Positions 1 to 64,000 of a DNA stretch of 64,000 nt are shown piece by piece. The DNA is taken from positions 1 to 64,000 of IMG/VR virus record IMGVR_UViG_3300018476_000013. The stretch is one strand, 5' to 3'. Each line of letters opens with the position of its first letter. Positions within the stretch are counted from its first letter, which is position 1. The DNA is from a virus. Position numbers and translations under genes: made by a program. The notes beneath the pieces were generated by a model, which was not told the origin of the DNA, did not search any database, and was given only the letters and a program-made list of their open reading frames with translations.

Positions 1-2454
1 GTCCGTGCCTTGCTCAACGACTATGACAAGATGCACGGCCGGATAAACGACATTGCCAATAGCCAAGGCCGTGCCGCTGGTGCTTTCAAGAATGTCATGG
101 AAGGACCACAGGCCAGCATCGACAAGATGCTGATGAGCCTTGACGCGTTGTCAAAAGAATTTGGTTTGCTGTTGCATACCCTCGGCGTTACTGAAGGCAT
201 CAAGGCACTCATTAAAGAATTCCAAGACTTGCGGCGGTTGGTTCTTGCCATCAAAGAAATCTGGGATGGTTTCAAGAAAGGTGCGTTGCCTGATTGGGCA
301 GATGACGCCATGTCCGACGCATTGTTCGGCAAGATTGGCGAGTCCTCAATACGCGACTCGCTGGAGTGGATGGCCAAGAAGATGGGGCGTGAGACCCGAG
401 CTTCTAAGAAGGCACGGGGAGCAGTAGAAGAAGGTGGAGGTGGCGAGTTTGGAGCGCGCTTCCAAGGTTATGAAACACCGGGACCATCATTCCCTGGTGA
501 GAAAGAAAAGGCGGCTGAAGATGCCAAGGCGTTGAAAGATGCCATGGAGCAAATGACGCCGGAATTTCAAAGGCAAGCAGAAGAACGCCGCAAGGAAAAT
601 GCTCTTCGGGAATTGGGTTCGCAGCGACTTCGCGAATTGAATGATGAACTTCAGAAGACCACTGGCAACATCAAGAAGATGTCCTATGGGGTTGATAAAG
701 GCGGAGACAAAGTAAGGGTCTTTGCTGCTCGACTGGACAATGGTGCCAATGCCCTTAGCGGCATGATCCACAATGCTTCCTTCACCACGGGTGGTGTTGG
801 TAGTGGTGTCGGTGGCAATGGTATGGGCGGCGGACAAAGCGCCGGACCGGCTGGCGGCTATGGTGGCGGCTCTGGTTACGGCAGCGGCAGTAGTGGCATG
901 GGTCAATCGCCTAACTCTGGCGGTGGCACAAGCGGTGGCACAAGCGGTGGTGGCGGTGGTGGCGGAAGCGCAACGCCGACCGAAAGTGGTCCTGGTGGTG
1001 TAGCCGTACAACCCGGCACAGTAGCACCTACACTGCCTCCAGAACTTGGTGGCGGCGGTACAGCAGCGGCGCCGGGAGGCGGCGGTGGTGGCGGTGGCGG
1101 CGGAGGGCTGTCTCGATCTGCCTATGACAAAATGTTTGCTGGCACACCGCTGGCGGGTCAGTACGACAAGGTTGTGGAAGAAGCCAAAAAGAACAACATC
1201 CCGCCAGCCAAGTTTGCCGGGATCATGGCCCATGAGACTGGCCAAGGCAAGTCAAAGATGCTTGCCACCAAAAACAACCCTGCAGGGTTGATGGACCCAA
1301 AGACCGGGCATCAGAAGGGAATGGAATTTAAGACCATCGGAGAAGGCATCGAATCTGCCGGCCGCAACATCGCCAAGAATTATCATAGAGCTGGCGGTGA
1401 CATGCAGAAGATGTCGGAGACCTACGCACCCATTGGTGCGAAGAATGATCCCGGTGGATTGAACCGGCACTGGAAGGCGGGTGTCGATAAATATTCACAG
1501 CAACTATCTGACGGCACCAATAATACGCAAGTTGCTGCTCTCGGTAATACGGGCGGTTCGATACCGGGTACTAGTAACAATTTGAATATGTCGGTCGACA
1601 AAGCCTTGTCGATGCGAGGATTGAACGAGTCCAAAGACCAAGAGCTGTTGAAACAATATATGAAAACTGGTGGCCGTGGTTTAAGCGGTGAACAGAATGC
1701 ATGGTGCGCCCAGTTCGTCAACGGCATTGTGAAAGATGCTGGAGGCACGGGCACTAATTCGTGGGCAGCCAAGTCGTTCCTGAAATGGGGCCGTGGTGTT
1801 GGTGCCGATGAAAACCTGATGAAGGGCGACGTCTTTGTCTTCAATCGTGGTCGTGATCCTGCCAAGGGTCATGTCGGTATGTACACTGGTAACACCAGAA
1901 AAAATCCAAAGACTGGTGAAACCGAATACGAAATGATCCAGGGCAACACGGGTGGAACGAAAGCCAATCCAAATTCCGGCGGCGGTCAAGTAGAGACGAC
2001 ATGGCATACTCGGGGGAGTGTCAGTGCGGGCATTCGTCGTGGTGAATTCCCGGCCGCAGGTGTCCCGGCTAATGTAGCCAGTGGCGGCACTGCACCAGCT
2101 TCTTCTGCCAAGATAGCAGCAACACAACCAATGCCGCCTGTGCAGCCGACAGATGACTCGAAGGTCGTCGCGCCCAAGGTAGCAGAGCCAGCAAAGAAGA
2201 ATGATGATGAACTTATCGCTCTTGCAAGTGGCGGACCCATCCGAGCTGGACAAACTGCTATCGTTGGTGAAGAAGGACCAGAACTTTTCCGTCCAGGTTC
2301 TAGTGGTCACGTCTATCCAAACAGCATGATGAACGTGAACATGCGTGTTAATGATAGTCATGTTCAGTTCGCTCGCGCGTCAATGCGTCGGCAGGCAGAC
2401 CGTGAGGTTCGCGAAGCACGATGGAATAGCTATTCAGATATCGGAGCGGCATAG
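1..2454 (+). CDS. Tail tape measure protein, C-terminal part, with glucosaminidase-like and CHAP-like domains
   Basis: The frame is open to the left window edge, so the true start lies upstream; about 817 residues are visible. Counting from the TTG at 10: helical N-terminal part, a Gly/Ser-rich linker (about 255-365), a FlgJ/GH73-like glucosaminidase domain (about 370-500, HETGQGKSK with E409 as likely catalytic Glu, then NNPAGLM), a CHAP/NlpC-like domain (about 527-640, WCAQFV with the Cys, later GHVGMY), and near residue 741 the GGPIRAGQ...GEEGPELF motif that ends many tape measure proteins. The protein sets tail length and, after ejection, probably cuts peptidoglycan during DNA entry. Tail genes U, X and D follow. 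Domain names rest on motif recognition. Confidence 0.85.
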   Translation, partial: VRALLNDYDKMHGRINDIANSQGRAAGAFKNVMEGPQASIDKMLMSLDALSKEFGLLLHTLGVTEGIKALIKEFQDLRRLVLAIKEIWDGFKKGALPDWADDAMSDALFGKIGESSIRDSLEWMAKKMGRETRASKKARGAVEEGGGGEFGARFQGYETPGPSFPGEKEKAAEDAKALKDAMEQMTPEFQRQAEERRKENALRELGSQRLRELNDELQKTTGNIKKMSYGVDKGGDKVRVFAARLDNGANALSGMIHNASFTTGGVGSGVGGNGMGGGQSAGPAGGYGGGSGYGSGSSGMGQSPNSGGGTSGGTSGGGGGGGSATPTESGPGGVAVQPGTVAPTLPPELGGGGTAAAPGGGGGGGGGGGLSRSAYDKMFAGTPLAGQYDKVVEEAKKNNIPPAKFAGIMAHETGQGKSKMLATKNNPAGLMDPKTGHQKGMEFKTIGEGIESAGRNIAKNYHRAGGDMQKMSETYAPIGAKNDPGGLNRHWKAGVDKYSQQLSDGTNNTQVAALGNTGGSIPGTSNNLNMSVDKALSMRGLNESKDQELLKQYMKTGGRGLSGEQNAWCAQFVNGIVKDAGGTGTNSWAAKSFLKWGRGVGADENLMKGDVFVFNRGRDPAKGHVGMYTGNTRKNPKTGETEYEMIQGNTGGTKANPNSGGGQVETTWHTRGSVSAGIRRGEFPAAGVPANVASGGTAPASSAKIAATQPMPPVQPTDDSKVVAPKVAEPAKKNDDELIALASGGPIRAGQTAIVGEEGPELFRPGSSGHVYPNSMMNVNMRVNDSHVQFARASMRRQADREVREARWNSYSDIGAA

Positions 2455-2474
2455 AATATATCAGGAGCAGCGTA

Positions 2475-3119
2475 ATGGCTAATTGGGTTCTGTTTCAGTG
2501 GGGGCCGATACAATTTCAAGTCCACCCGCTGAACGTCGGCGAGTATAGCCACGCCACGGCAGCCGACTGGGCCAAGAAAGAAATTGCCGGCGCTGCCATG
2601 TATCGGGAATGGGTTGGGGAAAGCGATGAAACCATCCAGCTCAAAGGCCGAGTATTCCCGCATTACTTTGCCCGCAAGTCTCGTCAGCGTAATCCAGAAG
2701 CTGCTAAGCCAAGCAGTGGTGGTCTCGGTCATCTTGATGTGCTCGACAACATGCGCCGGATGGGACAAGCCCATGTCTTGATCCGTGGTGATGGCTGGCA
2801 CTTCGGTTGGTTCGTTATCGAGTCCCTGCAACGGGCACACAGCCTGATTGCCCCGGATGGCATCGGTCAACAAATCGATTTCGAAGCATCATTCCAGAGA
2901 GTGCCAGTGCCAGATGATCCCGGTACGCAATCTGGTTATCTGACTGGCACAGCCGGACCAGCGTCAGGAACAGTAGAACCAACCCCCACTGAAACGCCAG
3001 TTGAAACGCCTCCGAACCAAGGTCAAGTCGTCCGGAAGGTTGGTCCTGATGGACAACCAATCGACATGTCTGATGAAGAAGCGCGCAGGCGTCTTAAAGC
3101 GGCAGGGGTTGGAATATGA
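2475..3119 (+). CDS. P2 GpU-like tail protein
   Basis: 214 residues. The N-terminal 150 residues (starting MANWVLFQWGPIQFQVHPLN) match the P2 GpU pattern: an FxWGPIxFxV start, a conserved RVFPHYF segment and a W(H/F)xGWFVIE strand before a basic-acidic C-terminal half. GpU is a tail completion or terminator-type protein of contractile-tailed phages. The last 65 residues are Pro/Thr-rich and disordered-looking. An AGGAG site lies 8 bases upstream of the ATG. It sits between the tape measure gene and genes X and D, the usual order in P2-like prophages. Confidence 0.85.
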   Translation: MANWVLFQWGPIQFQVHPLNVGEYSHATAADWAKKEIAGAAMYREWVGESDETIQLKGRVFPHYFARKSRQRNPEAAKPSSGGLGHLDVLDNMRRMGQAHVLIRGDGWHFGWFVIESLQRAHSLIAPDGIGQQIDFEASFQRVPVPDDPGTQSGYLTGTAGPASGTVEPTPTETPVETPPNQGQVVRKVGPDGQPIDMSDEEARRRLKAAGVGI

Positions 3120-3208
3120 ATGAGGACCGAGCCATTTGGGCCATTATCCTCATGGCCCTCGGCTTGGTCCTTGTGCTTATAGCAATACTCACGTTGATAA
3201 GGATGTAA
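3116..3208 (+). CDS. Small one-pass membrane protein
   Basis: 30 residues, starting by an ATGA overlap with the GpU-like gene. After MNEDRAIW comes one hydrophobic stretch of about 19 residues (AIILMALGLVLVLIAIL) and a short basic end (TLIRM). It fits the spacing of the tail operon exactly, with the next gene two bases downstream, which favours a real gene. The role is unknown; small membrane proteins in late operons are often lysis accessories, but nothing here proves that. Confidence 0.6.
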   Translation: MNEDRAIWAIILMALGLVLVLIAILTLIRM

Positions 3209-3209
3209 C

Positions 3210-3515
3210 ATGCCCGTAGGATCTTATGACTTGATCACTGTCAGTGGTGATTATGTCACCGTCGATCTGATCGTGTGGCGCCGTTACCGCAATCGCTCCC
3301 CCGGCATTGTGGAGCGGTTGCTGGATGATAACCCGCATCTATCGAAGGCCCATCAGTTCTCGCCGTTCCTTCCGGTCGGTACCCAGGTTCGTATCCCGAT
3401 TGATTTTGAAGTTCTAAGTGGGGCGCCGCAGATCCAGTCGACCGTGGTGTTGTGGGGTTCAACACCATCTGGAGATACGATGGTGCAACCAGCTCCAGTG
3501 GATAGGAGAGCATAA
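3210..3515 (+). CDS. Tail protein X-like (LysM-like)
   Basis: 101 residues. The pattern (YDLITVSGDYVTVDLIVWRR, then PGIVERLLDDNPHL, then FLPVGTQVRIP) is that of phage tail protein X, a small LysM-like domain. In P2-like phages it belongs to the tail/baseplate and may contact peptidoglycan. An AAGGA site precedes the ATG, and the stop overlaps the start of the GpD-like gene (TAATG). The fold assignment comes from the family pattern and the U-X-D gene order. Confidence 0.82.
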   Translation: MPVGSYDLITVSGDYVTVDLIVWRRYRNRSPGIVERLLDDNPHLSKAHQFSPFLPVGTQVRIPIDFEVLSGAPQIQSTVVLWGSTPSGDTMVQPAPVDRRA

Positions 3516-4846
3516 TGGCTGAACACCAAGGACCAATGCGCCATGCAGCTTGCAGGATCATTGTCGATGGTGAAGATGTTACCAATCGAGTTGACCCTTA
3601 TTTGATTTCAGTCAAGGTCATCGACACGCTAGAAGGCGACTTCGATACTTGTGCTCTGGAGTTGGATGATCGAAACGCCCAGTTACAAATTCCGCAGGAC
3701 AAATCTCGGATCATCATTTGCCTGGGTTGGGACAGCACCGGACCTCGGCCTTATTCCAACAAACCATTCCTAAGCCAGCGGCAAAGTGAAGTCGAGGGAT
3801 TAGCAGAAGAGGCCGTGAAAAAAGAATTGCCGTTTGGTGGTCCTGGTTTGCAGATCGTTTTCTCTGGCATCGTCGCCCAGGTCGAGTCGGGTTTTACTCG
3901 GCGAGGTGGTGGCCGTCGGTTATGGATTGAAGGCACCTCCAATAATAACAAAGGCCCTGGCAAGCAAGTTCAGAACATGACCAAGGGCAAAGGCCAGGAA
4001 GATGATAGCAGTGGCGGCGGCGGCGGTGGCGGCGGTGGCGGCGGCGGTGGCGGCGACGGCGAAATCCCATTGCAGGAAGTGGCTCAAGCTGTCTTCCAAA
4101 AGGCCGGACTGCAACTCAAGTTGTCCCCGGAGATGTCAAAGATCAAACGGGACTTCTGGCATGTCAACGAGAGCGCCCATAACTTTGGGCAGCGGATGGC
4201 TGATGAGATGGGTGGCTATTTCAAAGTAGCCAACGGCACAGCGATCTTGTTCGGCAAGAACGAAGACATGGGTATGGGGTTCGTCGATGTGGTGTGGGGT
4301 GTCAACCTGATTGGCTGGCGGATCAAACCATTCTCCAGCCGCGCCCAGTGGGCGAAGGCCGAAAGTAAATTCTTTGATTTGTTCAAGGGTGCTTGGGATG
4401 GCGTGGAGAAAACTATCGGTGGCAGCACACCATTCGGCGATGCATCGGCTGCGATGAATTTCATTCAGCCAGTTGCCAACAAAGCCAACGGCGAACAGAA
4501 CAATGGTGGTGGTTCTGCTGACTCAGAGGCCCGCCGTGGCAATGGCTGGGTGCTACTGAATGGTGATCCCCGAGTGAAGGCTGGCGCCCGATTGAATATC
4601 TCTGGTGCCCGTCCCGGTGTTGATGGCACCTACCTCGTGACTGAAGCCGAGCACAACTATCAACGTGGTGTCGGCTTCACGACACGCTGCAACGTCGGTC
4701 AGCCCGAGCTGAAACCTGGTGGTTACAATTCTTGGAAGAAACCTGTGACGCCACCGGATACTCGGACCGAATTCGAAAAGCGTTTCCAAGGCGAGGACCC
4801 ATTCAAAGTCCCAGAAGTGGACCCGAAAGAAAAGCTAGACATTTAA
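3515..4846 (+). CDS. GpD-like late control / baseplate hub protein
   Basis: 443 residues. The start (HAACRIIVDGEDVTNRVDPYLISVKVIDTLEGDFD) and the middle part with ISGARPGVDGTYLVTEAEH and GFTTR near the end fit the P2 GpD / Mu gp44 / T4 gp27 family, the trimeric hub at the tail tip that connects tube and spike. An almost pure Gly run of about 15 residues near residue 167 (GGC/GGT repeats at 4014-4056) is inserted between the N-terminal and middle domains and probably acts as a flexible linker. Such a simple-sequence tract may vary in length. Confidence 0.85.
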   Translation: MAEHQGPMRHAACRIIVDGEDVTNRVDPYLISVKVIDTLEGDFDTCALELDDRNAQLQIPQDKSRIIICLGWDSTGPRPYSNKPFLSQRQSEVEGLAEEAVKKELPFGGPGLQIVFSGIVAQVESGFTRRGGGRRLWIEGTSNNNKGPGKQVQNMTKGKGQEDDSSGGGGGGGGGGGGGGDGEIPLQEVAQAVFQKAGLQLKLSPEMSKIKRDFWHVNESAHNFGQRMADEMGGYFKVANGTAILFGKNEDMGMGFVDVVWGVNLIGWRIKPFSSRAQWAKAESKFFDLFKGAWDGVEKTIGGSTPFGDASAAMNFIQPVANKANGEQNNGGGSADSEARRGNGWVLLNGDPRVKAGARLNISGARPGVDGTYLVTEAEHNYQRGVGFTTRCNVGQPELKPGGYNSWKKPVTPPDTRTEFEKRFQGEDPFKVPEVDPKEKLDI

Positions 4847-4864
4847 TTCAAACAGGAGAGACCT

Positions 4865-6439
4865 ATGACGGTCATCTGCATGTCATCCGGCCACGGCAAG
4901 TACGTCCGCGGTGCCAGCGGTTACCTCGATGAAGTCAATGAAGCTCGCCGAGTTGTCGATGAAACGGCACGGCTGTTGAAGTCGGCTGGTGTTGAAACGA
5001 AGATCTACCACGATGACTGGAGCCACAGTCAGAACGAGAACCTCAATCGGATTGTCAACTGGCACAATGGGCAGTCCCGCACGCTTGATGTCAGCATCCA
5101 TTTCAACGCGTACCAGACCACGACCAAGCCGATGGGCACTGAGTGTCTGTACCTGACCCAGAAAGACCTGGCAAAGAAAGTGGCTGACGGCATTGCTCGC
5201 GCTACATCCCTGCCCAATCGCGGACCCAAGTACCGGGACAATCTATTCTTCCTTAATAGCACTGCTAAACCGAGCGTGCTGGTGGAAGTTGTGTTCGTCG
5301 ATAGCGTGACCGACTCGGAAACCTATGAAGAAGAATTCGCGGCCATCTGTGCTGAACTAGCATCAGCATTGTCCGGCAAAAAGATTGGAGCCGAACCACC
5401 AGTTGATGAGATCGATGAAACTGAACCGCCGCCGGTGGTGGAGATCCCCGAGGAAGAACCTGGCCGGCCGACCCTCGGGATCGGTGATGAAGGAGACCAT
5501 GTTGTTCAAGTGCAGACTCTGCTTGGCGTGTTCCCGGCGGATGGAGATTTCGGCCCGATCACCGATGCAGCAGTGCGCGGTTATCAAGCGGCTTATGGCG
5601 AGGGTGTGACGTGTGACGGCATCGTCGGTCCAAAGACGTGGGCTGCTCTCGATTACCTGGAACACGCCAAGGCTTCCGGCAATGATCGGATGCCGGCGGA
5701 TCAAGCCCGACGCATTGCACAGATCGCTGAGAAGTCAGCCATTGCCAAGTACGCATGGAAAGACCGAGGCAAGTTGCCATTGGGCTACACTGCCGGCATT
5801 GCCCAGTGCTTTGGATTGGCTGCCACACGGTTGATGCAGGGTCATCCCATCGCGACCACCGCTGCCCAAGCCGATCGCAATAGCACAGACCAGGATGCGC
5901 TGACATGGTACCGCAAGCAATTCCAGGCTGCGGGAATGGATAACACCCAGGATGGCATTGACACTCTACGACATCTGTTTGTGTTGCTACTGGGCCTGGG
6001 TGCTCGGGAAAGCAGCGGCCGTTATTGTGAAGGCCGTGACATGAGTGCCGACAACGTCAGTGCCGAAACGGCGGAAGCATCATTGTATCAGACCAGTTGG
6101 AATATTTATTCGTGCTCGTCATCCATCCCACCATTGCTGAATGAATATTGGGCTAACCCCAATGGCTTCCTGCCGACGTTCCAGAATGGTGTGACTTTGA
6201 AGAAGGATGACCTCGGCAACTTTGGTTCTGGTGATGGTGCCAAGTTTCAATTCCTCTCCAAGTACTCGCCGGCATTCCATGTCTTTGTGACCGGGGTCGG
6301 CTTGCGTTACCGGCGGCAGCATTGGGGACCGGTCAACCGCAGTGAGGTCGAGATACGGACCGAGGCCGATACCATGCTGCTGGAAGTCCAACATCTGCTC
6401 AGTGAAGACTCTGCGGAGAACCCGGATGCAATGGCTTAA
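4865..6439 (+). CDS. Modular endolysin: amidase, peptidoglycan-binding and C-terminal lysozyme-like domains
   Basis: 524 residues. Domain 1 (about 1-175) is an N-acetylmuramoyl-L-alanine amidase of the Amidase_3 type, with probable zinc ligands H10 (SSGHGK), E26 and H79 (SIHFNA) and catalytic E141 (VLVEVVF). Domain 2 (about 200-262) is a PG_binding_1 repeat (LGIGDEGDHVVQVQTLLG ... DGIVGPKTWAAL). Domain 3 (about 275-510) contains LGARESSGRYCEGRD with E382 in the position expected of a lysozyme-type Glu; similar domains occur in alphaproteobacterial proteins but I cannot name the family. No signal peptide is visible, so release would need a holin. The RBS is AGGAG, seven bases before the ATG. 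Confidence 0.85.
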   Translation: MTVICMSSGHGKYVRGASGYLDEVNEARRVVDETARLLKSAGVETKIYHDDWSHSQNENLNRIVNWHNGQSRTLDVSIHFNAYQTTTKPMGTECLYLTQKDLAKKVADGIARATSLPNRGPKYRDNLFFLNSTAKPSVLVEVVFVDSVTDSETYEEEFAAICAELASALSGKKIGAEPPVDEIDETEPPPVVEIPEEEPGRPTLGIGDEGDHVVQVQTLLGVFPADGDFGPITDAAVRGYQAAYGEGVTCDGIVGPKTWAALDYLEHAKASGNDRMPADQARRIAQIAEKSAIAKYAWKDRGKLPLGYTAGIAQCFGLAATRLMQGHPIATTAAQADRNSTDQDALTWYRKQFQAAGMDNTQDGIDTLRHLFVLLLGLGARESSGRYCEGRDMSADNVSAETAEASLYQTSWNIYSCSSSIPPLLNEYWANPNGFLPTFQNGVTLKKDDLGNFGSGDGAKFQFLSKYSPAFHVFVTGVGLRYRRQHWGPVNRSEVEIRTEADTMLLEVQHLLSEDSAENPDAMA

Positions 6440-6470
6440 AGGAATTGCGGCCAAGATCGGGGCGGAGAAA

Positions 6471-6629
6471 ATGACACAGTTGCTTGACCGCATTATCTGC
6501 CGGTTGTTTCACCGGCGTTTCCACACCGAGGCACCGGGTGATGCCGTCGCTGGCTGGCGGTTTATCCGTTGCAGCAAATGCAACGCAACGTGGCCGGAAA
6601 GGAAAATGCCCTATGAACATCCTACTTAG
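6471..6629 (+). CDS. Small CxxC protein
   Basis: 52 residues, starting MTQLLDRIICRLF. A CSKC pair lies near residue 36, with a third Cys near the N-terminus, so only half a zinc ribbon is present. A GGAG site precedes the ATG closely, and the 3' end overlaps the next gene by 17 bases. A function cannot be assigned; its place right after the endolysin suggests a lysis-region accessory protein. Confidence 0.5.
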   Translation: MTQLLDRIICRLFHRRFHTEAPGDAVAGWRFIRCSKCNATWPERKMPYEHPT

Positions 6630-6843
6630 CTTCTTGAACCTGTGCCTCTACATCGCGATCATTCTTTTGATCGCTTATATAATCTTGTGGGTGGTTCGGG
6701 ATTGGTTCAGCATTGCCATCGACGCCAACGTGATGAAGTTTGCCAAGATCGTCGTCGGGCTAATCTGCTTGATTGCCCTTGTGGTCTGGCTCGCTGGCGT
6801 GCTCGGAGGTGGTGTCGGCCTGCCGACCTTTTGGCGGTACTAA
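6613..6843 (+). CDS. Two-pass membrane protein, holin candidate
   Basis: 76 residues starting at the ATG of MNILLSFLNLCLYIA. Two hydrophobic segments are visible, about residues 6-28 and 42-65, joined by a short polar loop (RDWFSIAIDANVMKFAK). Size, topology and place two genes behind the endolysin fit a class II holin. A longer frame starting at 6484 exists but lies over the preceding gene; the start used here follows GAAAATGCCCT and is the first that gives a sensible membrane protein. No family could be named. Confidence 0.6.
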   Translation: MNILLSFLNLCLYIAIILLIAYIILWVVRDWFSIAIDANVMKFAKIVVGLICLIALVVWLAGVLGGGVGLPTFWRY

Positions 6844-6918
6844 AACGAAACAGTCTCGAGTGGATGACCTGCCACCAGTCCCACCTGCACCGCCATCGAT
6901 TTGTAAAGGATGCTGACC

Positions 6919-7011
6919 ATGCTCTGGTTAGTGATTGGCCTGGTCATTGGTGCCAACGTCGGCGCGATCCTTGTTGGGATCGTCGCCGCCGGTGGTCGTG
7001 ACCTGGATTGA
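6919..7011 (+). CDS. Small membrane protein at the end of the late operon
   Basis: 30 residues, almost all one hydrophobic Gly/Val/Ile-rich segment (LVIGLVIGANVGAILVGIVAA) ending GGRDLD. AAGGA lies ten bases before the ATG. It is the last + strand gene before a convergent - strand gene that ends directly beside it. The role is unknown; it may be a second holin or antiholin-like peptide. Confidence 0.45.
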   Translation: MLWLVIGLVIGANVGAILVGIVAAGGRDLD

Positions 7012-7287
7012 TTATGCTACCTCGCCTTCATCCTCGTCTTTCTTGCCCCATCCGCCTATGGGTGGTGGGTTGGATCGTTCACAGAACAAGACATTGCTGA
7101 CGGCATCATGCTTGACATTGAACCACTTATTCTTATGAAAACCGTAGGCCGTAACGTAGCTCTGGAGTTCATCTGATGTGAATGGTTTCTTGCAGGTGAT
7201 GGTCCCGGTCTCCCCGATCTTCAAAGCTTTCAGGGCGGCGTGGACAATGACCGACATATCTTTCAGTTTCTGGGCTTCAGCTTCCAT
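7012..7287 (-). CDS. Hypothetical protein
   Basis: 91 residues, starting MEAEAQKLKDMSVIVHAALK. It has an N-terminal helix, a compact middle part with GETGTITCKKPFTSDELQSYV and an acidic end (KKDEDEGEVA). A GGGAG site stands seven bases before the ATG. The gene is convergent with the late operon and abuts its last stop codon, so it lies antisense to any read-through late transcript that runs to the terminator at 7481-7518. I do not recognise a family. Confidence 0.65.
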   Translation of the reverse strand: MEAEAQKLKDMSVIVHAALKALKIGETGTITCKKPFTSDELQSYVTAYGFHKNKWFNVKHDAVSNVLFCERSNPPPIGGWGKKDEDEGEVA

Positions 7288-7480
7288 ATGGTGGTCTCCC
7301 TACTGTGTTACCCTATATTGCCCCTGGAGGTGCCCAAATGACCCTGGAGGTCGTTTGGAACCCCAGATCCGAGCTCATTAGGAGCTCGCTGGTGCGGTTC
7401 TGGGAGGGGTCATGTAGGGTTATGACCCTATCTCTTTAAGACCACTCCCAGCACCGTTAGAACTTATTTAGTTCGTCCAA
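7288..7480 (+). other. Structured intergenic region with four hairpins and a 10-bp direct repeat
   Basis: No protein frame fits here. On the + strand, successive perfect or near-perfect stems are seen: 7334-7343 with 7349-7358 (one G-U), 7370-7376 with 7382-7388, 7400-7406 with 7445-7451 (outer extension 7391-7394 with 7452-7455), and inside it 7407-7413 with 7422-7428. The 10-mer CCCTGGAGGT occurs at 7322-7331 and 7342-7351, exactly 20 bp apart. A rho-independent terminator follows. This may be a small structured RNA, a structured 3' end of the late transcript, or an operator region for the flanking - strand gene. Confidence 0.5.
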
Positions 7481-7518
7481 ACTGGACCGGGCCACCGCAA
7501 GGGGTCCGGTCTTTTTTT
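7481..7518 (+). terminator. Rho-independent terminator
   Basis: Stem 7481-7488 (ACTGGACC) with 7503-7510 (GGTCCGGT), eight pairs including one G-U, followed by C and seven T. It is oriented for + strand transcription. The likely use is to end the late lysis transcript, or a small RNA from 7.3-7.5 kb. Confidence 0.75.
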
Positions 7519-7520
7519 GC

Positions 7521-7781
7521 CTAGCCCTTGCCGTTCATCTTGACCCATTTGCGCTTGAACCCAATGGCCCGCCCAGCGGCTTCGATGGTCGGGGATTGGG
7601 GCCGGCGGGTCTTGCCGAAGAACCATCCACGCATGGCGGCCTTGGATGGCCCGCCCTGTTCTTGGATCTTCTTCAGGTGATGACCAGTGACCCTGGCACC
7701 TTCAGCGTCTTCGATCAAGGTCCGGAGTTCGTCGATCACCGGATCTTTTGTCTTGAACATATACGCGCTGTAAGTTTTCAT
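7521..7781 (-). CDS. Putative helix-turn-helix regulator
   Basis: 86 residues. The segment VTGHHLKKIQEQGGPSKAAM then RGWFFGKTRRPQSPTIEAAG, ending near GFKRKWV, follows the pattern of small phage helix-turn-helix proteins in which a WF-x-GKTRRPQ turn precedes an EAAGRALGF helix. This would make it a DNA-binding regulator. It overlaps the preceding gene by four bases (ATGA-type), is the most distal member of the - strand polymerase operon, and lies beside the structured region at 7.3-7.5 kb. The target is unknown. Confidence 0.6.
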   Translation of the reverse strand: MKTYSAYMFKTKDPVIDELRTLIEDAEGARVTGHHLKKIQEQGGPSKAAMRGWFFGKTRRPQSPTIEAAGRAIGFKRKWVKMNGKG

Positions 7782-8125
7782 CGGGGCACCAGCGTATAAA
7801 TCATCTTGCCGCCCTTGCCGGTTTTCTTGAACATGCCGGCAGCAATGAGGGCTTTGAGATAGTAACCATAGCTGGTTTCAGACTTGCCAACATGCTTGCA
7901 GAATTTCTTGATGTCGGCGGCCTTGAACTCTTTGGCTTTATGCTGTCGGGCATAATCCCTGAAGAGGTCTGCGATATCCCCACTGCCATTGGCCACGGCC
8001 TTGCCATTGCTGACAGCACCATTGACCACTGGCAATATCTTGGGATCACCCAAGGCAACACCAGAGAGGCCCCGAAGGGCCTCTGCCAGTTTCTTGTCGT
8101 CGCAAAAGAATTCGATCCGAAACAA
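7778..8125 (-). CDS. Putative winged-helix-like protein
   Basis: 115 residues. The C-terminal half (FKAADIKKFCKHVGKSETSY, then ALIAAGMFKKTGKGGKMIYTL) reads like a winged helix: a helix, a turn, a recognition helix and a K/G-rich wing. The N-terminal half is less ordered. It starts immediately after the stop of the upstream gene and overlaps the downstream one by four bases, so the three small genes are translationally coupled. A DNA-binding role is inferred only from the helix pattern. Confidence 0.5.
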   Translation of the reverse strand: MFRIEFFCDDKKLAEALRGLSGVALGDPKILPVVNGAVSNGKAVANGSGDIADLFRDYARQHKAKEFKAADIKKFCKHVGKSETSYGYYLKALIAAGMFKKTGKGGKMIYTLVPR

Positions 8126-8560
8126 TTATCCCTCCACTCTGGTTTCGTGGTCCGCGCCATTGAGAGATGGCAGGACCTTGGCTGCAATGCGGGTACGGGG
8201 TGCCGGCGCTGGGATGGCCGGCGGTGGTTCAATGGCAATGGGGGTGGCAGCAATCTCAGCGACCACTGTGCTATCCATTGGCTTGGTATCCAGGTCAAAG
8301 ATCTGGCTTTGATAAGTCTGGAAAACACTGACGGCCCGATGGCAATTCTCAACATAGTTGCTGACCCTGGTGGCGAAGGCCTCGGTATGTTTGCGGATTT
8401 CAGCCGCCAACACTTCCGCTTCCTGACGCAACAGGGCAGTAGTTTCTTCCGCGGCTTCGACGGTCGCCATGATATCCTGGACGACCTTCTCGCCTGAATG
8501 CCGGACAGCATCACTGGTCAGTGCAGCAATCCGGGCATTGTCTTCTGCTTCTTCAGTCAT
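8126..8560 (-). CDS. Coiled-coil protein of unknown function
   Basis: 144 residues. The ATG at 8560 was chosen because AGGAGCGAACA precedes it; a longer frame begins at 8602 without such a site. Residues about 1-95 form one long amphipathic helix (TSDAVRHSGEKVVQDIMATV ... LLRQEAEVLAAEIRKHTEAF), followed by a Pro/Ala-rich tail. This looks like a structural or anchoring protein rather than an enzyme. Confidence 0.6.
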   Translation of the reverse strand: MTEEAEDNARIAALTSDAVRHSGEKVVQDIMATVEAAEETTALLRQEAEVLAAEIRKHTEAFATRVSNYVENCHRAVSVFQTYQSQIFDLDTKPMDSTVVAEIAATPIAIEPPPAIPAPAPRTRIAAKVLPSLNGADHETRVEG

Positions 8561-8583
8561 TGTTCGCTCCTGGTTTTCTAATG

Positions 8584-8979
8584 TCACCGCCGGCAACGCC
8601 ACGATCGGCCGCCATGGGTGAACCGCTTTCCCTTGCCCCGACAGATGTCGTAGGCAACGGTCCTCACCTTGCGCTTCCTCTTAACCTCCGGCGGCTCTGC
8701 CGGCATGATGATTGGAGGCACAATGGTCTGTGTCGGAACTGGTTCTGCTTTAACCTGTTCTGATCTAGCTAACAAAGCAGACTGGAGGGCTTCCATGCCT
8801 GCCTTCTTTTGTAATTCGATGACCCGGATGCTATCCGACTTCGGCAATGGTTCGCCGTCATATGTCGCCACTGCGGGTGAAGCCACAACCGGTTCTGTCG
8901 TTGATCGCATCACGCCAAGTGTCAAGACCAGGGCTATTGCGGCAGCCCCGCCGAATGCTAATTTGATATGCATATTCAT
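8584..8979 (-). CDS. Membrane-anchored or secreted protein with Cys-containing C-terminus
   Basis: 131 residues. The N-terminus MNMHIKLAFGGAAAIALVLTLGV is a clear signal anchor. A Pro-rich linker leads to a basic end with YDICRGKGKRFTHGGRSWRCRR split by two Cys, which may form a disulfide in the periplasm. The gene starts four bases inside the end of the DNA polymerase gene. A short basic Cys end of this kind is seen in hypothetical proteins of rhizobial genomes; the function is not known. Confidence 0.6.
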   Translation of the reverse strand: MNMHIKLAFGGAAAIALVLTLGVMRSTTEPVVASPAVATYDGEPLPKSDSIRVIELQKKAGMEALQSALLARSEQVKAEPVPTQTIVPPIIMPAEPPEVKRKRKVRTVAYDICRGKGKRFTHGGRSWRCRR

Positions 8980-10841
8980 AACTCGATGTCTTCAACCTGT
9001 CCCCAATCCTTGCCGACACTCGTATCGACTTTCAACGGCACGGATAAGGAGACACAGTTCTGCATGATGTTTCGGATTTCCCGTGCTGCCTCGCGGCCCG
9101 CTTTACCACGTGGAATACTGAAGTCAAGTTCGTCATGCACTGTTAGGTGAGGAACACCAGTGACATCGAACACCCCCGACTCGGCAACTTCAACCATCGA
9201 TTTCTTCATGATGTCGGCTGCACTACCTTGGATGCGGGCATTCAGGGACTTGTGAAGGAATGCTCGTGATGCTCCTGGAAACTTGTGCGGCAAGATAAGA
9301 GGCGCAGCACCATTGGGCTGGTTCTTGATCCACATATTGAACCTTCGCTTACGCTGCAGCAATGTCCGGATCTCTCCATCAGCGCCGGCCATGTTGGATA
9401 ACAATTGAGACAACGGCCGGATGAATGGCGCCTGACCATGATACTTCTTCAGCAGCACCTCGGCTTTCGGAATGGTCAATCCCAACTGGGTTGCTAGCTT
9501 GGCCACCCCCTCACCATACGCCAATCCGAAATTGATTGTCTTGGCGAATTGCCGATCGATGCCGGTCATGGTCGCAATGACCTTGTGGAAGTCCGTGCTT
9601 GGATCATCGGTATATTGCCGGACCACTTTGTCTGCCCCTTTGAGGCCAGCACAGAAAGCATCATGGGCAATCAATCGATATTCGACTTGGCTGTAATCGG
9701 TCTTCAGCCATAGGTGATCCGCGTCTGGCAAAAATGCTGACCGGACTTTCTTCGACTCTTCAGTGCGGGTCGGAATGAACTGCATGTTCGGCAGTGATGA
9801 ACTGAAGCGGCCGGTAACCGTGCCACCCTGGTCGGACTTCAATTGATTGAATTGGGAATGAACCCGGCCTTCATGATGTCCCTCGAGGATGCAGCCGCGG
9901 AGGAAGGTGCCCCGCATCTTATCAAGCCATCTGATCCGGCGGACCTTTGCCGCGATCGGATGATCCACCTCGTCGAGTGATGTCGCCGTGAATGATGGCT
10001 TCTTGGTTTTCGGGGTCAACGGATAATCCAGCCCCAAGTGGTCAAAGACCTGGGCCACTGATGCTGCCGCCCATACGCTGACCTCGATGCCGGTCTGCCG
10101 CTTGATCTGTTTTATCAGGCTATTGTGTTCCTTCAGATAGTCCCGATCCAATTGTTCAGTGGCTTCCAGGTCAACCCGGACACCCCGCAGATGCATCCGC
10201 GCCAGGAGTTCTGTGAGCTTGCTCTCCATCAAGAACAAATCCCAAAGACCCTGCCGCTCCAATTCCTTTTTCTGTTTCGGAAATATCCGCAGGGGCAGGT
10301 CAACGTCGCCGCAAGCATAAGGACCAACGATGGTGGCTGGTGCCCGCGCGATATTGTTGCGGGGGTTCTTCTTGCCGAAGTGCTGGATCAGGTATGCATC
10401 AAGGTCATCGCCCTTTTTCTTTTCACCCAGATATTGCTCGCTGATCCGGTCCAGTGAAAACACGAACTGGTTCTCGTCGAGCAATGGTTCAGCGACCTGG
10501 ATGTCGTAGAATGGTCCGACGAATGGCACGCCTTCATGGATCAAGAAACCCAGGTCATAAACCAACCGTGCTCCGATCTTCGGCACCGGCAACTTTAATT
10601 GTTTGCCCAGCCAGCTAAAGACTTTCCGCTTGTCCAGGTTCGGCCCGATCCCATGGGCGACGGGAAGATATGCACGAAATCCTGCTTCAGTGCCGATGGC
10701 AACGCCGCAGATGTATCCGCCACGGTGGGGACCGGGGCCTCTCGTTTTCAAATCAGGATCGCTTGTTTCCAAATCGATGCCGATGGCCCCTTGACCCCGA
10801 AGGGAAGTGGGCAGCGTGTTCATGTCTAATACTAATGTCAT
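8976..10841 (-). CDS. DNA polymerase I-like family A DNA polymerase with 3'-5' exonuclease domain
   Basis: 621 residues from the ATG at 10841. Exonuclease: D23 and E25 in GIDLETSDPD, then LVYDLGFL and a third motif YACGDVDLPLRI. Polymerase: motif A DYSQVEYR (D382), motif B RQFAKTINFGLAYGEG and motif C VHDE (D570). There is no 5'-3' exonuclease domain, as usual for phage replicative family A enzymes. It most likely replicates the phage genome with the PrimPol/helicase at 34.6-37.0 kb. A TTGTCT-N16-TACCCT promoter ends seven bases before the ATG, and no Shine-Dalgarno sequence is seen, so the message may be leaderless. Confidence 0.93.
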   Translation of the reverse strand: MTLVLDMNTLPTSLRGQGAIGIDLETSDPDLKTRGPGPHRGGYICGVAIGTEAGFRAYLPVAHGIGPNLDKRKVFSWLGKQLKLPVPKIGARLVYDLGFLIHEGVPFVGPFYDIQVAEPLLDENQFVFSLDRISEQYLGEKKKGDDLDAYLIQHFGKKNPRNNIARAPATIVGPYACGDVDLPLRIFPKQKKELERQGLWDLFLMESKLTELLARMHLRGVRVDLEATEQLDRDYLKEHNSLIKQIKRQTGIEVSVWAAASVAQVFDHLGLDYPLTPKTKKPSFTATSLDEVDHPIAAKVRRIRWLDKMRGTFLRGCILEGHHEGRVHSQFNQLKSDQGGTVTGRFSSSLPNMQFIPTRTEESKKVRSAFLPDADHLWLKTDYSQVEYRLIAHDAFCAGLKGADKVVRQYTDDPSTDFHKVIATMTGIDRQFAKTINFGLAYGEGVAKLATQLGLTIPKAEVLLKKYHGQAPFIRPLSQLLSNMAGADGEIRTLLQRKRRFNMWIKNQPNGAAPLILPHKFPGASRAFLHKSLNARIQGSAADIMKKSMVEVAESGVFDVTGVPHLTVHDELDFSIPRGKAGREAAREIRNIMQNCVSLSVPLKVDTSVGKDWGQVEDIEL

Positions 10842-10953
10842 GGCGGGAGGGTACACTGATTTGGAGTGAAGACAACAAAAAGGGTGTTTACTTTCCACAA
10901 TACTTTACCTAACAACTTTTAACTTGTTGATCTCAGAGGAGAAAGAAACGAAA
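10842..10953. promoter_or_regulatory. Divergent promoter region between DNA polymerase and 10954 gene
   Basis: On the - strand, -35 TTGTCT (10870-10875) and -10 TACCCT (10848-10853) are spaced 16 bp and share TCAGTGTA with the promoter of the SNF2-like gene near 24.86 kb. On the + strand, TTTACT (10887-10892) is followed by CTTTACCTAA (10903-10912), a diverged copy of the early promoter module. AGGAG at 10936 serves the + strand gene. Confidence 0.55.
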
Positions 10954-11175
10954 ATGACGACGCTGAAATCTCAAGCTAGGAAAATTACCATCCTCACGAA
11001 AGAAAATCCCCGGCGTCCGAAATCGGCTGCCTTCAAATTTTTCACGGCCCTCGAACAGTCCAAGACCGTCGGGGAATATCTGAAGAAGTTTGAACGGGAT
11101 AAAAAGAAGCGCCGGGATGCTGGGCTCTGGATGAACACCAGCAAGCGCCAGGGCTTCATCAAGTTGGCAGGCTGA
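10954..11175 (+). CDS. Small basic protein, paralogue of the C-terminal domain of the 20907 gene
   Basis: 73 residues from the ATG after AGAGGAGAAAGAAACGAAA. KITILTKENPRR, a central VGEYLKKF and the end GLWMNTSKRQGFIKLAG line up with KITLLVEDNPRR, IREYLAKF and GQWLSNTKRDKFVRVG at the C-terminus of the protein at 20907-21506. The domain is about 65 residues, basic and helical with a conserved Trp, and could bind nucleic acid. It is a one-gene unit with its own promoter and terminator. No named family is recognised. Confidence 0.7.
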   Translation: MTTLKSQARKITILTKENPRRPKSAAFKFFTALEQSKTVGEYLKKFERDKKKRRDAGLWMNTSKRQGFIKLAG

Positions 11176-11200
11176 TCTAACATTATCCCGACCACCGAAA

Positions 11201-11230
11201 AGAGGTCCCTTCACCGGGGCCTCTTTTTTT
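11201..11230 (+). terminator. Rho-independent terminator
   Basis: AGAGGTCCC (11201-11209) pairs with GGGGCCTCT (11216-11224), nine pairs with one G-U, six-base loop, then a run of T to 11230. It ends the single-gene unit at 10954. Confidence 0.85.
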
Positions 11231-11235
11231 GTTTG

Positions 11236-11269
11236 TTGACTAAGTGAAGGGAAATATTTACTGGTAAGG
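11236..11269 (+). promoter_or_regulatory. Early promoter module copy
   Basis: TTGACT (11236-11241), then AAGTGAAGGGAAATA, then TTTACTGGTAAG (11258-11269). Same layout as the other copies, with the GAAGGG element lying between the boxes here. It precedes the gene at 11294. Confidence 0.6.
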
Positions 11270-11293
11270 ACATCACCAACCAGGAGAACCCCC

Positions 11294-11497
11294 GTGATCA
11301 TCCAATCTAAATATGACTTGTTCACCGATCTGACCTTTGTGGATCATGACACCGACCAATCCCTGACTGGCGTGATTTCTGAAATCATTGCCTCTGACTG
11401 CCTGCCCCCATCCTGGGGCCTCTATTACACTGTGGATCTCCCCAATGGGGACCAATACTCAGTTGAAGAAATCACCATGCGTGGCTCCAAAAAATAA
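11294..11497 (+). CDS. Hypothetical protein
   Basis: 67 residues, GTG start preceded by CAGGAG. The sequence (MIIQSKYDLFTDLTFVDHDT ... WGLYYTVDLPNGDQYSVEEI) suggests a small beta-rich domain, similar in flavour to SH3-like or translational-regulator-sized phage proteins. It stands alone behind one early promoter module and before the next. No family is recognised. Confidence 0.6.
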   Translation: MIIQSKYDLFTDLTFVDHDTDQSLTGVISEIIASDCLPPSWGLYYTVDLPNGDQYSVEEITMRGSKK

Positions 11498-11532
11498 TCC
11501 AAAAAATCCCTTCATCCCATGGGGTGAAGGGG

Positions 11533-11565
11533 TTTACTTTCCTAGTGGAAGGCCTTACCTGTAAG
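11533..11565 (+). promoter_or_regulatory. Early promoter module copy
   Basis: TGAAGGGG then TTTACT (11533-11538), 15 bases, CTTACCTGTAAG (11554-11565). An imperfect hairpin (CCCTTCATCCC with GGGGTGAAGGG, about 11510-11533) overlaps its left side and may weakly terminate the upstream unit. Confidence 0.7.
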
Positions 11566-11588
11566 TGATCAACCAACGGAGAACGATC

Positions 11589-11741
11589 ATGAGAACCAGG
11601 AACCTTCAGCTAAACCTGCCCCAACAGCAGCCCACCGAGAGATGCTGTTATCAGTGCCAGCAGCCCACCCAGTATTTCCTGTGCAATGAGTGCAGTGAAA
11701 GGGAGAGGGAACTTTCCAGGCAACCCCTTCCCTTCAGATAA
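11589..11741 (+). CDS. Small zinc-ribbon-like protein
   Basis: 50 residues. Cys residues at 19, 20, 23, 32 and 35 give C-x2/3-C ... C-x2-C spacing (CCYQC and CNEC), a compact zinc knuckle. The N-terminus is Gln/Pro-rich and the C-terminus charged (SERERELSRQ). ACGGAGAACGATC precedes the ATG. It is the first gene behind a module promoter and is followed by the gene at 11753. A nucleic-acid or protein-binding role is possible but not shown. Confidence 0.6.
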   Translation: MRTRNLQLNLPQQQPTERCCYQCQQPTQYFLCNECSERERELSRQPLPFR

Positions 11742-11752
11742 GGAATGATCAG

Positions 11753-11941
11753 ATGACCACCACCCAAAAAATCGAAAGATTGACGGCCCATATTGAAGTC
11801 ATCCGTTTTGGTCTTCCTTATGCCATCAGCCACGCCCAGTCAGTTCTGTTCCTTAACCAGATTTCCCGTTTGGAACGCCAGCGGAAGAAGTTGATCATGG
11901 AGCAGGTTGAAGGAACCACCATTGATCAATTGTGGAAATGA
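11753..11941 (+). CDS. Small helical hypothetical protein
   Basis: 62 residues (MTTTQKIERLTAHIEVIRFG ... FLNQISRLERQRKKLIMEQV). It is predicted mostly helical, with a heptad-like region over residues 30-50, so it may dimerise. The start follows AAGGAATGATCAG, and the gene is eleven bases from its upstream neighbour, probably one transcript. No family is recognised. Confidence 0.6.
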   Translation: MTTTQKIERLTAHIEVIRFGLPYAISHAQSVLFLNQISRLERQRKKLIMEQVEGTTIDQLWK

Positions 11942-11964
11942 TCAATTATTTTGAAGTGAAGGGG

Positions 11965-11997
11965 TTTACTTCCCTAGTGGATGGGCTTACAGGTAAG
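11965..11997 (+). promoter_or_regulatory. Early promoter module copy before the amidoligase operon
   Basis: GAAGTGAAGGGG, TTTACT (11965-11970), 15 bases, CTTACAGGTAAG (11986-11997). The 18 bases GGTAAGTCCATCGAAACA at its right end recur exactly at the copy near 37.4 kb, so the two share a transcribed leader. Confidence 0.75.
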
Positions 11998-12029
11998 TCC
12001 ATCGAAACACCCCAGACGGAGATTTGATT

Positions 12030-13055
12030 ATGGCTTCGGTACTTAGACAACTCCAGGCAGAGTGGAACGCGTTGGTTCCTGCAGCCCAGGCCCGTGGCAT
12101 CCGCCGCGTTAAGCTCCTGGGTCAGGGGGACATCCTGCGGGCACCCCTGGAGACCATTGCATATCGTCGCGCCAAGCTTGAATGGCTGCGGTCGTTGCTC
12201 GGTGGTTCCAGCCTGGCTGGCCTTGATGGTTTGCAGTTCGGTGTGGAGATCGAGGTGATCCTGCCCCGTGGCATGTCCCGCCGGGAAGCAGCAGCCAAGA
12301 TCACGGCGGCAGGTGTTGAATGCCACGAGGAATTGTATGGTCACACCACCCCCGCTGGTAAGTGGAAAGTGGTTACGGATGGTTCCTTGGGCTATGAACA
12401 AGGTGCAGAATTCGTGTCCCCTCCCCTTCGGGGTGAGGATGGGTTCAGGCAGATGCGGATTGTCTGTGATGCCCTGACGGCCATGAATGCCAGGATCACG
12501 GCCAAGTGTGGTTTCCATGTTCATGTGGATGTCGGCACTGAGCCGGTGGATTTTTTCAAGAACCTGGTTCGTTTGTATGCTTCGGCAGAAACCACGATCG
12601 ACAAGTTCATGCCGGCATCCCGCCGGGGTTCGGTCAACCCGTTCTGCCAGCCCACCCGGATCAACGATGCAGCCCTGACTGCAGCCACCAACATTCAGCA
12701 GGTGGCCACGGCCATTGGCCAGGACAACACCCGGGCACATGCCCGTAGTTCTCGTCGGTATCGCAAACTGAACCTGCAGTGCTTCTTCGTTTATGGCACG
12801 GTGGAATTCCGCCAGCATGGTGGAACATGTGACGCCCAGAAGGCAGCCAACTGGGTCCGCTTGTGCCTGCGCATGGTGCTGACGGCACGGGCCGGAGAAA
12901 AGACTGTGACCACGGTCGATGAATTGCTGGAGACGGTGGGTGCCGATGAAGCTGAGAAGGCATACTTCAGCAGCCGGGTGAACTACTTCAACCGGGCGGA
13001 AAATTTCGATCGGTTGTCGGATGCCAACTTCATTAATCGTCGGAGGCCAGTGTAA
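12030..13055 (+). CDS. Amidoligase family protein (COOH-NH2 ligase fold)
   Basis: 341 residues from the ATG with GGAG ten bases upstream. The pattern is that of the amidoligase family (PF12224), related to glutamine synthetase and gamma-glutamylcysteine ligase: FGVEIEV with E73 and E75 as likely metal ligands, a Gly-rich TDGSLGYEQGAEFVSPPL segment, CGFHVHVDV, and RYRKLNLQ...GTVEFRQHGGT. Such enzymes use ATP to form an amide or isopeptide bond. The next gene, joined by a TAATG overlap, is a gamma-glutamylcyclotransferase-like enzyme; this pairing is known from phages and suggests one makes and the other removes or recycles a gamma-glutamyl-type link. The substrate is unknown. Confidence 0.85.
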   Translation: MASVLRQLQAEWNALVPAAQARGIRRVKLLGQGDILRAPLETIAYRRAKLEWLRSLLGGSSLAGLDGLQFGVEIEVILPRGMSRREAAAKITAAGVECHEELYGHTTPAGKWKVVTDGSLGYEQGAEFVSPPLRGEDGFRQMRIVCDALTAMNARITAKCGFHVHVDVGTEPVDFFKNLVRLYASAETTIDKFMPASRRGSVNPFCQPTRINDAALTAATNIQQVATAIGQDNTRAHARSSRRYRKLNLQCFFVYGTVEFRQHGGTCDAQKAANWVRLCLRMVLTARAGEKTVTTVDELLETVGADEAEKAYFSSRVNYFNRAENFDRLSDANFINRRRPV

Positions 13056-13657
13056 TGGCTAAGATCAAAGTACCACGCCAACGCATTCAGAAGGGTCGGA
13101 CGAAAGTCCGGCCCTACAAGGCCCTGATGTGGTCGTATGGCTCGAACTGCAACATTGAACAGATGAAGCGCCGTTGTCCCAACGCGACACCAGTCGACAA
13201 ATTGCTGATCACGGGCACTTCCCTGGTTTTCCGGGGTGTGGCAGATGTGGTCATCAAGCCAGGTGTTGCAGCACCTGGGGCGTTGTGGAGGATCACTCGT
13301 GAGTGCGAGCAGTCCCTCGATTACTATGAGGGGATCGGCACCGGGCTTTATATGAAAAGGTTCTTCACGATCAACATCGATGGTCGGCCGGAAGAAGTTC
13401 TGTTCTACCAGATGAAAATGTCGGATGGTGTGATGCCGCCAACTGAAGCGTATGTTGAAACCATCGCGCGGGGTTACCACGATTTCGATATCGACCTGGA
13501 CTACCTGAACCGCGCACTAATGGAGTCGTGGAATGACAAGGAGGTTACACCCGTACTGAAGGAGCGCCATGTCAAAAGAGGCAAGCCGAAACTGGCAAGG
13601 GAAGTGAATGAATTTTTCTTGACAGAAGATGACTTACGTGAAGCGGGGGCTGTATGA
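13055..13657 (+). CDS. Gamma-glutamylcyclotransferase-like (AIG2/GGCT) protein
   Basis: 200 residues. The N-terminal substrate loop is YGSN (Y28-N31) and the likely catalytic Glu is E92 in LDYYEGIG, the spacing seen in GGCT. This fold cleaves gamma-glutamyl amines by making 5-oxoproline. The start overlaps the stop of the amidoligase gene, so the two are co-translated and most likely work on the same compound. The C-terminal 50 residues (after WNDKEVTPVLKERHVKRG) are basic and lie outside the usual domain. Confidence 0.85.
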   Translation: MAKIKVPRQRIQKGRTKVRPYKALMWSYGSNCNIEQMKRRCPNATPVDKLLITGTSLVFRGVADVVIKPGVAAPGALWRITRECEQSLDYYEGIGTGLYMKRFFTINIDGRPEEVLFYQMKMSDGVMPPTEAYVETIARGYHDFDIDLDYLNRALMESWNDKEVTPVLKERHVKRGKPKLAREVNEFFLTEDDLREAGAV

Positions 13658-13683
13658 TGTCCCAACCAAAATGGAGAAGCGAG

Positions 13684-13914
13684 ATGATTAAAGTTCGGTA
13701 CGACGATCAAGAGATCCAGGCCAAAGATGCCATTGGTGTGGTCGCAGCAATGCAACGGCAGTCGATGTTTGATCAGGGTCGGTCACTTGCTGACTTCATG
13801 TTGAAGATGGCTGTGCAATCGAAGACGGCATCCGGCAAAGACATCCGGGCGACCAACCCCAAGGAATTCATTGATGACCTGATCAAGGCAGGATTGCTGG
13901 AGAAGATTGGATGA
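13684..13914 (+). CDS. Hypothetical protein
   Basis: 76 residues from MIKVRYDDQEIQ, chosen because GGAGAAGCGAG stands right before this ATG; an ATG at 13654 in the same frame overlaps the upstream stop and is the alternative. The middle is helical (GVVAAMQRQSMFDQGRSLAD), ending in DDLIKAGLLEKIG. It overlaps the next gene by four bases. No family is recognised; it belongs to the amidoligase operon by position. Confidence 0.6.
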   Translation: MIKVRYDDQEIQAKDAIGVVAAMQRQSMFDQGRSLADFMLKMAVQSKTASGKDIRATNPKEFIDDLIKAGLLEKIG

Positions 13915-14144
13915 AGAAAGATCCGGCCCTCCGGGAAGAATTGATTGAGGCCCTATCTTATATGGTCACCCGAGATCTGCCCCCGAAAATAACGGAGGCA
14001 GATCGGCGGGCCGGGTTGGCGAATATCTATTTGATAGCCGCCACAACTGGAAACTCAGAAGAATGGCCAGGCATCTGGAAAGAGGTGATGGAGAAAACCG
14101 GTTGCCTCAGTTGGGCTGAGACCATGAAAAAAGGATTGAACTGA
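13911..14144 (+). CDS. Hypothetical helical protein
   Basis: 77 residues (MKKDPALREELIEALSYMVT ...), all helix-forming, with a single Cys. It starts four bases inside the upstream gene and ends in an ATGA-type overlap with the next, so it is translationally coupled within the 12.0-15.4 kb operon. No family is recognised. Confidence 0.6.
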   Translation: MKKDPALREELIEALSYMVTRDLPPKITEADRRAGLANIYLIAATTGNSEEWPGIWKEVMEKTGCLSWAETMKKGLN

Positions 14145-14314
14145 TGAGACTCGGTAATGAGATGGCCAAGCATTGGTTCAGCCTGCCACTTGCCTTGCGT
14201 AAACGCTGGTGGGAAGAAACCGAATACGGCAAGAAAGAACCGAGTGACGAATTGAAACAAGCGGTGCAAGCGGTCATCGATGCCCGTGATCCCCCAATGA
14301 TAGGAGAGGACTAA
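14144..14314 (+). CDS. Small hypothetical protein
   Basis: 56 residues (MRLGNEMAKHWFSLPLALRK, RWWEETEYGKKEPSDELKQA ...). Both ends overlap the flanking genes by one base of a TGATG/TAATG junction, which strongly supports it as a real gene in the operon. Three Trp residues in the first half and an amphipathic second half are the only notable features. Confidence 0.6.
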   Translation: MRLGNEMAKHWFSLPLALRKRWWEETEYGKKEPSDELKQAVQAVIDARDPPMIGED

Positions 14315-14736
14315 TGAGCGATGACTGCTTGCCAGACTGCATGATGCCTGATGGTGGTCAATGCTGCGCTGGCTACACAAAGCAACGCCAGCGCAACGAG
14401 GCGCTGGAGGCGGACGGTCGCGAAGCCACCCGTCTACTGGACCTTTGGTCTGAAATCCCCGGCGCTGAAGACTTTGCACCATATCAAGACACAATGGCGT
14501 TTCTTGGCAAGCCAAACAGTGTTGGCTGGGTTTGGGCGCGTGAGGTTCGAAAGGAGCGAGACTTTGATAAGGAACAAGCTCGTCAGCGTGATCTAGCAAT
14601 GCAGTGCGTTTGCGAAGCCGAAGAACGTGAGCAAGCAGCACATGCCAGCATCGAGGCGCTGAAGGCGGTGCTGCGGGAGATCGTCATATACAACGACAAT
14701 ATCGCCAAGACCATCCGCGCCGCGCTTGTCCCTTGA
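14314..14736 (+). CDS. Hypothetical protein with Cys-rich N-terminus and C-terminal coiled coil
   Basis: 140 residues. Four Cys in the first 18 residues (MSDDCLPDCMMPDGGQCC) could bind a metal. The C-terminal 60 residues (EQARQRDLAMQCVCEAEERE, then a leucine-containing helix) look like a coiled coil. AGGAGAGGACTA precedes the ATG, and the start overlaps the previous stop. Function unknown. Confidence 0.6.
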   Translation: MSDDCLPDCMMPDGGQCCAGYTKQRQRNEALEADGREATRLLDLWSEIPGAEDFAPYQDTMAFLGKPNSVGWVWAREVRKERDFDKEQARQRDLAMQCVCEAEEREQAAHASIEALKAVLREIVIYNDNIAKTIRAALVP

Positions 14737-14784
14737 ATTCGTCGGCGGGATCGCCAAACGCGCACTACCAAAGGAGAATTGAAC

Positions 14785-15018
14785 ATGAGGATAAAATTGT
14801 TTGTGGTGCTGGCATTGATCCTAGCATCTGATGCAGCAATGGCGCAACAGAAAACCTTCCGCAATTCGATGGGTCAGACAACTGGCCGGTCGGTGACCAA
14901 CGGAAACCAGACTACATTCTATGATCACATGGGACGCAACACCGGCAGGGCAGTGACCAACAATGCCGGCACGGTGGTCTATGACAATATGGGCCGGCAA
15001 ACAGGGAGCATCAAATGA
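14785..15018 (+). CDS. Secreted repeat protein
   Basis: 77 residues from the ATG behind AAGGAGAATTGAAC. MRIKLFVVLALILASDAAMA is a signal peptide with an A-M-A cleavage site. The mature part is three tandem copies of a 19-20-residue unit with core (F/Y)-x3-MG(Q/R)xTGR(S/A)VTN, predicted as short beta hairpins. It would act in the periplasm or outside. Similar MGR-x-TGR repeats occur in many proteobacterial secreted proteins of unknown role. It overlaps the next gene by four bases. Confidence 0.7.
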   Translation: MRIKLFVVLALILASDAAMAQQKTFRNSMGQTTGRSVTNGNQTTFYDHMGRNTGRAVTNNAGTVVYDNMGRQTGSIK

Positions 15019-15311
15019 GCATCGTTATTGATTTCAAGAAAGCTGTAGAGGCAGGTGACGCCAAACTAGCCGAGTATGTTAGTGACTCGTTTGATCTGTA
15101 TCGTGAGAGCCAAGAGGAATACATCACTGCCGCAACGACGAAGCGGGGCCTGACTCAGGTCCAGGCAGAAAGATCTTTTGGTTGGATAATCCGAACCGCT
15201 GCCCAGAATGAAAACCAACGATGGTTGGTCGATGTGATGCTGGCAAAGCCGGACATCACGAAGAAAGAACTGTTTGAAGCCATGAAGGAATATTTAAAAA
15301 GGGGTATTTAA
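15015..15311 (+). CDS. Hypothetical protein
   Basis: 98 residues, helical and charged (MSIVIDFKKAVEAGDAKLAE ... LFEAMKEYLKRGI). A conserved-looking core RGLTQVQAERSFGWIIRTA lies near residue 45. It begins by an ATGA overlap with the secreted repeat gene and is followed after three bases by a 37-residue gene. No family is recognised. Confidence 0.6.
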   Translation: MSIVIDFKKAVEAGDAKLAEYVSDSFDLYRESQEEYITAATTKRGLTQVQAERSFGWIIRTAAQNENQRWLVDVMLAKPDITKKELFEAMKEYLKRGI

Positions 15312-15313
15312 AA

Positions 15314-15427
15314 ATGAAGCTGCCCCGGGTTAATCATTGGATTGGTCTTCAGTTCGGGAAGTGGTATGTCTTCTGGGCGTGGGGCCGGCTGAACATTTCA
15401 AAGCAGTATCCCCATACTGAAAATTAG
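15314..15427 (+). CDS. Very small aromatic-rich peptide
   Basis: 37 residues (MKLPRVNHWIGLQFGKWYVF, then WAWGRLNISKQY...). Four Trp and three other aromatic residues in a short span could associate with a membrane. There is no clear ribosome-binding site; translation may depend on coupling from the gene that ends at 15311. Real-gene status is uncertain. Confidence 0.35.
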   Translation: MKLPRVNHWIGLQFGKWYVFWAWGRLNISKQYPHTEN

Positions 15428-15445
15428 AAACCCAGGAGAATCCTC

Positions 15446-16201
15446 GTGAAGAAAATCTTAATGGCCACCGCTTTACTTGCTTTGGCGGCAGCACCTGCAT
15501 CTGCTGCTGTCATCGATACATTCGCCGTCACTGACTCGACTAGCACCCTGACGCTGTCGGCCGTGGTCCCCGGCGGCAATCAACCCCTGAACAACCCTTG
15601 CTTGATCTGCGGCACGCAGCAGCCGCAACAGCCGACAGGGTTCGGCTATAATAACTTCCAAGCCCAAGGCAACATCAGCGATTATCTGATGTTCTCGACG
15701 GCGACGGTTGGCGGCTCGCTTGCCCAGGATACCTTGGGCACCGGTTACCAGGTTGGTGATGGTTCGATCCTGCGCGCGTATCTGTTGGCGCAAGCATCGG
15801 GCACCACTTTCTCGGTTGGCATTGATGTCAATCAGACCAATGTCGCACAGACACTGGAGTCGTTTTACTTCCTGAACCTGACGGACCGCACGGTGCTGGC
15901 ATCCTATTCGCCGGGACCTGGCGGCACGCCATTGCCGGCGCCGAACAACGGCACTGGCTATCCGGACTACACGCTGAGTGGTTTCAACATTGACCGTGGT
16001 GATATTTCTGCGGGTGATGAAATCATTTTCTTCGCCCGTTGGTCAGGCGCCAATGACGGACCGGAAAGCTTTTTCCTCGTCGCCAATCCGGTTGCCGCGG
16101 TGCCTGAACTGTCTACATGGTTCATGATGATCCTCGGATTTGCTGGTTGTGGATTGATGGCCTACCGCAAGCGGGACGGCCTCAACTTCCGGGCGGTGTA
16201 A
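15446..16201 (+). CDS. Secreted protein with PEP-CTERM-type sorting signal
   Basis: 251 residues. A signal peptide (MKKILMATALLALAAAPASA) is followed by a beta-rich, Thr/Gly/Ser-rich domain with two close Cys (NPCLICG). At the C-terminus come VPELSTW (219-225), a hydrophobic segment of about 17 residues (FMMILGFAGCGLMAY) and basic RKRDG: the tripartite signal recognised by exosortase in Gram-negative bacteria. The PELSTW variant is typical of Bradyrhizobium-like hosts, so the phage product would be processed by host machinery and released or anchored at the cell surface. An AGGAG site lies eight bases before the GTG at 15446. A strong terminator follows. Confidence 0.8.
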   Translation: MKKILMATALLALAAAPASAAVIDTFAVTDSTSTLTLSAVVPGGNQPLNNPCLICGTQQPQQPTGFGYNNFQAQGNISDYLMFSTATVGGSLAQDTLGTGYQVGDGSILRAYLLAQASGTTFSVGIDVNQTNVAQTLESFYFLNLTDRTVLASYSPGPGGTPLPAPNNGTGYPDYTLSGFNIDRGDISAGDEIIFFARWSGANDGPESFFLVANPVAAVPELSTWFMMILGFAGCGLMAYRKRDGLNFRAV

Positions 16202-16250
16202 AAAGTTAAGGCAAGGTATTTCTTGTCAGGGAGCATCTTGCTTTAAGGGA

Positions 16251-16288
16251 AGAGGGGGACATGCCGCACGCATGTTCCCCTCTTTTTT
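16251..16288 (+). terminator. Strong rho-independent terminator
   Basis: AGAGGGGGACATGC (16251-16264) pairs with GCATGTTCCCCTCT (16270-16283): 14 pairs with one G-U, five-base loop, then six T. It closes the operon that begins with the amidoligase and ends with the PEP-CTERM-type gene. Confidence 0.9.
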
Positions 16289-16314
16289 ACCTTCAAAAAA
16301 GTGAAGTGAAGGGG

Positions 16315-16347
16315 TTTACAAACGCGTCCTAGGGGCTTACCTGTAAG
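16315..16347 (+). promoter_or_regulatory. Early promoter module copy before the UvrD-like helicase
   Basis: GTGAAGTGAAGGGG, TTTACA (16315-16320), 15 bases, CTTACCTGTAAG (16336-16347). It lies 29 bases before the helicase start. Confidence 0.75.
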
Positions 16348-16375
16348 CAATCAATTCAACCCCACGGAGCACGAC

Positions 16376-17860
16376 ATGACCCCGACCCCGACCCCCCAGC
16401 AGGCTGCCTTCATCGAGGCCCTGGTCACCACCACCAGCAACATTGCCCTAGTGGCTCGGGCTGGCACGGGCAAGACCACGACCATCCTCCAGGGGGTGGC
16501 GGCCTACCATGCAGCCCACCCCAACCATGAGATCGTGGTCTGCGCCTTCAACAAGGCCATTGCAGATGAAGTCAAGGAAAAGCTGGTGAAGGCGGGTTAT
16601 CCCTGGCAGAAGGTCCAGGGTTCCACCATCCACTCCCTGGGCTTTGGCTTGGTCAAGTTTGTATTCAAGTCCAAGGTTGACGCCAACAAGGTGCGGGACA
16701 TGATCCGCGCCCGCAACGAGCCCATTTACCAGCAGTATGGTGCCCAGATCAGTGACCTGGTTCGGTATGCCAAGGGCGCTGGCTTCGGGTTCTTTGATGC
16801 CATCGGGGACAATGCAGCTTGGTATGCCCTGGCTGACCATTACGACGTCAACGGGCTGGATGACACCAGCGAGATGGATGCCATTGTGGCTGCTGCCCAG
16901 GACATCTACAGGGCTTCCCTGGCCCATACAGACGTGGTTGATTTCGATGACATGATCCTCTTCCCCCTGGTCAAGAACCTGCGGGTGAAGTTCACCAAGG
17001 ACCTGATCATTCTGGATGAAGCCCAGGACCTTTCCAAGGCCCGCCAGGCCCTCGCCCGCAAGTTCCTGAAGCCGGGGACGGGCCGGATGATTGTGGTGGG
17101 TGATGATCGGCAAGCCATCTATGGGTTCTCGGGCGCTGATGCCCAGGCCCTGGAGAACCTCACCAATGAATTGAATGCAGTGACCCTGCCCCTGACTGTC
17201 ACCTGGCGTTGCCCCAAGGCCGTGATCCGTGAAGCCCAGAAGATTGTTGCAGACATTGAATGTGCCACGGACAACGAAGGTGAAGTCACCCGGGTCGAGG
17301 AACTGCCCGCTGACCTGCTGGCCACGGATGCCATCCTCTGCCGGAACACTGCCCCCTTGGTCACCATTGCTTATTCCCTGATCCGCAAGGGTGTGGCTTG
17401 CAAGGTCGAGGGTCGGGCCATCGGTGATGGCTTGCTCCGGTTGGTCGATCGGTGGAAAGTTTCCTCGGTGGATCAGTTCATCCGCAAGCTGGAAGATTAT
17501 CGCCAGCGTGAGATCCAGAAGGCCATGGCCAAGAATAACGAAGCCAAGGTCGAGGAGATCAATGACCGGGTGGAAACCTTGTTGCAGGTTTGCCTGGCCG
17601 TGACTGCCAAGGGCCAGCACTCGCTGACCGCCGTGCGGGACTTTATTAACAATTTATTCTCGGATGATGTCCGAGGGGTCCTGACCCTGGCCACCTATCA
17701 TCGCAGCAAGGGCCGGGAATGGAACAGGGTGTTCCTCTGGGAGCACGCCACCCGTTGCCCATCCCGTGCTGCCAAGCAAGAATGGCAGAAACTCCAGGAA
17801 CAGAACCTGGCATATGTTGCCATTACCAGGTCGAAGAACATCCTGACCTTCGTGAATTAA
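16376..17860 (+). CDS. UvrD/Rep-like superfamily 1 DNA helicase
   Basis: 494 residues. Motif I ARAGTGKTTT with K33, motif Ia region VVCAFNKAIADE, motif II LIILDEAQD, motif III VVGDDRQAIYGFSGAD, motif IV LTVTWRCPKAV and C-terminal motifs TYHRSKGREWNRVFLW and YVAITRSK are all present, so the helicase should be active. It is shorter than cellular UvrD (about 720) and lacks most of the 1B/2B insertions, as in many phage SF1 helicases. It would unwind DNA with 3'-5' polarity during replication, repair or recombination. It is a single-gene unit behind an early module promoter. Confidence 0.9.
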   Translation: MTPTPTPQQAAFIEALVTTTSNIALVARAGTGKTTTILQGVAAYHAAHPNHEIVVCAFNKAIADEVKEKLVKAGYPWQKVQGSTIHSLGFGLVKFVFKSKVDANKVRDMIRARNEPIYQQYGAQISDLVRYAKGAGFGFFDAIGDNAAWYALADHYDVNGLDDTSEMDAIVAAAQDIYRASLAHTDVVDFDDMILFPLVKNLRVKFTKDLIILDEAQDLSKARQALARKFLKPGTGRMIVVGDDRQAIYGFSGADAQALENLTNELNAVTLPLTVTWRCPKAVIREAQKIVADIECATDNEGEVTRVEELPADLLATDAILCRNTAPLVTIAYSLIRKGVACKVEGRAIGDGLLRLVDRWKVSSVDQFIRKLEDYRQREIQKAMAKNNEAKVEEINDRVETLLQVCLAVTAKGQHSLTAVRDFINNLFSDDVRGVLTLATYHRSKGREWNRVFLWEHATRCPSRAAKQEWQKLQEQNLAYVAITRSKNILTFVN

Positions 17861-17872
17861 TGAAAGGGAAAA

Positions 17873-17918
17873 CTGAAGGGGAATATTTACTTCCCCTTCA
17901 GATTGCCTTACTGGTAGC
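17873..17918 (+). promoter_or_regulatory. Early promoter module with perfect inverted repeat over the -35 box
   Basis: CTGAAGGGGAA (17873-17883) and TTCCCCTTCAG (17891-17901) form an 11-bp perfect inverted repeat with TATTTAC between them; TTTACT (17886-17891) is the -35 box. After 15 bases comes CTTACTGGTAGC (17907-17918). Confidence 0.75.
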
Positions 17919-17941
17919 GTGTCAACAAAAGGAGCTTAGAC

Positions 17942-18118
17942 ATGATGACTAAAAGCCAGATCCGCCACGTCCTTTATGGGACACCCGTCGACATGACTGA
18001 TGAGGAGTATGAAGCTGCTTGTCGGAAATTTGAAGCTGAAAAGCGGATGGCCCGTGCCCTCAGGGACTTCGAACTCCTGGGCGATCGCCCTGGTGCAACC
18101 AAGATCCGGATCAATTGA
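17942..18118 (+). CDS. Small hypothetical protein
   Basis: 58 residues. The middle (MTDEEYEAACRKFEAEKRMA) is a charged helix and the end (GDRPGATKIRIN) is basic. AAAGGAGCTTAGAC precedes the ATG. It is the first gene of a three-gene unit ending at 18608. No family is recognised. Confidence 0.6.
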   Translation: MMTKSQIRHVLYGTPVDMTDEEYEAACRKFEAEKRMARALRDFELLGDRPGATKIRIN

Positions 18119-18119
18119 G

Positions 18120-18287
18120 ATGGCGTACGATTACAGCAAGAAATATCCTTACCCGATTGGGACCAAGGTTTCGTCGCGTGGGGTCACTGGTGTTGTGACT
18201 GCCACCCCCGGCCCTTATTCGGTGGTCGTCGATGACAAGATCACCATCCCCGTTTCTTTGATCACTCCAACCCCGGAAGGAAAATGA
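18120..18287 (+). CDS. Small SH3-like hypothetical protein
   Basis: 55 residues (MAYDYSKKYPYPIGTKVSSR, then a VTGVV...YSVVVDDKITIPVSLI strand pattern). Small beta-barrel features of KOW/SH3 type are suggested by the GTKV-x-G-V-x-G-V pattern. The ATG begins one base after the upstream stop. Function unknown. Confidence 0.6.
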   Translation: MAYDYSKKYPYPIGTKVSSRGVTGVVTATPGPYSVVVDDKITIPVSLITPTPEGK

Positions 18288-18290
18288 ACC

Positions 18291-18608
18291 ATGAAGATTT
18301 CTAAAGACAGATCGCCGGCTCTCATGGCCGCCACTGATTACATGAGGGCCTCAGATGTGATGCTCCAGCACTTCGAGGAAGCCCAGCATGATCCTGATGG
18401 CCTACATCGGCGGGCCATGATGGTCGCCCTGGAAAGGGCTAGGCAGATGGACCGGCCGACCACCCAGGAAGCAGTCGAGAAAGAACTGGAGAACTTCCAT
18501 ACCATGACCCCCAAAGAGGCAGCTCGGTTCTCCGACAAAGTCAGCAAACTCATTGGACCCCTGTGGAGCCAAGAAATAGAAAAGAGGAAAAGGGGGAGGA
18601 TGCACTAA
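18291..18608 (+). CDS. Helical hypothetical protein
   Basis: 105 residues, nearly all helix, charged, with a basic end (EIEKRKRGRMH). GGAAGGAAAATGAACC stands before the ATG. It is the last gene of the unit starting at 17942. No family is recognised. Confidence 0.6.
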   Translation: MKISKDRSPALMAATDYMRASDVMLQHFEEAQHDPDGLHRRAMMVALERARQMDRPTTQEAVEKELENFHTMTPKEAARFSDKVSKLIGPLWSQEIEKRKRGRMH

Positions 18609-18630
18609 CCCCATAAAATAATGAAGGGAA

Positions 18631-18678
18631 AATGAAGGAAAGAGGTTTACTCTTCCCTTCATTTGCCTTACTGGTAGG
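18631..18678 (+). promoter_or_regulatory. Early promoter module with long inverted repeat over the -35 box
   Basis: AATGAAGGAAAGAG (18631-18644) and CTCTTCCCTTCATT (18650-18663) are inverted repeats with 13 of 14 pairs around GTTTA; TTTACT (18646-18651) is the -35 box. CTTACTGGTAGG (18667-18678) follows after 15 bases. Confidence 0.75.
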
Positions 18679-18696
18679 TGATCAACAAGGAGCCAG

Positions 18697-18987
18697 ATGA
18701 TGTTCAAGATCAATGATGTGGTTGGATTTATCGACCAAGAAGCTTCCGCCCCGGTTCTCGCCGTCGCCGGTGATCAAGTCCTCGTGGCCTTTGGTCCCCG
18801 GTGGATCAATTGCTCGGACGAACCCAGCTTCATTGGCTGTGCCAACACCACCAACCCCAAGCTGGGGGATCTGGTGGAAGTCTATGGTGTCCCGGGACAT
18901 CATGAAATCCTCGGCCGTCGCGATGGCGATGTGCTGGTGGATACCGGCCCGACCTGGTACGACACTGAAACCATGTGCTTTATGTAA
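18697..18987 (+). CDS. Hypothetical beta-rich protein
   Basis: 96 residues (MMFKINDVVGFIDQEASAPV ... GDLVEVYGVPGHHEILGRRD). Two similar halves with G-D-x-V-x-V/L strands suggest paired small beta domains. CAAGGAGCCAG precedes the ATG. Its stop overlaps the start of the HNH endonuclease gene by one base. No family is recognised. Confidence 0.6.
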   Translation: MMFKINDVVGFIDQEASAPVLAVAGDQVLVAFGPRWINCSDEPSFIGCANTTNPKLGDLVEVYGVPGHHEILGRRDGDVLVDTGPTWYDTETMCFM

Positions 18988-19463
18988 TGACCATGCGGTG
19001 GCGTCAAATCCCAGGATCTGACTATGAAGTTTCTGATTACGGTCAGGTTCGAAAAGGAAAAAACCTTTGTCGGGAATATATCCTCCCAACTGGTTATCGA
19101 TCTGTCTGGGTCAAGATCAATGGTCAGTGGGCACAAAAATACGTTCATAGATTGGTGCTCGAAATCTTTGTCGGTCCTTGTCCTCCCGGACAAGAATGCC
19201 GGCATCGGGATGGGGACAATGGGAATAATTATTGGAAGAATTTGAAGTGGGGGACACCAAAGGAAAATGGTCAAGACAAGATCAAACATGGGACAGCCCA
19301 AAATGGAGAACTCGTCCCCCAATCAAAACTGACGTGGGTGCAGGTCCGGTCAATCCGGAAAGCCCAAGGTCCTCGTGGACTCGGTAAAAAATTAGCAGAG
19401 CAACATGGTGTTTCTTCTGCAACGATATCGCTCATTCGAGCAAACAAAGGATGGAGAGAATAA
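18987..19463 (+). CDS. HNH endonuclease, homing type (NUMOD4/HNH_3)
   Basis: 158 residues. The start WRQIPG-x-DYEVSDYGQVRK is the NUMOD4 DNA-binding motif. It is followed by the HNH_3 core (VHRLVLEIFVG, CRHRDGDNGNNYWKNLKWGT) with the His, Asn and His residues in place, and a C-terminal helix-turn-helix (LGKKLAEQHGVSSATISLIR). These are free-standing homing endonucleases that cut phage DNA and spread between genomes. The gene is visibly more A/T-rich than its neighbours, fitting recent acquisition. No intron or intein is seen. Confidence 0.88.
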   Translation: MTMRWRQIPGSDYEVSDYGQVRKGKNLCREYILPTGYRSVWVKINGQWAQKYVHRLVLEIFVGPCPPGQECRHRDGDNGNNYWKNLKWGTPKENGQDKIKHGTAQNGELVPQSKLTWVQVRSIRKAQGPRGLGKKLAEQHGVSSATISLIRANKGWRE

Positions 19464-19464
19464 G

Positions 19465-19839
19465 ATGCGTATGTTTTTTTATGGAACATTGAAAGAAGGT
19501 TTCTGGAACCATAACCGTTTCATCGGTGGTTCAGAATTCCTAGGCATCGGTCGGACAGCTTATCGTTACTTGATGCTCGGGCATAGTGTCCCCATGATCA
19601 TGCCATCCAAGAAAGGCAAGCCGGTCACGGGTGAAGTGTACGAGGTGGATCGTTCCCGCTTGCCGGACCTGGATCGATTGGAAAGCGCCTATGCGCGGGT
19701 CCGTGGTGAGATCCGAATGGATGATGGCAGCACCATCTGGGCCAGCTATTACATCGGCCGAAACAAGCAGTACTGGCTGGGCAATGGTCCCAACCCATGG
19801 GACCACGGCGAAGTCTTCACCTGGAGCATCGACCAATGA
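19465..19839 (+). CDS. Gamma-glutamylcyclotransferase-like protein (second copy)
   Basis: 124 residues from the ATG after GGATGGAGAGAATAAG. FFYGTLKEG (Y6-G12) is the substrate loop and E73 in LDRLESAYAR sits where the catalytic Glu is expected. The fold is the short GGCT/AIG2-like form, clearly different in sequence from the protein at 13055. It lies in a separate unit beside the HNH gene and is followed by a four-base overlap. Its relation to the amidoligase is unknown; it may act on the same kind of gamma-glutamyl compound. Confidence 0.82.
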   Translation: MRMFFYGTLKEGFWNHNRFIGGSEFLGIGRTAYRYLMLGHSVPMIMPSKKGKPVTGEVYEVDRSRLPDLDRLESAYARVRGEIRMDDGSTIWASYYIGRNKQYWLGNGPNPWDHGEVFTWSIDQ

Positions 19840-20003
19840 TCGTTCAACCACACGAAAAGAAAGCCATGGAAGAAATGGTGATCAACACTCGGGCCATGGT
19901 CGATGTCCTGGGTGGGCGTCAGCACCCCCACTGCATCAAGTTGATGGTGTGGGCGCAGATCCTCGAAGAATTCCTCGACCGGGTAGACCAGGAGCAAAAG
20001 TGA
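19836..20003 (+). CDS. Small hypothetical protein
   Basis: 55 residues (MIVQPHEKKAMEEMVINTRA ... ILEEFLDRVDQEQK), helical and charged. The start is an ATGA overlap with the GGCT-like gene and the stop overlaps the next start, so it is coupled to both. No family is recognised. Confidence 0.6.
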   Translation: MIVQPHEKKAMEEMVINTRAMVDVLGGRQHPHCIKLMVWAQILEEFLDRVDQEQK

Positions 20004-20335
20004 TGTGGCGATTGATGGCTATGATTATGGTGATGTCGGACACGGGTGGCGTATCACTCGTGGCCACGCACACTGATTGGCCGGATGAGGTATCCTGCCG
20101 GCAAATCTTGCAGAGCCACTACACGCCACCACCGCCGACGGAATTCAACGGCCACATGGCGACTGCCAAGATCAGTGCTTCTTGTGTCCCGGTTGGCCTG
20201 GTGGCGCCACCCGTCGTTGCAGAGGGTGGTGATATGGTCCCGCCATTGCTGCCACGCCAGATGCTGCCCCCTGAAATAGAATTACGGACACGGCGACAGC
20301 CGGCAGATTTCTTTCGGCCCATGTTCGTTCGATAG
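20003..20335 (+). CDS. Probable secreted hypothetical protein
   Basis: 110 residues. The first 22 residues (MWRLMAMIMVMSDTGGVSLV) look like a weak signal sequence; the region after it has two Cys about 30 residues apart (VSC and ASC) that could pair. The C-terminal half is Pro-rich. It starts at a TGATG overlap behind GGAGCAAAAG. Function unknown. Confidence 0.5.
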   Translation: MWRLMAMIMVMSDTGGVSLVATHTDWPDEVSCRQILQSHYTPPPPTEFNGHMATAKISASCVPVGLVAPPVVAEGGDMVPPLLPRQMLPPEIELRTRRQPADFFRPMFVR

Positions 20336-20344
20336 GAGAGCACC

Positions 20345-20551
20345 ATGAATGAAATAAAACTGAACCGGCCACGGGTCACCGATGATGACAAGGGATCAAT
20401 CCTCATCACATGGCAGGGGAAACAGATCCGCGGCTATTCCTATCAGAGTGATAATGAGCGCCGGATGAAAATGGTTTACGCCCGCGAGTATATCGAGGGC
20501 TGGGTTGACGGCAAGGACTATGGCTTGATGAAGTTATTCCTGCCGAGCTGA
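20345..20551 (+). CDS. Small hypothetical protein
   Basis: 68 residues (MNEIKLNRPRVTDDDKGSIL ...), basic and acidic residues mixed, ending YGLMKLFLPS. AGGAGAGCACC precedes the ATG. It is the last gene of the unit beginning at 18697. No family is recognised. Confidence 0.6.
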   Translation: MNEIKLNRPRVTDDDKGSILITWQGKQIRGYSYQSDNERRMKMVYAREYIEGWVDGKDYGLMKLFLPS

Positions 20552-20567
20552 TGTCGAGGAATACTAG

Positions 20568-20594
20568 TTTACTTTTCTTCACCTTACAGGTACA
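20568..20594 (+). promoter_or_regulatory. Diverged early promoter module copy
   Basis: TTTACT (20568-20573) and CTTACAGGTACA (20583-20594) are present, but only nine bases apart instead of 15, and no GAAGGGG precedes it. Either it is a decayed copy or the -35 contact differs. It precedes the gene at 20669. Confidence 0.4.
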
Positions 20595-20668
20595 CCAATC
20601 TTACTTTGCATCAATGGACCCGTGCAGAGCCACACAGATACCCATCAACAGGGTCCAGGAGAAGTATC

Positions 20669-20905
20669 GTGAAGCATCTTACTTTCAATGCAGTGAGTGG
20701 TGAAGGCGAATTCGGCGAGGATGATGTGCGGGAAGAGATCACTCTGCCCCACACGATCATCAACCCCGAAGAGCGGATCAGGAGTTTCGGTCCGCGTAAG
20801 GGCAACCGGCAGGGCACGCGTATCGTGTTCATGTCCGGTGCCGGCCTGCCGGTGAAGGAGTCGCCCGACGAAGTCATGGCTGCTCTCCAGTCACTGAGCA
20901 ACTAA
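20669..20905 (+). CDS. Small hypothetical protein
   Basis: 78 residues with a GTG start behind CCAGGAGAAGTATC. The first half is acidic (VSGEGEFGEDDVREEITLPH), the second basic (SFGPRKGNRQGTRIVFM). It is two bases upstream of the gene at 20907. No family is recognised. Confidence 0.55.
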   Translation: MKHLTFNAVSGEGEFGEDDVREEITLPHTIINPEERIRSFGPRKGNRQGTRIVFMSGAGLPVKESPDEVMAALQSLSN

Positions 20906-20906
20906 G

Positions 20907-21506
20907 ATGAGCAAGACCCCCGGGCTTGTTTGGGATGTCAAGACCTCCCGATGGTTGGCACCTGAAGAAGTTCGGGGGTCACTCACCCGAATTCTTAATC
21001 AAACAGAAACCAGGACGAAAACGATGAAGCCAGAATATAATACGATGACTGGGCAGCAGTTGCTTGCTGCCTACAATGCGATGGCGGGACAACCCCGCAA
21101 GTCGAAATTCCATACGCGCGAAGATGGTGTGGTTGCCTGCGAGAAATTGTGGGCTGAGAAGAAGCCCGCCAAGGTCAAGGTCACGTCCCACCCAGTTGCC
21201 AACCCGGATAACGTCAAGCTGACGTTTGAACCCGAGGCCAAGAAAAATGGCAATGGCAAAGCCAAGGGCGATGGCAAGGCTCCTAAGAAATCTTCCCGGC
21301 TGGATTTGAAGATCACGCTCTTGGTGGAGGACAACCCCCGCCGTGTTTCTCCGAATGGTCCCACGGATGCTCACAAGCATTTCGAGGCCATGCGGGGTGG
21401 CATCACCATCAGGGAATATCTGGCCAAGTTCAAGCCAGAAGACCGCCGGAAGGCTGGGCAATGGTTGTCCAACACTAAGCGGGATAAATTTGTTCGCGTC
21501 GGATGA
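20907..21506 (+). CDS. Basic protein with duplicated-domain relative of the 10954 product
   Basis: 199 residues. An N-terminal helical part, a Lys/Gly-rich linker (KKNGNGKAKGDGKAPKKSS) and a C-terminal domain of about 65 residues that resembles the whole product of 10954 (KITLLVEDNPRR, IREYLAKF, GQWLSNTKRDKF). The ATG at 20907 was chosen for its place two bases behind the upstream gene; an internal ATG at 21024 after AGGACGAAAACG is an alternative. The basic charge suggests nucleic-acid binding. A perfect terminator follows. Confidence 0.65.
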   Translation: MSKTPGLVWDVKTSRWLAPEEVRGSLTRILNQTETRTKTMKPEYNTMTGQQLLAAYNAMAGQPRKSKFHTREDGVVACEKLWAEKKPAKVKVTSHPVANPDNVKLTFEPEAKKNGNGKAKGDGKAPKKSSRLDLKITLLVEDNPRRVSPNGPTDAHKHFEAMRGGITIREYLAKFKPEDRRKAGQWLSNTKRDKFVRVG

Positions 21507-21520
21507 CACGAACAGATCGG

Positions 21521-21558
21521 CGAGGGTGAACTGGTTCAGTGTATCACCCTCGTTTTTT
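21521..21558 (+). terminator. Rho-independent terminator
   Basis: CGAGGGTGA (21521-21529) pairs perfectly with TCACCCTCG (21544-21552), 14-base loop, then six T. Confidence 0.85.
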
Positions 21559-21577
21559 ATAAACCAGAGAGGGCGTT

Positions 21578-21772
21578 ATGGCAGCAGTAAAAAAGAAAAG
21601 GAAACGGGGTGGTGCTAGCATGCCCTGCCCCGAGTGTGGGTCTCATTCTCATGTGATCATCACCAAGAGGATAGATGACAAAGTTGAGCGGCAGCGGGAA
21701 TGCCTGGGTCGGCGGCCTCACAAATTTCACACTTACGAAGAGGTCAGTTATGAAGCTGTATCTAGCAGCTAG
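21578..21772 (+). CDS. NrdR-like zinc-ribbon protein
   Basis: 64 residues. MPCPECGSHSHVI, the pair of basic residues and RQRECLGRRPHKFHTYEE copy the pattern of the NrdR zinc ribbon (CPxCG ... RRRECxxCxxRFTTYE), but the last Cys is missing and His residues stand nearby. There is no ATP-cone, so it is only the DNA-binding part. It could regulate nucleotide genes by mimicking NrdR, fitting the nucleotide cluster that follows. The next gene starts inside its 3' end. Confidence 0.55.
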   Translation: MAAVKKKRKRGGASMPCPECGSHSHVIITKRIDDKVERQRECLGRRPHKFHTYEEVSYEAVSSS

Positions 21773-22154
21773 GTTCGCCAGGCGGGAAAAATTAGTAACC
21801 GACGCCATCCCATTCCTAGAAGAAGATGGTCACAAGATCACTTCACGATGGTTATGGGAAGAGGATGATGGAGGAGAAGGCGCGGCCCGGATCTGCCTGC
21901 AGGACATTGACAGGTCTGAGGCCGTGGTTCTTTTCACTGATCCAGTGGGGTCAAAGAATGCAGGTGGCGGTCGTTGGTTTGAAGCTGGATATGCTTACGC
22001 CAACAATCGCCGCCTGTTCATTGTGGGTGAACAAGAGGCCGTGTTCACTTACCTGCCCCTGATCACTGTTTGCCAGGACGTCGACCACTTACGGCGTGAA
22101 CTCGACAACTACAATACCGACCTCATTAAACATCTGGCGCGTCCACTCAGCTGA
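21750..22154 (+). CDS. Nucleoside 2-deoxyribosyltransferase-like protein
   Basis: 134 residues from the ATG behind GAAGAGGTCAGTT. MKLYLAARFARREKL and SEAVVLFTDPV, followed by GGRWFEAGYAYANNRRLFIVG, match the flavodoxin-like NDT family; the Glu in FEAGYA is the expected catalytic residue. The enzyme would swap bases on deoxyribonucleosides or hydrolyse N-glycosidic bonds in nucleotides. The last 66 bases overlap, tail to tail, the end of the dCMP deaminase gene on the other strand. Confidence 0.65.
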   Translation: MKLYLAARFARREKLVTDAIPFLEEDGHKITSRWLWEEDDGGEGAARICLQDIDRSEAVVLFTDPVGSKNAGGGRWFEAGYAYANNRRLFIVGEQEAVFTYLPLITVCQDVDHLRRELDNYNTDLIKHLARPLS

Positions 22155-22517
22155 GGATTTCCAGGGCTCACGGTCAAGCGGGGGTGGAGTGATCACCCGC
22201 TTGATGCCCCTGGAGACAATGGACTTGGCGCATTCATTGCACGGAAACATCGTCACTGCTAATGTGCTGCCCTCTAGATCGAAGTGGGCATTGTCCAAGG
22301 CATTGCGTTCAGCGTGCTGGGTCATGGCGTACTTGGTATTCTTATCCAGCAACCGCTCAGGGCTGTCTTCTATGCCAGGCGGAAATCCATTGTAGCCGAT
22401 GGTGATGTTCCGGCGGTCTTTGCCGACAATGACTGCACCCACTCGCGTGGACGGGTCCTTGCTCCACACAGCTACATGATGGGCCAAAACAAAATATCGT
22501 TGATCCCAGTCGGTCAT
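22089..22517 (-). CDS. Deoxycytidylate deaminase (dCMP deaminase)
   Basis: 142 residues from the ATG at 22517 (MTDWDQRYFVLAHHVAVWSK). The zinc site is QHAERNAL (His and catalytic Glu) and PCNECAKSI (two Cys). RVGAVIVGKD and GYNGFPPGIED are typical of dCMP deaminases. The product turns dCMP into dUMP for thymidylate synthesis. The start codon overlaps the stop of the upstream gene (ATGA). Its presence beside a TS-fold enzyme with dCMP-type residues (31002) suggests an actively tuned dCMP pool. Confidence 0.85.
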   Translation of the reverse strand: MTDWDQRYFVLAHHVAVWSKDPSTRVGAVIVGKDRRNITIGYNGFPPGIEDSPERLLDKNTKYAMTQHAERNALDNAHFDLEGSTLAVTMFPCNECAKSIVSRGIKRVITPPPLDREPWKSSAEWTRQMFNEVGIVVVEFTP

Positions 22518-22690
22518 CAAACAAATCCCTTTTCTTCCGCCAGCCATTCAGGCATGGTGAAGGTCCCATCTTTGTTGTCCTCGACCTGGGACTTGGGCAC
22601 CCATTCCGTTTTGATCCCATCGAAAAGACGATACGCTTTTTCCGTTTCGCCTCGGAGCTCTGCCGCTATGTCGATAAGCTTTTCGGCCAT
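22517..22690 (-). CDS. Small hypothetical protein
   Basis: 57 residues (MAEKLIDIAAELRGETEKAY ... MPEWLAEEKGFV). It overlaps both neighbours by a few bases, so it is coupled to the MazG-like and dCMP deaminase genes. Acidic, with an N-terminal helix. No family is recognised. Confidence 0.6.
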   Translation of the reverse strand: MAEKLIDIAAELRGETEKAYRLFDGIKTEWVPKSQVEDNKDGTFTMPEWLAEEKGFV

Positions 22691-23058
22691 CACGCTACCA
22701 GATCCGAAAGGTCCGGGGCGGTCCAACCCATGGGCTTGACTACATCATGAGCCGATCCCCGCTTCGAGTCCGAACCATCGGCCTTGGCCTTGACTTTCTT
22801 CATGTTGGCTTCGTGAACCCGCTTCCATGCTTCATCAAAGTCAAAGCCGTGCAGGTACGCTGTGCCCAGGGCGACATAGACCAGATCGACCAAAGCATCG
22901 AGCTTGTCCTCTAATGGATACTCACAATATTCGGTCAGCTCCTCGGTCATGAATTTCAATCGGAAGGATGCCAGGTCATCCGGCAATTGCCGAGGGCCGT
23001 CAGTGTAGGCCAATCCGAATTTCTCGTGGAAATCTTTGATGTCAGAATAGAAGCTCAT
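22690..23058 (-). CDS. MazG-like nucleotide pyrophosphohydrolase
   Basis: 122 residues. MTEELTEYCE and DALVDLVYVALGTAYLHGFD carry the E-E-x2-E and D-x3-D metal-binding pattern of the all-alpha MazG/PRA-PH family, followed by a VHEANMKKV helix. Phage members remove particular (d)NTPs or lower ppGpp-type alarmones. It is part of the - strand nucleotide cluster behind the SNF2-like helicase and overlaps its neighbours by 1-4 bases. Confidence 0.8.
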   Translation of the reverse strand: MSFYSDIKDFHEKFGLAYTDGPRQLPDDLASFRLKFMTEELTEYCEYPLEDKLDALVDLVYVALGTAYLHGFDFDEAWKRVHEANMKKVKAKADGSDSKRGSAHDVVKPMGWTAPDLSDLVA

Positions 23059-23393
23059 ATGATCACTCGTTTCCTTGGTTGGAGAGGTGGTAGGTCTTCC
23101 AGCATAAAATCTAATGCACGGCCAATCGGGGTCGATGGCTGTCCATCAGAATCTCTTAAACACGCTTCACGCAAGTCAGTCACGGGACATCCATGCTGGA
23201 TGGCCAATGACACAGCAATGGCAGCATCAGAGGCAGCCATGTCCACTTCACTGCCGGCACGGCCACTGCTGTTAAGGAATAGTTCACCAGGTTCACCGTT
23301 GTCGTAATATCCAATGGTGACATGGTACTTCTGATTTTGATGTTCGAACTTGATCGTCTGATGAGCCCGACGATTGGGAAGTCTGTTTCGCAT
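23055..23393 (-). CDS. Stand-alone TSCPD-domain protein
   Basis: 112 residues from the ATG that overlaps the upstream stop (TAATG). GELFLNSSGRAGSEVDMAAS then AAIAVSLAIQHGCPV, with a C-terminal IGRALDFML, is the TSCPD pattern found at the C-terminus of class II ribonucleotide reductases and as separate proteins. The Cys that gives the domain its name is represented by GC in QHGCPV. No reductase gene is in the window, so it may assist the host enzyme or one outside the window. Confidence 0.7.
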   Translation of the reverse strand: MRNRLPNRRAHQTIKFEHQNQKYHVTIGYYDNGEPGELFLNSSGRAGSEVDMAASDAAIAVSLAIQHGCPVTDLREACLRDSDGQPSTPIGRALDFMLEDLPPLQPRKRVII

Positions 23394-24829
23394 TACACCA
23401 CCCATTCCCTTGGAGGATCAGACATCACCACGATTGCCAAGTCAATTTTCTTTCGCATGGCGTAAATGATTTTCCACTCAACAGTATCCCGAGTGGCGAA
23501 GTCAACCACCGTCACTCGATCTGTTTTCTTGACGTGCGATGCTCGTTCCTCTGATTGGTCCCGGTGCTCCAGGTTGTCGGTGTTGGAGTAATAGACAATC
23601 AGGTTTGCTTCAGACCAATCCCTGCCACGGCCACCACTACCGGGGGTGGCAACAATGAACCGGCAGTCGGGGTCAGTCTTGAACCTGTTGGAATTCTCTT
23701 CTCGGTCCTTGCGGTTCTGTCCCCAGAATTCCACCACTGATCCGGCGCCGAACTCTTTGGTGATGGCTGCAGCGACCTTCAGAAGATCCCGGCCATAGCT
23801 GCACCAGATGATTGCCTTGCCATCATACTCGCCGAGTAGATCAAGCAATGATTGGGTCCGGTTCTCGGGCACGGCATGTGCTGATTGATCTTCCGCCGTC
23901 GCCCATCCGCAGCACAGTTGATGCAGGCGCAGGTTGGTGGTGATGCTTTGTTGCGCCGACATGTAAACACCGGGAGAGATTTCCGCCGTGGCCGTGGCTT
24001 CCATCTCAGCGTAGAGCCGTTCCTGTTGTGGGGTCATCTCGACCTCACGAGTGACGTACAATTTCTCAGGGACATCCGAACAATCTTCCAGGCGCTTGCG
24101 GTAGCTGTGGGGTTCTAATTTCCTCCACAACTCTTCAACCTTGTCCGTGAACCGGACTGGAATGCGAATGGAATACTTGCCACCAACCCGCAGGTGCTTG
24201 ACGATGGCATATCGCTGTTCGAATGCTTTGTAGCTGATGAAGCCCAGCAATCCAGGTTTCAAGAATTCGAACTGCCCCCATAGATCAAGCGGGCTTCGGG
24301 GTGTTGGCAGGCCAGTCAAGATCCTGGTCCGCGTGGCCATGGGCCTCAGGGCGTGCAATGTCCTGGCACGGCTTGACCCCGTGGTGACATTCTCCCAATT
24401 CTTGATCGTGGTCGCTTCATCGACGATCAGGGTTGACTCAGGATGGCTTTGCAAGATCTGGGCGCACGCGTGCCGAATGGCATCCACTGTGCTGAAGGCT
24501 TCGACATTGGCAACCAAGATCCTGGGCCGGTTACCTTTCACGAATAGATGCTCGATAGATTTCTTGCCCCGCTTGCTGTCCCATATGCCAATCAATGGCC
24601 GATCAGGTTCTTCAAGATGATTGGCGAATTCAGTTTCCCAGACGCGGTATGATCCCGCCGGCGCCGTGATGACTAGGGCGCCACCCCGTTTCAGATTATT
24701 CGTCTGCTGCCAATCGTCGATGGCGACTTTGGTCTTGCCCGTTCGCATGGCCATCAGCAACGCGAAAACGTCGCGGCCGGCCATCCGTTGAAGAGCTTCA
24801 ATTTGATGTGCATAAGGTCTGAATGTCAT
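23393..24829 (-). CDS. SNF2-like superfamily 2 DNA helicase / ATPase
   Basis: 478 residues from the ATG of MTFRPYAHQIEALQRM, which has GAAGGG four bases upstream; an in-frame ATG at 24841 lacks one. Motif I AMRTGKT, II LIVDEATTIKN, III LTGLPT, IV region IIWCSYG, V ATPGSGGRGRDWSEAN and VI QSEERASHVKK identify a DEAD/SNF2-type translocase of the kind common in phages. It probably remodels or unwinds DNA during replication or transcription. It heads the - strand nucleotide operon. Confidence 0.88.
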   Translation of the reverse strand: MTFRPYAHQIEALQRMAGRDVFALLMAMRTGKTKVAIDDWQQTNNLKRGGALVITAPAGSYRVWETEFANHLEEPDRPLIGIWDSKRGKKSIEHLFVKGNRPRILVANVEAFSTVDAIRHACAQILQSHPESTLIVDEATTIKNWENVTTGSSRARTLHALRPMATRTRILTGLPTPRSPLDLWGQFEFLKPGLLGFISYKAFEQRYAIVKHLRVGGKYSIRIPVRFTDKVEELWRKLEPHSYRKRLEDCSDVPEKLYVTREVEMTPQQERLYAEMEATATAEISPGVYMSAQQSITTNLRLHQLCCGWATAEDQSAHAVPENRTQSLLDLLGEYDGKAIIWCSYGRDLLKVAAAITKEFGAGSVVEFWGQNRKDREENSNRFKTDPDCRFIVATPGSGGRGRDWSEANLIVYYSNTDNLEHRDQSEERASHVKKTDRVTVVDFATRDTVEWKIIYAMRKKIDLAIVVMSDPPREWVV

Positions 24830-24841
24830 GGTGCCCTTCAT

Positions 24842-24918
24842 AAAATAAAAATCGCCAGGGGTATACACTGAATTTTAGTTAGGATAAACCTTCAACTTCA
24901 CTTCAACTGGAGCAGCAA
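24842..24918. promoter_or_regulatory. Divergent promoter region for the SNF2-like gene
   Basis: On the - strand TTTATC (24883-24888), 17 bases, TATACC (24860-24865). The -10 is preceded by TTCAGTG, shared with the DNA polymerase promoter (TCAGTGTA). On the + strand CAACTGGAGCAGCAA gives the ribosome-binding site for 24919; no clear + promoter is seen. Confidence 0.55.
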
Positions 24919-25176
24919 ATGGACGTAGTAAAACTGACGGAAGAACGAGGTCAAGTCCATGGGGACTTTACCGACGTATCGGAGATCGCCCAAAGCTTAA
25001 AGGCCGTTGTCCGTAATGGCAAGTCATTCAATCAATTGACGAGGGTGCAGGTTGAAGGCCTCGACATGATCCTGCACAAGATCGCCCGGATCGTTTCGGG
25101 CAATGCCAACCACCATGATCATTGGGATGACGTCGCCGGGTATGCTCACATCGTATCGAAGAGGATCACCAAGTAA
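24919..25176 (+). CDS. DUF6378-like phage protein
   Basis: 85 residues. ERGQVHGDFTDVSEIAQSLK, QVEGLDMILHKIARIVSGN and HHDHWDDVAGYAHI follow the DUF6378 pattern widespread in phages, in which His, Asp and Glu residues are conserved in an all-helical domain that recalls MazG-like phosphohydrolases. The stop overlaps the next start by one base (TAATG). The activity is unknown; a nucleotide-related role fits the neighbours. Confidence 0.7.
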   Translation: MDVVKLTEERGQVHGDFTDVSEIAQSLKAVVRNGKSFNQLTRVQVEGLDMILHKIARIVSGNANHHDHWDDVAGYAHIVSKRITK

Positions 25177-26543
25177 TGTGTGGCTGGGTAGCACAAGCTG
25201 AAGTTGAAAACGATGAGCACTTCGCCGAAGCCATTCGGAGGATCAGCCATCGCGGCACTCGAGTGACCATCAAGGAAACAAACGGCAGCATCCTTGCTCA
25301 CTCCCGTTTGCCGATTGTCGGGCTGTCAGAAAAATACGACCAGCCCGTCGAGACGGATGACTGGCTGATTGCATTCTCCGGGGAGGTCCTGGACTTCAGG
25401 GAGGAAGACCCCGCTGCCGAATGTGATTTGCCTCTCGTTGTCGAGGGTTGGGAGCGGTATAAGTCCAAAGCCCTCAGGGGCCGGGATGGGTTCTGGAATA
25501 TCATCGCCATCGATAAAACAGATGGAACGCTCCACATTACATGCGATTACCTGGGACAGAAGCCAGCCTATTACCGGCAGGATGTTCTGGCTGCCGCTTC
25601 CGAACCGGATGCATTACTGCCCCTCGGGCCGGTGACATTCGATGAAGTGTACCTGGCAGCGGTGATCAAGTGGGGATACTGCCCGGAGATCGAGCGGACC
25701 CCTTACAATGAGATCAAGAAAGTCCGGCCGGGGGAGCATATCCAACTGGATGATCTTGGGACATTCGGCCAAGGACAAATCGTCGATCAATTGGTGCCCC
25801 GGCCAGGTGACCTGCGGAAGGAAATAGAACTGGCCGTCCGCCGGCGGGTAATGGCATCAGATGTGCCGGTGGCTTGCTTGTTGTCGGGTGGATTGGACAG
25901 CTCAATCGTTTATACCTTGGCCTCGTGCTATGGCCAGGTCAAGCCATATTACGTCGACCTCGGGGACAATGACATAGAAGAACGAATGGCCGTTGGTGCT
26001 GTCGCCGGCAAGGCCAAGGTCATGGAGGTCAACGGTTCTTCACTTGACATCCCGGTGATGGAGCAACTGGACTACATGCAAGAGCCCATCGACCTGGGTT
26101 CGTTGGTGCCACAGATCGCTTTGGCCCGTGTCATCCCTGAGAATGTTTGCCTGACGGGCGATGGTGCTGATGAAGTGTTCGGGGGTTATGGCAGGGCATA
26201 TCGTTATGACAGCCAGGGCTCGGATGTATTCCATGAATTGCCGGCGTGGCATCTGCCGCGGCTTGATCGGGTGATGATGAGGCACCTGATTGAAGTACGC
26301 AGCCCATTCTTGTCCCGCCGGGTGGTCGAGATTGGATTGTCCTTGCCCAGGGAATTGAGGACCGGCAAGCGGATACTCCGGGAAATCTTCCGGGACATCC
26401 TGCCTAAGAGCATTGCCGATCGGGCCAAGAAGCCATTGCGGATGCTGGGCATCAATGAAGCCCATCGCATTCATATGGTCAACGAGTTCAAACGGCGTCA
26501 TTACATCCGCAATGAAATGGATGTCGAGGAGATGAGTCGATGA
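25176..26543 (+). CDS. Asparagine synthetase-like glutamine amidotransferase
   Basis: 455 residues. N-terminal class II glutaminase: Cys2 (MCGW), RISHRG, LAHSRLPI and FSGEVLDF, where the usual oxyanion-hole NGE reads SGE. C-terminal synthetase: ATP-pyrophosphatase loop SGGLDSS (237-243) and LTGDGADEVFGGY, then EVRSPFLSRRVVE. Cellular AsnB is about 550 residues; this is shorter at the C-terminal end. It should transfer ammonia from Gln to an adenylated carboxylate, normally Asp. It overlaps both neighbours (TAATG, ATGA) and is therefore coupled to the C5-methyltransferase-like gene, which suggests that the real acceptor could be a carboxylated base. That is inference. Confidence 0.85.
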   Translation: MCGWVAQAEVENDEHFAEAIRRISHRGTRVTIKETNGSILAHSRLPIVGLSEKYDQPVETDDWLIAFSGEVLDFREEDPAAECDLPLVVEGWERYKSKALRGRDGFWNIIAIDKTDGTLHITCDYLGQKPAYYRQDVLAAASEPDALLPLGPVTFDEVYLAAVIKWGYCPEIERTPYNEIKKVRPGEHIQLDDLGTFGQGQIVDQLVPRPGDLRKEIELAVRRRVMASDVPVACLLSGGLDSSIVYTLASCYGQVKPYYVDLGDNDIEERMAVGAVAGKAKVMEVNGSSLDIPVMEQLDYMQEPIDLGSLVPQIALARVIPENVCLTGDGADEVFGGYGRAYRYDSQGSDVFHELPAWHLPRLDRVMMRHLIEVRSPFLSRRVVEIGLSLPRELRTGKRILREIFRDILPKSIADRAKKPLRMLGINEAHRIHMVNEFKRRHYIRNEMDVEEMSR

Positions 26544-28045
26544 AGAAGCCAAAAGAAAAGCAATTGATTGCCGTGGGGATCACCTGCGGCATTGGTTCAT
26601 TGCTCGTGGGCGCCAAGGCCGCAGGGTTCAAGGTCGCGGGCAATGTGGAGTGGCGGAAATATTACCACCACCAGGACGAAACCGAGCGCAACACTTTCAC
26701 TGAGAATTTCCCTGGGGCGATCTTCCCCAACTCAGTGGAGCAGATGACGGAAGAAGAGTTCAGGAAGTTCAGCAACCCGGACATCGCTTTAGGCCATCCA
26801 GAATGCGGCAACTTCAGCGTGCTGAATGGCGCCCACAAGGACCGGCTCAACATGATGCTGGACCCTGCTGACATCCCGCTCTTCGTCGATCTGGTAGCCA
26901 AGCTGAAGCCCAGGTTCTTCGTGATGGACGACCTGCCCAAGTCCTTCATGGCGTACCCGATGGAAAAGTACGCAGAGAAATTGCCGGACTATGACCTGTA
27001 TCCGGAATGGATCAGCAACTGGGGCTACGGCAACGTCCAGAAGAACCGGAACCGGATGTTCATGCTGGGCGCGCTGCGGGCCGAGCGGTGGGCTTTCCGG
27101 CCGGGTGAGCAGGAACATACCCTGACCGTGGAAGATGTCATCGGTGACCTTGCTAAGCCATCTGTGAGGGGCAATATGCCCAATCATGACCCCCACGACC
27201 TGAAGTCCGTTTGTGCCAAGGCCCTGAACCTGGGTGAGTGGCGGAAACGGAATACCTGGGGCGAGGTCCAGAAGTACTTCGCCGACAAGGGCGGCGGGTT
27301 CACGCTGGAATATACCAGGGATGACGGCAAGCGGCTGAAGAGGATCGGCTTCCTCAAGGGCCATTGGGACGGGCCATCGCATGTGCTGACTGGTGGCAAT
27401 GCCATCCTGCACCACAAGCGCAATGAACCCTACACCATCCGGGAGCGGGCGCGCATTCAGGGCTTCCCTGATGACTTCGTCTTCTATGGTGCCAAGCTGA
27501 ACCCCAAGGGGGAATGGGAGCATGATGGTGACGGCACCATGGTCAAGCAGACCGGCAAGGCCATGCCAGTGCAGTTTGCTGAATATGTGTCCAAGCAGAT
27601 TGCTGCATTCATCAACAAGGAAGAGTTCGAGTCCAGTGGCCGCCGGGTGATCCCGCCCAATGAATACGTCGACCAGGCCAAGCAATGGTACTGCCAGAAT
27701 GTCGGCTATTCAGTGCAGAAGAAAGCATGTGGGGAATGCTGGCTCTTCAACAAATGCAGCATCAGGTCCGAGAAATACCAAATCGGTCCGCGCGCGCATA
27801 CCACAAAATCCGTTGTGGAAGAATGCCCCACAAATCAGCGAATTACGGGGGCTGTTTTAGGGGGAAATACTAGGACGCGTCAAGGGGGGCTCATGCCCTC
27901 TGCCAAAAAGCCTAATGAAATCAAGGTCCGTGAGGCCAAGAACACGGGAGGGACCAATAAAAAAACGCCCTCCCGAGATCCCCGAACTGGCCAGTCCAGG
28001 AAAACTGTCCATCAACCCATCGAAACCACCATTGAAGAGTTTTGA
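26540..28045 (+). CDS. C5-cytosine methyltransferase-like protein with unusual motifs IV and VI
   Basis: 501 residues. Motif I region ITCGIGSLLVG, motif IV GHPECGNFS with C89, motif VI FVMDDLP (130-131 DD where ENV is normal), motif VIII QKNRNR, motif IX/X RERARIQGFPDDF and KQTGKAMPVQFAEYV. Motif IV has one residue more than the classical PCQ, and the Glu of motif VI is Asp. The C-terminal 120 residues are extra and carry four Cys (CQN, CGEC, C) that could bind metal. It may methylate cytosine, or act on another C5 substituent. The start overlaps the asparagine-synthetase-like gene. Confidence 0.8.
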   Translation: MKKPKEKQLIAVGITCGIGSLLVGAKAAGFKVAGNVEWRKYYHHQDETERNTFTENFPGAIFPNSVEQMTEEEFRKFSNPDIALGHPECGNFSVLNGAHKDRLNMMLDPADIPLFVDLVAKLKPRFFVMDDLPKSFMAYPMEKYAEKLPDYDLYPEWISNWGYGNVQKNRNRMFMLGALRAERWAFRPGEQEHTLTVEDVIGDLAKPSVRGNMPNHDPHDLKSVCAKALNLGEWRKRNTWGEVQKYFADKGGGFTLEYTRDDGKRLKRIGFLKGHWDGPSHVLTGGNAILHHKRNEPYTIRERARIQGFPDDFVFYGAKLNPKGEWEHDGDGTMVKQTGKAMPVQFAEYVSKQIAAFINKEEFESSGRRVIPPNEYVDQAKQWYCQNVGYSVQKKACGECWLFNKCSIRSEKYQIGPRAHTTKSVVEECPTNQRITGAVLGGNTRTRQGGLMPSAKKPNEIKVREAKNTGGTNKKTPSRDPRTGQSRKTVHQPIETTIEEF

Positions 28046-28066
28046 TCCAGAAAAGGAGTTCTGAAA

Positions 28067-28963
28067 ATGCACGGCGAGAAAGTTCACATTGTCAAGGGGC
28101 AGACCCCCGCTGATTATCACTGCACCTGCAAATTCTGCCAGAAGGCCCTGGGGGAATTGTTGAAGCCTGATGGGACATATTACAGCCGGCTGGAGCGCCG
28201 GAAGTATTATGACCCCGCTGAGTCGGGCAAGAAGGAAGGGGCGCACATTGCCAAGACCCCGCTCCACATTGCCCGCTGGGCCATCCAGAACTATTCTAAA
28301 CCAGGTGACTGGGTTCTTGATCCGACCATCGGCGCAGGCACCACGGCCGTCGAGGCCATCACCCAAGGCCGCAACGTGGCCGGAATGGAAATCGAATTCG
28401 GCGAAGTGCTGAAGAAGAATATCCAGGCCGCACTGGTACTGGCCAATGGGTCGAAGCCCAAAGCCAAGATCGGCCATGGCGATGCCCGCAACATCAGTGC
28501 CTTCCTCGACAAGGCCAAAGTTGAGAAGGTGCAGTTGGTCATCAACAATCCACCCTACTCAGGCGATGCCTCGATGCCGTCGCCCTCCAAGGAAGGACGG
28601 GGTGCCGCTTACCGGGACAAGGAAACCTATTTTTTCTACGACAAGTCCCTGCCGAACTTGGCGTTCCTGAAAGAGGGCCAAGAGTATTGGGATGAGATGA
28701 CAAAAATCTACAAGGCATGTGCTGACCGACTTGAAGTCGGCGGTCACTTCGTCATCGGCATTAAGGACATGAGCAAGAAGAAGCAGCCTTATCTTCTGCA
28801 CAAGATGTTCTGTGAAATCCTGGAAGAGATGAAGTTAAAATTTGTTGGCACGGCGTTCCTGAACCATTACCCTCGAACCCTTCACTTGAACACGTGCGAG
28901 AAGTTTTATGGCTTCAAGCCGCCGTTCTTCCAGACCATCAACGTATTTAAGAAAGCAAAGTAA
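28067..28963 (+). CDS. N6-adenine or N4-cytosine DNA methyltransferase
   Basis: 298 residues. HIAKTPLHIARWAIQNYS, motif I VLDPTIGAGTTAVEA and motif IV VINNPPYSGD give an amino-methyltransferase with SAM-binding motif before the catalytic NPPY motif. A C-x-C-x2-C near residue 24 (HCTCKFC) is a small zinc site in front of the domain. The ATG follows AAAAGGAGTTCTGAAA. It could protect phage DNA from restriction or mark it. No matching restriction enzyme is seen, so it is an orphan enzyme. Confidence 0.88.
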   Translation: MHGEKVHIVKGQTPADYHCTCKFCQKALGELLKPDGTYYSRLERRKYYDPAESGKKEGAHIAKTPLHIARWAIQNYSKPGDWVLDPTIGAGTTAVEAITQGRNVAGMEIEFGEVLKKNIQAALVLANGSKPKAKIGHGDARNISAFLDKAKVEKVQLVINNPPYSGDASMPSPSKEGRGAAYRDKETYFFYDKSLPNLAFLKEGQEYWDEMTKIYKACADRLEVGGHFVIGIKDMSKKKQPYLLHKMFCEILEEMKLKFVGTAFLNHYPRTLHLNTCEKFYGFKPPFFQTINVFKKAK

Positions 28964-29526
28964 TGGCCAAGATGAATTACGGACCCCGGTTCGGCGGCAG
29001 TGCAAAATCGCTCTTCAGTTACGATGAGCGAGTGGATAAGGCGATGCAGGCCGACACCATAAGGATGGCGGCGGTCATGAAAAATCAGCCGCAATACAAA
29101 AAGGAGTTAAGGGGTATTGCGACTGCAAAAAGAACTAGGCAGCGTGCTGACGCAGCCCGTAACAACGGCCGTAAGGAATCTGAAATCCGAATGGCCGAAG
29201 CGTTGCGCAAAGTTGTAGGCATCCTCGAAATGCACATGGATGACCTGATGCAATACACCCAAGTTGGGGGTGAACGGATCATCAATCAAACCAACATTCA
29301 CAACGCCATTGTGATGCTGAGGACCAAGTGCGGTCTCAACTTCGTTGGCAGCGAGCAATATAACCAGCGGATTAAAGCTGACCCCGGGCAAGTGATACTG
29401 ACGCTTGAGCAAAAAGAAGATGAGCGTATCCGTCGGATGGAAGAACAAAAGCAAGAACGGAATTATAACCTGAAGCGTATCGCCAAAGAGTTTGCAGCCT
29501 ATCAATTGAAAAAGGAAAATACATAA
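28963..29526 (+). CDS. Hypothetical protein
   Basis: 187 residues, rich in Arg/Lys/Gln, mostly helical (ATAKRTRQRADAARNNGRKE) with a C-terminal coiled coil (EQKEDERIRRMEEQKQERNY). It overlaps the methyltransferase stop by one base and the next start by one base, so all are coupled. The basic character suggests it binds DNA. No family is recognised. Confidence 0.6.
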   Translation: MAKMNYGPRFGGSAKSLFSYDERVDKAMQADTIRMAAVMKNQPQYKKELRGIATAKRTRQRADAARNNGRKESEIRMAEALRKVVGILEMHMDDLMQYTQVGGERIINQTNIHNAIVMLRTKCGLNFVGSEQYNQRIKADPGQVILTLEQKEDERIRRMEEQKQERNYNLKRIAKEFAAYQLKKENT

Positions 29527-29837
29527 TGGTTGAGATGACTACCGAAGGTTACAACGACATCAAGTTGACGGCATGGGCCAGCCACCTGACAGAAAGTCTG
29601 GCGGCGGCCTTTGCTATTTCCCTGGCCAAGGATCGGGGATGGGAGCCGGAAGAAATTGCTCGGGTGCTGAACCTGGTGTTTCTATCTGGCGGCAAATCAG
29701 GAGTGCCCCGTCACCCAGGGGCTTTGAATATCTCTGTCTTGACCCTTCGGAATTATTTGCGGCATGAGATCGCCACTCCCGAAGAGCTCAAGCATTTCAC
29801 CCAAACTCCCATCCAGAAAAGGATCATTGAGGAATGA
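29526..29837 (+). CDS. Hypothetical protein
   Basis: 103 residues. Two helices (SLAAAFAISLAKDRG, PEEIARVLNLVFLSG) precede a Gly/Pro turn and a third helix. It shares single-base or four-base overlaps with both neighbours. No family is recognised. Confidence 0.6.
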   Translation: MVEMTTEGYNDIKLTAWASHLTESLAAAFAISLAKDRGWEPEEIARVLNLVFLSGGKSGVPRHPGALNISVLTLRNYLRHEIATPEELKHFTQTPIQKRIIEE

Positions 29838-30043
29838 CTAGCAAGAATGATCGGCAGTTTACCCATCCAAACTTCGGCACGGAAGTCCGAGTTGAGGTCG
29901 TTGATAACGAAGTCGCGTTGGTCTTTGTTGCGTCAAGTCCGGACAAAGCAGGACATTTTGCTGATTATCTTCTGGAGCAATTAAAAAGTGGCGCCATCAA
30001 CATCACGCTGATGGGCAAGCCTACTGGTATTGTGGAGAGTTGA
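29834..30043 (+). CDS. Small hypothetical protein
   Basis: 69 residues, alternating strands (EVRVEVVDNEVALVFVASSP) and a helix (HFADYLLEQLKSG), a small alpha/beta fold. It starts by an ATGA overlap and ends the unit that runs from 24919. No family is recognised. Confidence 0.6.
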   Translation: MTSKNDRQFTHPNFGTEVRVEVVDNEVALVFVASSPDKAGHFADYLLEQLKSGAINITLMGKPTGIVES

Positions 30044-30054
30044 AGGGATTTTAG

Positions 30055-30098
30055 TTTACATACGAGGTGGACGGGTTATGATGTGACCCGTCCACTTC
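30055..30098 (+). promoter_or_regulatory. Promoter with palindromic operator around the -10 box
   Basis: TTTACA (30055-30060), 16 bases, TATGAT (30077-30082), close to the sigma-70 consensus. GTGGACGGGT (30067-30076) and ACCCGTCCAC (30086-30095) are a perfect 10-bp inverted repeat (13 with a G-U and two more pairs) with the -10 box in its loop. A repressor bound there would block polymerase. It serves the gene at 30113. TGAAGGGATTTTAG precedes the -35, as in the other early modules. Confidence 0.75.
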
Positions 30099-30112
30099 AA
30101 ATATGAGGACTA

Positions 30113-30820
30113 ATGACCCAACCACTTTTTGAATTCTGTCCGACGATAGTCTGCGGGCAAACGAAAAGCGGAGTCAGCATTACTTGCGGCCACTGTTCGA
30201 AGGGAGAAGTCATCGCCGTCAATAAGATGAGACGGCATGGCGAAGACGATTCGGGGATCATTGAACGAATGCTCGCCGACAAATTCGAACGGATAGGCTG
30301 GAAGGTTGGTAATGCCCCCAAGCATCACCGCTGCCCCGCTTGCTTCACAGCTATCAAATCAGCAGCCATCAGGAAAAAGGAAGAGCGCATGTCCGAGAAA
30401 GTAGTGCCCATCACTGCCACCCCCAATGCTCCAGCTAATGCGCCAGTCAATGGGACACCCCAACCACCGAGACCCATGACCCGTGATGAGCGTTACCTGA
30501 TCTTCAAAAAAATCGATGAGCACTATATCGGGGAGACCGTCGGCTACCATGAGAGTTGGAACGACGACAAGATCGCCAAGGACCTGGGCGTGCCCGTGGC
30601 GTTCGTGGCGACCGTGCGTGAAGAAAGCTTTGGCCCCAACATCGACGAACACTCGGTCAAGGTAATGACCGACGCCAAGACCTTGCTGGCTGACATCCGG
30701 CAAGCGGCCTCTGACATGGGGCCGATGATCAAACAGATTGAACCGTTCATGAAACACCTGCATGAATTGGTCGCCCGAAGTTCATCCATTGAAAAGAGCC
30801 TGAAGGAGTTGCAGCGATGA
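30113..30820 (+). CDS. Hypothetical protein with zinc-ribbon-like Cys pairs
   Basis: 235 residues. Cys at about 9, 14, 25, 28 and CPAC near residue 72 suggest a zinc-bound N-terminal domain (about 1-80), followed by a Pro/Ala-rich linker (PNAPANAPVNGTPQPPRP) and a helical C-terminal domain (about 125-235) with DRYLIFKKIDEHYIG-like and PFMKHLHELVARSS segments. It may bind DNA or RNA. The next gene starts four bases before its end. No family is recognised. Confidence 0.6.
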   Translation: MTQPLFEFCPTIVCGQTKSGVSITCGHCSKGEVIAVNKMRRHGEDDSGIIERMLADKFERIGWKVGNAPKHHRCPACFTAIKSAAIRKKEERMSEKVVPITATPNAPANAPVNGTPQPPRPMTRDERYLIFKKIDEHYIGETVGYHESWNDDKIAKDLGVPVAFVATVREESFGPNIDEHSVKVMTDAKTLLADIRQAASDMGPMIKQIEPFMKHLHELVARSSSIEKSLKELQR

Positions 30821-31005
30821 CTGGTTACCCAAAAGGAGAATTCCCTGAGATCGTTTACCAAGGGGGTCAGACAGGTTGGTGTCTGACATCCCATAAGAGT
30901 TATGAGTTCGAAGACCACATGGAAGCAGTTATTGCTTTGTTGCCGGAAGGGCCGGTTAAAGAAAACCAGATCGAGTGGTTCAAAGAACTCAAGAGGCGGA
31001 AATGA
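30817..31005 (+). CDS. Small hypothetical protein
   Basis: 62 residues (MTGYPKGEFPEIVYQGGQTG ... EWFKELKRRK). It overlaps both neighbours by four bases. Acidic in the middle, basic at the end. No family is recognised. Confidence 0.6.
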   Translation: MTGYPKGEFPEIVYQGGQTGWCLTSHKSYEFEDHMEAVIALLPEGPVKENQIEWFKELKRRK

Positions 31006-31847
31006 AATACCTCGGCGAATATCTGTCTTTCAAACCTGTTGCCAGATTGATCGAAGGCCAGATCAAGGAAGCACCCCCTGTCCGCACAGAACGCTGGCAG
31101 GGGGTGGCGCATAACCAGGACACGCGTGAACTGCTGAACGCCTCATTCATGGTGGATCTGCAGTGCATCGAGGATCTGGATCATTGGCGGAAGGACATCA
31201 AGACCAATCTGCCTTGGGCTGATGACCACTTCATGGAGCGGATCGGCGGCCAGCCATTGAACCCTGGTGTTCAGTGGGCGAACTGGCCGTGGTCCCGGTC
31301 AGCAGCCAACTTCAAGCAGGACAGGTTCAATCATACCTACATGGAAAGGCTCTGGCCCAAGTTTGCCCGCCGGACTGCTGATGGCCGGTTGCCGATGGGC
31401 AAGGGTGCAAGGAAGTATCCGCAGACAGACAACCGGCCAAAGCTGGGGGTCGGCTGGGCTTATGGGGACTTGCTGGATCTGGTGGAGTTGCTGGTCAAAG
31501 AACCCCACACTCGCCAGGGATGGATACCGCTGTTCTTCCCTGAAGATACGGGCATCGGGGATGGCGGCCGCAAGCCCTGCACCCTTGGCTATCAGATCAT
31601 TGTCCGTGATGGCAGAGCCCATATCTATTATCCCCTGCGGTCATGTGACTTCATCCGGCACTGGGCAGATGATTGCTACTTGGCTGTGCGCCTGTTGCTG
31701 TGGGTCATCGATGAATGCCGCAAGAGGTCGGAGTTCTGGAAGAACATCGCACCAGGCACTTATTCGATGCACATGACTTCTCTTCACATCTTTGAAACGG
31801 ATCTTAAGACCAATGAGCAAGCCGAGGCCACCGCAACAAGTATTTGA
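31002..31847 (+). CDS. Thymidylate synthase-fold protein, probable dCMP hydroxymethylase type
   Basis: 281 residues from the ATG in the GGAAATGAAAT overlap. KPCTLGYQ holds the nucleophile C193. Twenty residues later comes R213-S214-C215-D216, matching E. coli ThyA C146 and R166-S-x-D169; eight residues later D224 stands where ThyA has N177. Asp there is the residue that makes T4 gp42 use dCMP instead of dUMP. The HIY motif reads HIF (262-264). The protein would add a C1 unit to C5 of dCMP, giving hydroxymethyl-dCMP. The start overlaps the previous gene, and its position behind the methyltransferase cluster suggests base modification. Confidence 0.72.
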   Translation: MKYLGEYLSFKPVARLIEGQIKEAPPVRTERWQGVAHNQDTRELLNASFMVDLQCIEDLDHWRKDIKTNLPWADDHFMERIGGQPLNPGVQWANWPWSRSAANFKQDRFNHTYMERLWPKFARRTADGRLPMGKGARKYPQTDNRPKLGVGWAYGDLLDLVELLVKEPHTRQGWIPLFFPEDTGIGDGGRKPCTLGYQIIVRDGRAHIYYPLRSCDFIRHWADDCYLAVRLLLWVIDECRKRSEFWKNIAPGTYSMHMTSLHIFETDLKTNEQAEATATSI

Positions 31848-31956
31848 TGACATGCTGAAGAGCATCCTGGCCGTTGAAGAAAAACTGAAGCAGGAACAAT
31901 CTTCGCTACAAGCATTAGCTCGAAAGGTAAGGGACCATGAAGCAAAAGGAACTTGA
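31813..31956 (+). CDS. Small coiled-coil protein
   Basis: 47 residues (MSKPRPPQQVFDDMLKSILA, then VEEKLKQEQSSLQALARKVR). The second half is a regular heptad coil. It lies over the end of the TS-like gene and the start of the next, both by tens of bases, so it may be real by operon compactness or spurious. No ribosome-binding site stronger than CTTAAGACC is seen. Confidence 0.4.
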   Translation: MSKPRPPQQVFDDMLKSILAVEEKLKQEQSSLQALARKVRDHEAKGT

Positions 31957-32209
31957 GGAGGCAGAGCGGATCATCCGCGAACTGCTGAACGATCACAGGA
32001 TCAACCGGCATCTGCTGAACTGGTATCAGAACGCTGTCAGTGATGGTATGCTGACGGCGGATCAATTCGAAACATTGAAGAAGATGGCTCGGTACAAGCC
32101 ACCGCCGCAGAAGTCCCCCGCCATGATGCGGGCCAGCCGGGTATCCAAGCGGCCAATTACGTTGGCGCCAATCAAAACTATCAAAGGGAAATTCCATGTC
32201 GATCACTGA
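31937..32209 (+). CDS. Hypothetical protein
   Basis: 90 residues. An N-terminal helix (ELEEAERIIRELLNDHRINR) is followed by LTADQFETLKKMARYK and a basic Pro-containing tail. AAGGTAAGGGACC precedes the ATG. It overlaps the nuclease gene by 14 bases. No family is recognised. Confidence 0.55.
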   Translation: MKQKELEEAERIIRELLNDHRINRHLLNWYQNAVSDGMLTADQFETLKKMARYKPPPQKSPAMMRASRVSKRPITLAPIKTIKGKFHVDH

Positions 32210-33272
32210 TGCAATCCACCAATTCGGCCGGCAGATGGGCCGGGTCTTTCCTGATAGGTCAAAAACAGTTGGTGCAAGTGAAATCGGTTTGTGCGCCCGC
32301 CGGATACACTGGCAGAAAACGGCACAGCCCAAAGACGCTGCCATGACCCGTGCCAAGAAGCAAGGGGACATGAGAGGAGCCACGCAGGCACCAGAGAACT
32401 GGGGTGCCCATGTCCGTGGCACCACCATGGAGCAGATGCTGTGGGAGCCCGCCATGCGGGCCAAGTTTGGCGCCTCGTTGAAGATGGCCGGCAAGGACCA
32501 GAAGACCCTGGTGGTCGGAGATCTATCCGCCACACCAGATGGCTTGGTGGCCGGCAAGGGTGGTGAGCTCCTGAAGTATCACGGCATCAAGTACAAGGGC
32601 GATGTCGTGGTAGAGTCTAAGACCATCGATCCCCGAGTGAATTTGTTGGAAGAGAAAAGCGAGAATGCATTCCAGGTCCAAGTGCAGATGGGGATCATCC
32701 GCGAACTGACCAAGTACAAGCCCGAGTATGCAGTGATCAGTTATATCGATGCATCGTTCTGGCATGATGTCACCGAGTTTGTCGTCCAATTCAAACCGGA
32801 AGCGTATGAGTCTGCCAAGGTCCGGGCATCCAAGATCTTGAAGGCAGACGCAGCGGACTTGAAGCCCGAGGGATGGATCAAGGGCGGCAAGGAATGCAAC
32901 TGGTGTGCGTGGTCGCGTCGTTGCAATGAAATGCGTGGGACCGTGCCAGAGGAAATCAAAGAAATAAATCCGCAAGTCATGGCTGAACTGTCTGACCTGT
33001 GCAGGCAGGCATTGGAGATCCAGCAGCAACAGAATGCAGATGGTGAAGCATACCGGACCCTGCAGGATCAGATCCGGAGCCGGTTGCAAGAGTTAGGCAC
33101 CAAGAAAATTCCGGGCATGGTGTCGTGGAATGGTGTTAAGGGCCGCGTGTCCTGGGACACCAAGGCCATGCTGGAAGAATTGGCAAAGCGGGGAGTGGAC
33201 ACTACTGTCTTCCAGTCCGTCGGCGAGCCAACGACACAATTGGTGATCGATAAGAAGATCATGGTCAAATAG
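32196..33272 (+). CDS. RecB/Cas4-like PD-(D/E)xK exonuclease
   Basis: 358 residues. The nuclease core is GDLSATPDGLV followed by GDVVVESKT, the D...ExK triad of the RecB family, with an upstream QVQVQMGI helix. Four Cys (CARR near residue 29; CNWCAWSRRC near 232) are arranged as in Cas4 and AddB, where they hold a 4Fe-4S cluster. AAAGGGAAATTCC precedes the ATG. It probably processes DNA ends for recombination with the protein at 33445, and is typical for phages. Confidence 0.85.
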   Translation: MSITDAIHQFGRQMGRVFPDRSKTVGASEIGLCARRIHWQKTAQPKDAAMTRAKKQGDMRGATQAPENWGAHVRGTTMEQMLWEPAMRAKFGASLKMAGKDQKTLVVGDLSATPDGLVAGKGGELLKYHGIKYKGDVVVESKTIDPRVNLLEEKSENAFQVQVQMGIIRELTKYKPEYAVISYIDASFWHDVTEFVVQFKPEAYESAKVRASKILKADAADLKPEGWIKGGKECNWCAWSRRCNEMRGTVPEEIKEINPQVMAELSDLCRQALEIQQQQNADGEAYRTLQDQIRSRLQELGTKKIPGMVSWNGVKGRVSWDTKAMLEELAKRGVDTTVFQSVGEPTTQLVIDKKIMVK

Positions 33273-33444
33273 TAGCATGATCTAAATCAACGGACTGGTG
33301 AACATTCTCTTTTTTGTGTCCTAAGACATTAAGAGATTTTTCCTGCCTCAGTTTTGTGTTTTAGTCTGATGCCCGCTTCGTTGAACAAGTTTTGACTGAA
33401 GTGGGAAATGTGAACTGTGAATTGTGAACAAGGAAACAGAGACA
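33273..33444 (+). promoter_or_regulatory. Regulatory region with three tandem TGTGAAY heptamers
   Basis: TGTGAAC, TGTGAAT and TGTGAAC follow each other without spacer at 33409-33429, just before AAGGAAACAGAGACA (the ribosome-binding site of 33445). TTGACT at 33393-33398 is a possible -35. The A/T-rich leader upstream (TTTTTTGTGTCC, TTTTGTGTTTTAG) shows no protein frame. The heptamers may be an operator or a ribosome-access repeat. Confidence 0.45.
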
Positions 33445-34158
33445 ATGGCTAGAGAAGTAGTGAAGAAAGAAGCGGCGGCTCCCGTTGCTAACCTGCAGAA
33501 GAATTTCTTCGAGCAGTATGGTGAACAGGTCGCCTCGAGTACCTCGATCGTCGGATCGCTTTTGAAATTCAGCAAAGGCGATTGGCTGTTGGGGCAGGAC
33601 GAAACTGAAATTCCCACCGGCACGAAATACGTTGCGTCGATGGATAACTTGTTGGTCGGTTGGACTAAGTGGTCGAACAACAAGCCCGTCGATGAAGTCA
33701 TGGGTCTCGTATGTCAGGGCTGGTCGGCCCCGAAGCGTGATACCCTTGGCGATACGGATCAGAGCCAGTGGGAAATGGATGCTCAGGGGAAGCTTCGCGA
33801 TCCGTGGGTGTTCAACAATCGAATTCTGTTCAAGCCGGTTGGCAAGAAGTATTCGACTGATGTGGCGATCACTTTCATCACCAACAGCCGTGGCGGCCTG
33901 AATGCCATGGGTGATCTGTCAAAGGCCTACGGTAAGGAGATGGCGTCCCACGAGGGTCAGAACCCGATCATCCAGATCGGCACTGACTCTTATCTTCACC
34001 CCAACAAGGAGTTTGGTCGGATCAAGATCCCCCTGATCACTCTCGTTGGATGGGAAAAATCTTCGTTGTTTGATACGACTCCGGTCGATGACGACGATGA
34101 TGGTGGTGTTGAACAGGTCGTCGAGACGAAGAAGAAAGCGAATGGTCGCCGTCGGTAA
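33445..34158 (+). CDS. Conserved phage protein, possible ssDNA-binding or recombination partner
   Basis: 237 residues from the ATG behind CAAGGAAACAGAGACA. The middle is beta-rich (IPTGTKYVASMDNLLVGWTK, FKPVGKKYSTDVAITF). The C-terminus has a DDDDD acidic stretch followed by a basic KKKANGRRR end. An acidic tail and a place between the exonuclease and primase genes are features of ssDNA-binding proteins, but the fold is not recognised, so this is only a suggestion. It is strongly preceded by its own regulatory region and probably abundant. Confidence 0.45.
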   Translation: MAREVVKKEAAAPVANLQKNFFEQYGEQVASSTSIVGSLLKFSKGDWLLGQDETEIPTGTKYVASMDNLLVGWTKWSNNKPVDEVMGLVCQGWSAPKRDTLGDTDQSQWEMDAQGKLRDPWVFNNRILFKPVGKKYSTDVAITFITNSRGGLNAMGDLSKAYGKEMASHEGQNPIIQIGTDSYLHPNKEFGRIKIPLITLVGWEKSSLFDTTPVDDDDDGGVEQVVETKKKANGRRR

Positions 34159-34185
34159 CTGACCCCCACTTACCACGGTTGATCT

Positions 34186-34229
34186 GGTGAGGGAGTGTCC
34201 TGTGAAGGGGCACTCCCTTACTTGTCACC
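34186..34229 (+). promoter_or_regulatory. Hairpin leader between 33445 and 34248 genes
   Basis: AGGGAGTG (34190-34197) pairs perfectly with CACTCCCT (34211-34218); GGTG (34186-34189) pairs with CACC (34226-34229). No T-tract follows, so this is a processing or translation-control hairpin rather than a terminator. It ends 18 bases before the start of the gene at 34248. Confidence 0.45.
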
Positions 34230-34247
34230 TCAATTGGAGAACTAGAA

Positions 34248-34505
34248 ATGCACAGCTTTATTAGAAATGAGGATGGGACTTTCAGTATTGGAGTGTGGCT
34301 GAGTTTCAAAGATGAAGGACCTCAATTCTTCCCTATGTTTGATGTGGGGAGTTCGGGGGAGGCTATGAAGGCCATAACTTCTTTGAATGGAGGCGGGACA
34401 GCCTATTATCCTGGACAATCTTATAACTATAGGATCACGAAAGGAAATTGGGTTGTCCCTCAAGGGCGTGATCCTAATGAACAAAAAGAAACCTCAGTGC
34501 AGTGA
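34248..34505 (+). CDS. Hypothetical protein
   Basis: 85 residues (MHSFIRNEDGTFSIGVWLSF ... FDVGSSGEAMKAITSLNGGG), a small alpha/beta protein. TTGGAGAACTAGAA precedes the ATG. The coding sequence is more A/T-rich than its neighbours (AGAAATGAGGATGGG-type codons), a sign of separate origin. No family is recognised. Confidence 0.6.
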   Translation: MHSFIRNEDGTFSIGVWLSFKDEGPQFFPMFDVGSSGEAMKAITSLNGGGTAYYPGQSYNYRITKGNWVVPQGRDPNEQKETSVQ

Positions 34506-34563
34506 AGCACTGAGGTAAACTTCCTCCAACGTGGTTAGCGCCACATCAGAAAGCCAGGATAGC

Positions 34564-37020
34564 ATGGTCAATAAGCCAAAAAAGAATTTTCGTAAACCCC
34601 TGGAAGATGACAAGCCGACAGGTAAGATCGGAGATGTTAGCTCAACAGATCCCGATGTAGCAGTTGCTATAACTGCTTTCGAATGGGCGGTGAAGTACGC
34701 CACGGAAATGGGTTGGCGGATTTTCCCCGTGCCGCCGGGATCAAAGAAATCCTACAAAGCAGCCAAGAATTCAGGTGGTCGCAATTGGGGAATGACTGAT
34801 GAGCCCAATGAGATCAAGAAAGATTTCCGTAAGTGGCCCAATGCCGGGATTGGTCTGCCGACAGGCGAGGTCAACGGCATCTTCGTCCTTGAGGTGGATA
34901 CTGTTGAAGGCCATGGGGTGGATGGTCCCTTTGAGCTGAAGAAACTGGAAAGGAAGAACAGCAAGCTGCCGAAGACCCTGATGGGTGAGTCTCCCACGGG
35001 GTCAGTTCACCGGTTCTACAAGTGGCCAGGATCATATGTGGTCAGTTCGGATAGCCGCTTGGCCCGAGGGGTGGATATCAAAGGCGATGGCGGCATGGTG
35101 GTCGCGCCACCCAGCAAGACCAGCAAGGGTCTTTACCGGTGGATCAATTGGGGTCATCCCATTGCTGAGGCGCCTCAGTGGTTGCTGGATCTGGTCGCCC
35201 GTCCCCAGCGGACAAGCAATAACAACAGCACCAGCAATCCATTCCTGAATAACAACCATCAGCCGCCAGTCGAAGAGGACAAGTTGCGGCACATGCTGTC
35301 GTTGCTGCCCAATGAGGACAGCATGGCTGCTGATGAGCCTGAAGGCCTGTGGGGGTTCTGGAATAAAGTAGCCATGATCATCTGGACCGAAACGCATGGG
35401 GCTGAGGAAGGCCGGGAGTTGTTTCGGGAATGGTCAAAGAAGAACCCAAAGCATACGGACAAAGGCACCGACAAGAAATGGGAATTGCTGGACTCGTGCC
35501 CGCCTGACCATATCACCATTGGGTCGTTGTTTCACTTGGTCGAAAAAGTAGCTCCCGGTTGGCAACGGCAATGGGGCAATGACAAGACACGGGCAACCTG
35601 GGACAGCATTGAAGAACGGCGGGCAGCACAGATCCGGGGCAATGTGGAGATCGGGGAAGAGATCCTCGAGCCGACCCTGCCATTGATCATGACCTTGAAG
35701 GAAATGGAAGAGCGGCTGGTCTGGGTGGGTTCAGGACCTGGGGCAGTGGTGGATCGGATCACAGGGCGGATCAGGAAGAAGGAAACGGCCTCCACTGAAT
35801 ACGCTGCCTCGACCTACAAGATTGGGACCGGGAAAAAGGAAAAAGAAATACCGGCCCTCAAGATCTGGTTTGCTATGCCCGAGCGGACGTCCGTGGATAC
35901 GATTGCATGGGTGCCTGGGGAGGATCAGATTTGCGCGCCACCCGAGGCCCTGGAGGGCACTAAGACGGCATTCAATACCTGGCAAGGCTTGCATCCAATG
36001 CCTGTGCCAGATGATTGGGAGCGGATGGCTCAGCCGTTCCTAGATCATGTGGCTTATTTGGTCCCTGATGAGATCCAGCGGCGGCGGTTCATTCAATGGC
36101 TGGCGCACATCGTTCAGCACCCCGAGGTGTTGCCGCATACGTCTTATCTGATGGTCACACCAACCACGGGCGTGGGGCGGAATTTGTTGGCGTCCATCCT
36201 GGTGCGGGTGCTCAAAGGCCATGTGGCTGTCGGCGTGTCATTGCCTGATCTGCTGGAGGGCAAAGGGTTCAATGGTCGGCTGTCTCGGAAGCTGCTTTGT
36301 ATCGTGGATGAAGCCCGTGAAGGTCCGAACAGCCAGCGGTATCAACGGGAGAACCGCCTGCGGTCGTTGATCACGGAAGAACACCGGTTGATCAATCCCA
36401 AGTATGGCCTGCAATCGATTGAGAAGAATTGCTGTCGGTGGCTGATGTTCTCGAATTACCTGGACGCGTTGCCATTCAACAATGAGGACCGACGCATTGA
36501 GGTCATCGCGAACCCGAAGGAACGGAAGCCCAATGAATACTATGAGCAGCTGTATGGCATGCTCGAAGATCGGGCGTTCATTGCATCGGTTCGGCAATTG
36601 CTGATGACATGGAATATCTCGGGCTTCAAACCTGGCGAACATGCCACGATGAGTGGGGCCAAGAAAGAAGCATTGTCATTGCTGAAATCTGATGTCGAGC
36701 ATCGGGTGGATGAGTTCAAAGAGGATTGCGAGACCCCGCTGACTTCCCGTTGGGCTATTGAAGAGGCTGTTCGTGAACTGCACCCCAACAGCACGCATTT
36801 GACGCACGCCATCAGCAATGCGGGGATGATCAACACAGGTCGCCGAGTTAGAGATTCGGAAGGCCACCGCTACCGGGTGGTCATTGTCGATAAGGATGCT
36901 TGGTCAGTTGATATGGTGATGAGGGTGGATCATCAGGTTCTGCTCCGTGCCATGGGGATTGAACAGCAGCCACAAGCGACAGGTGGAATTGCTAATGTGC
37001 CCCGTGGAGGTCGTCGATAA
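34564..37020 (+). CDS. Bifunctional primase-polymerase / SF3-like helicase
   Basis: 818 residues from the ATG behind GCCAGGATAGC; an in-frame GTG at 34531 is weaker. N-terminal PrimPol domain (about 35-230) with GWRIFPVPPGSKK, VLEVDT as the acidic catalytic motif and GVDIKGDGGMVVAPPS. A PriCT-like part follows (NKVAMIIWTETHGAEEGREL). The C-terminal helicase domain resembles DUF5906: Walker A region TPTTGVGRN, where R539 replaces the usual Lys, Walker B LLCIVDEA (D582, E583) and WLMFSNYLDALPF. It would prime and unwind at the origin; the likely origin lies just downstream (37048-37327). The Arg makes ATP use worth testing. Confidence 0.88.
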   Translation: MVNKPKKNFRKPLEDDKPTGKIGDVSSTDPDVAVAITAFEWAVKYATEMGWRIFPVPPGSKKSYKAAKNSGGRNWGMTDEPNEIKKDFRKWPNAGIGLPTGEVNGIFVLEVDTVEGHGVDGPFELKKLERKNSKLPKTLMGESPTGSVHRFYKWPGSYVVSSDSRLARGVDIKGDGGMVVAPPSKTSKGLYRWINWGHPIAEAPQWLLDLVARPQRTSNNNSTSNPFLNNNHQPPVEEDKLRHMLSLLPNEDSMAADEPEGLWGFWNKVAMIIWTETHGAEEGRELFREWSKKNPKHTDKGTDKKWELLDSCPPDHITIGSLFHLVEKVAPGWQRQWGNDKTRATWDSIEERRAAQIRGNVEIGEEILEPTLPLIMTLKEMEERLVWVGSGPGAVVDRITGRIRKKETASTEYAASTYKIGTGKKEKEIPALKIWFAMPERTSVDTIAWVPGEDQICAPPEALEGTKTAFNTWQGLHPMPVPDDWERMAQPFLDHVAYLVPDEIQRRRFIQWLAHIVQHPEVLPHTSYLMVTPTTGVGRNLLASILVRVLKGHVAVGVSLPDLLEGKGFNGRLSRKLLCIVDEAREGPNSQRYQRENRLRSLITEEHRLINPKYGLQSIEKNCCRWLMFSNYLDALPFNNEDRRIEVIANPKERKPNEYYEQLYGMLEDRAFIASVRQLLMTWNISGFKPGEHATMSGAKKEALSLLKSDVEHRVDEFKEDCETPLTSRWAIEEAVRELHPNSTHLTHAISNAGMINTGRRVRDSEGHRYRVVIVDKDAWSVDMVMRVDHQVLLRAMGIEQQPQATGGIANVPRGGRR

Positions 37021-37047
37021 TGGTGCAGAACGGAAACAAACGGTGAA

Positions 37048-37169
37048 CCAGACCCACCAGACCCACCAGACCTCCCATCCTGGAACGCCCCATAAAATAA
37101 CAATATAAACAGAAAAAAATTTTCCCAGCAAAGCGTAGGTGGGAGGTCTGGTGGGTCTGGTGGGTCTGG
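37048..37169. repeat. Long inverted repeat with 9-bp iterons around an A/T-rich core (origin candidate)
   Basis: 37048-37077 and 37140-37169 are a perfect 30-bp inverted repeat. Each arm holds CCAGACCCA, CCAGACCCA and CCAGACCTC (or complement), three iterons of nine bases. The 62-base spacer is A/T-rich in its centre (ATAAAATAACAATATAAACA, then A7-T4). No T-tract follows the second arm, which argues against a terminator. It lies directly behind the PrimPol/helicase gene, a usual place for a phage origin. Confidence 0.65.
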
Positions 37170-37201
37170 CGTTTCTGCTCCTGGTCTGCCCCAACCTGCG
37201 G

Positions 37202-37327
37202 TTATCGAGGCCCCAGGCTCAGTTACGGAGGCCCGCTGAACGCGCTACCGGATTGGGGTGGGTGTTGGTGCCCCATGGTGGATGACCACTGCAGGGGCCT
37301 CCGCTGCTGATTTAAGGGCCTCGATAA
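37202..37327. repeat. Second inverted-repeat system, 32-bp element in two opposite copies
   Basis: The element TATCGAGGCCC-N5-TCAG-N3-CGGAGGCCC occurs at 37203-37234 and inverted at 37295-37326, with a 60-base G/C-rich spacer. Within one element GAGGCCC recurs 21 bp apart, two helical turns, as for a protein binding one face. A third direct copy is at 39309-39340. The whole gap 37021-37450 has no credible protein frame. Confidence 0.65.
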
Positions 37328-37374
37328 AAATGACAGTTCCCTTCATTTTTTTGTCTTGAATGATATTTTACCTA

Positions 37375-37407
37375 TTGACCCCCTGAAGGGAAGGGCTTAC
37401 TGGTAAG
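37375..37407 (+). promoter_or_regulatory. Early promoter module copy
   Basis: TTGACC (37375-37380), 15 bases containing CTGAAGGGAAGGG, CTTACTGGTAAG (37396-37407). The downstream 18 bases match the copy at 11965. It precedes the gene at 37451. Confidence 0.75.
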
Positions 37408-37450
37408 TCCATCGAAACAGAGCAATTCTGCTCCACCGATGAGGCACCAA

Positions 37451-37816
37451 ATGACCTTCGTGATTTACCACATTTCTTCCACCATGCAGATGGGTCCGAC
37501 CGAGCACGGCAAGCCCCATTCCCTCTATGCCAAGTATTACAAGACCCGTGGTGCAGCCCTTCGCACCATGACCAAGTGGAATGAGGCAGCCATTGAGCGG
37601 GATGCCCAGCAGATTGCAGATGGTGCCACCAGTGGATGGGATCGGACCAACGGCATCGGACCTGGCCCCTATGGTGTGGCATCGGCAGAACATTACCATG
37701 CTCGTGTGGTTCGTCAGGTGACCCAGGTGAATTTGCTCTCGGGCAAGGAATACCAGGAAGCCAGCAACACCCCTGGTTATTGCAGCCCAAGTTCAGAAGC
37801 TTATTGGTCAATGTAA
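37451..37816 (+). CDS. Hypothetical protein
   Basis: 121 residues (MTFVIYHISSTMQMGPTEHG ...). Mid-part YAKYYKTRGAALRTMTKWNE is a charged helix; the end is polar. A GATGAGGCACCAA sequence precedes the ATG; an upstream in-frame ATG at 37439 is less likely. It is a single-gene unit between a module promoter and a terminator. No family is recognised. Confidence 0.6.
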   Translation: MTFVIYHISSTMQMGPTEHGKPHSLYAKYYKTRGAALRTMTKWNEAAIERDAQQIADGATSGWDRTNGIGPGPYGVASAEHYHARVVRQVTQVNLLSGKEYQEASNTPGYCSPSSEAYWSM

Positions 37817-37836
37817 ATTCAAAGGAGGTGAAACCC

Positions 37837-37863
37837 AAAGGGCCCGAAAGGGCCCTTTTTTAT
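37837..37863 (+). terminator. Rho-independent terminator
   Basis: AAAGGGCC (37837-37844) pairs with GGCCCTTT (37851-37858), six-base loop, T-run to 37861. An AGGAGG sequence lies just upstream (37824-37829) but no frame follows it. Confidence 0.85.
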
Positions 37864-37888
37864 TTGAAGGGAACTTGAAGTGAAAGGG

Positions 37889-37919
37889 TTTACTTACCCG
37901 TATTAAGGGCGTATGGTTC
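37889..37919 (+). promoter_or_regulatory. Early promoter module copy, diverged right half
   Basis: GAAGTGAAAGGG, TTTACT (37889-37894), then at 17 bases TATGGT (37912-37917) in place of the palindrome. It precedes the gene at 37964. Confidence 0.6.
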
Positions 37920-37963
37920 TTTGGTCGGACGGGATTGGCCCGCCGCAAATCAGGAATAAGATC

Positions 37964-38185
37964 ATGTCTCTCAGTTCTGTTAGCAAAGTAAAATCCCCCA
38001 GCATTTTCAAGTCGGCCGTCAAGAACCTTGGTGTTTATGTGGATACCACTTGGATGGATGATCAGGAATGTCTGTTCATCCATTTTGATGATGTGACCAA
38101 GGCTCAGGAAAAGAAGATTTCTGAGTTGGCCATCCGTTACAGCATGAAGATCGATATCTCGGACAAGGGTGCCATTTTTTCTTGA
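37964..38185 (+). CDS. Small hypothetical protein
   Basis: 73 residues from MSLSSVSKVKSPSIFKSAVK, with CAGGAATAAGATC before the ATG. An alpha/beta pattern (LGVYVDTTWMDDQECLFIHF, then KKISELAIRYSMKI). The frame stays open for 59 further codons past the TGA (see the next entry). No family is recognised. Confidence 0.6.
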   Translation: MSLSSVSKVKSPSIFKSAVKNLGVYVDTTWMDDQECLFIHFDDVTKAQEKKISELAIRYSMKIDISDKGAIFS

Positions 38186-38367
38186 TCCATTAGCCCAGCC
38201 GGCGGTGGCGCATGTAACACCGGCAGCCTGAGGGGAAGGTCATTGATCGGCAATGGCAGCATCCTTGGCAAGGGCAACTTGGTGGTCGGCTTTGTGGTGG
38301 GGTCTCAATCCAGAGAACCTTCCTGTGGAGTTCGGTACACGTCCTCGCATTCCCTGATCAGGTGATG
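38186..38367 (+). other. Transcribed intergenic stretch, open in frame behind the 37964 stop
   Basis: Between the TGA at 38183-38185 and the terminator the same frame stays open to a TGA at 38361-38363, encoding a Gly-rich stretch (SPAGGGACNTGSLRG, then LIGNGSILGKGNLVVGFVV). There is no ATG and only a TTG after GAGGGGAAGGTCA, so it is either a read-through extension, a TTG-started peptide or plain 3' UTR. No tRNA is seen. Confidence 0.3.
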
Positions 38368-38404
38368 ACCCCTGGCGCCTCACGGCTGCCGGGGGTTTTC
38401 TTTT
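38368..38404 (+). terminator. Rho-independent terminator
   Basis: ACCCCTGGC (38368-38376) pairs with GCCGGGGGT (38388-38396), nine pairs with one G-U, then TTTTCTTTT. Confidence 0.8.
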
Positions 38405-38458
38405 ATATGGTCACCAAAGTTTTGTGGAAAATTCCCTTCAAAAAATGAAGTGAAGGGG

Positions 38459-38490
38459 TTTACTTACCTGTAGGAATTAGAGTAAGCTCT
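38459..38490 (+). promoter_or_regulatory. Early promoter module copy
   Basis: GAAGTGAAGGGG, TTTACT (38459-38464), TACCTGTAGG directly after it, and GAGTAAG (38480-38486) at the normal distance. The palindrome halves are rearranged compared with other copies. It precedes the gene at 38532. Confidence 0.6.
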
Positions 38491-38531
38491 CTTTGTCGGC
38501 GGCAGGGGCCGCCCAAATCAAGGAGAAGATC

Positions 38532-38864
38532 ATGTCACGGTTTGTTTTGCGGGACTCGGGCTACACCACTTTCAAGAAGATCACCAGCGGCAAGAAATGG
38601 GTCGGTCGCGTTGGCAAGTGTGAGGATGGCAGGTTCTTCGGCAAGATCGGCAGCACATTCATTTATGCGGCCACGGAGCGTGAGGCATTCGATGATGTGG
38701 TCGCCAAGCACCTGGGCTTTGATGGGGTGGAAGACCTGAACGCCCACAACAGCCAGGTTCGGCATTCCAACAAGATCCGTCGGGCAGAGACCCGGGCGGC
38801 ATTCAATCAGATGATGGGTGGCGATTACAAGGCCCTCTTCGATATCCTGGGAAAGGTGAAGTGA
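38532..38864 (+). CDS. Hypothetical protein
   Basis: 110 residues from MSRFVLRDSGYTTFKKITSG, behind AAGGAGAAGATC. The N-terminal half is beta-rich (KKWVGRVGKCEDGRFFGKIG), the C-terminal half helical and basic (HNSQVRHSNKIRRAETRAAF). It may bind nucleic acid. No family is recognised. Confidence 0.6.
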   Translation: MSRFVLRDSGYTTFKKITSGKKWVGRVGKCEDGRFFGKIGSTFIYAATEREAFDDVVAKHLGFDGVEDLNAHNSQVRHSNKIRRAETRAAFNQMMGGDYKALFDILGKVK

Positions 38865-38866
38865 AC

Positions 38867-39028
38867 ATGTATCGGGTCCATCATTACAATTTCGGCATGG
38901 AGTATCTCTTTGAGACCTACCATGCTGCCAAGGCCTTTGTGCATCGGGCAGGTTTTGAAGCTGCCCTTTGGCATGGGGATCACCGGCTGGCCTCGTTCAG
39001 CCCAATCAGTGGGTGGAAATTACACTGA
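38867..39028 (+). CDS. Small hypothetical protein
   Basis: 53 residues (MYRVHHYNFGMEYLFETYHA ...), aromatic and His-rich. GGTGAAGTGAAC precedes the ATG two bases behind the upstream stop. It ends the unit closed by the terminator at 39075. No family is recognised. Confidence 0.55.
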   Translation: MYRVHHYNFGMEYLFETYHAAKAFVHRAGFEAALWHGDHRLASFSPISGWKLH

Positions 39029-39074
39029 GCCCAATGTAAGCTATTGCACCTTGGTCGAATGACATGACCACGCG

Positions 39075-39104
39075 GGGACACCAGAGATGGTGTCCCTTTT
39101 TTTT
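39075..39104 (+). terminator. Rho-independent terminator
   Basis: GGGACACC (39075-39082) pairs perfectly with GGTGTCCC (39089-39096), followed by eight T. Confidence 0.9.
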
Positions 39105-39111
39105 GTGCAGA

Positions 39112-39176
39112 GTTGTCCCCATGGTTGTCCCGCGGTTGTCCCCAGGGTTACCAACACGCCAGATGGCACTTATACT
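39112..39176 (+). promoter_or_regulatory. Promoter with three GTTGTCCC iterons upstream
   Basis: GTTGTCCC at 39112-39119, 39124-39131 and 39135-39142 (steps of 12 and 11 bases). TTACCA (39148-39153), 17 bases, TATACT (39171-39176) form a good sigma-70-like promoter. This layout, different from the early modules, suggests a separate regulator for the nuclease and NusG-like genes. Confidence 0.65.
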
Positions 39177-39303
39177 AGGTGCTCAGAATAGTAAGTCATT
39201 GTTTCTTAACGCTTTATCAGTTATTCCAATAGGCGTTCTGATTCGCGAATCAATTGGAACAAGTTCGGGGCAAGTTACACAAACGGATCAACATGATTGA
39301 TCC

Positions 39304-39801
39304 ATGTATATCGAGGCCCTCAGATCAGTTACGGAGGCCCTCTGGTCGCGCTGGATGGCTGGGGTGGTGGTTCATATGCCTGGATTGTTTGATGGCCTTA
39401 AGCGCAATGCTGCGCGGGATGGTGGCCTGCCTAAGTTGTTCCGTCAGAACCTGACGACAGCCCAGTGGACCCCAGTAGAAACAGGAGCCACATCCCAAGG
39501 GGTTCCTGATCATGAATATTGTTTCCCTGATGGAGATCAGGGGTGGGTGGAGTTCAAGGCCACTGCCGCCTGGGCTGTGACCATCCGGCCCGAGCAAGTG
39601 GGGTGGTTGCTTCGTCGGCATCGGATGGGTGGTCGGTGTTTCGTAGCCATTCGTCGGCAACTCAGCGAACTATGGATAGTGAATGGGGCCGACGCGGGGG
39701 TGCTGAAATCAGGTGGATTGAAAGAAGTAGATCCATTGTTGATCAGTTACGAGCCATGGGATTGGCGCCAGGTTGAAAGAATTTTGAGGCAACGAAGATG
39801 A
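39304..39801 (+). CDS. VRR-NUC-like PD-(D/E)xK nuclease
   Basis: 165 residues from the first ATG. GVPDHEYCFPDG and GWVEFKATA give the D...ExK nuclease core of the VRR-NUC / Holliday-junction-resolvase-like family, with RPEQVGWLLRRHRMGG and FVAIRR after it. Phage members are thought to cut branched DNA. The start is unsure: no good ribosome-binding site precedes 39304, and ATG at 39376 (MPGLFDGL) behind GGGGTGGTGG is an alternative that would leave the 32-bp repeat at 39309-39340 in the leader. Confidence 0.8.
   Translation: MYIEALRSVTEALWSRWMAGVVVHMPGLFDGLKRNAARDGGLPKLFRQNLTTAQWTPVETGATSQGVPDHEYCFPDGDQGWVEFKATAAWAVTIRPEQVGWLLRRHRMGGRCFVAIRRQLSELWIVNGADAGVLKSGGLKEVDPLLISYEPWDWRQVERILRQRR
39309..39340 (+). 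repeat. Third copy of the 32-bp element
   Basis: TATCGAGGCCC-TCAGATCAGTTA-CGGAGGCCC, the same orientation as 37203-37234; both 20-base end blocks are identical and TCAG falls at the same position. It lies at the start of, or just before, the VRR-NUC-like gene. Confidence 0.7.
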
Positions 39802-39875
39802 CGCTCACTACTTTAGCGTTGGGCATAAAAGCCCCTGTCTCTCCAGGCAATTGACTGATCAATCTTCACCAGTTT

Positions 39876-40418
39876 ATGCCCTGCGTGATCCGTAATAAAA
39901 CAACGGGGAGATTTCCTTTGGCCAAGGATGATTGGATTGCTGCCGTCACAGAACCCGCAGCAGAATACGCTGCTAAGATTGAACTGGAACGTTTAGGCCT
40001 AAGTCCATATCTCGCTCAATTCAGAAAAGTGTGGTCACCGCCAGGTGCCAGCAAGCCGATGGTGCGATTGCATCCACTGTTTCCTCGTTATTTGTTCTTG
40101 CCATTGGCTGAAGCCCGACATCGGGAGATGCACTACGCAAAAGGATTGCGTCGGCCTCGGGCCATCCTTGCAGATGCTGAAGGCAAGCCATGGGTGGCCA
40201 CTGGTCCCGAGATCAGTACGATCATTCAATTGGAGAAACAAGGTAGCTTTGACGAGATCATAGCCATTGGGGATCGGGTGAGATTGAAGAAAACAGGGGT
40301 GTTGTCGGGCATTGAGATCCTCTTATCGAAGTCCACTGAGCGGACTGCAGAGCTTTTCTTGCCCCTCTTTGGTGGGTGCCGTGGGACATCCACCATGGAA
40401 AATCTACAGCGTGCTTAG
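39876..40418 (+). CDS. NusG/RfaH-like transcription (anti)termination factor
   Basis: 180 residues. The N-terminal domain (about 15-120) has W-x-AAVTEPAAEYAAKIELER, LGLSPYLAQF, then LFPRYLFLPL, as in NusG/RfaH. The C-terminal part (about 130-175) is KOW-like: GDRVRLKKTGVLSGIEILLS then RTAELFLPLFGG. These proteins bind RNA polymerase and suppress pausing or termination. It is the last gene before the terminase operon, so it may carry polymerase through the long late transcript. The ATG has no strong Shine-Dalgarno site. Confidence 0.8.
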   Translation: MPCVIRNKTTGRFPLAKDDWIAAVTEPAAEYAAKIELERLGLSPYLAQFRKVWSPPGASKPMVRLHPLFPRYLFLPLAEARHREMHYAKGLRRPRAILADAEGKPWVATGPEISTIIQLEKQGSFDEIIAIGDRVRLKKTGVLSGIEILLSKSTERTAELFLPLFGGCRGTSTMENLQRA

Positions 40419-40697
40419 GTTAATCGAGCGGACAATTTTGGCCTCAAATGTCCTGCCACTTCCTAGGAATTGAGACGCCCCTCTGAGCCTCCATTTAGAT
40501 GAACCTATTGAAATATCAGGATAAAATTGGGTTCGTTTTGCTAAGATCCAACTAAATCCGATTTGAAATCAACTTAGTGCGGGCTCGGTTCCCTGAGTAA
40601 TCTACGGTTTTCAATCAGCAATCTGCCAGTTATGCTCCGCAGTTAACGCGGTTCCAGATCATCTTTCAGGTCCACCGGAGGTGGGGTGAAGGTCGGA
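40419..40697 (+). promoter_or_regulatory. Non-coding gap with possible late promoter
   Basis: No credible gene lies here. TTTCAA (40609-40614), 16 bases, TATGCT (40631-40636) is the best promoter-like match. Another A/T-rich box, GATAAAAT near 40520, lacks a -35. No copy of the early module is present, so late transcription appears to be controlled differently. Confidence 0.35.
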
Positions 40698-40847
40698 ATG
40701 GTGGGCACGATGGATGGGCAAGCCCAGGCCATTGTTAGAGGTAATGGGGCGAATAATCCGTCGATATTGGGGTCGGGTGGTGGTCGTAGCGTTTCAAAAA
40801 TTGATCTTGCAAAAATAGCAAAGAGTCTGCGATGGCCCGTTCTGTAA
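40698..40847 (+). CDS. Small peptide gene upstream of terminase small subunit
   Basis: 49 residues (MVGTMDGQAQAIVRGNGANN ... IDLAKIAKSLRWPVL). GGTGAAGGTCGGA precedes the ATG, and the stop lies 16 bases inside the next gene, a typical coupled arrangement. A GTG twelve bases upstream is an alternative. No family is recognised. Confidence 0.4.
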   Translation: MVGTMDGQAQAIVRGNGANNPSILGSGGGRSVSKIDLAKIAKSLRWPVL

Positions 40848-41314
40848 ATTTCGTCGACAAGAACCATCGTGTCGTCACACCAGAGAAAAAAGCTCGGGCA
40901 CCACATCTTTTCAAAAAAGGTCATCCGAAACCCGCAGGCAGTGGCCGCAAGGTTGGTCAACGCAATCATCACACGACGCTTCTGAAAGAATGCATCTTGA
41001 TGGCTGCTGAAATCGAGGGCATGAACGGCAAAGGCAAAGATGGCCTGACCGGTTTCCTCCGCAAGATTGCACAAGATGATTTGCGCGCATTCGCGATGTT
41101 GCTTGGCCGGGTGCTGCCATTGCAAATCGATCATCGCACTGATGTGCGGGTGGAGGTGACATACAAGACCGTTGAAGAGGTGCGTCGCGAATTGGAAGAA
41201 CGCGGCATCTCATTCGAAGCTGTCGATCGATTATCCAAACGTCCTACCTTGTATGATGTCGACGCTATCGATGTAAAAGCCAATGAGGTAGGCGATGAAC
41301 CTCAGGACCGATGA
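40832..41314 (+). CDS. terS: Terminase small subunit (DUF5681-like)
   Basis: 160 residues. FKKGHPKPAGSGRKVGQRNH is the DUF5681 signature, a basic Gly-rich segment common in small terminases, followed by a helical oligomerisation part. It would recognise the packaging site and recruit the large subunit, whose gene overlaps by 20 bases. A second acidic domain (TVEEVRRELEERGISFEAVD) is present at the end. Confidence 0.75.
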   Translation: MARSVNFVDKNHRVVTPEKKARAPHLFKKGHPKPAGSGRKVGQRNHHTTLLKECILMAAEIEGMNGKGKDGLTGFLRKIAQDDLRAFAMLLGRVLPLQIDHRTDVRVEVTYKTVEEVRRELEERGISFEAVDRLSKRPTLYDVDAIDVKANEVGDEPQDR

Positions 41315-42785
41315 TGCCCTGCAACGCCTGATGTCCATCAAGAGAGAATGGACGTCGGAAGAATTAAGATTGCTGGAAGATGTAGAAGCCCAGTTGGCTC
41401 GCGAAGATTTCTACAAATTCCGAAGATACATTCGGAAAAGCATGATCGACTCATGGTGGCAGCGGGATGTCGCCAAACATCTGATGTGGTTCTGGAATGA
41501 ACTATGTCTTGGTCATCGGCCCTCATTGGTCTTGCAAGCACCACCCCAACACGGCAAGACAGAACAAGTCACCGATTTCATCGCATGGTGCGCCGGCAAA
41601 AATCCTAACCTCCGCACGATCTTTGGTTCGTACTCCGACGACCTGGGTGTGCGTGTCAACATGACCCTGCAACGGATCATGGAGGGTCATCGATATCGGA
41701 ATGTATTCTCAAAGACTCGATTGAATGACAGCAGCAACACGACAGTTGCTTCTAGGTGGATGCGGAATTCGTCGCTGTTAGAATACGTCGAATGCGATGG
41801 ATCATTCCGAAATACGACCGTGATGGGTCAGATCAACGGCCAAGGTCTCGACATCGGTGTTATCGATGACCCGATCAAGGGTCGTTCAGAGGCACAATCG
41901 AAAACGATCAGAGATAAAACCTGGTCATGGTTCACAGATGACTTCTTCGGTCGGTTCAGTGATCATGCAGGCTTCTTGATGATCATGACGCGATGGCACC
42001 TCGACGATCCGGCAGGTCGATGGTTGGAATTGTTTCCTGATACGAAGGTCCTGAAATATCCGGCCGTTGCCATGGAAGATACTGAGAACCGCCGTCAAGG
42101 TGAAGCTCTGTTTCCTGAATTGAAGCCCATCGAATTCTTAGAACAGCGCAGACAAGCACTGACCCTTGCATCGTGGGAAAGCCTTTATCAGCAGAACCCG
42201 ATCATCGTCGGTGGTGGTCTTTTCCCGATTGAACGGTTCAACATCATTCCGACGATCGATAGATCGAAGATAAAAAAATCAATCCGGTATGTCGACAAGG
42301 CAGGTACTGCAGATGGTGGTGCCTACACTGCTGCTTCTCTCGTGCATCACATGGCCGACGGCACCACAGTTGTTGAGGACATGTTGCGTGGCCAATGGTC
42401 TGCACTTGAACGAGAACAGCGTGTGCTGCAAGCAGCTCAGCAAGACAAAGCCACATGTCCTCGATACCAGCTATGGTTCGAGCAAGAGCCTGGATCAGGT
42501 GGTAAAGAATCTGCAGAAAATAGCGTGCGACGGTTCAAGGGCTTCGATGTTCACATGGACAAGGTGACCGGCAGCAAAGAGGTACGCGCAGAACCATACG
42601 CTGCCCAGGTGCAGGCGGGCCAGGTGTTCTTGAAGGCTGCGAATTGGAATAGGGACTTCCTTGAAGAGCACGAGCAAGCGCCATTCGGCAAGTACATGGA
42701 TCAGGTGGACTCGACCGCAGGTGCGTTCAACAAATTGGCCGAACAATTATCTGGGTACGATCGGACGCTGGCGTGGGTGGGATAA
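41295..42785 (+). CDS. terL: Terminase large subunit
   Basis: 496 residues. ATPase: Walker A QAPPQHGKTE with K88, Walker B GVIDDP (D191-D192), coupling motif region MIMTRWHLDD. Nuclease: YVDKAGTADGGAYTAA, WFEQEPGSGGKESA and a later KYMDQVDSTAGAF, the RNase H-like metal site. It pumps DNA into the prohead and cuts it. Start overlaps the small subunit gene. The length is normal for the family. Confidence 0.95.
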   Translation: MNLRTDDALQRLMSIKREWTSEELRLLEDVEAQLAREDFYKFRRYIRKSMIDSWWQRDVAKHLMWFWNELCLGHRPSLVLQAPPQHGKTEQVTDFIAWCAGKNPNLRTIFGSYSDDLGVRVNMTLQRIMEGHRYRNVFSKTRLNDSSNTTVASRWMRNSSLLEYVECDGSFRNTTVMGQINGQGLDIGVIDDPIKGRSEAQSKTIRDKTWSWFTDDFFGRFSDHAGFLMIMTRWHLDDPAGRWLELFPDTKVLKYPAVAMEDTENRRQGEALFPELKPIEFLEQRRQALTLASWESLYQQNPIIVGGGLFPIERFNIIPTIDRSKIKKSIRYVDKAGTADGGAYTAASLVHHMADGTTVVEDMLRGQWSALEREQRVLQAAQQDKATCPRYQLWFEQEPGSGGKESAENSVRRFKGFDVHMDKVTGSKEVRAEPYAAQVQAGQVFLKAANWNRDFLEEHEQAPFGKYMDQVDSTAGAFNKLAEQLSGYDRTLAWVG

Positions 42786-42830
42786 TTCAACATGGGTTGG
42801 ATGACCGAATTACTAAAACGGGAGGATGAC

Positions 42831-43004
42831 ATGGACGAATTATTCGACGCGATTATTCAGGCAGCAGAGAAGACCGCAGCACAGGCAAGCGGTAATGACC
42901 AGGATGACTGGAATAACTTTGCGAAAGCTCTTCGTGTAGAGCGGGAGCAACTGGAGCAAGACATCGAAGATCGGCCGAAGCCCACTCCGCATGATGACGA
43001 ATGA
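42831..43004 (+). CDS. Small acidic hypothetical protein
   Basis: 57 residues from MDELFDAIIQAAEKTAAQAS, chosen for ACGGGAGGATGAC before the ATG; a longer frame from 42792 has no such site. Strongly acidic at both ends. Function unknown. Confidence 0.55.
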   Translation: MDELFDAIIQAAEKTAAQASGNDQDDWNNFAKALRVEREQLEQDIEDRPKPTPHDDE

Positions 43005-43029
43005 ATAATAAAAAACAAGGAATAACAAG

Positions 43030-43467
43030 ATGGCTTTGACTGTTCTGAATGGTCCCGTGATCGAGGCCGGAGAGTCTTTATCCGAGGGCCTCGATTGTCG
43101 TGGCGGGCAATTGGTCCGCATCACCATGCCGCAGGAGTGGAGTGATGATGCGCCGTTGACGTTTGAATTCTCCACTGATGGTGTTTTCTACAATGATATG
43201 TTCGACCTCAAGGGTTTTGCTGTCACCATCGAAAAGGTAGTGCCTGGTAGTGGTGTGATCATCCCTGCCGATGTTGGTCGTGCTATTGCATTCATCAAAT
43301 TTCGCAGTGGCACCCGCGGCAATCCGGTAGTGCAGAACGAACAGCGTTATTTCGCGGTGACCCTGGTGACCGATGATGTCGTTGCTCCGCCGGCGCGCAG
43401 TGCAAGCAAGCGGAAGAAAGCACCGACGAAGAAGTCGGCTGTGAAGAAAAAGAAAACGGGTCGATGA
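43030..43467 (+). CDS. Probable structural protein with basic tail
   Basis: 145 residues. A beta-rich domain (GGQLVRITMPQEWSDDAPLT, then VPGSGVIIPADVGRAIAFIK) with a C-terminal basic tail (RKKAPTKKSAVKKKKTGR). The pattern resembles small phage virion proteins. The stop overlaps the next start. ACAAGGAATAACAAG precedes the ATG. Confidence 0.55.
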   Translation: MALTVLNGPVIEAGESLSEGLDCRGGQLVRITMPQEWSDDAPLTFEFSTDGVFYNDMFDLKGFAVTIEKVVPGSGVIIPADVGRAIAFIKFRSGTRGNPVVQNEQRYFAVTLVTDDVVAPPARSASKRKKAPTKKSAVKKKKTGR

Positions 43468-43616
43468 TTGTCGTCGTGCGTGATGGGGCAATTGCGCTCT
43501 ATACATACGACACGGATACCAAGACCGAGGGGCTGTCTCCAGCGAAAGCCGATATCGAAGATATCAGAACAGCATTGCGTGAGGCATTGGAGTTTATCGG
43601 GAGTGATCCGCCATGA
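43464..43616 (+). CDS. Small hypothetical protein
   Basis: 50 residues (MIVVVRDGAIALYTYDTDTK, then LSPAKADIEDIRTALREALE). It begins inside the end of the upstream gene and ends by an ATGA overlap with the next, so it is part of the packed late operon. No family is recognised. Confidence 0.55.
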   Translation: MIVVVRDGAIALYTYDTDTKTEGLSPAKADIEDIRTALREALEFIGSDPP

Positions 43617-43792
43617 CCGACGATGAAATCCGTGACTGCATTTCGATCTTGGAGCAGCAGATCAAACGGCGCAATCAACCGAAATTGTGGGATCTGATCG
43701 AAGAGGCCGAGGCCATCCTGGATGGTAGGGGCACGGTGTTGAACCGCACGCAAGTGGAGCACGACCTTGAACGTGAGTTGCTACTTCTGTAA
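43613..43792 (+). CDS. Small helical hypothetical protein
   Basis: 59 residues, fully helical (ISILEQQIKRRNQPKLWDLI, EEAEAILDGRGTVLNRTQVE). GGGAGTGATCCGCC precedes the ATG, overlapping the previous stop. No family is recognised. Confidence 0.55.
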   Translation: MTDDEIRDCISILEQQIKRRNQPKLWDLIEEAEAILDGRGTVLNRTQVEHDLERELLLL

Positions 43793-43830
43793 ATGGCTTG
43801 CTCGATATCTAAATCATTGGAGATGGTGGC

Positions 43831-43992
43831 ATGGCGGAAAAAATCTACATGTGGATCGCATGGCATCTGCCTCGAACACTCGTGATGTGGTGCGCAGTTC
43901 GCATTGGCGCGCACGCAACACAAGGTGAATACAGCAATCAAGAAGTGCCGGCGCTGTCGTTCATGGATGCATTGAAGCGATGGGAAAAATAG
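43831..43992 (+). CDS. Small hypothetical protein, possibly membrane-associated
   Basis: 53 residues. MAEKIYMWIAWHLPRTLVMW then CAVRIGAHATQ is a short amphipathic or membrane-associated helix. Its stop is directly followed by the portal start. TTGGAGATGGTGGC precedes the ATG. No family is recognised. Confidence 0.5.
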   Translation: MAEKIYMWIAWHLPRTLVMWCAVRIGAHATQGEYSNQEVPALSFMDALKRWEK

Positions 43993-45411
43993 ATGGCCTA
44001 TCAATTCTTCGACACCTTCCATAATTTCTTAAGCGGCCTTGGTGTCCAGGGCCGCGATAAGATGACGGCCTTTTCTTACGTCAAGCCGATATGGACCCGC
44101 CAACAACTCGAAGCATCTTTTCAATCAGACTGGATTGCACGCAAGGCCATTAGCATTCCGGCCCAGGATGCAACGCGTGAATGGCGGTCGTGGCAGGCCA
44201 AGGGCAAACAGATCGAACAGTTGGAAGCCACAGAGAACAGGCTGCAGGTCCAGTTGAAATTGCAGCAGGCACTGACCAAGGCGCGTCTGTATGGTGGTGC
44301 GTGCATCTTGATTGGTGTCGACGGCAACATGTCGAAAGAACTGGACCCTGCCACCATCCCGAAAGATGGTCTCAAATATCTGCATGTCCTGGCACCGCAT
44401 CAATTGACCGTCGAGAGATTGGTTCATGATCTTGAGTCGCCGTATTATGGGCAACCTGAATATTATGAATTGTCCGACAACATCAGCCGCACGAAGAGCG
44501 TCAAGATCCACCCATCACGGATGGTGCGATTGATCGGTCTCGACCAACCTGATCCCATGGAAGGGTCAGGATGGGGTGATCCAGTGATGCAGGTTATTCA
44601 CGACAGCGTCAGTGCCGCAGGCACAGTGATGCAATCCATCGCAGTGTTGGTGTCAGAAGCCAAGCTGGATGTGATCAAGATCCCTGGTCTCACCGAGATA
44701 TTCAGCACCACTGAGGGCACCAATCGCCTGGTGAAAAGATTTACTGAGGCCAATGTCGCGAAATCAGTGGTCAATGCCCTGATCATGGATGCCGAAGAAG
44801 AATGGCAGCGAATTGGTGTCAATTTCCAGGGAATGCCTGAGGTCCTGCAGATGTATTTGCAGATGGCCGCGGGCGCGGCCGACATCCCCGCAACACGCTT
44901 CTTGGGTCAATCGCCTGCCGGATTGAACAGCACAGGCGATAGTGATCTGCAGAATTACTATGATCGGATTGCTTCTGATCAGGAATTGCGCCTCACACCG
45001 GCGCTTGAGAAACTAGACAAGGCCATCATTCAATCTGCCCTCGGCAAGACCGATGAGAACATCTTCTACAATTGGAATTCGTTGTGGCAGATGACGGATG
45101 CTGAAAAAGCCGACATCGCCAAGAAGAAAGCCGAAGTGGTCAAGATTGATGTGGATTGTGGGCTGATCCCATTCGTTGCTCTGGCCAAAGGCCGATCCAA
45201 TCAGTTGATCGAAGATGGTACCTATCCTGGCTTCGAGGCTGCATTGGAAGAAGAATTAGCTAAGCAAGATTTTGCTGAACGGGAAGAAGAGGCGATCATC
45301 AAGGAAGAGGAAGCGGCCAAGCAGGCTGCTGAAATCGCCAAAGCGGGTAAGGAAGAGGAAGATCCTGAAGAGCCGAAGAAACCCGCCAAGGAAAAAGTAC
45401 CAGCCGAATGA
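43993..45411 (+). CDS. Phage portal protein (DUF1073 family)
   Basis: 472 residues. The pattern (WTRQQLEASFQSDWIARKAI, LYGGACILIGVDG, HPSRMVRLIGLD and later IPATRFLGQSPAGLNSTGDS) matches DUF1073/Phage_portal_3. The portal is the dodecameric ring at the capsid vertex. The C-terminal 70 residues are acidic with repeated E/K. It starts right behind the upstream stop. Confidence 0.9.
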   Translation: MAYQFFDTFHNFLSGLGVQGRDKMTAFSYVKPIWTRQQLEASFQSDWIARKAISIPAQDATREWRSWQAKGKQIEQLEATENRLQVQLKLQQALTKARLYGGACILIGVDGNMSKELDPATIPKDGLKYLHVLAPHQLTVERLVHDLESPYYGQPEYYELSDNISRTKSVKIHPSRMVRLIGLDQPDPMEGSGWGDPVMQVIHDSVSAAGTVMQSIAVLVSEAKLDVIKIPGLTEIFSTTEGTNRLVKRFTEANVAKSVVNALIMDAEEEWQRIGVNFQGMPEVLQMYLQMAAGAADIPATRFLGQSPAGLNSTGDSDLQNYYDRIASDQELRLTPALEKLDKAIIQSALGKTDENIFYNWNSLWQMTDAEKADIAKKKAEVVKIDVDCGLIPFVALAKGRSNQLIEDGTYPGFEAALEEELAKQDFAEREEEAIIKEEEAAKQAAEIAKAGKEEEDPEEPKKPAKEKVPAE

Positions 45412-45424
45412 TGGACAACCCCCA

Positions 45425-46336
45425 ATGAACATGATGATCCTCGATGATCGTCGGCGAGATCCAACGCGAAGCAGCGGGATACGGCGGCATGGTCGGGGTG
45501 TCATCAATCGGCGGGTCTTCGAATTGCACAAGGGCTTGCGACAGGCTATTCAAGAACAAGATGTCATCGGCCTGAAAGAAACACCCTCACAGTTTCTTTC
45601 CTGGGTGGAGAACAACGCACAGAAGATCGGCCGCACAGAACCCGTGATGCAACGTCTCGTCGAGTCATCCGTGTCACAACCATCTGATTGGCTGACAGAG
45701 ACCATCACTGCCGCTGTGTTCAGAGGTGTGGCGCAGGCTCTTCGAGAGCTGAAGAACGATCAGCAGTTACTCGATCCGTCGGAGGTCATCGAATTCCATG
45801 GCCTCAAGACAGCCCATGAAGTGCAAGGCATAGGGTGGGAAACCAAGCGACGGTTCTTGCGGCATGTCGGTAATGCGTTGGAAAAGAAACAACGGCCGGC
45901 AGAACTGATGCGGGAGATGCGGGCCACATTGGAAAACGTAACTCGCCGGCGCTTGATACTCCTAGTCAATACGGCAGTGGTTGGTGCACTCAATGCTGGT
46001 AAGCTGTTGGCTTATCGTGAAAACGGTATTCTGCAAGTGGGTATTGAGCCTGAATGGTTGCCTGCTCCTAATCGGCATTCTGTTGGTGATCGTCGGCATT
46101 CCATGGGCCATTCTCACCGGCATCATTTACGCGACGAAGCACTTGTTAACGTACTGACCGCAGGTGATGATGACGTCTGCGATGAGTGTGAAGACATCGC
46201 GGGTGATGGTCCGTATGATCTTGAAGAGGCCGCGGGCTTGATCCCTGCCCATCCCAATTGCCGTTGCGCCTTTGTGCCGTTCGGAGATCGTCGATTTGCT
46301 GAAATCGAAGAACAGCGAGAACGAGATGACGATTGA
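45425..46336 (+). CDS. Phage head morphogenesis protein (Mu gpF / SPP1 gp7-like)
   Basis: 303 residues from MNMMILDDRRRDP. LIPAHPNCRCAFVPF at the end and VCDECEDIAGDGPYDLEEA are the family's Cys-containing signature. N-terminal part is helical and basic. The domain is a minor head protein associated with the portal and DNA ejection. No strong ribosome-binding site precedes the ATG, 13 bases after the portal stop. Confidence 0.85.
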   Translation: MNMMILDDRRRDPTRSSGIRRHGRGVINRRVFELHKGLRQAIQEQDVIGLKETPSQFLSWVENNAQKIGRTEPVMQRLVESSVSQPSDWLTETITAAVFRGVAQALRELKNDQQLLDPSEVIEFHGLKTAHEVQGIGWETKRRFLRHVGNALEKKQRPAELMREMRATLENVTRRRLILLVNTAVVGALNAGKLLAYRENGILQVGIEPEWLPAPNRHSVGDRRHSMGHSHRHHLRDEALVNVLTAGDDDVCDECEDIAGDGPYDLEEAAGLIPAHPNCRCAFVPFGDRRFAEIEEQRERDDD

Positions 46337-46682
46337 ACGCGGCGAAATGCCAACAGGTAAAGATCGACAATCAGCACTCGAGCAGCCGACCCCGTTGACT
46401 GTTGAACCTGTCGTTCTGACGAACGAGACCTATCCGCCGATCAGATCCACCCCCACAATTATCATCATGGAGAAAGAAATGGGCCGTCGTTTTACAGTGC
46501 TTGATGACTTCACAAGCGAAGAGACAGCATCGGATTACGTTGCCGGGTTGTCCTATGAAGCCCGTGATGAGGACGAGAAATTGCTCGGCCTGATCGATCA
46601 GTGGATCAAAGAGGGCAAGGTACGCGAGGGCGGACCCGAGGCCCAGATGACTGGCGGTGACGCCGAAGAAGACGATAAGTAA
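46326..46682 (+). CDS. Hypothetical protein of the head operon
   Basis: 118 residues from MTIERGEMPTGKDRQSALEQ, starting eleven bases inside the previous gene behind GCGAGAACGAG. N-terminal half disordered, C-terminal half acidic (DEDEKLLGLIDQWIKEGKVR). A start at 46470 (MEKEMGRR) is possible. No family is recognised. Confidence 0.5.
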   Translation: MTIERGEMPTGKDRQSALEQPTPLTVEPVVLTNETYPPIRSTPTIIIMEKEMGRRFTVLDDFTSEETASDYVAGLSYEARDEDEKLLGLIDQWIKEGKVREGGPEAQMTGGDAEEDDK

Positions 46683-46718
46683 GATCCCCATTTTCCTTTC
46701 CAACCAGGAGTAACACCA

Positions 46719-47096
46719 ATGGCTGTGACCCATCCTGCCGCCGTCCGTACTGGCATGGCGGATTTTGTCGTCGATCAACTTGACCTCAATACACCACCTG
46801 GCAAAGTGGTCATGTTGACCGCGGCCAGTGCTGTGGTGGCGACATTGACGCTAGCCAATCCGGCATTCGGTGCAGCAGCTGCTGGTGTGGCCACTGCCAA
46901 CACCATCGCGGCAGATACCAACGCAGTAGGTGGCACCATTGCCAAGGCCGAATTGCGCCAGGGCAATGCCACGCCGATCATCCTTTGCAGCGTCACAGCA
47001 ACGGGTGGCGGCGGTGATATCCAGCTCAACTCAGTGGTGATTTCTGCTGGTCAACAGGTATCGCTGACCTCATTGACGTATGCAGCCCCAGCATAG
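46719..47096 (+). CDS. Small Ala/Gly-rich virion-associated protein
   Basis: 125 residues. Ala/Gly/Thr-rich with a beta pattern (PIILCSVTATGGGGDIQLNS), similar in make-up to small phage virion proteins next to fibre genes. ACCAGGAGTAACACC precedes the ATG. Function unknown. Confidence 0.5.
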   Translation: MAVTHPAAVRTGMADFVVDQLDLNTPPGKVVMLTAASAVVATLTLANPAFGAAAAGVATANTIAADTNAVGGTIAKAELRQGNATPIILCSVTATGGGGDIQLNSVVISAGQQVSLTSLTYAAPA

Positions 47097-47149
47097 TGTC
47101 ATCCCTTGCGACACCTGCCATCTGTGCTGCAAATTGAAAGGGGAGTGAT

Positions 47150-50100
47150 ATGCCGCTTCCCGTCACTATCACCGGCATAAGCACGGCGGTCGCACCGGTT
47201 GGGCCGTTTGCTGTCGCACCAAAGATGGGGCCGCTCGTTATTAGTACGGCGCTCGGCAATCTCATCACGAGCATGGGGTCTTCAGCAAACGGTACGGAAC
47301 GAGTTGGACAGGTTTTCACTGTTGGAGAGAATGGTGGAAGTCTTGCGTCTGCCCAACTGTTCTTGCAGAAGGTCGGTGCGCCAACAGACAACATTGTCGT
47401 CAATGTCTACAAGGCGGATGCTGCCGGTTTGATCCCGACAGGGGCATCGCTTGCTACAGCTAGCGTACTAGCATCAACCGTCGTGAACGGCAGTTGGATT
47501 ACCTTCACGTTCGCGACACCGCTCGCGCTCACTGCGAATACCAAGTATGTCCTGACCGCCCAACGCAGCGGCGCGATAAACACTTCGAATTACGTTAGTT
47601 GGTACGGCGGGGCAGACACGTATCCCGGTGGCTACTATTGTGTCTACTACTCTACAACCGGAAAATGGACAACAGAAACGCCGTACTTCAACGGCCACTG
47701 CATGTTGCTTCAGCTATTCGATGCTGGTGTTGGCACCTCGACATTGATCACAACGACTGTGGCGACCGCGCTCACACCATTCGGCAACGCGGCTAGGCCA
47801 CAGGTCGGGCAGACATTTACAACGACCGGCGATCTATCCATCACCAAGATCGGCTTCCGGCTTAGGAGAACGAGCGGTAACACCACCGATCAGATCGCAG
47901 TTGATATCTACGCGACAGATGCGGGTGGTTTGCCGACAGGCCCGTCGCTTGGGCGCGCCGCTGGGCCGACCAAGTGGATATCAACGTCACGCAGTGACGA
48001 GTATTCATTCTGGTTCGATGCCCCTATCGCCCTCGTTGCGGGGAAATATGCGGCGGTGCTGTCGCGCACTGGGTCAACAGACGAAGCAAACTATTTTAAT
48101 CTTCTAGGCGCATCGACAGATGTTTATGCAGGCGGGTCGCTGGTGTCGTTCAACGGCACAAGCTGGAGCGCAACTGCATCGTCGGATGGCGCACTGAAGA
48201 TCACCTATCTCACAGTGCCGACTTATTATCTGTTTGGCTTTAATGACATTGGTGGCTCTGATGGCAGGCGGCTTGTTACTCTGAAGGCCGATGATCCTTC
48301 ATCAGAATGGACGTTGATAAATAGCTTGCCGACAATCGGCAACACGCCGATCTATCAAATGGCAGGCTATCAGGTTGGCGGCGTTTTCCACATTCTGTTG
48401 AGTCAGTCAGGCTCCCCAACTATCAACGATGTCCGTTATTGCAAATGGGATTCCGCGACTGATAGTTGGGCTGTCAACAATGAAACTGTTGTCGCCAACG
48501 TATCGATGACGGGAACGACTTTCGCCCAATCGAATGGTGTTTCTTTAGTTGTTCGATCAACCGGTGATGTGGTTGCGTTCTATAACGGTGCATCAAGCAA
48601 CACATCAGGCAAGCCTTACTGCCGGTTGTACTATCGCATTCGCAGCAATGCCGGCACATGGGGCACAGCGGTCAGGGTCGATGCCAATACAGCGTTTGAC
48701 AATACTAGTCCTGAAGCCGTCCTGGGTGCCTCTGACATTGTTCATTTTCTGTGGGCGATCTCTTCTAGTATGCAGCATCGGGCTTTGTCGGCTGCGAACG
48801 CTCTGCAAACCGCCTCGACATACAGCATAACCAGTTGGGCACCAGAACAAGCCATTTCATATTCTAGTGCAGGTGTGACCAAAGTTGTCGCCGTCTCAAC
48901 AAATGCGGCCAATAGAAATACGGCAGTTCGTTTTGACAGCGGGCTCACCCCAACACTGGCAGGGACCTCTACTGGTAACAATGCTAATGCCCGGACGCCA
49001 AGCCGTATTTTTAACAATGGAGAAACACTTCACGTTCTCGAGTTACTTACAACCGCTAGTGATCTTAACATTACGTCATCAACTGACCATGGAGCCACTT
49101 GGTCCGCTCATATGGTAGCTTTTGCCGGGACAGTCGCTACATCTAGTACCAACCTTTCCAAAGACGCTACTATTTACCAGCGCGACAACAATTTTGTCAT
49201 CCCCTACCTCGTCAACGACAACGGGATATGGAAATACAACGAGTATGATGTCACGCCGCCAACAGTGGATGCGTGGAATAGAGCCGACAAATCTGCCAAC
49301 ATCACGTTATCGAACGCTGACAAGACCGCAATCGTTTCTGCTACGGGAGCTAGTGGTGTTCACTCGACGCAAACCCAGATGTCAGCGACAGCAGGGAAAT
49401 ATTATGCCGAATTAAAAGTTGAGGCGGTCGGCGGCCAGCTTGGCATGCAGATGACGGCCACTGATGAGACCAACGCTGGTTTCGCGAACAGCTATTATGT
49501 CGGCACTGACGGAAGGATTTGGTCTTCCACACAAGTTGTAGGCACTGTCGGCAGCGCCCTTGTTGCTGGAGATGTTGTCTGTCTGGCTACGGATTTCGGT
49601 GCCAAATTATATTGGTTCAAGAAAAACAACGATTTCTGGAATAACAGCGCTACGGCTGACCCTGCAACCGGCGTTGGCGGATTGGCTTCTTATGGTTCAG
49701 CGTTTCCATTCTCGCTTTGGTTTGGTGGTGGCGCAATAGGTTCTGGTGCCACTATCCGCACCGAGCTTGCCGATTTAACCCTACAAGGACCGGCCGGCTT
49801 CACAACATGGATGGGCGAGGTCATCCCGCTGCCGTCCATTGCCGATGCATGGAACGTCAATGACGTTGGCGTTGACGTTTCTCAAAATCTATCTAACGGC
49901 GACAAGACCGTGACAGCGACCGGCGCGGGTACTGGCGCAGCCAGATCGACGCAAAAAAGGGTCAACGGTCAGGCAGGTTTGTACTACGCGGAATGCCGTG
50001 TTGATCAACCTTACCTTCGTTTCGGGCTAAAACTCGTTACAAGCGCCATCGCAAGTCAAACTGCGGATGCGTTATACGTCAGCGACCAAGGACTTGTGCT

Positions 50101-53100
50101 GTTCAATGGTGTCACGCAAATCAATCTTGGAAGGCAGCCTATTGCAGGCGACGTAATATCGATTGCGTGGGACAGCGGGGCAGAGAAATTTTGGGCTCGG
50201 ATCAACGCGCTCCCTTGGAATAATAACGTAGCGGCTGATCCGGCAACAGGAGCTAATGGATTAGATGCGTCAGTTGCCATCGCTGGCGATTGGGCGCTTT
50301 GGTTTCAGAGTGGTGTCGCTTCTTCCGCCGGGACCATCCGCACCGAGAAGGATGAATTTACTCAGAGCACACCGGCAGGCTTCCTGTCATGGATGGGCGA
50401 GACCCTTGTCATTCCTGACATGGGCACCTTGGTTTCTGGTGCTGCATCCATCACTGGTGTCGGCGACGTTACATGGGCGGGGACAGGTAACCTTGCTCCG
50501 CAACCTAGTACAGTCATTGGATTAGCTGCTTCCCGTTCAACCGGCACTGGTGCGTTGGTGGCGGTTGGATATACGCGTACCAATCTACTCGCTCGCTCAC
50601 AAGAATTCGACATGTGGGCGGCTGAGAATGCGCTTCGCACAGGCAATACGACGACAGCGCCTGATAGCACGTTGACGGCAGATACGCTATCGGACGGCGT
50701 GGCCACCGGCACACATTACCTCTATCAACAAAATCTTCCTGCAACAAGTGGGGCGAATTATACATTCTCTGTTTACCTGAAGGCGGGCACCCTTAATTGG
50801 GCGCAGGTGATGCTCATCACACCCAATGTGCGTTGGGCAAACTTCGATCTTTCAACAGGCACGCTTGGACAGAAAGAATCCGCAGCCGTCACTGCGTCCC
50901 GTACCTATGTTAGTGATGGATGGTGGCGTTGTTCTGTTACCGCTACCCTGCAAGCCGGTACTAACTACATCGGCGGCTTCATTGCCCTGAAACAGGCAGA
51001 TGTTGTTTTCTCCCAGCAACACACTGGCACTGGCGCGACCTTCTATGCTTGGGGCGCACAGCTTGAGCGGGGTGATGTCGCGACGGCGTACATTCCAACA
51101 ACAACCGCCGCCGTCACTATTTCAGAAACACTCATTGGCACCGGCACCGTAAGCTGGAATGCAACTGGTGCGTTGAAATCTGGCGAATCCCGCACCAACT
51201 ACTTGGTGCAATCGCAAGCCCTCGCGTTCTATCCGCCGTGGAATACGCTGCGTCTCGTCGTCACCGACAACGTCGTAGCTGCGCCAGACGCGACGATGAC
51301 AGCGGAAAAGCTAGCCGACACTGCCGTCAACGATTCGCATTACCTGATGCAATACGTGGACACGGTTGCAGAGACCTACACGTACTCATTTTTCTTCAAG
51401 AACAACGATCACACCGGCTGGGTGCAGTTATCATCAGGCGGTGGTTGGGCGAACTTCAACATCGCGACTGGTGTTACAGGTTTAAAAGTCGGAGTGACCT
51501 CGGCAATCGAGCCGCTGGCAGATGGTTGGTATCGTTGTTCGATAACCGGCGCGATGCCGGGGGGCTCGTCAATCAACTTCAACATTTACCTGATGCTAGC
51601 TGACGTTTCGTCGCGGCTCTACCTTGGAAGCGGTAAATCAATTTATGCGTGGGGCGGTCAGATAGAGCGCACGCCTGCTCCGACAGCTTACATTCCGACA
51701 ACAACTGCACCTGTAACTATCGGCAATTCACCACTTCTAACTGGTGCTGGTGTCGTCACTACACCACCTGCTTATGGTACGGGCGCACTGACCACGAGCA
51801 TTGCTGGTCTTGCTGGACTAGGTATCTCCAGTTCGGTTGGCACGGCGCCATTGGTTGCGGCAGGAAAGACCCGCATCAATCATTTCTTGTACTCGCAACA
51901 GTTTGATATCGGCACATGGACGAAGGCCGCTAGTGTCATCACTGCTGAAAATGCGATTGCACCAGATAACACGCTGACGGCAGATCTTCTGACGGATACC
52001 GTTGCGAGTGCTAACCACTACATGATGCAAAGCGGCGTCGGTTTTACGGCGCCAATAGGCACCAACACATATTCGATTTACATCAAATCAAAGACGTTGA
52101 CATGGATACAGCTACGGGTCTCTGACATAGATACCTTCTGGGTCAACTTCAATATCGTCACTGGTGCGAAAGGGCTAGACTCGGCGAATGGTCTTACGAC
52201 AATTATCACGCCGGTAGGCAATGGCTGGTATCGTTGTTCGGTAACATTTCCGCATCCTCAAACTAACTGGAATGCGAATTGTTTCGTCATCATGCAGGTG
52301 GCGGATGAACCGATATCCAATTTTGTCGGCACCGGATTGTCAGCCTGGTTGTGGGGTGCGCAATTTGAATTGGGCGGGCAAGTCACCGCTTACATACCGA
52401 CAATAAACTCAGTTGTATCTGTCACTGATGTCTTGACTGGTGTTGGCCTCATAGACAACACGGGCACTGGTGTCCTGGTTGTCACGCAGCCCGCTACACT
52501 CAGTGGCGAGGGCGGCATACAGTGGAATGCTACTGGTGTGCTGGCATCCCATCCAGCAACCGTGGTCGGTGTCGGCAAAGCTGTTGATCCTCCGACCACC
52601 GGCACTGGCGCACTGATATCACTGGGTATTGCTGCGGTCGCAGGCACTGGTACATCGGCATCGATTGGTGGATCGATCGCCAATGATCTTGTGATCTATG
52701 GCGGCACCAAGAACCAATATACATGGGGCAGGACTAGTGTCAGCGGCATTGGGCAGGTCTTTATCGCTACCGGTCCGGTGATCACACAAGTAACGCCGTA
52801 TATCGGGAAAGTCCTTACGCCGACCGACTCAGTAGTGGTGAAGCTTTATACTTCGGCTGGTGGTTTACCAGGGACATTGCTCGGTACTTCAGATCCGATC
52901 CTCGGATCAGACCTGCCAAATTCTAATTCATTGCCGGTGACGTTTACGTTCCCGACGCCGATCCCAGTCCAGAATGGCACTTCATACGTCGTTACATTCA
53001 CGCGCACGGGCGCGTTCGATGCCAACGGTTATTATCTGAATGGCTACGTCTCCTCCAGTATTTATGCTGGCGGCGGAATGATAACGATGAGCAGCGGCTC

Positions 53101-55474
53101 GTGGACCACGAGCGCCTCTATTTATGATACCTGGACAACCATCAGCCAATCCTACACCAAGGGATTGGTGCCGAGCGATGCTACGATAACTGCCCCTGGT
53201 GGTTTCGTAGAATACATTGCGACCGGCGCACTTGTTAATGACCCCGCTGTTATCGAGTCGATTGGTTCTGTCATTGATGGTCCCGCGCATGGCACGGGCG
53301 TACTGGTCAATCTCGGGATAGCCAATGTCGTTGGCGTTGCTATTTCGGGTTCAGTTGGTGCGCCTAACCTGCAGCCATCCAACTCGGTTGCATCAGGCGC
53401 GGGTGTCACCAAGGTTGATGGCAGTGCCGTACTGACTTCATCGAATGCCGCTGTTAATTCAGTTGGTCTTGTCCGCGATATCATCAAGGGTCCTGGTGTT
53501 CTAGCCGCTGGTGCTTCGGCGCTGACAGCATTGGGCACGGCCATGACGCCCGCCAAGGGCGATGGCGTTCTTGTTGTTACGGCACTTGCTGTTGTTCAAG
53601 GTAACGGCATTGTCGAATGGAATGTCACCGGCACGGGTGCACTGACTAACACCGATCCTTCGGTTTTGATTGCCCAGGGTAAATCAGAAACCAGGGGCAC
53701 TGGTGCTCTCACATCGACATCAACGATTGTTGGTGGTGGTTTCATTCGATGGATTGTCACCGGTGCTCTAGTTCAGAGCCGGCCAACTATTACTGCTCCT
53801 GGCGTATCGCGTTCGATTGGTTCTGGCGCATTCGTTGTTTCTAATACAGCCGCCGTCAGTGGTCTTGGTTCGGTATTCTCTGGCGTCAGTGGCATCGGCA
53901 CGCTGACATCGTTTGCCACACTGTCTGCGATAGGTCGCTCAGAGTCGAAGGGTGTTAGTGTTCTGACATCTTCGGCGGTATCTGTGACGGGTGTCTCCAC
54001 TTCCCTCTCATCCGGCGCTGCTGTTTTAACTGATCTGCCATCTGTCCTTGCGGCATCCGGCAAATCGATATTCGCAGCTACTGGTTCGTTGGCTGATCAA
54101 CCAGCCAGCATCAGTGGTGTTGGTTCTGCAAGATGGTTGGCGTCGGGCACATTGCCCGCACCTGCCGCGACATTGACGGCCTTGGGTGCTTCGAGGTGGT
54201 CGGGCATCGGTATACTGACCCCGGCTTTGGCTGCGGTAACGGGCTCTGGTATTGGGCAGGCCATCGGTGCTGGTGTTTTGCCAGCAGCCCCCTCTACAAT
54301 CGTAAGCTTCGAGGGTGTTACCGTCATCTCTGGTACAGGCACTTTGCAAGTTGGTGCCTCGGCTGTCACTGGTTCTGCTTATTCAATCTGGAGGGGGACA
54401 GGTTCTCTAATCAGTACAGCCAGCATCCTGGCGGGTGTGGGTGGATCTATCTGGAGGATGTCCGGGGCACTGGTCCCGGCTCCGGCAGTGGTGGCGGCCA
54501 CCGGTATTGGCGCCGTTCAGGGCACTGCCCCATTGTTGGCGGCTCGGTCTACGGTCTACGGTTACGAAGGCGTCAGCGTAATAACGGGCACGGGTGCCCT
54601 ACAATCCCAGTCCTATCTGGCTACGGGCCTTGGCTTTAGCCGCACCAGCGGGGCCGGCACGTTGACTGAGGCCCCATTCGGGGTGGTGGGTGAGGGGCTG
54701 ATCCAATCCACCGGCGCTGGCGTGCTGCTGGATGTCCAATCGGCCCTGAGTGGAACCGGTCTATCAGCCACTGGGGGCTCGGGTGTCCTGGGTTCCACGG
54801 CCACGGTCAGTGGTTCTGGCCAGGCCCAGTGGCTCGGATCTGGCGTTCTAACCTCGGATATTGCTGGGCTGGTCGCGGCAGCCGTTTCCGGTTCTCGGGG
54901 TGTGGCTCCCCTGGGTGTTGGTCTCTCGACCCTATCTGCCATTGGTCAAAGCGATGTCAAGGGCACGGCGGCACTAACATCCTCTTCGGCCATCATGATT
55001 GGCTTTGCCAATCTGGTCTCTTCCGGCGCTGGTGTGCTGGTCGCTGAAGATCATGTCGTAGAGGGTTCTGGTCTTCAGTTCGCCAGTGGTTGGGGTCAAC
55101 TATATTCTTATCGGTTTGAAATCGAGGGCCTTGGTCAGACCTGGAATACTGGTGTCGGAAATCTGATCAGCCATTACCCGGCATTGATGCTGGGCCGTGG
55201 TGCTGTTTCATCGAATGCGATTGGTGTTCTGCAAGCCGGGACTGCAAAGATCGTCGGTGGCAGTATCCAGACCACTGGCCTTGGTGTTCTGCTTGCTCAA
55301 CGGAGCACCATCCATGGTGTCGGTTATGTTGAAACGATCACTCCGCCTGTAGAAGGCGAATGGGTTCCTACACCATTGCCACCCAGCTACCATGGTGTTG
55401 CGTCATGGGGTGGTGCATCTATGGTTAGGCCCTGGGTCAATCCCGGCATCCAGCCGTGGCGTAGGGTAGGATAA
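47150..55474 (+). CDS. Giant multidomain tail fibre / receptor-binding protein
   Basis: 2774 residues. Order, approximate: N-terminal beta modules of the QVFT-x-G ... NIVVNVYKAD type (57-190, 220-350), sialidase/beta-propeller-like region (350-700), two SPRY-like domains (705-890 and 894-1085; each ends TWMGE or SWMGE), three related carbohydrate-binding-like domains (1137-1324, 1344-1524, 1574-1757, each opening with RTNLLARSQ, RTNYLVQSQ or RINHFLYSQ and closing with ATAYIPTTT), another N-terminal-type module (about 1865), and a long tract (about 2000-2727) of short repeats with GTGxL and xVxGxG. It is a candidate for host-surface binding. GGGGAGTGAT precedes the ATG. Confidence 0.85.
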   Translation: MPLPVTITGISTAVAPVGPFAVAPKMGPLVISTALGNLITSMGSSANGTERVGQVFTVGENGGSLASAQLFLQKVGAPTDNIVVNVYKADAAGLIPTGASLATASVLASTVVNGSWITFTFATPLALTANTKYVLTAQRSGAINTSNYVSWYGGADTYPGGYYCVYYSTTGKWTTETPYFNGHCMLLQLFDAGVGTSTLITTTVATALTPFGNAARPQVGQTFTTTGDLSITKIGFRLRRTSGNTTDQIAVDIYATDAGGLPTGPSLGRAAGPTKWISTSRSDEYSFWFDAPIALVAGKYAAVLSRTGSTDEANYFNLLGASTDVYAGGSLVSFNGTSWSATASSDGALKITYLTVPTYYLFGFNDIGGSDGRRLVTLKADDPSSEWTLINSLPTIGNTPIYQMAGYQVGGVFHILLSQSGSPTINDVRYCKWDSATDSWAVNNETVVANVSMTGTTFAQSNGVSLVVRSTGDVVAFYNGASSNTSGKPYCRLYYRIRSNAGTWGTAVRVDANTAFDNTSPEAVLGASDIVHFLWAISSSMQHRALSAANALQTASTYSITSWAPEQAISYSSAGVTKVVAVSTNAANRNTAVRFDSGLTPTLAGTSTGNNANARTPSRIFNNGETLHVLELLTTASDLNITSSTDHGATWSAHMVAFAGTVATSSTNLSKDATIYQRDNNFVIPYLVNDNGIWKYNEYDVTPPTVDAWNRADKSANITLSNADKTAIVSATGASGVHSTQTQMSATAGKYYAELKVEAVGGQLGMQMTATDETNAGFANSYYVGTDGRIWSSTQVVGTVGSALVAGDVVCLATDFGAKLYWFKKNNDFWNNSATADPATGVGGLASYGSAFPFSLWFGGGAIGSGATIRTELADLTLQGPAGFTTWMGEVIPLPSIADAWNVNDVGVDVSQNLSNGDKTVTATGAGTGAARSTQKRVNGQAGLYYAECRVDQPYLRFGLKLVTSAIASQTADALYVSDQGLVLFNGVTQINLGRQPIAGDVISIAWDSGAEKFWARINALPWNNNVAADPATGANGLDASVAIAGDWALWFQSGVASSAGTIRTEKDEFTQSTPAGFLSWMGETLVIPDMGTLVSGAASITGVGDVTWAGTGNLAPQPSTVIGLAASRSTGTGALVAVGYTRTNLLARSQEFDMWAAENALRTGNTTTAPDSTLTADTLSDGVATGTHYLYQQNLPATSGANYTFSVYLKAGTLNWAQVMLITPNVRWANFDLSTGTLGQKESAAVTASRTYVSDGWWRCSVTATLQAGTNYIGGFIALKQADVVFSQQHTGTGATFYAWGAQLERGDVATAYIPTTTAAVTISETLIGTGTVSWNATGALKSGESRTNYLVQSQALAFYPPWNTLRLVVTDNVVAAPDATMTAEKLADTAVNDSHYLMQYVDTVAETYTYSFFFKNNDHTGWVQLSSGGGWANFNIATGVTGLKVGVTSAIEPLADGWYRCSITGAMPGGSSINFNIYLMLADVSSRLYLGSGKSIYAWGGQIERTPAPTAYIPTTTAPVTIGNSPLLTGAGVVTTPPAYGTGALTTSIAGLAGLGISSSVGTAPLVAAGKTRINHFLYSQQFDIGTWTKAASVITAENAIAPDNTLTADLLTDTVASANHYMMQSGVGFTAPIGTNTYSIYIKSKTLTWIQLRVSDIDTFWVNFNIVTGAKGLDSANGLTTIITPVGNGWYRCSVTFPHPQTNWNANCFVIMQVADEPISNFVGTGLSAWLWGAQFELGGQVTAYIPTINSVVSVTDVLTGVGLIDNTGTGVLVVTQPATLSGEGGIQWNATGVLASHPATVVGVGKAVDPPTTGTGALISLGIAAVAGTGTSASIGGSIANDLVIYGGTKNQYTWGRTSVSGIGQVFIATGPVITQVTPYIGKVLTPTDSVVVKLYTSAGGLPGTLLGTSDPILGSDLPNSNSLPVTFTFPTPIPVQNGTSYVVTFTRTGAFDANGYYLNGYVSSSIYAGGGMITMSSGSWTTSASIYDTWTTISQSYTKGLVPSDATITAPGGFVEYIATGALVNDPAVIESIGSVIDGPAHGTGVLVNLGIANVVGVAISGSVGAPNLQPSNSVASGAGVTKVDGSAVLTSSNAAVNSVGLVRDIIKGPGVLAAGASALTALGTAMTPAKGDGVLVVTALAVVQGNGIVEWNVTGTGALTNTDPSVLIAQGKSETRGTGALTSTSTIVGGGFIRWIVTGALVQSRPTITAPGVSRSIGSGAFVVSNTAAVSGLGSVFSGVSGIGTLTSFATLSAIGRSESKGVSVLTSSAVSVTGVSTSLSSGAAVLTDLPSVLAASGKSIFAATGSLADQPASISGVGSARWLASGTLPAPAATLTALGASRWSGIGILTPALAAVTGSGIGQAIGAGVLPAAPSTIVSFEGVTVISGTGTLQVGASAVTGSAYSIWRGTGSLISTASILAGVGGSIWRMSGALVPAPAVVAATGIGAVQGTAPLLAARSTVYGYEGVSVITGTGALQSQSYLATGLGFSRTSGAGTLTEAPFGVVGEGLIQSTGAGVLLDVQSALSGTGLSATGGSGVLGSTATVSGSGQAQWLGSGVLTSDIAGLVAAAVSGSRGVAPLGVGLSTLSAIGQSDVKGTAALTSSSAIMIGFANLVSSGAGVLVAEDHVVEGSGLQFASGWGQLYSYRFEIEGLGQTWNTGVGNLISHYPALMLGRGAVSSNAIGVLQAGTAKIVGGSIQTTGLGVLLAQRSTIHGVGYVETITPPVEGEWVPTPLPPSYHGVASWGGASMVRPWVNPGIQPWRRVG

Positions 55475-55482
55475 TTGGATGC

Positions 55483-56907
55483 ATGGCAAAATCAAAAGCC
55501 AAGATGCGCGGTTATGTTGTTCTGCAGGAACCGCCTCCTGTTGAAGCATCCGATCCACTCGTGTGGATGGTTAATCGGCTGCGGACTGATGAAGAAAACC
55601 AACCACTGCAGGAAGGGATCTTTAGTAATTATAATGACGACATCGTTCTGGAAACGAACAGCAATACGCTTGTCGGTCGATATGATCCCGCGCGCGGACC
55701 CGCGCAAAGCCTGATCATCGGCGATGGCCTTCGGGTTGAAGATGGCACGTTGATCGGCGAAGGTGGTGGCGAGAAGGGTGATCCCGGTCCGCCAGGTCCT
55801 GTCGGCCCTGTTGGTCCCGCAGGTCCTGCTGGTGCGTCTTCGTCGATGTGGCTCTATCGTTTCGACAGCGCCACCTCTGCAATGGACCCTGGTGCTGGTC
55901 GGTTACGCTACAACCATGCTGATCCAACACAGGCAACGAGGATTTATTTTGACCGGCTGACGCAGGATGGTCTTGATCCGACCATCGCATTTACGACAGC
56001 GACATTCGACGACGAGTTCGTTATTCAACGGCGCGGACTATCGGCTCAGTACCAGACATGGAAAATGTTGGCGCCGGCGATTGATCGAACTGACTGGTTC
56101 GAGGTGTGGGTTCAGTTCGTCGATCAGACTGGTGCTCCTTTTTCTAACAATATGGAAATCACGACTATCCTGCGCACGCGGGGTCAGCGTGGTCCGGTTG
56201 GTCCGCAAGGCCCGCAGGGTATTCAAGGCGTTAAAGGAGACAAAGGCGATACCGGTCCGCAAGGTCCTGTTGGCGGCATGGGTCCGGTTGGTCCGCAAGG
56301 TCGCACTGGCGATACGGGACCACAAGGGCAGCAAGGTATTGTCGGACCGAAAGGCGACAAAGGAGATACGGGTTCTCAGGGCATCCAGGGTCTTAAGGGT
56401 GATCAGGGCATTCAAGGTACCAAAGGCGACAAGGGCGACAAAGGAGATAAGGGTGATACGGGCGACACCGGACCACAAGGACCCATCGGCGAAGGCTTGC
56501 TTGAAGAAGCACCTGCTGATGGAAAATATTACGCCCGCAAAGATCGAACGTGGGCTGAGTTCGAAGCCGGCGCCAATGTTGTCATCTCTGATGATCCGCC
56601 ACCTGATCCGAAAACTGGAGACCTTTGGTGGGACTCGACCGTTGGTGTCACGTTCATCTATTTCAATGATGGGACATCAAGCCAGTGGGTGGTCGCCATT
56701 CCCATGTCGCCAGCAGGTCCGATTGGACCGCAAGGCGTTAAAGGTGACCAGGGCATTCAAGGTGTTAAGGGCGACCAGGGCATTCAGGGTATGCAAGGGC
56801 CGCAGGGTGTTCAAGGTCCTCCTGGGCAATGGACACAGATCACACAGGCTGCATACAATGCACTAGCGCCGCCTGATCCAACAATGCTGTATGTGATCAT
56901 CGGATGA
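55483..56907 (+). CDS. Collagen-like tail fibre protein
   Basis: 474 residues. Gly-X-Y triplets occur at about 101-116, 230-330 (GPQGPQGIQGVKGDKGDTGP and similar, with a KGDKGDKGDKGD stretch) and near 410-455. Between the collagen parts are globular segments with many aromatic residues and a small beta domain near residue 350-405 (KTGDLWWDSTVGVTFIYFND). Such trimeric fibre proteins carry host-binding tips. The ATG is eight bases behind the giant fibre stop. Confidence 0.88.
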   Translation: MAKSKAKMRGYVVLQEPPPVEASDPLVWMVNRLRTDEENQPLQEGIFSNYNDDIVLETNSNTLVGRYDPARGPAQSLIIGDGLRVEDGTLIGEGGGEKGDPGPPGPVGPVGPAGPAGASSSMWLYRFDSATSAMDPGAGRLRYNHADPTQATRIYFDRLTQDGLDPTIAFTTATFDDEFVIQRRGLSAQYQTWKMLAPAIDRTDWFEVWVQFVDQTGAPFSNNMEITTILRTRGQRGPVGPQGPQGIQGVKGDKGDTGPQGPVGGMGPVGPQGRTGDTGPQGQQGIVGPKGDKGDTGSQGIQGLKGDQGIQGTKGDKGDKGDKGDTGDTGPQGPIGEGLLEEAPADGKYYARKDRTWAEFEAGANVVISDDPPPDPKTGDLWWDSTVGVTFIYFNDGTSSQWVVAIPMSPAGPIGPQGVKGDQGIQGVKGDQGIQGMQGPQGVQGPPGQWTQITQAAYNALAPPDPTMLYVIIG

Positions 56908-56914
56908 TCATCGA

Positions 56915-58819
56915 ATGGTAGAAATAAATGCAGCGGATAAGATCGTTCTCGGTGGCGCACAAGCCAGCGCGGTCTTCCTTGGCTCGACCAAGGTATGGCC
57001 GCTATTCACTCCAAAGAAAATCAGCGGCTGCGTAATCTGGCTGGATGCTTCAAGGATTTATTTGGCGGATGGCGCAGTAGTAAATACTTGGACTAATCTC
57101 GGCAGTGGTCCCCAACCCACGATCACCAATACACCAGCTCCGACGTTTCGTAAGTTCGCGTTGAATGGTCTGCCGGTAGTGAGGATCACGAAAGACCAAG
57201 GTTGTTTGCGGATTACGGGCACGGGCATCACTAAGGACTGGACGACCATTTATGTTGCACGGCGTTGGCGCAATACACCAGGCCGTGTCGTCACAGCGAT
57301 GGCTGGCACCAACCAGAACATATTGATCGGTTTCTGGGATCAGTACATGGATTGCGCCTTCAGTGAAGGTTGGTACGGTACTGATCCAGTGAGTGGTGGT
57401 AGTGCTACAACATGGAAGCTGTATTCGGCGGATAGTGCTACACCAACACTAGCACCTCGTTTGTTTTCTAATGGCGTGTTGTTAAGCACACATCCAACAC
57501 CACCATCTACTGCAACATGGGCTGGCACTTTTAACATCAGCGGTTCAGGTCCAACTGAATATGCTGATTGTGAGATTGCTGAAGTGGTGCAGTATAATCG
57601 CAAGCTATCCGATGCTGAACGCCAACAGGTCGAAGGTTATTTACGCACTAAGTGGAACCCGCCGCCGTTCCAGTTGACTGACCTTGGCGCAAATTTGGTT
57701 GGGTGGTTCGATGGTGCAGATGCTGCCACACTGCAACTTGCCGGCAGTGGTGTGAACCAATGGACAAACAAAGGCGTCGGCGGACTGACACTGATACAAA
57801 GCAATGATGCTTACAGGCCGACCTACGCTAACCAGACAATCACGATACCAAATTCGAAATCCTTTGTGGCTGCTAATGCGCCCTCGAGTTTTGATATTGT
57901 GTGGCTTGGCAAACCAAGACTACCTGTTGATGGTAATGACTGGCGGACACTCTTACGCGGCACCACTTCATCGCATCATGTGATCCTTGAGAACACTAGC
58001 TTGCGGTTGGGTACTTACAATGCTGGTTACTTCGCAGCGGTAGGTGCTAAGGTTAGTCCAAGCAACATGACATCGGACAACGTACCGTCGCCGTACGTTG
58101 CTTCTCAATCAGAAACCTATGCCGGTTACCCGGCATATTTATCATTCGACGGAAACATCCTTTCGCATTCACATAGTGCCGTGCCGGTACTGACACGGCC
58201 TTACTGGATCAAGATTGACCTTGGCTCCTCTCGCTTTGTCAGTCAGTATAATTATCAGGCCCGTGATACGAGTGGCGGTGGCACCGTTCCTTATCAACAA
58301 TGGAAGAGTTGGACGTTTGAAGGATCGAATGATAACTCGACCTGGACTTTGGTCGATACTGTTTCGAACGTGCCAGATTTCACACTGAGTGAGAAACGAA
58401 CATATCCGCTCGATGTGCCAGCCAGTTTTCGTTACTGGAGATGGACCGTCACACTGGCCACTGGTTTTTCTGAACCATATGCAGCTTCGGCAGAACTTGA
58501 GCTCCATGAAGGCCTGACATGGGGGAATGTTTGGGGGATTGGCGCAGGGTCCTTTGGTGCAAGCCCTGTTACGTTGTCCCGTGATGGTGGGGCCATGACT
58601 AACACCAACACAACACTGACCCCTGCCGATGTGCCGTTCATTTCCTTTGGTGCTTATCAAAGCACGCCACCGAGTCAGGGTTGGGGTGATTTGAAAGAGG
58701 TCGTTCTTCTGTCGTACAATTCGATGGCCATCAGAACGGTTGAAGGCTACCTCGCTCATAAATGGGGATACGCTAGTTTGCTTCCAGCCAATCATCTCTA
58801 CAAGAGCACGCCGCCATGA
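56915..58819 (+). CDS. Tail fibre protein with lectin-like and F5/8-type domains
   Basis: 634 residues. N-terminal segment VWPLF(T)PKKISGCVIWLDAS, then a concanavalin-like half (about 30-245, ending AEVVQYNRKLSDAERQQVEG), a second similar domain (about 255-370), an F5/8 C (discoidin)-like domain (about 390-540: PYWIKIDLGSSRFVSQYNY, FEGSNDNSTW, FRYWRWTVT), and a final lectin-like part with VVLLSYNSMAIRTVEGYLAH. The fold sequence suggests carbohydrate binding. It overlaps the next gene by four bases. Confidence 0.82.
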   Translation: MVEINAADKIVLGGAQASAVFLGSTKVWPLFTPKKISGCVIWLDASRIYLADGAVVNTWTNLGSGPQPTITNTPAPTFRKFALNGLPVVRITKDQGCLRITGTGITKDWTTIYVARRWRNTPGRVVTAMAGTNQNILIGFWDQYMDCAFSEGWYGTDPVSGGSATTWKLYSADSATPTLAPRLFSNGVLLSTHPTPPSTATWAGTFNISGSGPTEYADCEIAEVVQYNRKLSDAERQQVEGYLRTKWNPPPFQLTDLGANLVGWFDGADAATLQLAGSGVNQWTNKGVGGLTLIQSNDAYRPTYANQTITIPNSKSFVAANAPSSFDIVWLGKPRLPVDGNDWRTLLRGTTSSHHVILENTSLRLGTYNAGYFAAVGAKVSPSNMTSDNVPSPYVASQSETYAGYPAYLSFDGNILSHSHSAVPVLTRPYWIKIDLGSSRFVSQYNYQARDTSGGGTVPYQQWKSWTFEGSNDNSTWTLVDTVSNVPDFTLSEKRTYPLDVPASFRYWRWTVTLATGFSEPYAASAELELHEGLTWGNVWGIGAGSFGASPVTLSRDGGAMTNTNTTLTPADVPFISFGAYQSTPPSQGWGDLKEVVLLSYNSMAIRTVEGYLAHKWGYASLLPANHLYKSTPP

Positions 58820-59940
58820 TGAATTTTCCTGAAGCACCGACCATCGGTCAGCAATACCCAGCAGCACCAGCGCCACCCAATTACATCTGGGATGGCGAGA
58901 AATGGGGTCCGCCTGGTTATGCTCATGTTCATGTCGAGCGGGCGGGCGATACGATGTCAGGTCCCCTGGTGTTGCCAGCGGCACCGGCACCCGTCGCAGC
59001 CAATGCGGTACGCAAGGATTATGTGGACGCTGCAATAGCCGGAATTCCGACACCAGATCTTTCGAGCAAGGTATCGAAGACCGGTGATACCATGACCGGT
59101 AGACTAACTATCAATTCTGGTGGGTTGATCATCTCTGCTGGTGGATACAACGTTAACGGAAATAGCCGCATCCAACCGGCAGCAAACGGTGATGCCTTAA
59201 TTGTTACTGATACCACGGGGACCAGGTATTTTGTTTTCACTCCCGAGTCTGCTGCAAACACTGCTACGTTTGGATATTATGCAGGTGGAGCAGGTTGGGG
59301 CTCTTTATCCCTCCAGGGTACTTGGAATTTTGGTAACGTAAATTTCACTGGTGCTGTTAATTCCAGCAACAAGATAACAGCACCCAACAGCGGTTATCTA
59401 GGCGCCGCAGGTGCTTCGAGTGCACTCGAAATCGGGAGTGGTGACGGCGGGGACTGGGCTTCGATAGCTTACCACATTCACGGCAAGTTCGGTTGCAATG
59501 TTGGCATGAACGCGAACGGCCATATGTACATGGGTGGTTGGTCGCACGGCACAAGTACTTGGTACAAGTTCTGGACGACACGAGATTTCAATTACACGCC
59601 GCAACCCAATCTTGGTTTCACGCCAGTGCAACAGAGCGGCGGATCATACCAAGCCGGCAATAAAATCTATATCGGTTGGGATGGTGGCAGCCTTCGCGCA
59701 CAAGTTGATGGCAGCGATCTGGGCAGGTTTATTTTTGAAGCCCGTGCAGTGGTCGATGGCCGACTGGTTCACGCCGGCGATCCCGGTGTTCCTTACAATG
59801 GGATGTGGGAGCCTTATAGTGGCGCGGTCTTCACTGGTGCAGGTGGTTCGGCTCCTGTAGGATATTACGTCATTCAGACTTTCCGTTGCCGCTATATGCA
59901 ACTTTGTAATTCTGGTTGGTGGACGATTGGCTATGCCTAA
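58816..59940 (+). CDS. Tail fibre protein with DTM(S/T)G repeats
   Basis: 374 residues. GDTMSGPLVLPAAPAPVAAN and GDTMTGRLTINSG are the short repeats found in many phage tail fibres, followed by a C-terminal Gly/Tyr-rich region about 150 residues long with a conserved-looking W at several positions. It starts by an ATGA overlap. Its end overlaps the next gene by eight bases. Confidence 0.82.
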   Translation: MMNFPEAPTIGQQYPAAPAPPNYIWDGEKWGPPGYAHVHVERAGDTMSGPLVLPAAPAPVAANAVRKDYVDAAIAGIPTPDLSSKVSKTGDTMTGRLTINSGGLIISAGGYNVNGNSRIQPAANGDALIVTDTTGTRYFVFTPESAANTATFGYYAGGAGWGSLSLQGTWNFGNVNFTGAVNSSNKITAPNSGYLGAAGASSALEIGSGDGGDWASIAYHIHGKFGCNVGMNANGHMYMGGWSHGTSTWYKFWTTRDFNYTPQPNLGFTPVQQSGGSYQAGNKIYIGWDGGSLRAQVDGSDLGRFIFEARAVVDGRLVHAGDPGVPYNGMWEPYSGAVFTGAGGSAPVGYYVIQTFRCRYMQLCNSGWWTIGYA

Positions 59941-60439
59941 TATTATCGATCACGGCACATGGGTCACTTACAAACCAGAGCGGTTACCAAGTAATGCGCC
60001 GCCAAATACGTTGTTCGCGCGGCGCGAAAGTGACGGCATGGACTGGTATGTCTATCTTCATTCAGGAAAGAATTTCAAGAAGGATACGGTCAAGCATGTG
60101 CTTGATACGAAAAGCGATGGCACAGTTGTAATCCGAGTATCGCATGTGGAAGCTGATCGGATCTTCCCCGCGGATTGTCGTCTCATTGAAATTGTAGATG
60201 TGATCCGTAAACAAGATGAGACTAATTTGATCGATGAATTTTGCAACAAGGAAATCGATCTTATTAGTGGACGCGTCGGAAAACTCTGGCAAGATCCGGA
60301 TCTTCCGAAAGCACTCAACGTGCAGATGCTTCTAGAAGATATCGTAACCCGATTAGGAAACCTGGAAAGGAAAGTTAATGGATCAAGCACAGCAGTTAAG
60401 CCAAAAGGTGGAAAAAGAAGTAAGGCAGTTGATCGGTGA
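59933..60439 (+). CDS. Hypothetical protein following the fibre genes
   Basis: 168 residues from MPNIIDHGTWVTYKPERL behind GGTGGACGATTGGCT. A mixed N-terminal domain and a helical C-terminal half (VRKQDETN-type, then ALNVQMLLEDIVTRLGNLER). It may assist fibre assembly, judged only from place. It overlaps the next gene by 62 bases. Confidence 0.5.
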   Translation: MPNIIDHGTWVTYKPERLPSNAPPNTLFARRESDGMDWYVYLHSGKNFKKDTVKHVLDTKSDGTVVIRVSHVEADRIFPADCRLIEIVDVIRKQDETNLIDEFCNKEIDLISGRVGKLWQDPDLPKALNVQMLLEDIVTRLGNLERKVNGSSTAVKPKGGKRSKAVDR

Positions 60440-60641
60440 TTTGCAGATGCAGATCATTGTTCTTCGTGGCATGATTGAGTTGTCACAGCAGCCAGCACCA
60501 CAGCCTGGTCAGCAGCCAGTGCCTGGACAGCCGCCCCGCAATCCTGAACCACAGCCGGTGCCGGGTCAAGAACCCCTGCCGCCTCCGCCTCAGCCTAATC
60601 CGGCTCCCTCTCACAAGTCAGGTAACGGAAGGGCTGTCTGA
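60378..60641 (+). CDS. Small coiled-coil protein with Pro-rich tail
   Basis: 87 residues: an N-terminal helix (LSQKVEKEVRQLIGDLQMQI, IVLRGMIELS) and a C-terminal Pro/Gln/Gly repeat (PQPGQQPVPGQPPRNPEPQP). AAAGGAAAGTTA precedes the ATG. The stop overlaps the next start. Function unknown. Confidence 0.5.
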   Translation: MDQAQQLSQKVEKEVRQLIGDLQMQIIVLRGMIELSQQPAPQPGQQPVPGQPPRNPEPQPVPGQEPLPPPPQPNPAPSHKSGNGRAV

Positions 60642-61087
60642 TGGCGACAGTTACTGTCAGCGTTAACGCCACTCCCCGGATCTCGCGGGTGGAGATTATT
60701 TCTCCGTACTCGTCGGGTACGGTGAATGGTCACAGTGAAGTGCTGCTGGAAGAACCTGGCGATGGGTCCAATCCGGAATTGGCCAAGTTGCTGAGCACTC
60801 GCAGCGTCTCAAATAAAACCCTGGGCGTAATGCCCGGGGCTCTTATCGCTCGCGGCATCGATGTGGTGTTGGAAGAGTCAGTAGAGGTAGATGGCAAGAC
60901 CATCACCTTTCAGAATGTGATGGATGCCATGGAAGCATTCTTTACTCGGTGGCGAGAAGAAGATGCTAACGCAGTGATACCTGAACCAATGATAGCACCG
61001 GCAGCAATCACTCCGCCGCCGATGCCCGACCGTCCAGCCGAGATGGATGTCAATCCGCCGCCGGAGTTATCTCGACCTCGGGAATGA
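60641..61087 (+). CDS. Hypothetical protein
   Basis: 148 residues (MATVTVSVNATPRISRVEII ...). A beta-rich start, an acidic middle and a Pro-rich end (PMIAPAAITPPPMPDRPAEM). It starts by an overlap with the previous stop. It may be virion-associated. No family is recognised. Confidence 0.5.
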   Translation: MATVTVSVNATPRISRVEIISPYSSGTVNGHSEVLLEEPGDGSNPELAKLLSTRSVSNKTLGVMPGALIARGIDVVLEESVEVDGKTITFQNVMDAMEAFFTRWREEDANAVIPEPMIAPAAITPPPMPDRPAEMDVNPPPELSRPRE

Positions 61088-61097
61088 GGATGTGAGT

Positions 61098-61379
61098 ATG
61101 GTCGAGACAGCCAAGTCATGGATAAAAGAAAACAGCACGCTCGTGTATTTTCTAATCGCTCAATTGATTGCGATTGGCGCAGCGGCTGCGAGCATTCTTT
61201 CGTATTCAGTGAGGTTGGAAACTCGAGTCCATATCTTGGAGACGCGTGGTGCTGCGTACAGCGTGAAACGCATGGATGAGATGGATCATAAGATCGCGGT
61301 GCTGGAAGAAAAGATCGCGAATAACGAATTATCCATCAGGCGCGTCGTTGACCAATACCTTAAAGATCAAAGGAAATAG
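61098..61379 (+). CDS. Membrane protein with C-terminal coiled coil
   Basis: 93 residues from MVETAKSWIKENSTLVYFLI behind GGAATGAGGATGTGAGT. One transmembrane helix (LVYFLIAQLIAIGAAAASIL) and a cytoplasmic or periplasmic coil (RMDEMDHKIAVLEEKIANNE). This shape occurs in spanin-like and holin-associated proteins, but it is far from the endolysin gene, so the role is open. Confidence 0.55.
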   Translation: MVETAKSWIKENSTLVYFLIAQLIAIGAAAASILSYSVRLETRVHILETRGAAYSVKRMDEMDHKIAVLEEKIANNELSIRRVVDQYLKDQRK

Positions 61380-61386
61380 GAGGGAC

Positions 61387-62568
61387 ATGGTGAGCAAAAC
61401 AGAATTCACCGAGATGGTGGCATTGGATGCTGCTGCCAAGGTACGCGAGACCTCGGATGGTTACCTGGTTTGCAGTCCGCGGATTGCTCGCACGGGCATT
61501 CAAGTCTATCAGGGATTTGAAGTCGGCCGTCCCGAATTGAAAGATGTTCGGGTTTACCGGCCCGATACCGAGGTCTTCCACGCTGATGCCGTGGCTTCAT
61601 TGGCTCATAAACCAGTGACCAATGAGCACCCAGCCGTGCCGGTCAACGCCAGCAACTGGCGAGATATTTCTGTCGGCCACCTCGGAGGAGAGGTGTTGCG
61701 CGATGGTGAATTCGTTCGCGTGCCGCTTGTACTTATGGATGCAGAAGCCATCAAGGAGGTTCGTGACGGCAAGACTCAACTGTCCGTTGGTTATTCGGCC
61801 ACATTGCAATGGGGCGACGGAACCACACCGGCAGGGGAAAAGTACGACGCAATCCAATCTGAGATCCGTGCCAACCATGTTGCCATTACCCGTGCAGCGC
61901 GTGGTGGTCCCAAGTTGCGCATGGGTGATAGATCCAAACCAAAGGAGAGAACGATGGCTACTCGTAGTTTTGTTATCGATGGCATCACCGTCGAAATGGA
62001 AGAGCGTGACATGCAAGTGGTCGAGCGCCATGTGCAGAAGTTGGAGACCGACCTTGACGCAGCCCGGGCAGAAGTTGCAACCATCCGGACTGCTGCCCAG
62101 GCTGATCTTGCCAAGGCCCAGACCGAGACAGCCAATGGTGCTGCCGTGGTTCAGACCAAGGACGCAGAAATTGCCACACTGAAAACTCAGTTGGCAGACT
62201 CCAAGCTCACTCCGCAGCAGCTCGACAAGCTGGTGTCGGATCGCGTGGCCACAGTATCTCGGGCCAAGTCCATCCTCGGCGATGCTGTCATCGTTGATGG
62301 CAAGACCGAAGCTGACATTCGGCGCCAGGTCGTTGCATCCAAGCTCGGCGATACCGCCAAGGATTGGACGGACGAAATGGTAACGGCTTCTTTCAACACG
62401 CTCACTGCCACATCCGTCCTCGCAGACAGCAACAATACGCGGGACCTCACTGGCATCCTGGCGACCAACCATCAAAGTGGTGACCCCCTGACCAAAGCTT
62501 ACGTCGAATACAATGAGGGGATCAGCAACCGGTGGAAGACCGCTGGCAATCACAACGCGAAGCAGTAA
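61387..62568 (+). CDS. Capsid maturation protease / scaffold fusion (DUF2213)
   Basis: 393 residues from the ATG with AGGAGGGAC before it. The first 190 residues match the DUF2213 pattern (DGYLVCSPRIARTGIQVYQG, THEV-like AHKPVTNEHPAVPV, SVGYSATLQWGDGT, IRANHVAITRAARGG), a phage prohead protease. After residue 190 comes a coiled-coil (VERHVQKLETDLDAARAEVA), typical of a scaffold. It precedes the cement and major capsid genes. A second start inside is given separately. Confidence 0.82.
   Translation: MVSKTEFTEMVALDAAAKVRETSDGYLVCSPRIARTGIQVYQGFEVGRPELKDVRVYRPDTEVFHADAVASLAHKPVTNEHPAVPVNASNWRDISVGHLGGEVLRDGEFVRVPLVLMDAEAIKEVRDGKTQLSVGYSATLQWGDGTTPAGEKYDAIQSEIRANHVAITRAARGGPKLRMGDRSKPKERTMATRSFVIDGITVEMEERDMQVVERHVQKLETDLDAARAEVATIRTAAQADLAKAQTETANGAAVVQTKDAEIATLKTQLADSKLTPQQLDKLVSDRVATVSRAKSILGDAVIVDGKTEADIRRQVVASKLGDTAKDWTDEMVTASFNTLTATSVLADSNNTRDLTGILATNHQSGDPLTKAYVEYNEGISNRWKTAGNHNAKQ
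61954..62568 (+). CDS. Nested scaffold protein within the protease gene (internal start)
   Basis: 204 residues in the same frame as the DUF2213 gene, starting MATRSFVIDGITVEMEERDM. CCAAAGGAGAGAACG stands directly before this ATG, stronger than needed for chance. The product would be the coiled-coil scaffold without the protease, the same plan as lambda Nu3 within C and other phages. Both products probably occur. Confidence 0.6.
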   Translation: MATRSFVIDGITVEMEERDMQVVERHVQKLETDLDAARAEVATIRTAAQADLAKAQTETANGAAVVQTKDAEIATLKTQLADSKLTPQQLDKLVSDRVATVSRAKSILGDAVIVDGKTEADIRRQVVASKLGDTAKDWTDEMVTASFNTLTATSVLADSNNTRDLTGILATNHQSGDPLTKAYVEYNEGISNRWKTAGNHNAKQ

Positions 62569-62612
62569 TCTGCAAGCGAGCAATTCGTTTTCCTCAATAG
62601 GAGTTTACGACA

Positions 62613-63194
62613 ATGGCAGACCAGAAAGAAGACGTCCGTCGCGATGAGAAGCACGAGGAGCCCGCCAAGACCAAGGGCGAACTCGTTGCTCGCAACGCGC
62701 AACAGCTGCATGAGATTTCGCAGCATAGTGTACCGCAAGCTACGTTCCCCGAGCAGATGCGTCAGGGTCTCCCTGGCATGATCAACCGCATGGTGGACTA
62801 CAATGCGGTGTCGCGCTCAGTGGAAGGTGCAACGCCGATTGCAGCACCCCGTGCTGTGTCGCAGTCGACGGCATCCGACATTGGTGCTTTGCTTGGTGGT
62901 TCACTGACTGGTTTCGTGGGTATCACCATCCTCGATCCGACGCTTGTGAACTTTGTCGGTTCAACTGTGCCAGCAGATGCTTATGCTCAGTATGTCACTT
63001 GTGGCGTACTGACCAAAGGCGAAATCTTCGCCACTGCAACGGTGCCGACGGTCGCCGGCGATCCGGTGCACTTCGGCGCCACGGATGGCATCCTCACCAA
63101 CACCGGTGGCATCGGTCCGGTACCTGGCGCGCGTTGGAAGCACACGCGTCCGGCCAATGAACTCAACGTCGTTCAACTCGGTATCCAGCGTTAA
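62613..63194 (+). CDS. Head decoration / structural cement-like protein
   Basis: 193 residues. An N-terminal charged segment is followed by a compact beta domain (VTCGVLTKGEIFATATVPTV, GDPVHFGATDGILTNTGGIG, VPGARWKHTRPANELNVVQL) like the Gp24-type cement proteins that sit on the capsid surface. AGGAGTTTACGACA precedes the ATG. It is between the protease/scaffold and capsid genes. Confidence 0.65.
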   Translation: MADQKEDVRRDEKHEEPAKTKGELVARNAQQLHEISQHSVPQATFPEQMRQGLPGMINRMVDYNAVSRSVEGATPIAAPRAVSQSTASDIGALLGGSLTGFVGITILDPTLVNFVGSTVPADAYAQYVTCGVLTKGEIFATATVPTVAGDPVHFGATDGILTNTGGIGPVPGARWKHTRPANELNVVQLGIQR

Positions 63195-63242
63195 GCGCGT
63201 CTTGGCGTTTTCGGAAACCATCAACCTGTCAAGGAGACAGAG

Positions 63243-64000
63243 ATGAGCTACCATATGTTCGGGAAAGACGCGCAGCAAGTCGCGTATAACTATGTGGTCA
63301 ATCAGACCACAGCCATCGAGACCCAGGTGGTTAAGATGCAATATCCGGATGTTCAGTATCCGGACCTCGTTCCAGTGGACACTGCCACTGGTAATGAGTG
63401 GGTGAAGTCCATCACTTACTTCAGCGCCGACATGATGGGTCGGGCGGATTGGTTTCACCACACGGCACTCGATGTGCCGCTGGCTGAACTGAGCCGCGAG
63501 AAATTCGAGCGTGGCATGGAGATGGCCGCGATCGGATATCGTTGGACCTTGGAAGAAGTGGCGCAGGCCCAGAATACTCCTGGCCTCAACCTTACTGCTG
63601 ACAAGGCCGTGGCTTGCCGGCGGGCTTATGAAGAGTTCGTCGACAACATCGCGCTCCGTGGATCGGTGCCGAAGAACATGCAGGGGCTTATCAACTCGTC
63701 GCTGGTTACCGCGACGACTGCCCCGGCAGATGGTGCTGGTGGTCTCACCACCTTTGCCAGCAAGACCAACCAGCAGGTGATCCGCGATATCAACTCAGCC
63801 ATGATGGGCATCGCGACTGGCACTAACTGGCTTTACTACGCCGACACCATTCTGCTTCCTCCGTCAGTTCTGGTTGGCATGGCCGGCCGGATCATCGAAT
63901 ATTCGTCGATGACCCTGCTGGACTGGATCAAGCAGTACAATGTGCTGACGGTTCAGACCGGACGGCCGATCACGCTCGCGGGCGTGCGCGGGCTCGAGAC
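63243..64000 (+). CDS. Major capsid protein (DUF2184), partial
   Basis: The first 252 residues are visible; the gene runs off the window. YPDVQYPDLVPVDTATGNEW, ITYFSADMMGRADWFHHTAL, REKFERGMEMAAIGYRWTLE and RAYEEFVDNIALRG match the DUF2184 (HK97-fold) major capsid family closely. AAGGAGACAGAG precedes the ATG. It is the last gene of the head cluster in the window. Confidence 0.9.
   Translation, partial: MSYHMFGKDAQQVAYNYVVNQTTAIETQVVKMQYPDVQYPDLVPVDTATGNEWVKSITYFSADMMGRADWFHHTALDVPLAELSREKFERGMEMAAIGYRWTLEEVAQAQNTPGLNLTADKAVACRRAYEEFVDNIALRGSVPKNMQGLINSSLVTATTAPADGAGGLTTFASKTNQQVIRDINSAMMGIATGTNWLYYADTILLPPSVLVGMAGRIIEYSSMTLLDWIKQYNVLTVQTGRPITLAGVRGLE

Follow-up and report, generated by a model that had tools for sequence, protein, structure and literature searches.

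A phage protein family of the thymidylate synthase superfamily, with residues pointing to cytosine, occurs in two alternative gene contexts

The open reading frame at 31002-31847 of a 78.3-kb virus contig, whose first 64,000 bases were analyzed here (the window), raises the question of whether the encoded protein is a thymidylate synthase (TS) or an enzyme that modifies cytosine, and with which product. The frame (30975/31002-31847, plus strand) was judged to be real, its protein-coding part being 31002-31844. The start at the ATG 31002, from which residue numbers are counted, is backed by an AGAGG 6 bases 5' of it, by the 4 bases that the ORF before it (30817-31005) shares with the frame, and by the lack of an earlier ATG in the frame of the relative L002. 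The earlier note had taken the product for a TS-fold enzyme, and membership of the 281-amino-acid protein in the TS superfamily was confirmed. It matched PHROG 160 ('thymidylate synthase') at E=1.4e-22, and a profile of its family retrieved from the Protein Data Bank (PDB) the CMP hydroxymethylase MilA (1.2e-8, the nearest entry in sequence), TS N229D (1.8e-8), AfhB (2.7e-8), and the T4 dCMP hydroxymethylase (1.3e-5); judged by these comparisons, its TS homology is far above chance. The family is beyond the reach of the Pfam model PF00303, which gave no match to this protein in the record even at E=10, whereas PHROG 160 and the PDB profiles do reach it. The AlphaFold model, built from only 8 sequences, was weak (pLDDT 66, with the C193 loop and residues 82-152 mostly below 50). 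A Foldseek search with this low-confidence model returned AfhB first (E 2e-9), then MilA and T4 gp42, ahead of TS, the top matches thus being dCMP/CMP enzymes.

The residues of the active site were then compared with those of characterized enzymes. The spacings C193-R213 (20 residues) and D216-D224 (8), which the earlier note had equated with those of E. coli ThyA without gaps, were reproduced on recomputation from the ATG. Together with R213-D216 (3), they form a gap-free block identical in spacing to C146-R166-D169-N177 of ThyA and also to C148-R168-D171-D179 of T4 gp42. Also borne out were two further readings: Asp at the ThyA N177 position, as in the T4 dCMP hydroxymethylase, and replacement of HIY by HIF (H262-I263-F264), a motif shared with RB69 ORF048c but not with T4. 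Among 121 distinct relatives from viral contigs and cultured phages, C193, R213, Y113, H262, and D224 are invariant, and the D216 position (ThyA D169) is Asp in 120. Asp at position 177 is a published determinant of cytosine (PMC5175136, PMC6400193, PMC8670742), and positions 177 and 147 best separate the TS sequences of cytosine-modified contigs from those of unmodified ones (PMC8670742). Position 147 is Thr/Ser instead of His in the family, and Thr in T4 gp42 and RB69 ORF048c. The relatives adjoin genes for dCMP deaminase and NTP-pyrophosphohydrolase, the company that TS genes keep on cytosine-modified contigs (PMC8670742). Because C193, R213, and D224 never vary in the 121 relatives, a cytosine nucleotide as the substrate is well supported, judging from the homologs.

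A thymidylate synthase making dTMP can be ruled out. The protein has Asp in place of Asn177 and ends shortly after HIF, without the C-terminal tail of TS. Several relatives carry ThyA or ThyX genes beside the TS-like gene, and therefore the latter is not their thymidylate synthase. In phage Triscuit (L019:7932-9637), the TS-like gene directly adjoins a canonical ThyA with Asn177.

The earlier note had also suggested that the enzyme may make hydroxymethyl-dCMP. The cytosine part of this suggestion agrees with Asp177, Thr/Ser147, and the gene company, and modified cytosine in the phage DNA is plausible; the hydroxymethyl part runs against two other positions. In T4 gp42, the second half-reaction depends on D145, which precedes the catalytic Cys by three residues (C-3), and on S94, which precedes Y96 by two; the D145N variant is inactive (PMC6400193). 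When this signature was sought in the 121 relatives, none had Asp/Glu at C-3 and none had Ser/Thr two before the Tyr; the Ser94 position is His in 113 and Tyr in 8, and C-3 (R190) is Arg throughout. The position of ThyA R127, one of the two phosphate-binding arginines of TS, is Gln in all relatives but one. Nor does hydroxymethyl follow from Asp177, because T4 gp42 (5hmC) shares this residue with RB69 ORF048c (5-hydroxy-dCMP) and with the TS of DLP4, which is related to the 5mC phage Xp12 (PMC9206674) and stands in for it here. Hydroxymethyl-dCMP is therefore a possible product, unsupported by the residues that define hydroxymethylases; as a single guess, 5-hydroxymethyl-dCMP is still the likeliest, at somewhat less than an even chance.

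That the protein is simply a dCMP hydroxymethylase like T4 gp42, with 5hmC as the end product and unrelated neighboring genes, would account for Asp at 177 and 169, Thr/Ser at 147, the missing TS tail and dihydrofolate reductase (DHFR), and an NTP-pyrophosphohydrolase and dCMP deaminase as in T4. Given Arg at C-3, His/Tyr at the Ser94 position, the inactivity of T4 D145N (PMC6400193), and a cassette too constant for unrelated neighbors (see below), we consider this rather unlikely. A second alternative is a flavin-type dCMP 5-hydroxylase, which would yield 5-hydroxy-dCMP without folate. RB69 ORF048c has been assigned to the 5-hydroxy-dCMP synthase group (PMC13390438), and its sequence agrees with the AfhB structures 9iqc/9iqu over the printed alignment; statements on this enzyme type rest on that paper and on PDB titles. 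The TS-like protein shares with it the HxF motif, a short C-terminus, and a D-x-YL-x3-LL helix, and AfhB led the Foldseek matches. However, RB69 ORF048c has Asn at position 169 and Glu at C-3, where the TS-like family has Asp (D216), like the folate-type enzymes, and Arg, and no glycosyltransferase was recognized among the scanned genes of the window, which makes a flavin-type enzyme improbable. Finally, methylation to 5-methyl-dCMP, as presumed for Xp12, draws on the Asp at 177 of the DLP4 TS. DLP4, however, keeps the C-terminal tail and HLY and has an adjoining DHFR gene, whereas the TS-like protein lacks the tail and no DHFR was found in the window's record. Both absences argue against reductive methylation, and a dCMP methylase appears highly improbable.

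To place the enzyme in its genetic context, we examined the surrounding genes (Table 1). The cassette genes all lie on one strand, and with few exceptions they follow each other as Asn-synthetase-like, C5-MTase-like, TS-like. The constancy of this cassette was assessed in a new search that used only the C5-MTase-like profile and fetched 28 loci: 26 contained the TS-like gene, 27 the Asn-synthetase-like gene, and none gene X (described below). In the two loci without the TS-like gene, the contig ends a short way past the MTase gene. Among all 42 fetched locus records with an MTase-like gene, some of which repeat one contig, the counts were 40, 40, and 0, respectively. This constancy suggests that the TS-like, MTase-like, and Asn-synthetase-like proteins likely serve one pathway. 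The Asn-synthetase-like proteins keep Cys2 and the ATP-PPase residues in 40/40.

Table 1. Features of the window, and examples of gene X in other loci
Feature	Position	Strand or place	Evidence
TS-like cytosine-type enzyme (putative), 281 aa	31002..31847	(+)	Asp at N177 position; TS homology
Codon of R190, C-3, at the position of the water-activating D145 of T4 gp42	31569..31571	(+)	Arg in 121/121; T4 role, PMC6400193
Codon of catalytic Cys C193 (= ThyA C146)	31578..31580	(+)	invariant, 121/121
Codon of D224 (ThyA N177, T4 D179), base selection	31671..31673	(+)	Asp in 121/121
Codon of F264 (ThyA Y209) within HIF	31791..31793	(+)	Phe in 116/121; Phe also in RB69 ORF048c
Asn-synthetase-like protein, N-terminal class II glutamine amidotransferase (Cys2), cassette gene 1	25176..26543	(+)	Pfam Asn_synthase 4e-38, GATase_6 5e-10
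C5-cytosine-MTase-like protein, altered motifs (HPECG, DDL, TGKA), cassette gene 2	26540..28045	(+)	Pfam DNA_methylase 3.5e-19; motif table
Codon of C89, catalytic Cys of the C5-MTase-like protein	26804..26806	(+)	30/30
Codon of K340, HhaI N304 / SpCmoX R350 position	27557..27559	(+)	Lys in 27/28; aligned on HaeIII GNAV
Amino-MTase-like (NPPY) protein	28067..28963	(+)	15/25 cassette loci, 0/81 gene-X loci
dCMP deaminase	22089..22547	(-)	Pfam 9.7e-22
MazG/PRA-PH-type nucleotide pyrophosphohydrolase	22690..23058	(-)	Pfam PRA-PH 4e-11; PHROG 671 1.4e-24
Gene X, examples	L014:6637-7446, L017:7204-7992, L016:5090-5983, L045:3343-4116	5' of TS-like gene	TS fold (model); invariant Cys/Arg/Asp

Several features of the neighborhood were observed besides. 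In L028 (7287-9596), the amino-MTase-like and C5-MTase-like proteins form a fusion, and the C5-MTase-like gene is present in two tandem copies in L147 (7866-10642) and L148 (4389-6826). In L125 (6892-9051), an intein-like insert follows right behind the catalytic Cys (HPEC...VMKNCGNFS). The C-terminus of the C5-MTase-like protein holds four invariant cysteines, C385, C397, C400, and C406 (C-x11-C-x2-C-x5-C), perhaps a metal or Fe-S site. Elsewhere in the window, an amidoligase gene is followed by a gamma-glutamyl cyclotransferase gene (12024-13657), a pair with a similar counterpart in L027, and a second cyclotransferase gene lies away from it (19405-19839). A 75,335-base IMG/VR cassette contig (L098/L027) recurs in a MAG of the Myxococcaceae, which hints weakly at the host.

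In comparison with HhaI, the C5-MTase-like proteins keep Cys81, Q161, R163, and R165 in 30/30 and E40 as Glu in 29 (Asp in 1). P80 is replaced by Glu/Asp in 29/30, Q82 by Gly, E119 by Asp in 29/30, and F18 by Thr in 28/30. The position of HhaI N304 corresponds to Arg350 of SpCmoX, the residue that binds the Cx-SAM carboxylate, and Cx-SAM is also used by the engineered variant MpeI N374K (PMC12783734). The protein at 26540-28045 could be a naturally occurring equivalent of CmoX with Lys, or else an MTase recruited to another task. The C5-MTase-like and Asn-synthetase-like proteins might accordingly be a Lys variant of CmoX-CmoY, performing carboxymethylation and then amidation independently of the TS-like enzyme, as the near-invariant Lys and a reported CmoY cluster with a glutaminase domain (PMC12783734) would suggest. 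However, the window's protein has HPEC in place of SPPC and Lys340 in place of Arg350, and searches for CmoA in the window's record, 19 further cassette records, and two MAGs with contigs of the family, one of them a cassette contig, gave no match. This explanation also leaves the near-constant presence of the TS-like gene unexplained, and we regard it as less probable than the pathway proposed below, though the strongest of the alternatives. Two C5-MTase-like proteins without a nearby Asn-synthetase-like gene differ at the N304 position, with Asn, seen in no other member, in L115 and Lys in L155.

The window and its nearest relatives have the Asn-synthetase-like and C5-MTase-like genes upstream of the TS-like gene and lack gene X. 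Most relatives outside the cassette group have this different partner, gene X, just upstream of the TS-like gene; in 61/75, it overlaps the TS-like frame or ends no more than 250 bases away from it. Cultured relatives mostly show the series dNMP kinase, NTP-pyrophosphohydrolase, gene X, TS-like, dCMP deaminase, and DNA polymerase I, although in some of them individual genes are absent or lie elsewhere. The annotation of gene X is 'hypothetical', and PHROGs lists it as 'unknown' (34294, 13667). Its Cys, Arg, and Asp are each invariant (61/61), and the Asp follows E165 by 8 residues, like D169-N177 of TS. Similarity of its sequence to TS was weak (hhalign P 0.013-0.017, with a score above 100/100 column shuffles), and its profile had no match in the PDB. 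The AlphaFold model, in contrast, was of high confidence (pLDDT 91, pTM 0.88); AfhB was its first match, and all 50 PDB matches listed were TS-superfamily proteins. As the sequence evidence alone is weak, it is the predicted structure that settles gene X as a TS-fold protein, and in most TS-like members two TS-fold genes therefore stand together. In L092 (8334-9979), two consecutive copies of gene X precede one TS-like gene.

Gene X and the MTase-like gene occurred together in none of the fetched loci; gene X was not found in the 20 whole cassette records searched, nor in the window's record at E<=10. The gene directly upstream of the TS-like gene in the window (30113-30820) was considered as a candidate for gene X and ruled out, as the two are not alike. 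A quick tree of the TS-like proteins, in which some branches are long, calls for about 7 switches of the MTase label; of these, at least 4 fall on branches with support, and the exact counts depend on the tree. The exclusion of X and MTase is therefore not one event. The larger finding is a TS-like family with two contexts. As gene X, like the MTase-like gene, encodes a cytosine-type fold with a Cys nucleophile and the two are mutually exclusive, they may perform analogous second steps.

Based on these results, we favor, with somewhat more confidence than doubt, the view that the TS-like protein is a dCMP C5-modifying enzyme at the entry to a multi-step cytosine modification carried out with its cassette partners. 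We infer the substrate, the cofactor, and the order of the steps as follows. The substrate would be a cytosine mononucleotide, most likely dCMP; C193 would attack C6, D224 would read the cytosine edge, and a one-carbon unit would be placed on C5. Methylene-THF is the most likely donor, given that D216, the Asp that binds the pterin, is retained. For the phage of the window, this would be the first step. The base would then be elaborated, probably after incorporation, by the C5-MTase-like protein, which retains its catalytic Cys and has Lys at the cofactor/substituent site, and by the Asn-synthetase-like protein, which depends on glutamine. The dCMP deaminase and the MazG-type hydrolase would shape the dCTP pool. 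In most relatives, the TS-fold partner X would replace the C5-MTase/Asn-synthetase pair.

Several points count against this pathway. No member has the hydroxymethylase signature, and ThyA R127 is replaced by Gln in all but one. Furthermore, an MTase-like protein directed at C5 would be idle if every C5 were substituted. It is paradoxical for a DNA enzyme and a dCMP enzyme that both target C5 to stand side by side, unless the first works on what the TS-like enzyme makes or substitution is partial. C5-MTases are able to add nucleophiles to 5hmC in vitro, which would fit an MTase-like protein acting on the TS-like product. In a more specific version of the pathway, a new phage route to hypermodified cytosine that we consider unlikely, the TS-like enzyme would set a C5 handle on dCMP, a repurposed C5-MTase-fold protein with Lys for a carboxylate would exchange or extend this handle in DNA, the Asn-synthetase-like protein would amidate it, X would replace the MTase-like step in relatives, and R190 would point to an anionic nucleophile rather than water.

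Asp177 is used for calling dCMP hydroxymethylases from sequence; in the TS-like family, such a call gives the base and not the product. A large set of phages, including the isolates Serbin, PMBT14, Muddy, and Zuko, carries this gene under the annotation 'thymidylate synthase', while its key residues indicate cytosine. The alternation of the TS-fold gene X with the C5-MTase-like/Asn-synthetase-like pair points to an uncharacterized cytosine modification, and cytosine modification is directly testable on phages already in culture.

Among known systems, T4 gp42 resembles the TS-like protein in having the TS fold, a C-R-D-D block that aligns without gaps, Asp for cytosine, and Thr next to the Cys on its C-terminal side, and in lacking the TS C-terminal tail; it differs in gene company and at four positions, where Asp at C-3, Ser94, the Tyr of HxY, and R124 of T4 correspond to Arg, His, Phe, and Gln. 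AfhB and RB69 ORF048c are nearest by Foldseek and share Asp for cytosine, HxF, and a short C-terminus, but they have Asn at 169, Glu at C-3, both arginines of the RR pair, and other gene company. MilA, the closest PDB sequence, also has Asp for cytosine; unlike the TS-like protein, it carries an acid at C-3 and HIY, prefers ribonucleotides, and belongs to an antibiotic pathway rather than a phage. The CmoX-CmoY carboxymethylcytosine pathway of Synechococcus phage S-B43 resembles the cassette in having a C5-MTase homolog with a basic residue at the N304 position beside an Asn-synthetase homolog, whereas the cassette differs by Lys for Arg, HPEC for SPPC, the lack of CmoA, and the almost constant presence of a TS-like gene close by.

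Follow-up and report, generated by a model that had tools for sequence, protein, structure and literature searches.

In phage P4, replication requires the crr region in cis, according to its annotation. The P4 alpha protein binds origin repeats with a winged helix, according to PMC4234260, which cites Yeo et al. 2002 on this point. In pRN1, a 100-nt stem-loop lies 54 bp behind ORF904, which encodes a PrimPol-SF3-winged-helix protein; the stem-loop is essential for replication and functional when relocated, and the terminator is a separate, dispensable small hairpin (PMC4234260). The pri-rep-ori region of PICI/SaPI elements lies immediately 3' of the initiator gene and contains an AT-rich stretch with an iteron set on each side, a layout that its authors considered to be shared by no other known bacterial replicon (PMC6092414). 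The C-terminal domain of SCCmec Cch2 binds repeats behind its own gene (PMC7581432).

A locus of comparable design was analysed in a 64,000-nt window, the whole stretch of DNA studied (positions 1-64,000 of the 78.3-kb IMG/VR record IMGVR_UViG_3300018476_000013). Terminase, portal and structural cement protein genes identify the record as a tailed phage. The locus holds a perfect inverted repeat that is very probably the cis-acting replication origin of the phage; the adjacent PrimPol-helicase is predicted to bind the 9-bp iterons of the repeat through a winged-helix-like domain at its C-terminus. An earlier note on this DNA had proposed a likely replication origin here, and comparison with other phages and the precedents of P4 crr, pRN1 and PICIs support that proposal. 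The features, with the evidence for each, are as follows.

34531..37020, + strand: initiator gene of 829 aa with PrimPol (PF09250), PriCT_2 (PF08707), SF3-type helicase (PF19263/DUF5906) and C-terminal domains (domain search)
36718..36908, boundaries approximate, + strand: segment encoding the predicted iteron-reading winged-helix-like domain, wing ~TGRRVRDSEGHRYRVVIV (hhalign, alignment)
37048..37077, + strand: left iteron cluster, CCAGACCCA CCAGACCCA CCAGACCTCCCA (sequence, repeat search)
37078..37139, no strand: spacer with an A/T-rich core (~37092-37125), candidate unwinding element (A/T content)
37140..37169, - strand: right iteron cluster, the perfect inverse of the left cluster (sequence, repeat search)
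37202..37327, no strand: second, imperfect inverted repeat with 33-nt arms, 76% (repeat search)

The earlier note had described a perfect 30-bp inverted repeat behind the primase/helicase gene, and both points hold. The arms are complementary at 30/30 positions across a 62-nt gap, and they begin 27 bp past the primase stop codon in a non-coding region; the whole element is a 122-nt perfect stem-loop. Three iterons of one type had been assigned to each arm. Three 9-mers are indeed present, as direct repeats with spacing 9,9, and two of them are perfect copies of CCAGACCCA, while the remaining one is the variant CCAGACCTCCCA, also written CCAGACCTC(CCA); only two therefore read CCAGACCC, and the third reads CCAGACCT. 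The 8-mer CCAGACCC occurs 4 times in the window, every time inside the arms, and a 25-mer of the arm is found at a single place in the whole record. When perfect inverted repeats with spacers of up to 200 nt were sought in 60 dinucleotide shuffles of the 64-kb window, the longest had 15-bp arms, against 30 observed.

The loop is A/T-rich as had been claimed. Its overall A+T content is 63%, and its best 34-nt stretch, which is the most A/T-rich 34-mer in the 64-kb window, has 85%, a value reached by only 3 of 63,966 34-mers, all three of them in the spacer. Opposed iteron sets flank this A/T-rich region. The turn in GC skew at 37.1 kb that the note had offered as a check was not seen; skew is positive on both sides, the same as for gene direction, and is therefore uninformative. 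No DnaA box (TTATNCACA) was found near 37.1 kb, which speaks against a DnaA-dependent origin. Rfam matches of the element to plant and animal miRNA families had scores below gathering, reflecting the hairpin shape only.

The adjacent gene encodes primase and helicase domains in one protein. The helicase is read as SF3-type because DUF5906 was also detected in P4 alpha and because the helicase matches phage primase chains of known structure, 6k9c/6k9e (match titled Primase), which we take to be NrS-1 phage primase structures. In its Walker A motif, Arg replaces Lys (TTGVGRN). This counts against the origin reading, although the GxGR variant is common to enterobacterial relatives with strong iteron clusters. 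Alignment of the enterobacterial C-terminal ends with the window C-terminus by hhalign gave a probability of 97.7% (E 1.5e-12) and spans the wing; on this evidence the window C-terminus is homologous to the domain that carries the iteron-tracking wing in relatives. A single-sequence structure model of the C-terminus had a pLDDT of 37 and no confident fold.

Relatives of the phage were sought by repeat, protein and whole-element searches. Those whose portal is 97% identical are fragmentary and do not include the origin region. An exact 25-mer search of IMG/VR returned mostly Gly-Ser coding repeats, and only one locus (L009) was of the origin kind. Matches to GGTGRGTCTGGTGAGTCTGG were rejected as origins, being apparently coding repeats only. 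The gapped inverted pattern in the window orientation had no match, the element had none among phages by BLAST, and PrimPol alone as query found no IMG/VR relative. BLAST of the element against plasmids hit mostly tape-measure genes, and these matches were not accepted as origins; two inverted repeats from a scan (L063 and L091) were set aside, with no primase gene recognised beside them among long ORFs.

A terminase alignment gave 80 loci, and 42 records were searched for DUF5906, which was carried by 4. Opposed repeats lie directly behind the helicase gene in 3 of these 4 (L046, L071 and L123; not L067). In L046, with a terminase 70% identical, the helicase gene is directly followed by two facing clusters of GTGTAGGGCA type around an AT-rich spacer, and the C-terminus of the helicase gives an RFX-like DNA-binding match that is weak and falls below the cut-off. 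The repeats are ATGACGCA words in L071 and GGACACATGGGTCACAT... words in L123. The layout is constant in the three, whereas each has iteron words of its own.

The layout was scored as opposed 8-mer pairs in 400 bp at the primase/helicase gene 3' end. The window scores 47, a value reached by 0 of 970 other 400-bp windows of a 40-kb stretch, and the P4 control scores 18 at crr. Scores of >=8 were obtained at 9/24 relatives and 11/349 control gene 3' ends (Fisher p=4e-7, a guide only, because the relatives, picked by protein similarity or terminase, are not all independent by descent and the control gene ends include some without intergenic space). Scores of >=24 were obtained at 4/24 relatives and 0/349 controls. 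The layout is not universal, with 15/24 relatives under the threshold. Some of the 24 were picked for their resemblance to the L009 and L027 primases. These two loci were themselves found by repeat search and were excluded from the counts; in both of them the array lies directly behind the primase gene. Iteron orientation varies, which together with the incomplete recurrence weighs against the origin reading: the window has the C-rich strand first, and L009 and the enterobacterial central pair have the G-rich strand first. In Methanosarcinales virus vir525 (L036, 4380-4800), many copies of TGCGGGTAT in both orientations follow a primase gene and probably mark an origin of this kind in an archaeal virus.

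Of the helicases found, the nearest are those of E. coli phage 606R2 and of Serratia and other enterobacterial prophages, ~30% identical to that of the window. In all 7 loci fetched via these helicases, iteron clusters with an AT-rich spacer follow directly on the gene, and no other stretch of these loci scores as high as the gene 3' end; 6 further E. coli prophage loci show the same layout. One locus (L154, E. coli VL7S7) was left unscored because IS1 truncates its primase gene: the insertion cuts the end of the DUF5906 gene, and the stretch fetched contains no origin region.

Three iteron forms, GGTAACAG, GGTGACGG and GGTGGCAG, occur in this group and change in concert, one form accounting for up to 10/10 copies per genome. 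A short C-terminal protein segment that resembles a winged-helix wing has three variants, and these correspond to the three iteron forms in 14/14 loci. Even where the helicase parts of two proteins are 97-100% identical, the wing differs with the iteron. The preceding helix and the following tail combine in ways that do not track the iteron form; simple linkage therefore fails to explain the match. One locus (L144) has the wing and iteron of Serratia and otherwise a protein of the E. coli group. A permutation test on the 7 distinct haplotypes, which are related by descent, gave 2/140, a modest support. This covariation belongs to the ~30%-identical relatives and was not seen in the window phage itself.

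Further repeats surround the element. The imperfect repeat at 37202-37327 has an RNA fold z of -3.8, and its left part recurs as a 77% copy 2.1 kb further downstream (39309-39372), where the 39304 ORF begins; the repeat may belong to the adjoining origin or control the next genes. A second iteron-like site consists of three direct copies of GTTGTCCC with spacing of 11-12 bp, followed by an A/T-leaning stretch. An intergenic element, GTGAAGGGGTTTACTT, recurs on the + strand at 11531, 11963, 16313, 18644, 37887 and 38457, most copies being followed by CTTAC.GGTAAG-like bases, and is perhaps the phage's own promoter family. Elsewhere in the window, a putative amidoligase and an asparagine-synthase-like protein are encoded (12024-13055 and 25176-26543).

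Three other functions were weighed for the inverted repeat. As an RNA element, it would be a long hairpin ending the primase transcript, stopping transcription or protecting the mRNA end, and the transcribed strand does have a very stable predicted fold (-91.6 kcal/mol, z -8.6). A hairpin has no need of tandem 9-mers, however, and the loop is 62 nt long. The absence of a T-tract, from which the note had argued that this is no terminator, was confirmed after the right arm, and a + strand scan found no terminator-like site there. In pRN1 the terminator is a separate hairpin (PMC4234260). In relatives the iterons are dispersed, lie in both orientations and change with the protein wing, which an RNA hairpin leaves unexplained. 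An RNA function is therefore considered improbable.

Initiators often regulate their own genes, as is established for iteron plasmids, and the repeats could accordingly be an operator or control site at which the initiator or another phage regulator governs its own or downstream transcription, with replication starting elsewhere. The additional repeat sets nearby, at 37202-37327 and the three GTTGTCCC copies at 39112-39142, would fit such a site. The element, however, lies behind the primase gene and not before it, a scan of 36800-38600 for sigma-70 sites only found no promoter-like site, and homologous positions are experimental replication sites in P4, pRN1 and PICIs; control of transcription is rated no higher than the RNA hairpin. 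A perfect inverted repeat of this length, spaced and intergenic, could also be a partition or packaging site, or else a mobile miniature inverted-repeat element. The single copy in the record, the lack of a visible target duplication and the recurrence of such arrays in unrelated phages, at the same place behind the gene family and with different sequences, make this the least probable of the three.

Under the preferred reading, a replication origin, the PrimPol-helicase would bind the 9-bp iterons (GGTGGGTCT/AGACCCACC) through its C-terminal winged-helix-like domain. Because the iteron clusters are oppositely oriented, two helicase assemblies would be placed head to head, with the A/T-rich spacer between them. 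This spacer would be melted by the SF3-type helicase, and the PrimPol domain would lay the first primers on both exposed strands, giving two diverging forks. These would probably be extended by the phage's own family-A polymerase, whose gene is in the record on the other strand. Binding, melting, priming and origin activity are thus proposed for the window phage by comparison, and the first steps have experimental precedents, since P4 alpha and Cch2 bind repeats and the stem-loop of pRN1 is both needed and functional at another place.

Few environmental phages have a known origin, and a sequence rule of opposed iterons around an A/T-rich spacer behind a PrimPol/SF3 helicase gene would yield many candidates. 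The wing-iteron covariation points to specific residues. No report of such covariation, or of iterons forming a perfect stem-loop, was found in the literature searched, which most subscription papers lay outside, and the novelty of both is provisional.

The window element appears, from its sequence and by analogy, to belong to a kind already known from P4 crr, pRN1 and PICI pri-rep-ori. It shares with P4 alpha/crr the DUF5906 helicase, an iteron beginning GGTGA, which is an 8-mer in P4, and the placement of iterons, in both orientations, directly after the gene. P4 differs in its Toprim-type primase, where the window phage has PrimPol, and in having two 120-bp repeat blocks, a second distant origin (ori1) and no perfect stem-loop. 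With pRN1 the window shares PrimPol, an SF3-type helicase, a stem-loop close behind the gene and, by prediction, a winged-helix-like domain; the pRN1 stem is 21 nt with a loop of 58 nt, against 30 and 62 in the window (PMC4234260), and it is without recognised iterons, whereas the window stem arms are the iterons. The stem-loop of Bordetella phage BIP-1 is grouped with that of pRN1 as a likeness. The inverted form, which the earlier note did not know from other phages of this kind, has thus already been described, as two iteron sets in PICIs and as a stem-loop in pRN1 and BIP-1.

In the PICI/SaPI pri-rep-ori, too, an AT-rich region lies between two iteron sets, and the initiator gene is immediately upstream (PMC6092414). 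These elements are satellite islands without their own virion genes and have other iterons, whereas the window phage is a complete tailed phage encoding terminase, portal and structural cement protein. The enterobacterial group (L128/L142-L155, including 606R2 and the Serratia prophages) has the GxGR motif and iterons with an AT-rich spacer behind the gene, and differs in having more clusters, with as many as five copies on each strand, different iteron words and the G-rich strand first around the centre. Evenly balanced in our estimate is a wider generalisation, that PrimPol/SF3 phages form a broad class in which origin specificity is set by one exchangeable pair, replaced together by recombination: a 9-bp iteron beside the initiator gene and the wing in the C-terminal winged helix of the initiator. 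The window phage would then combine in one element the stem-loop of pRN1 and the iterons of PICI/P4, two designs that had been described apart, which would imply a single kind of origin for both.
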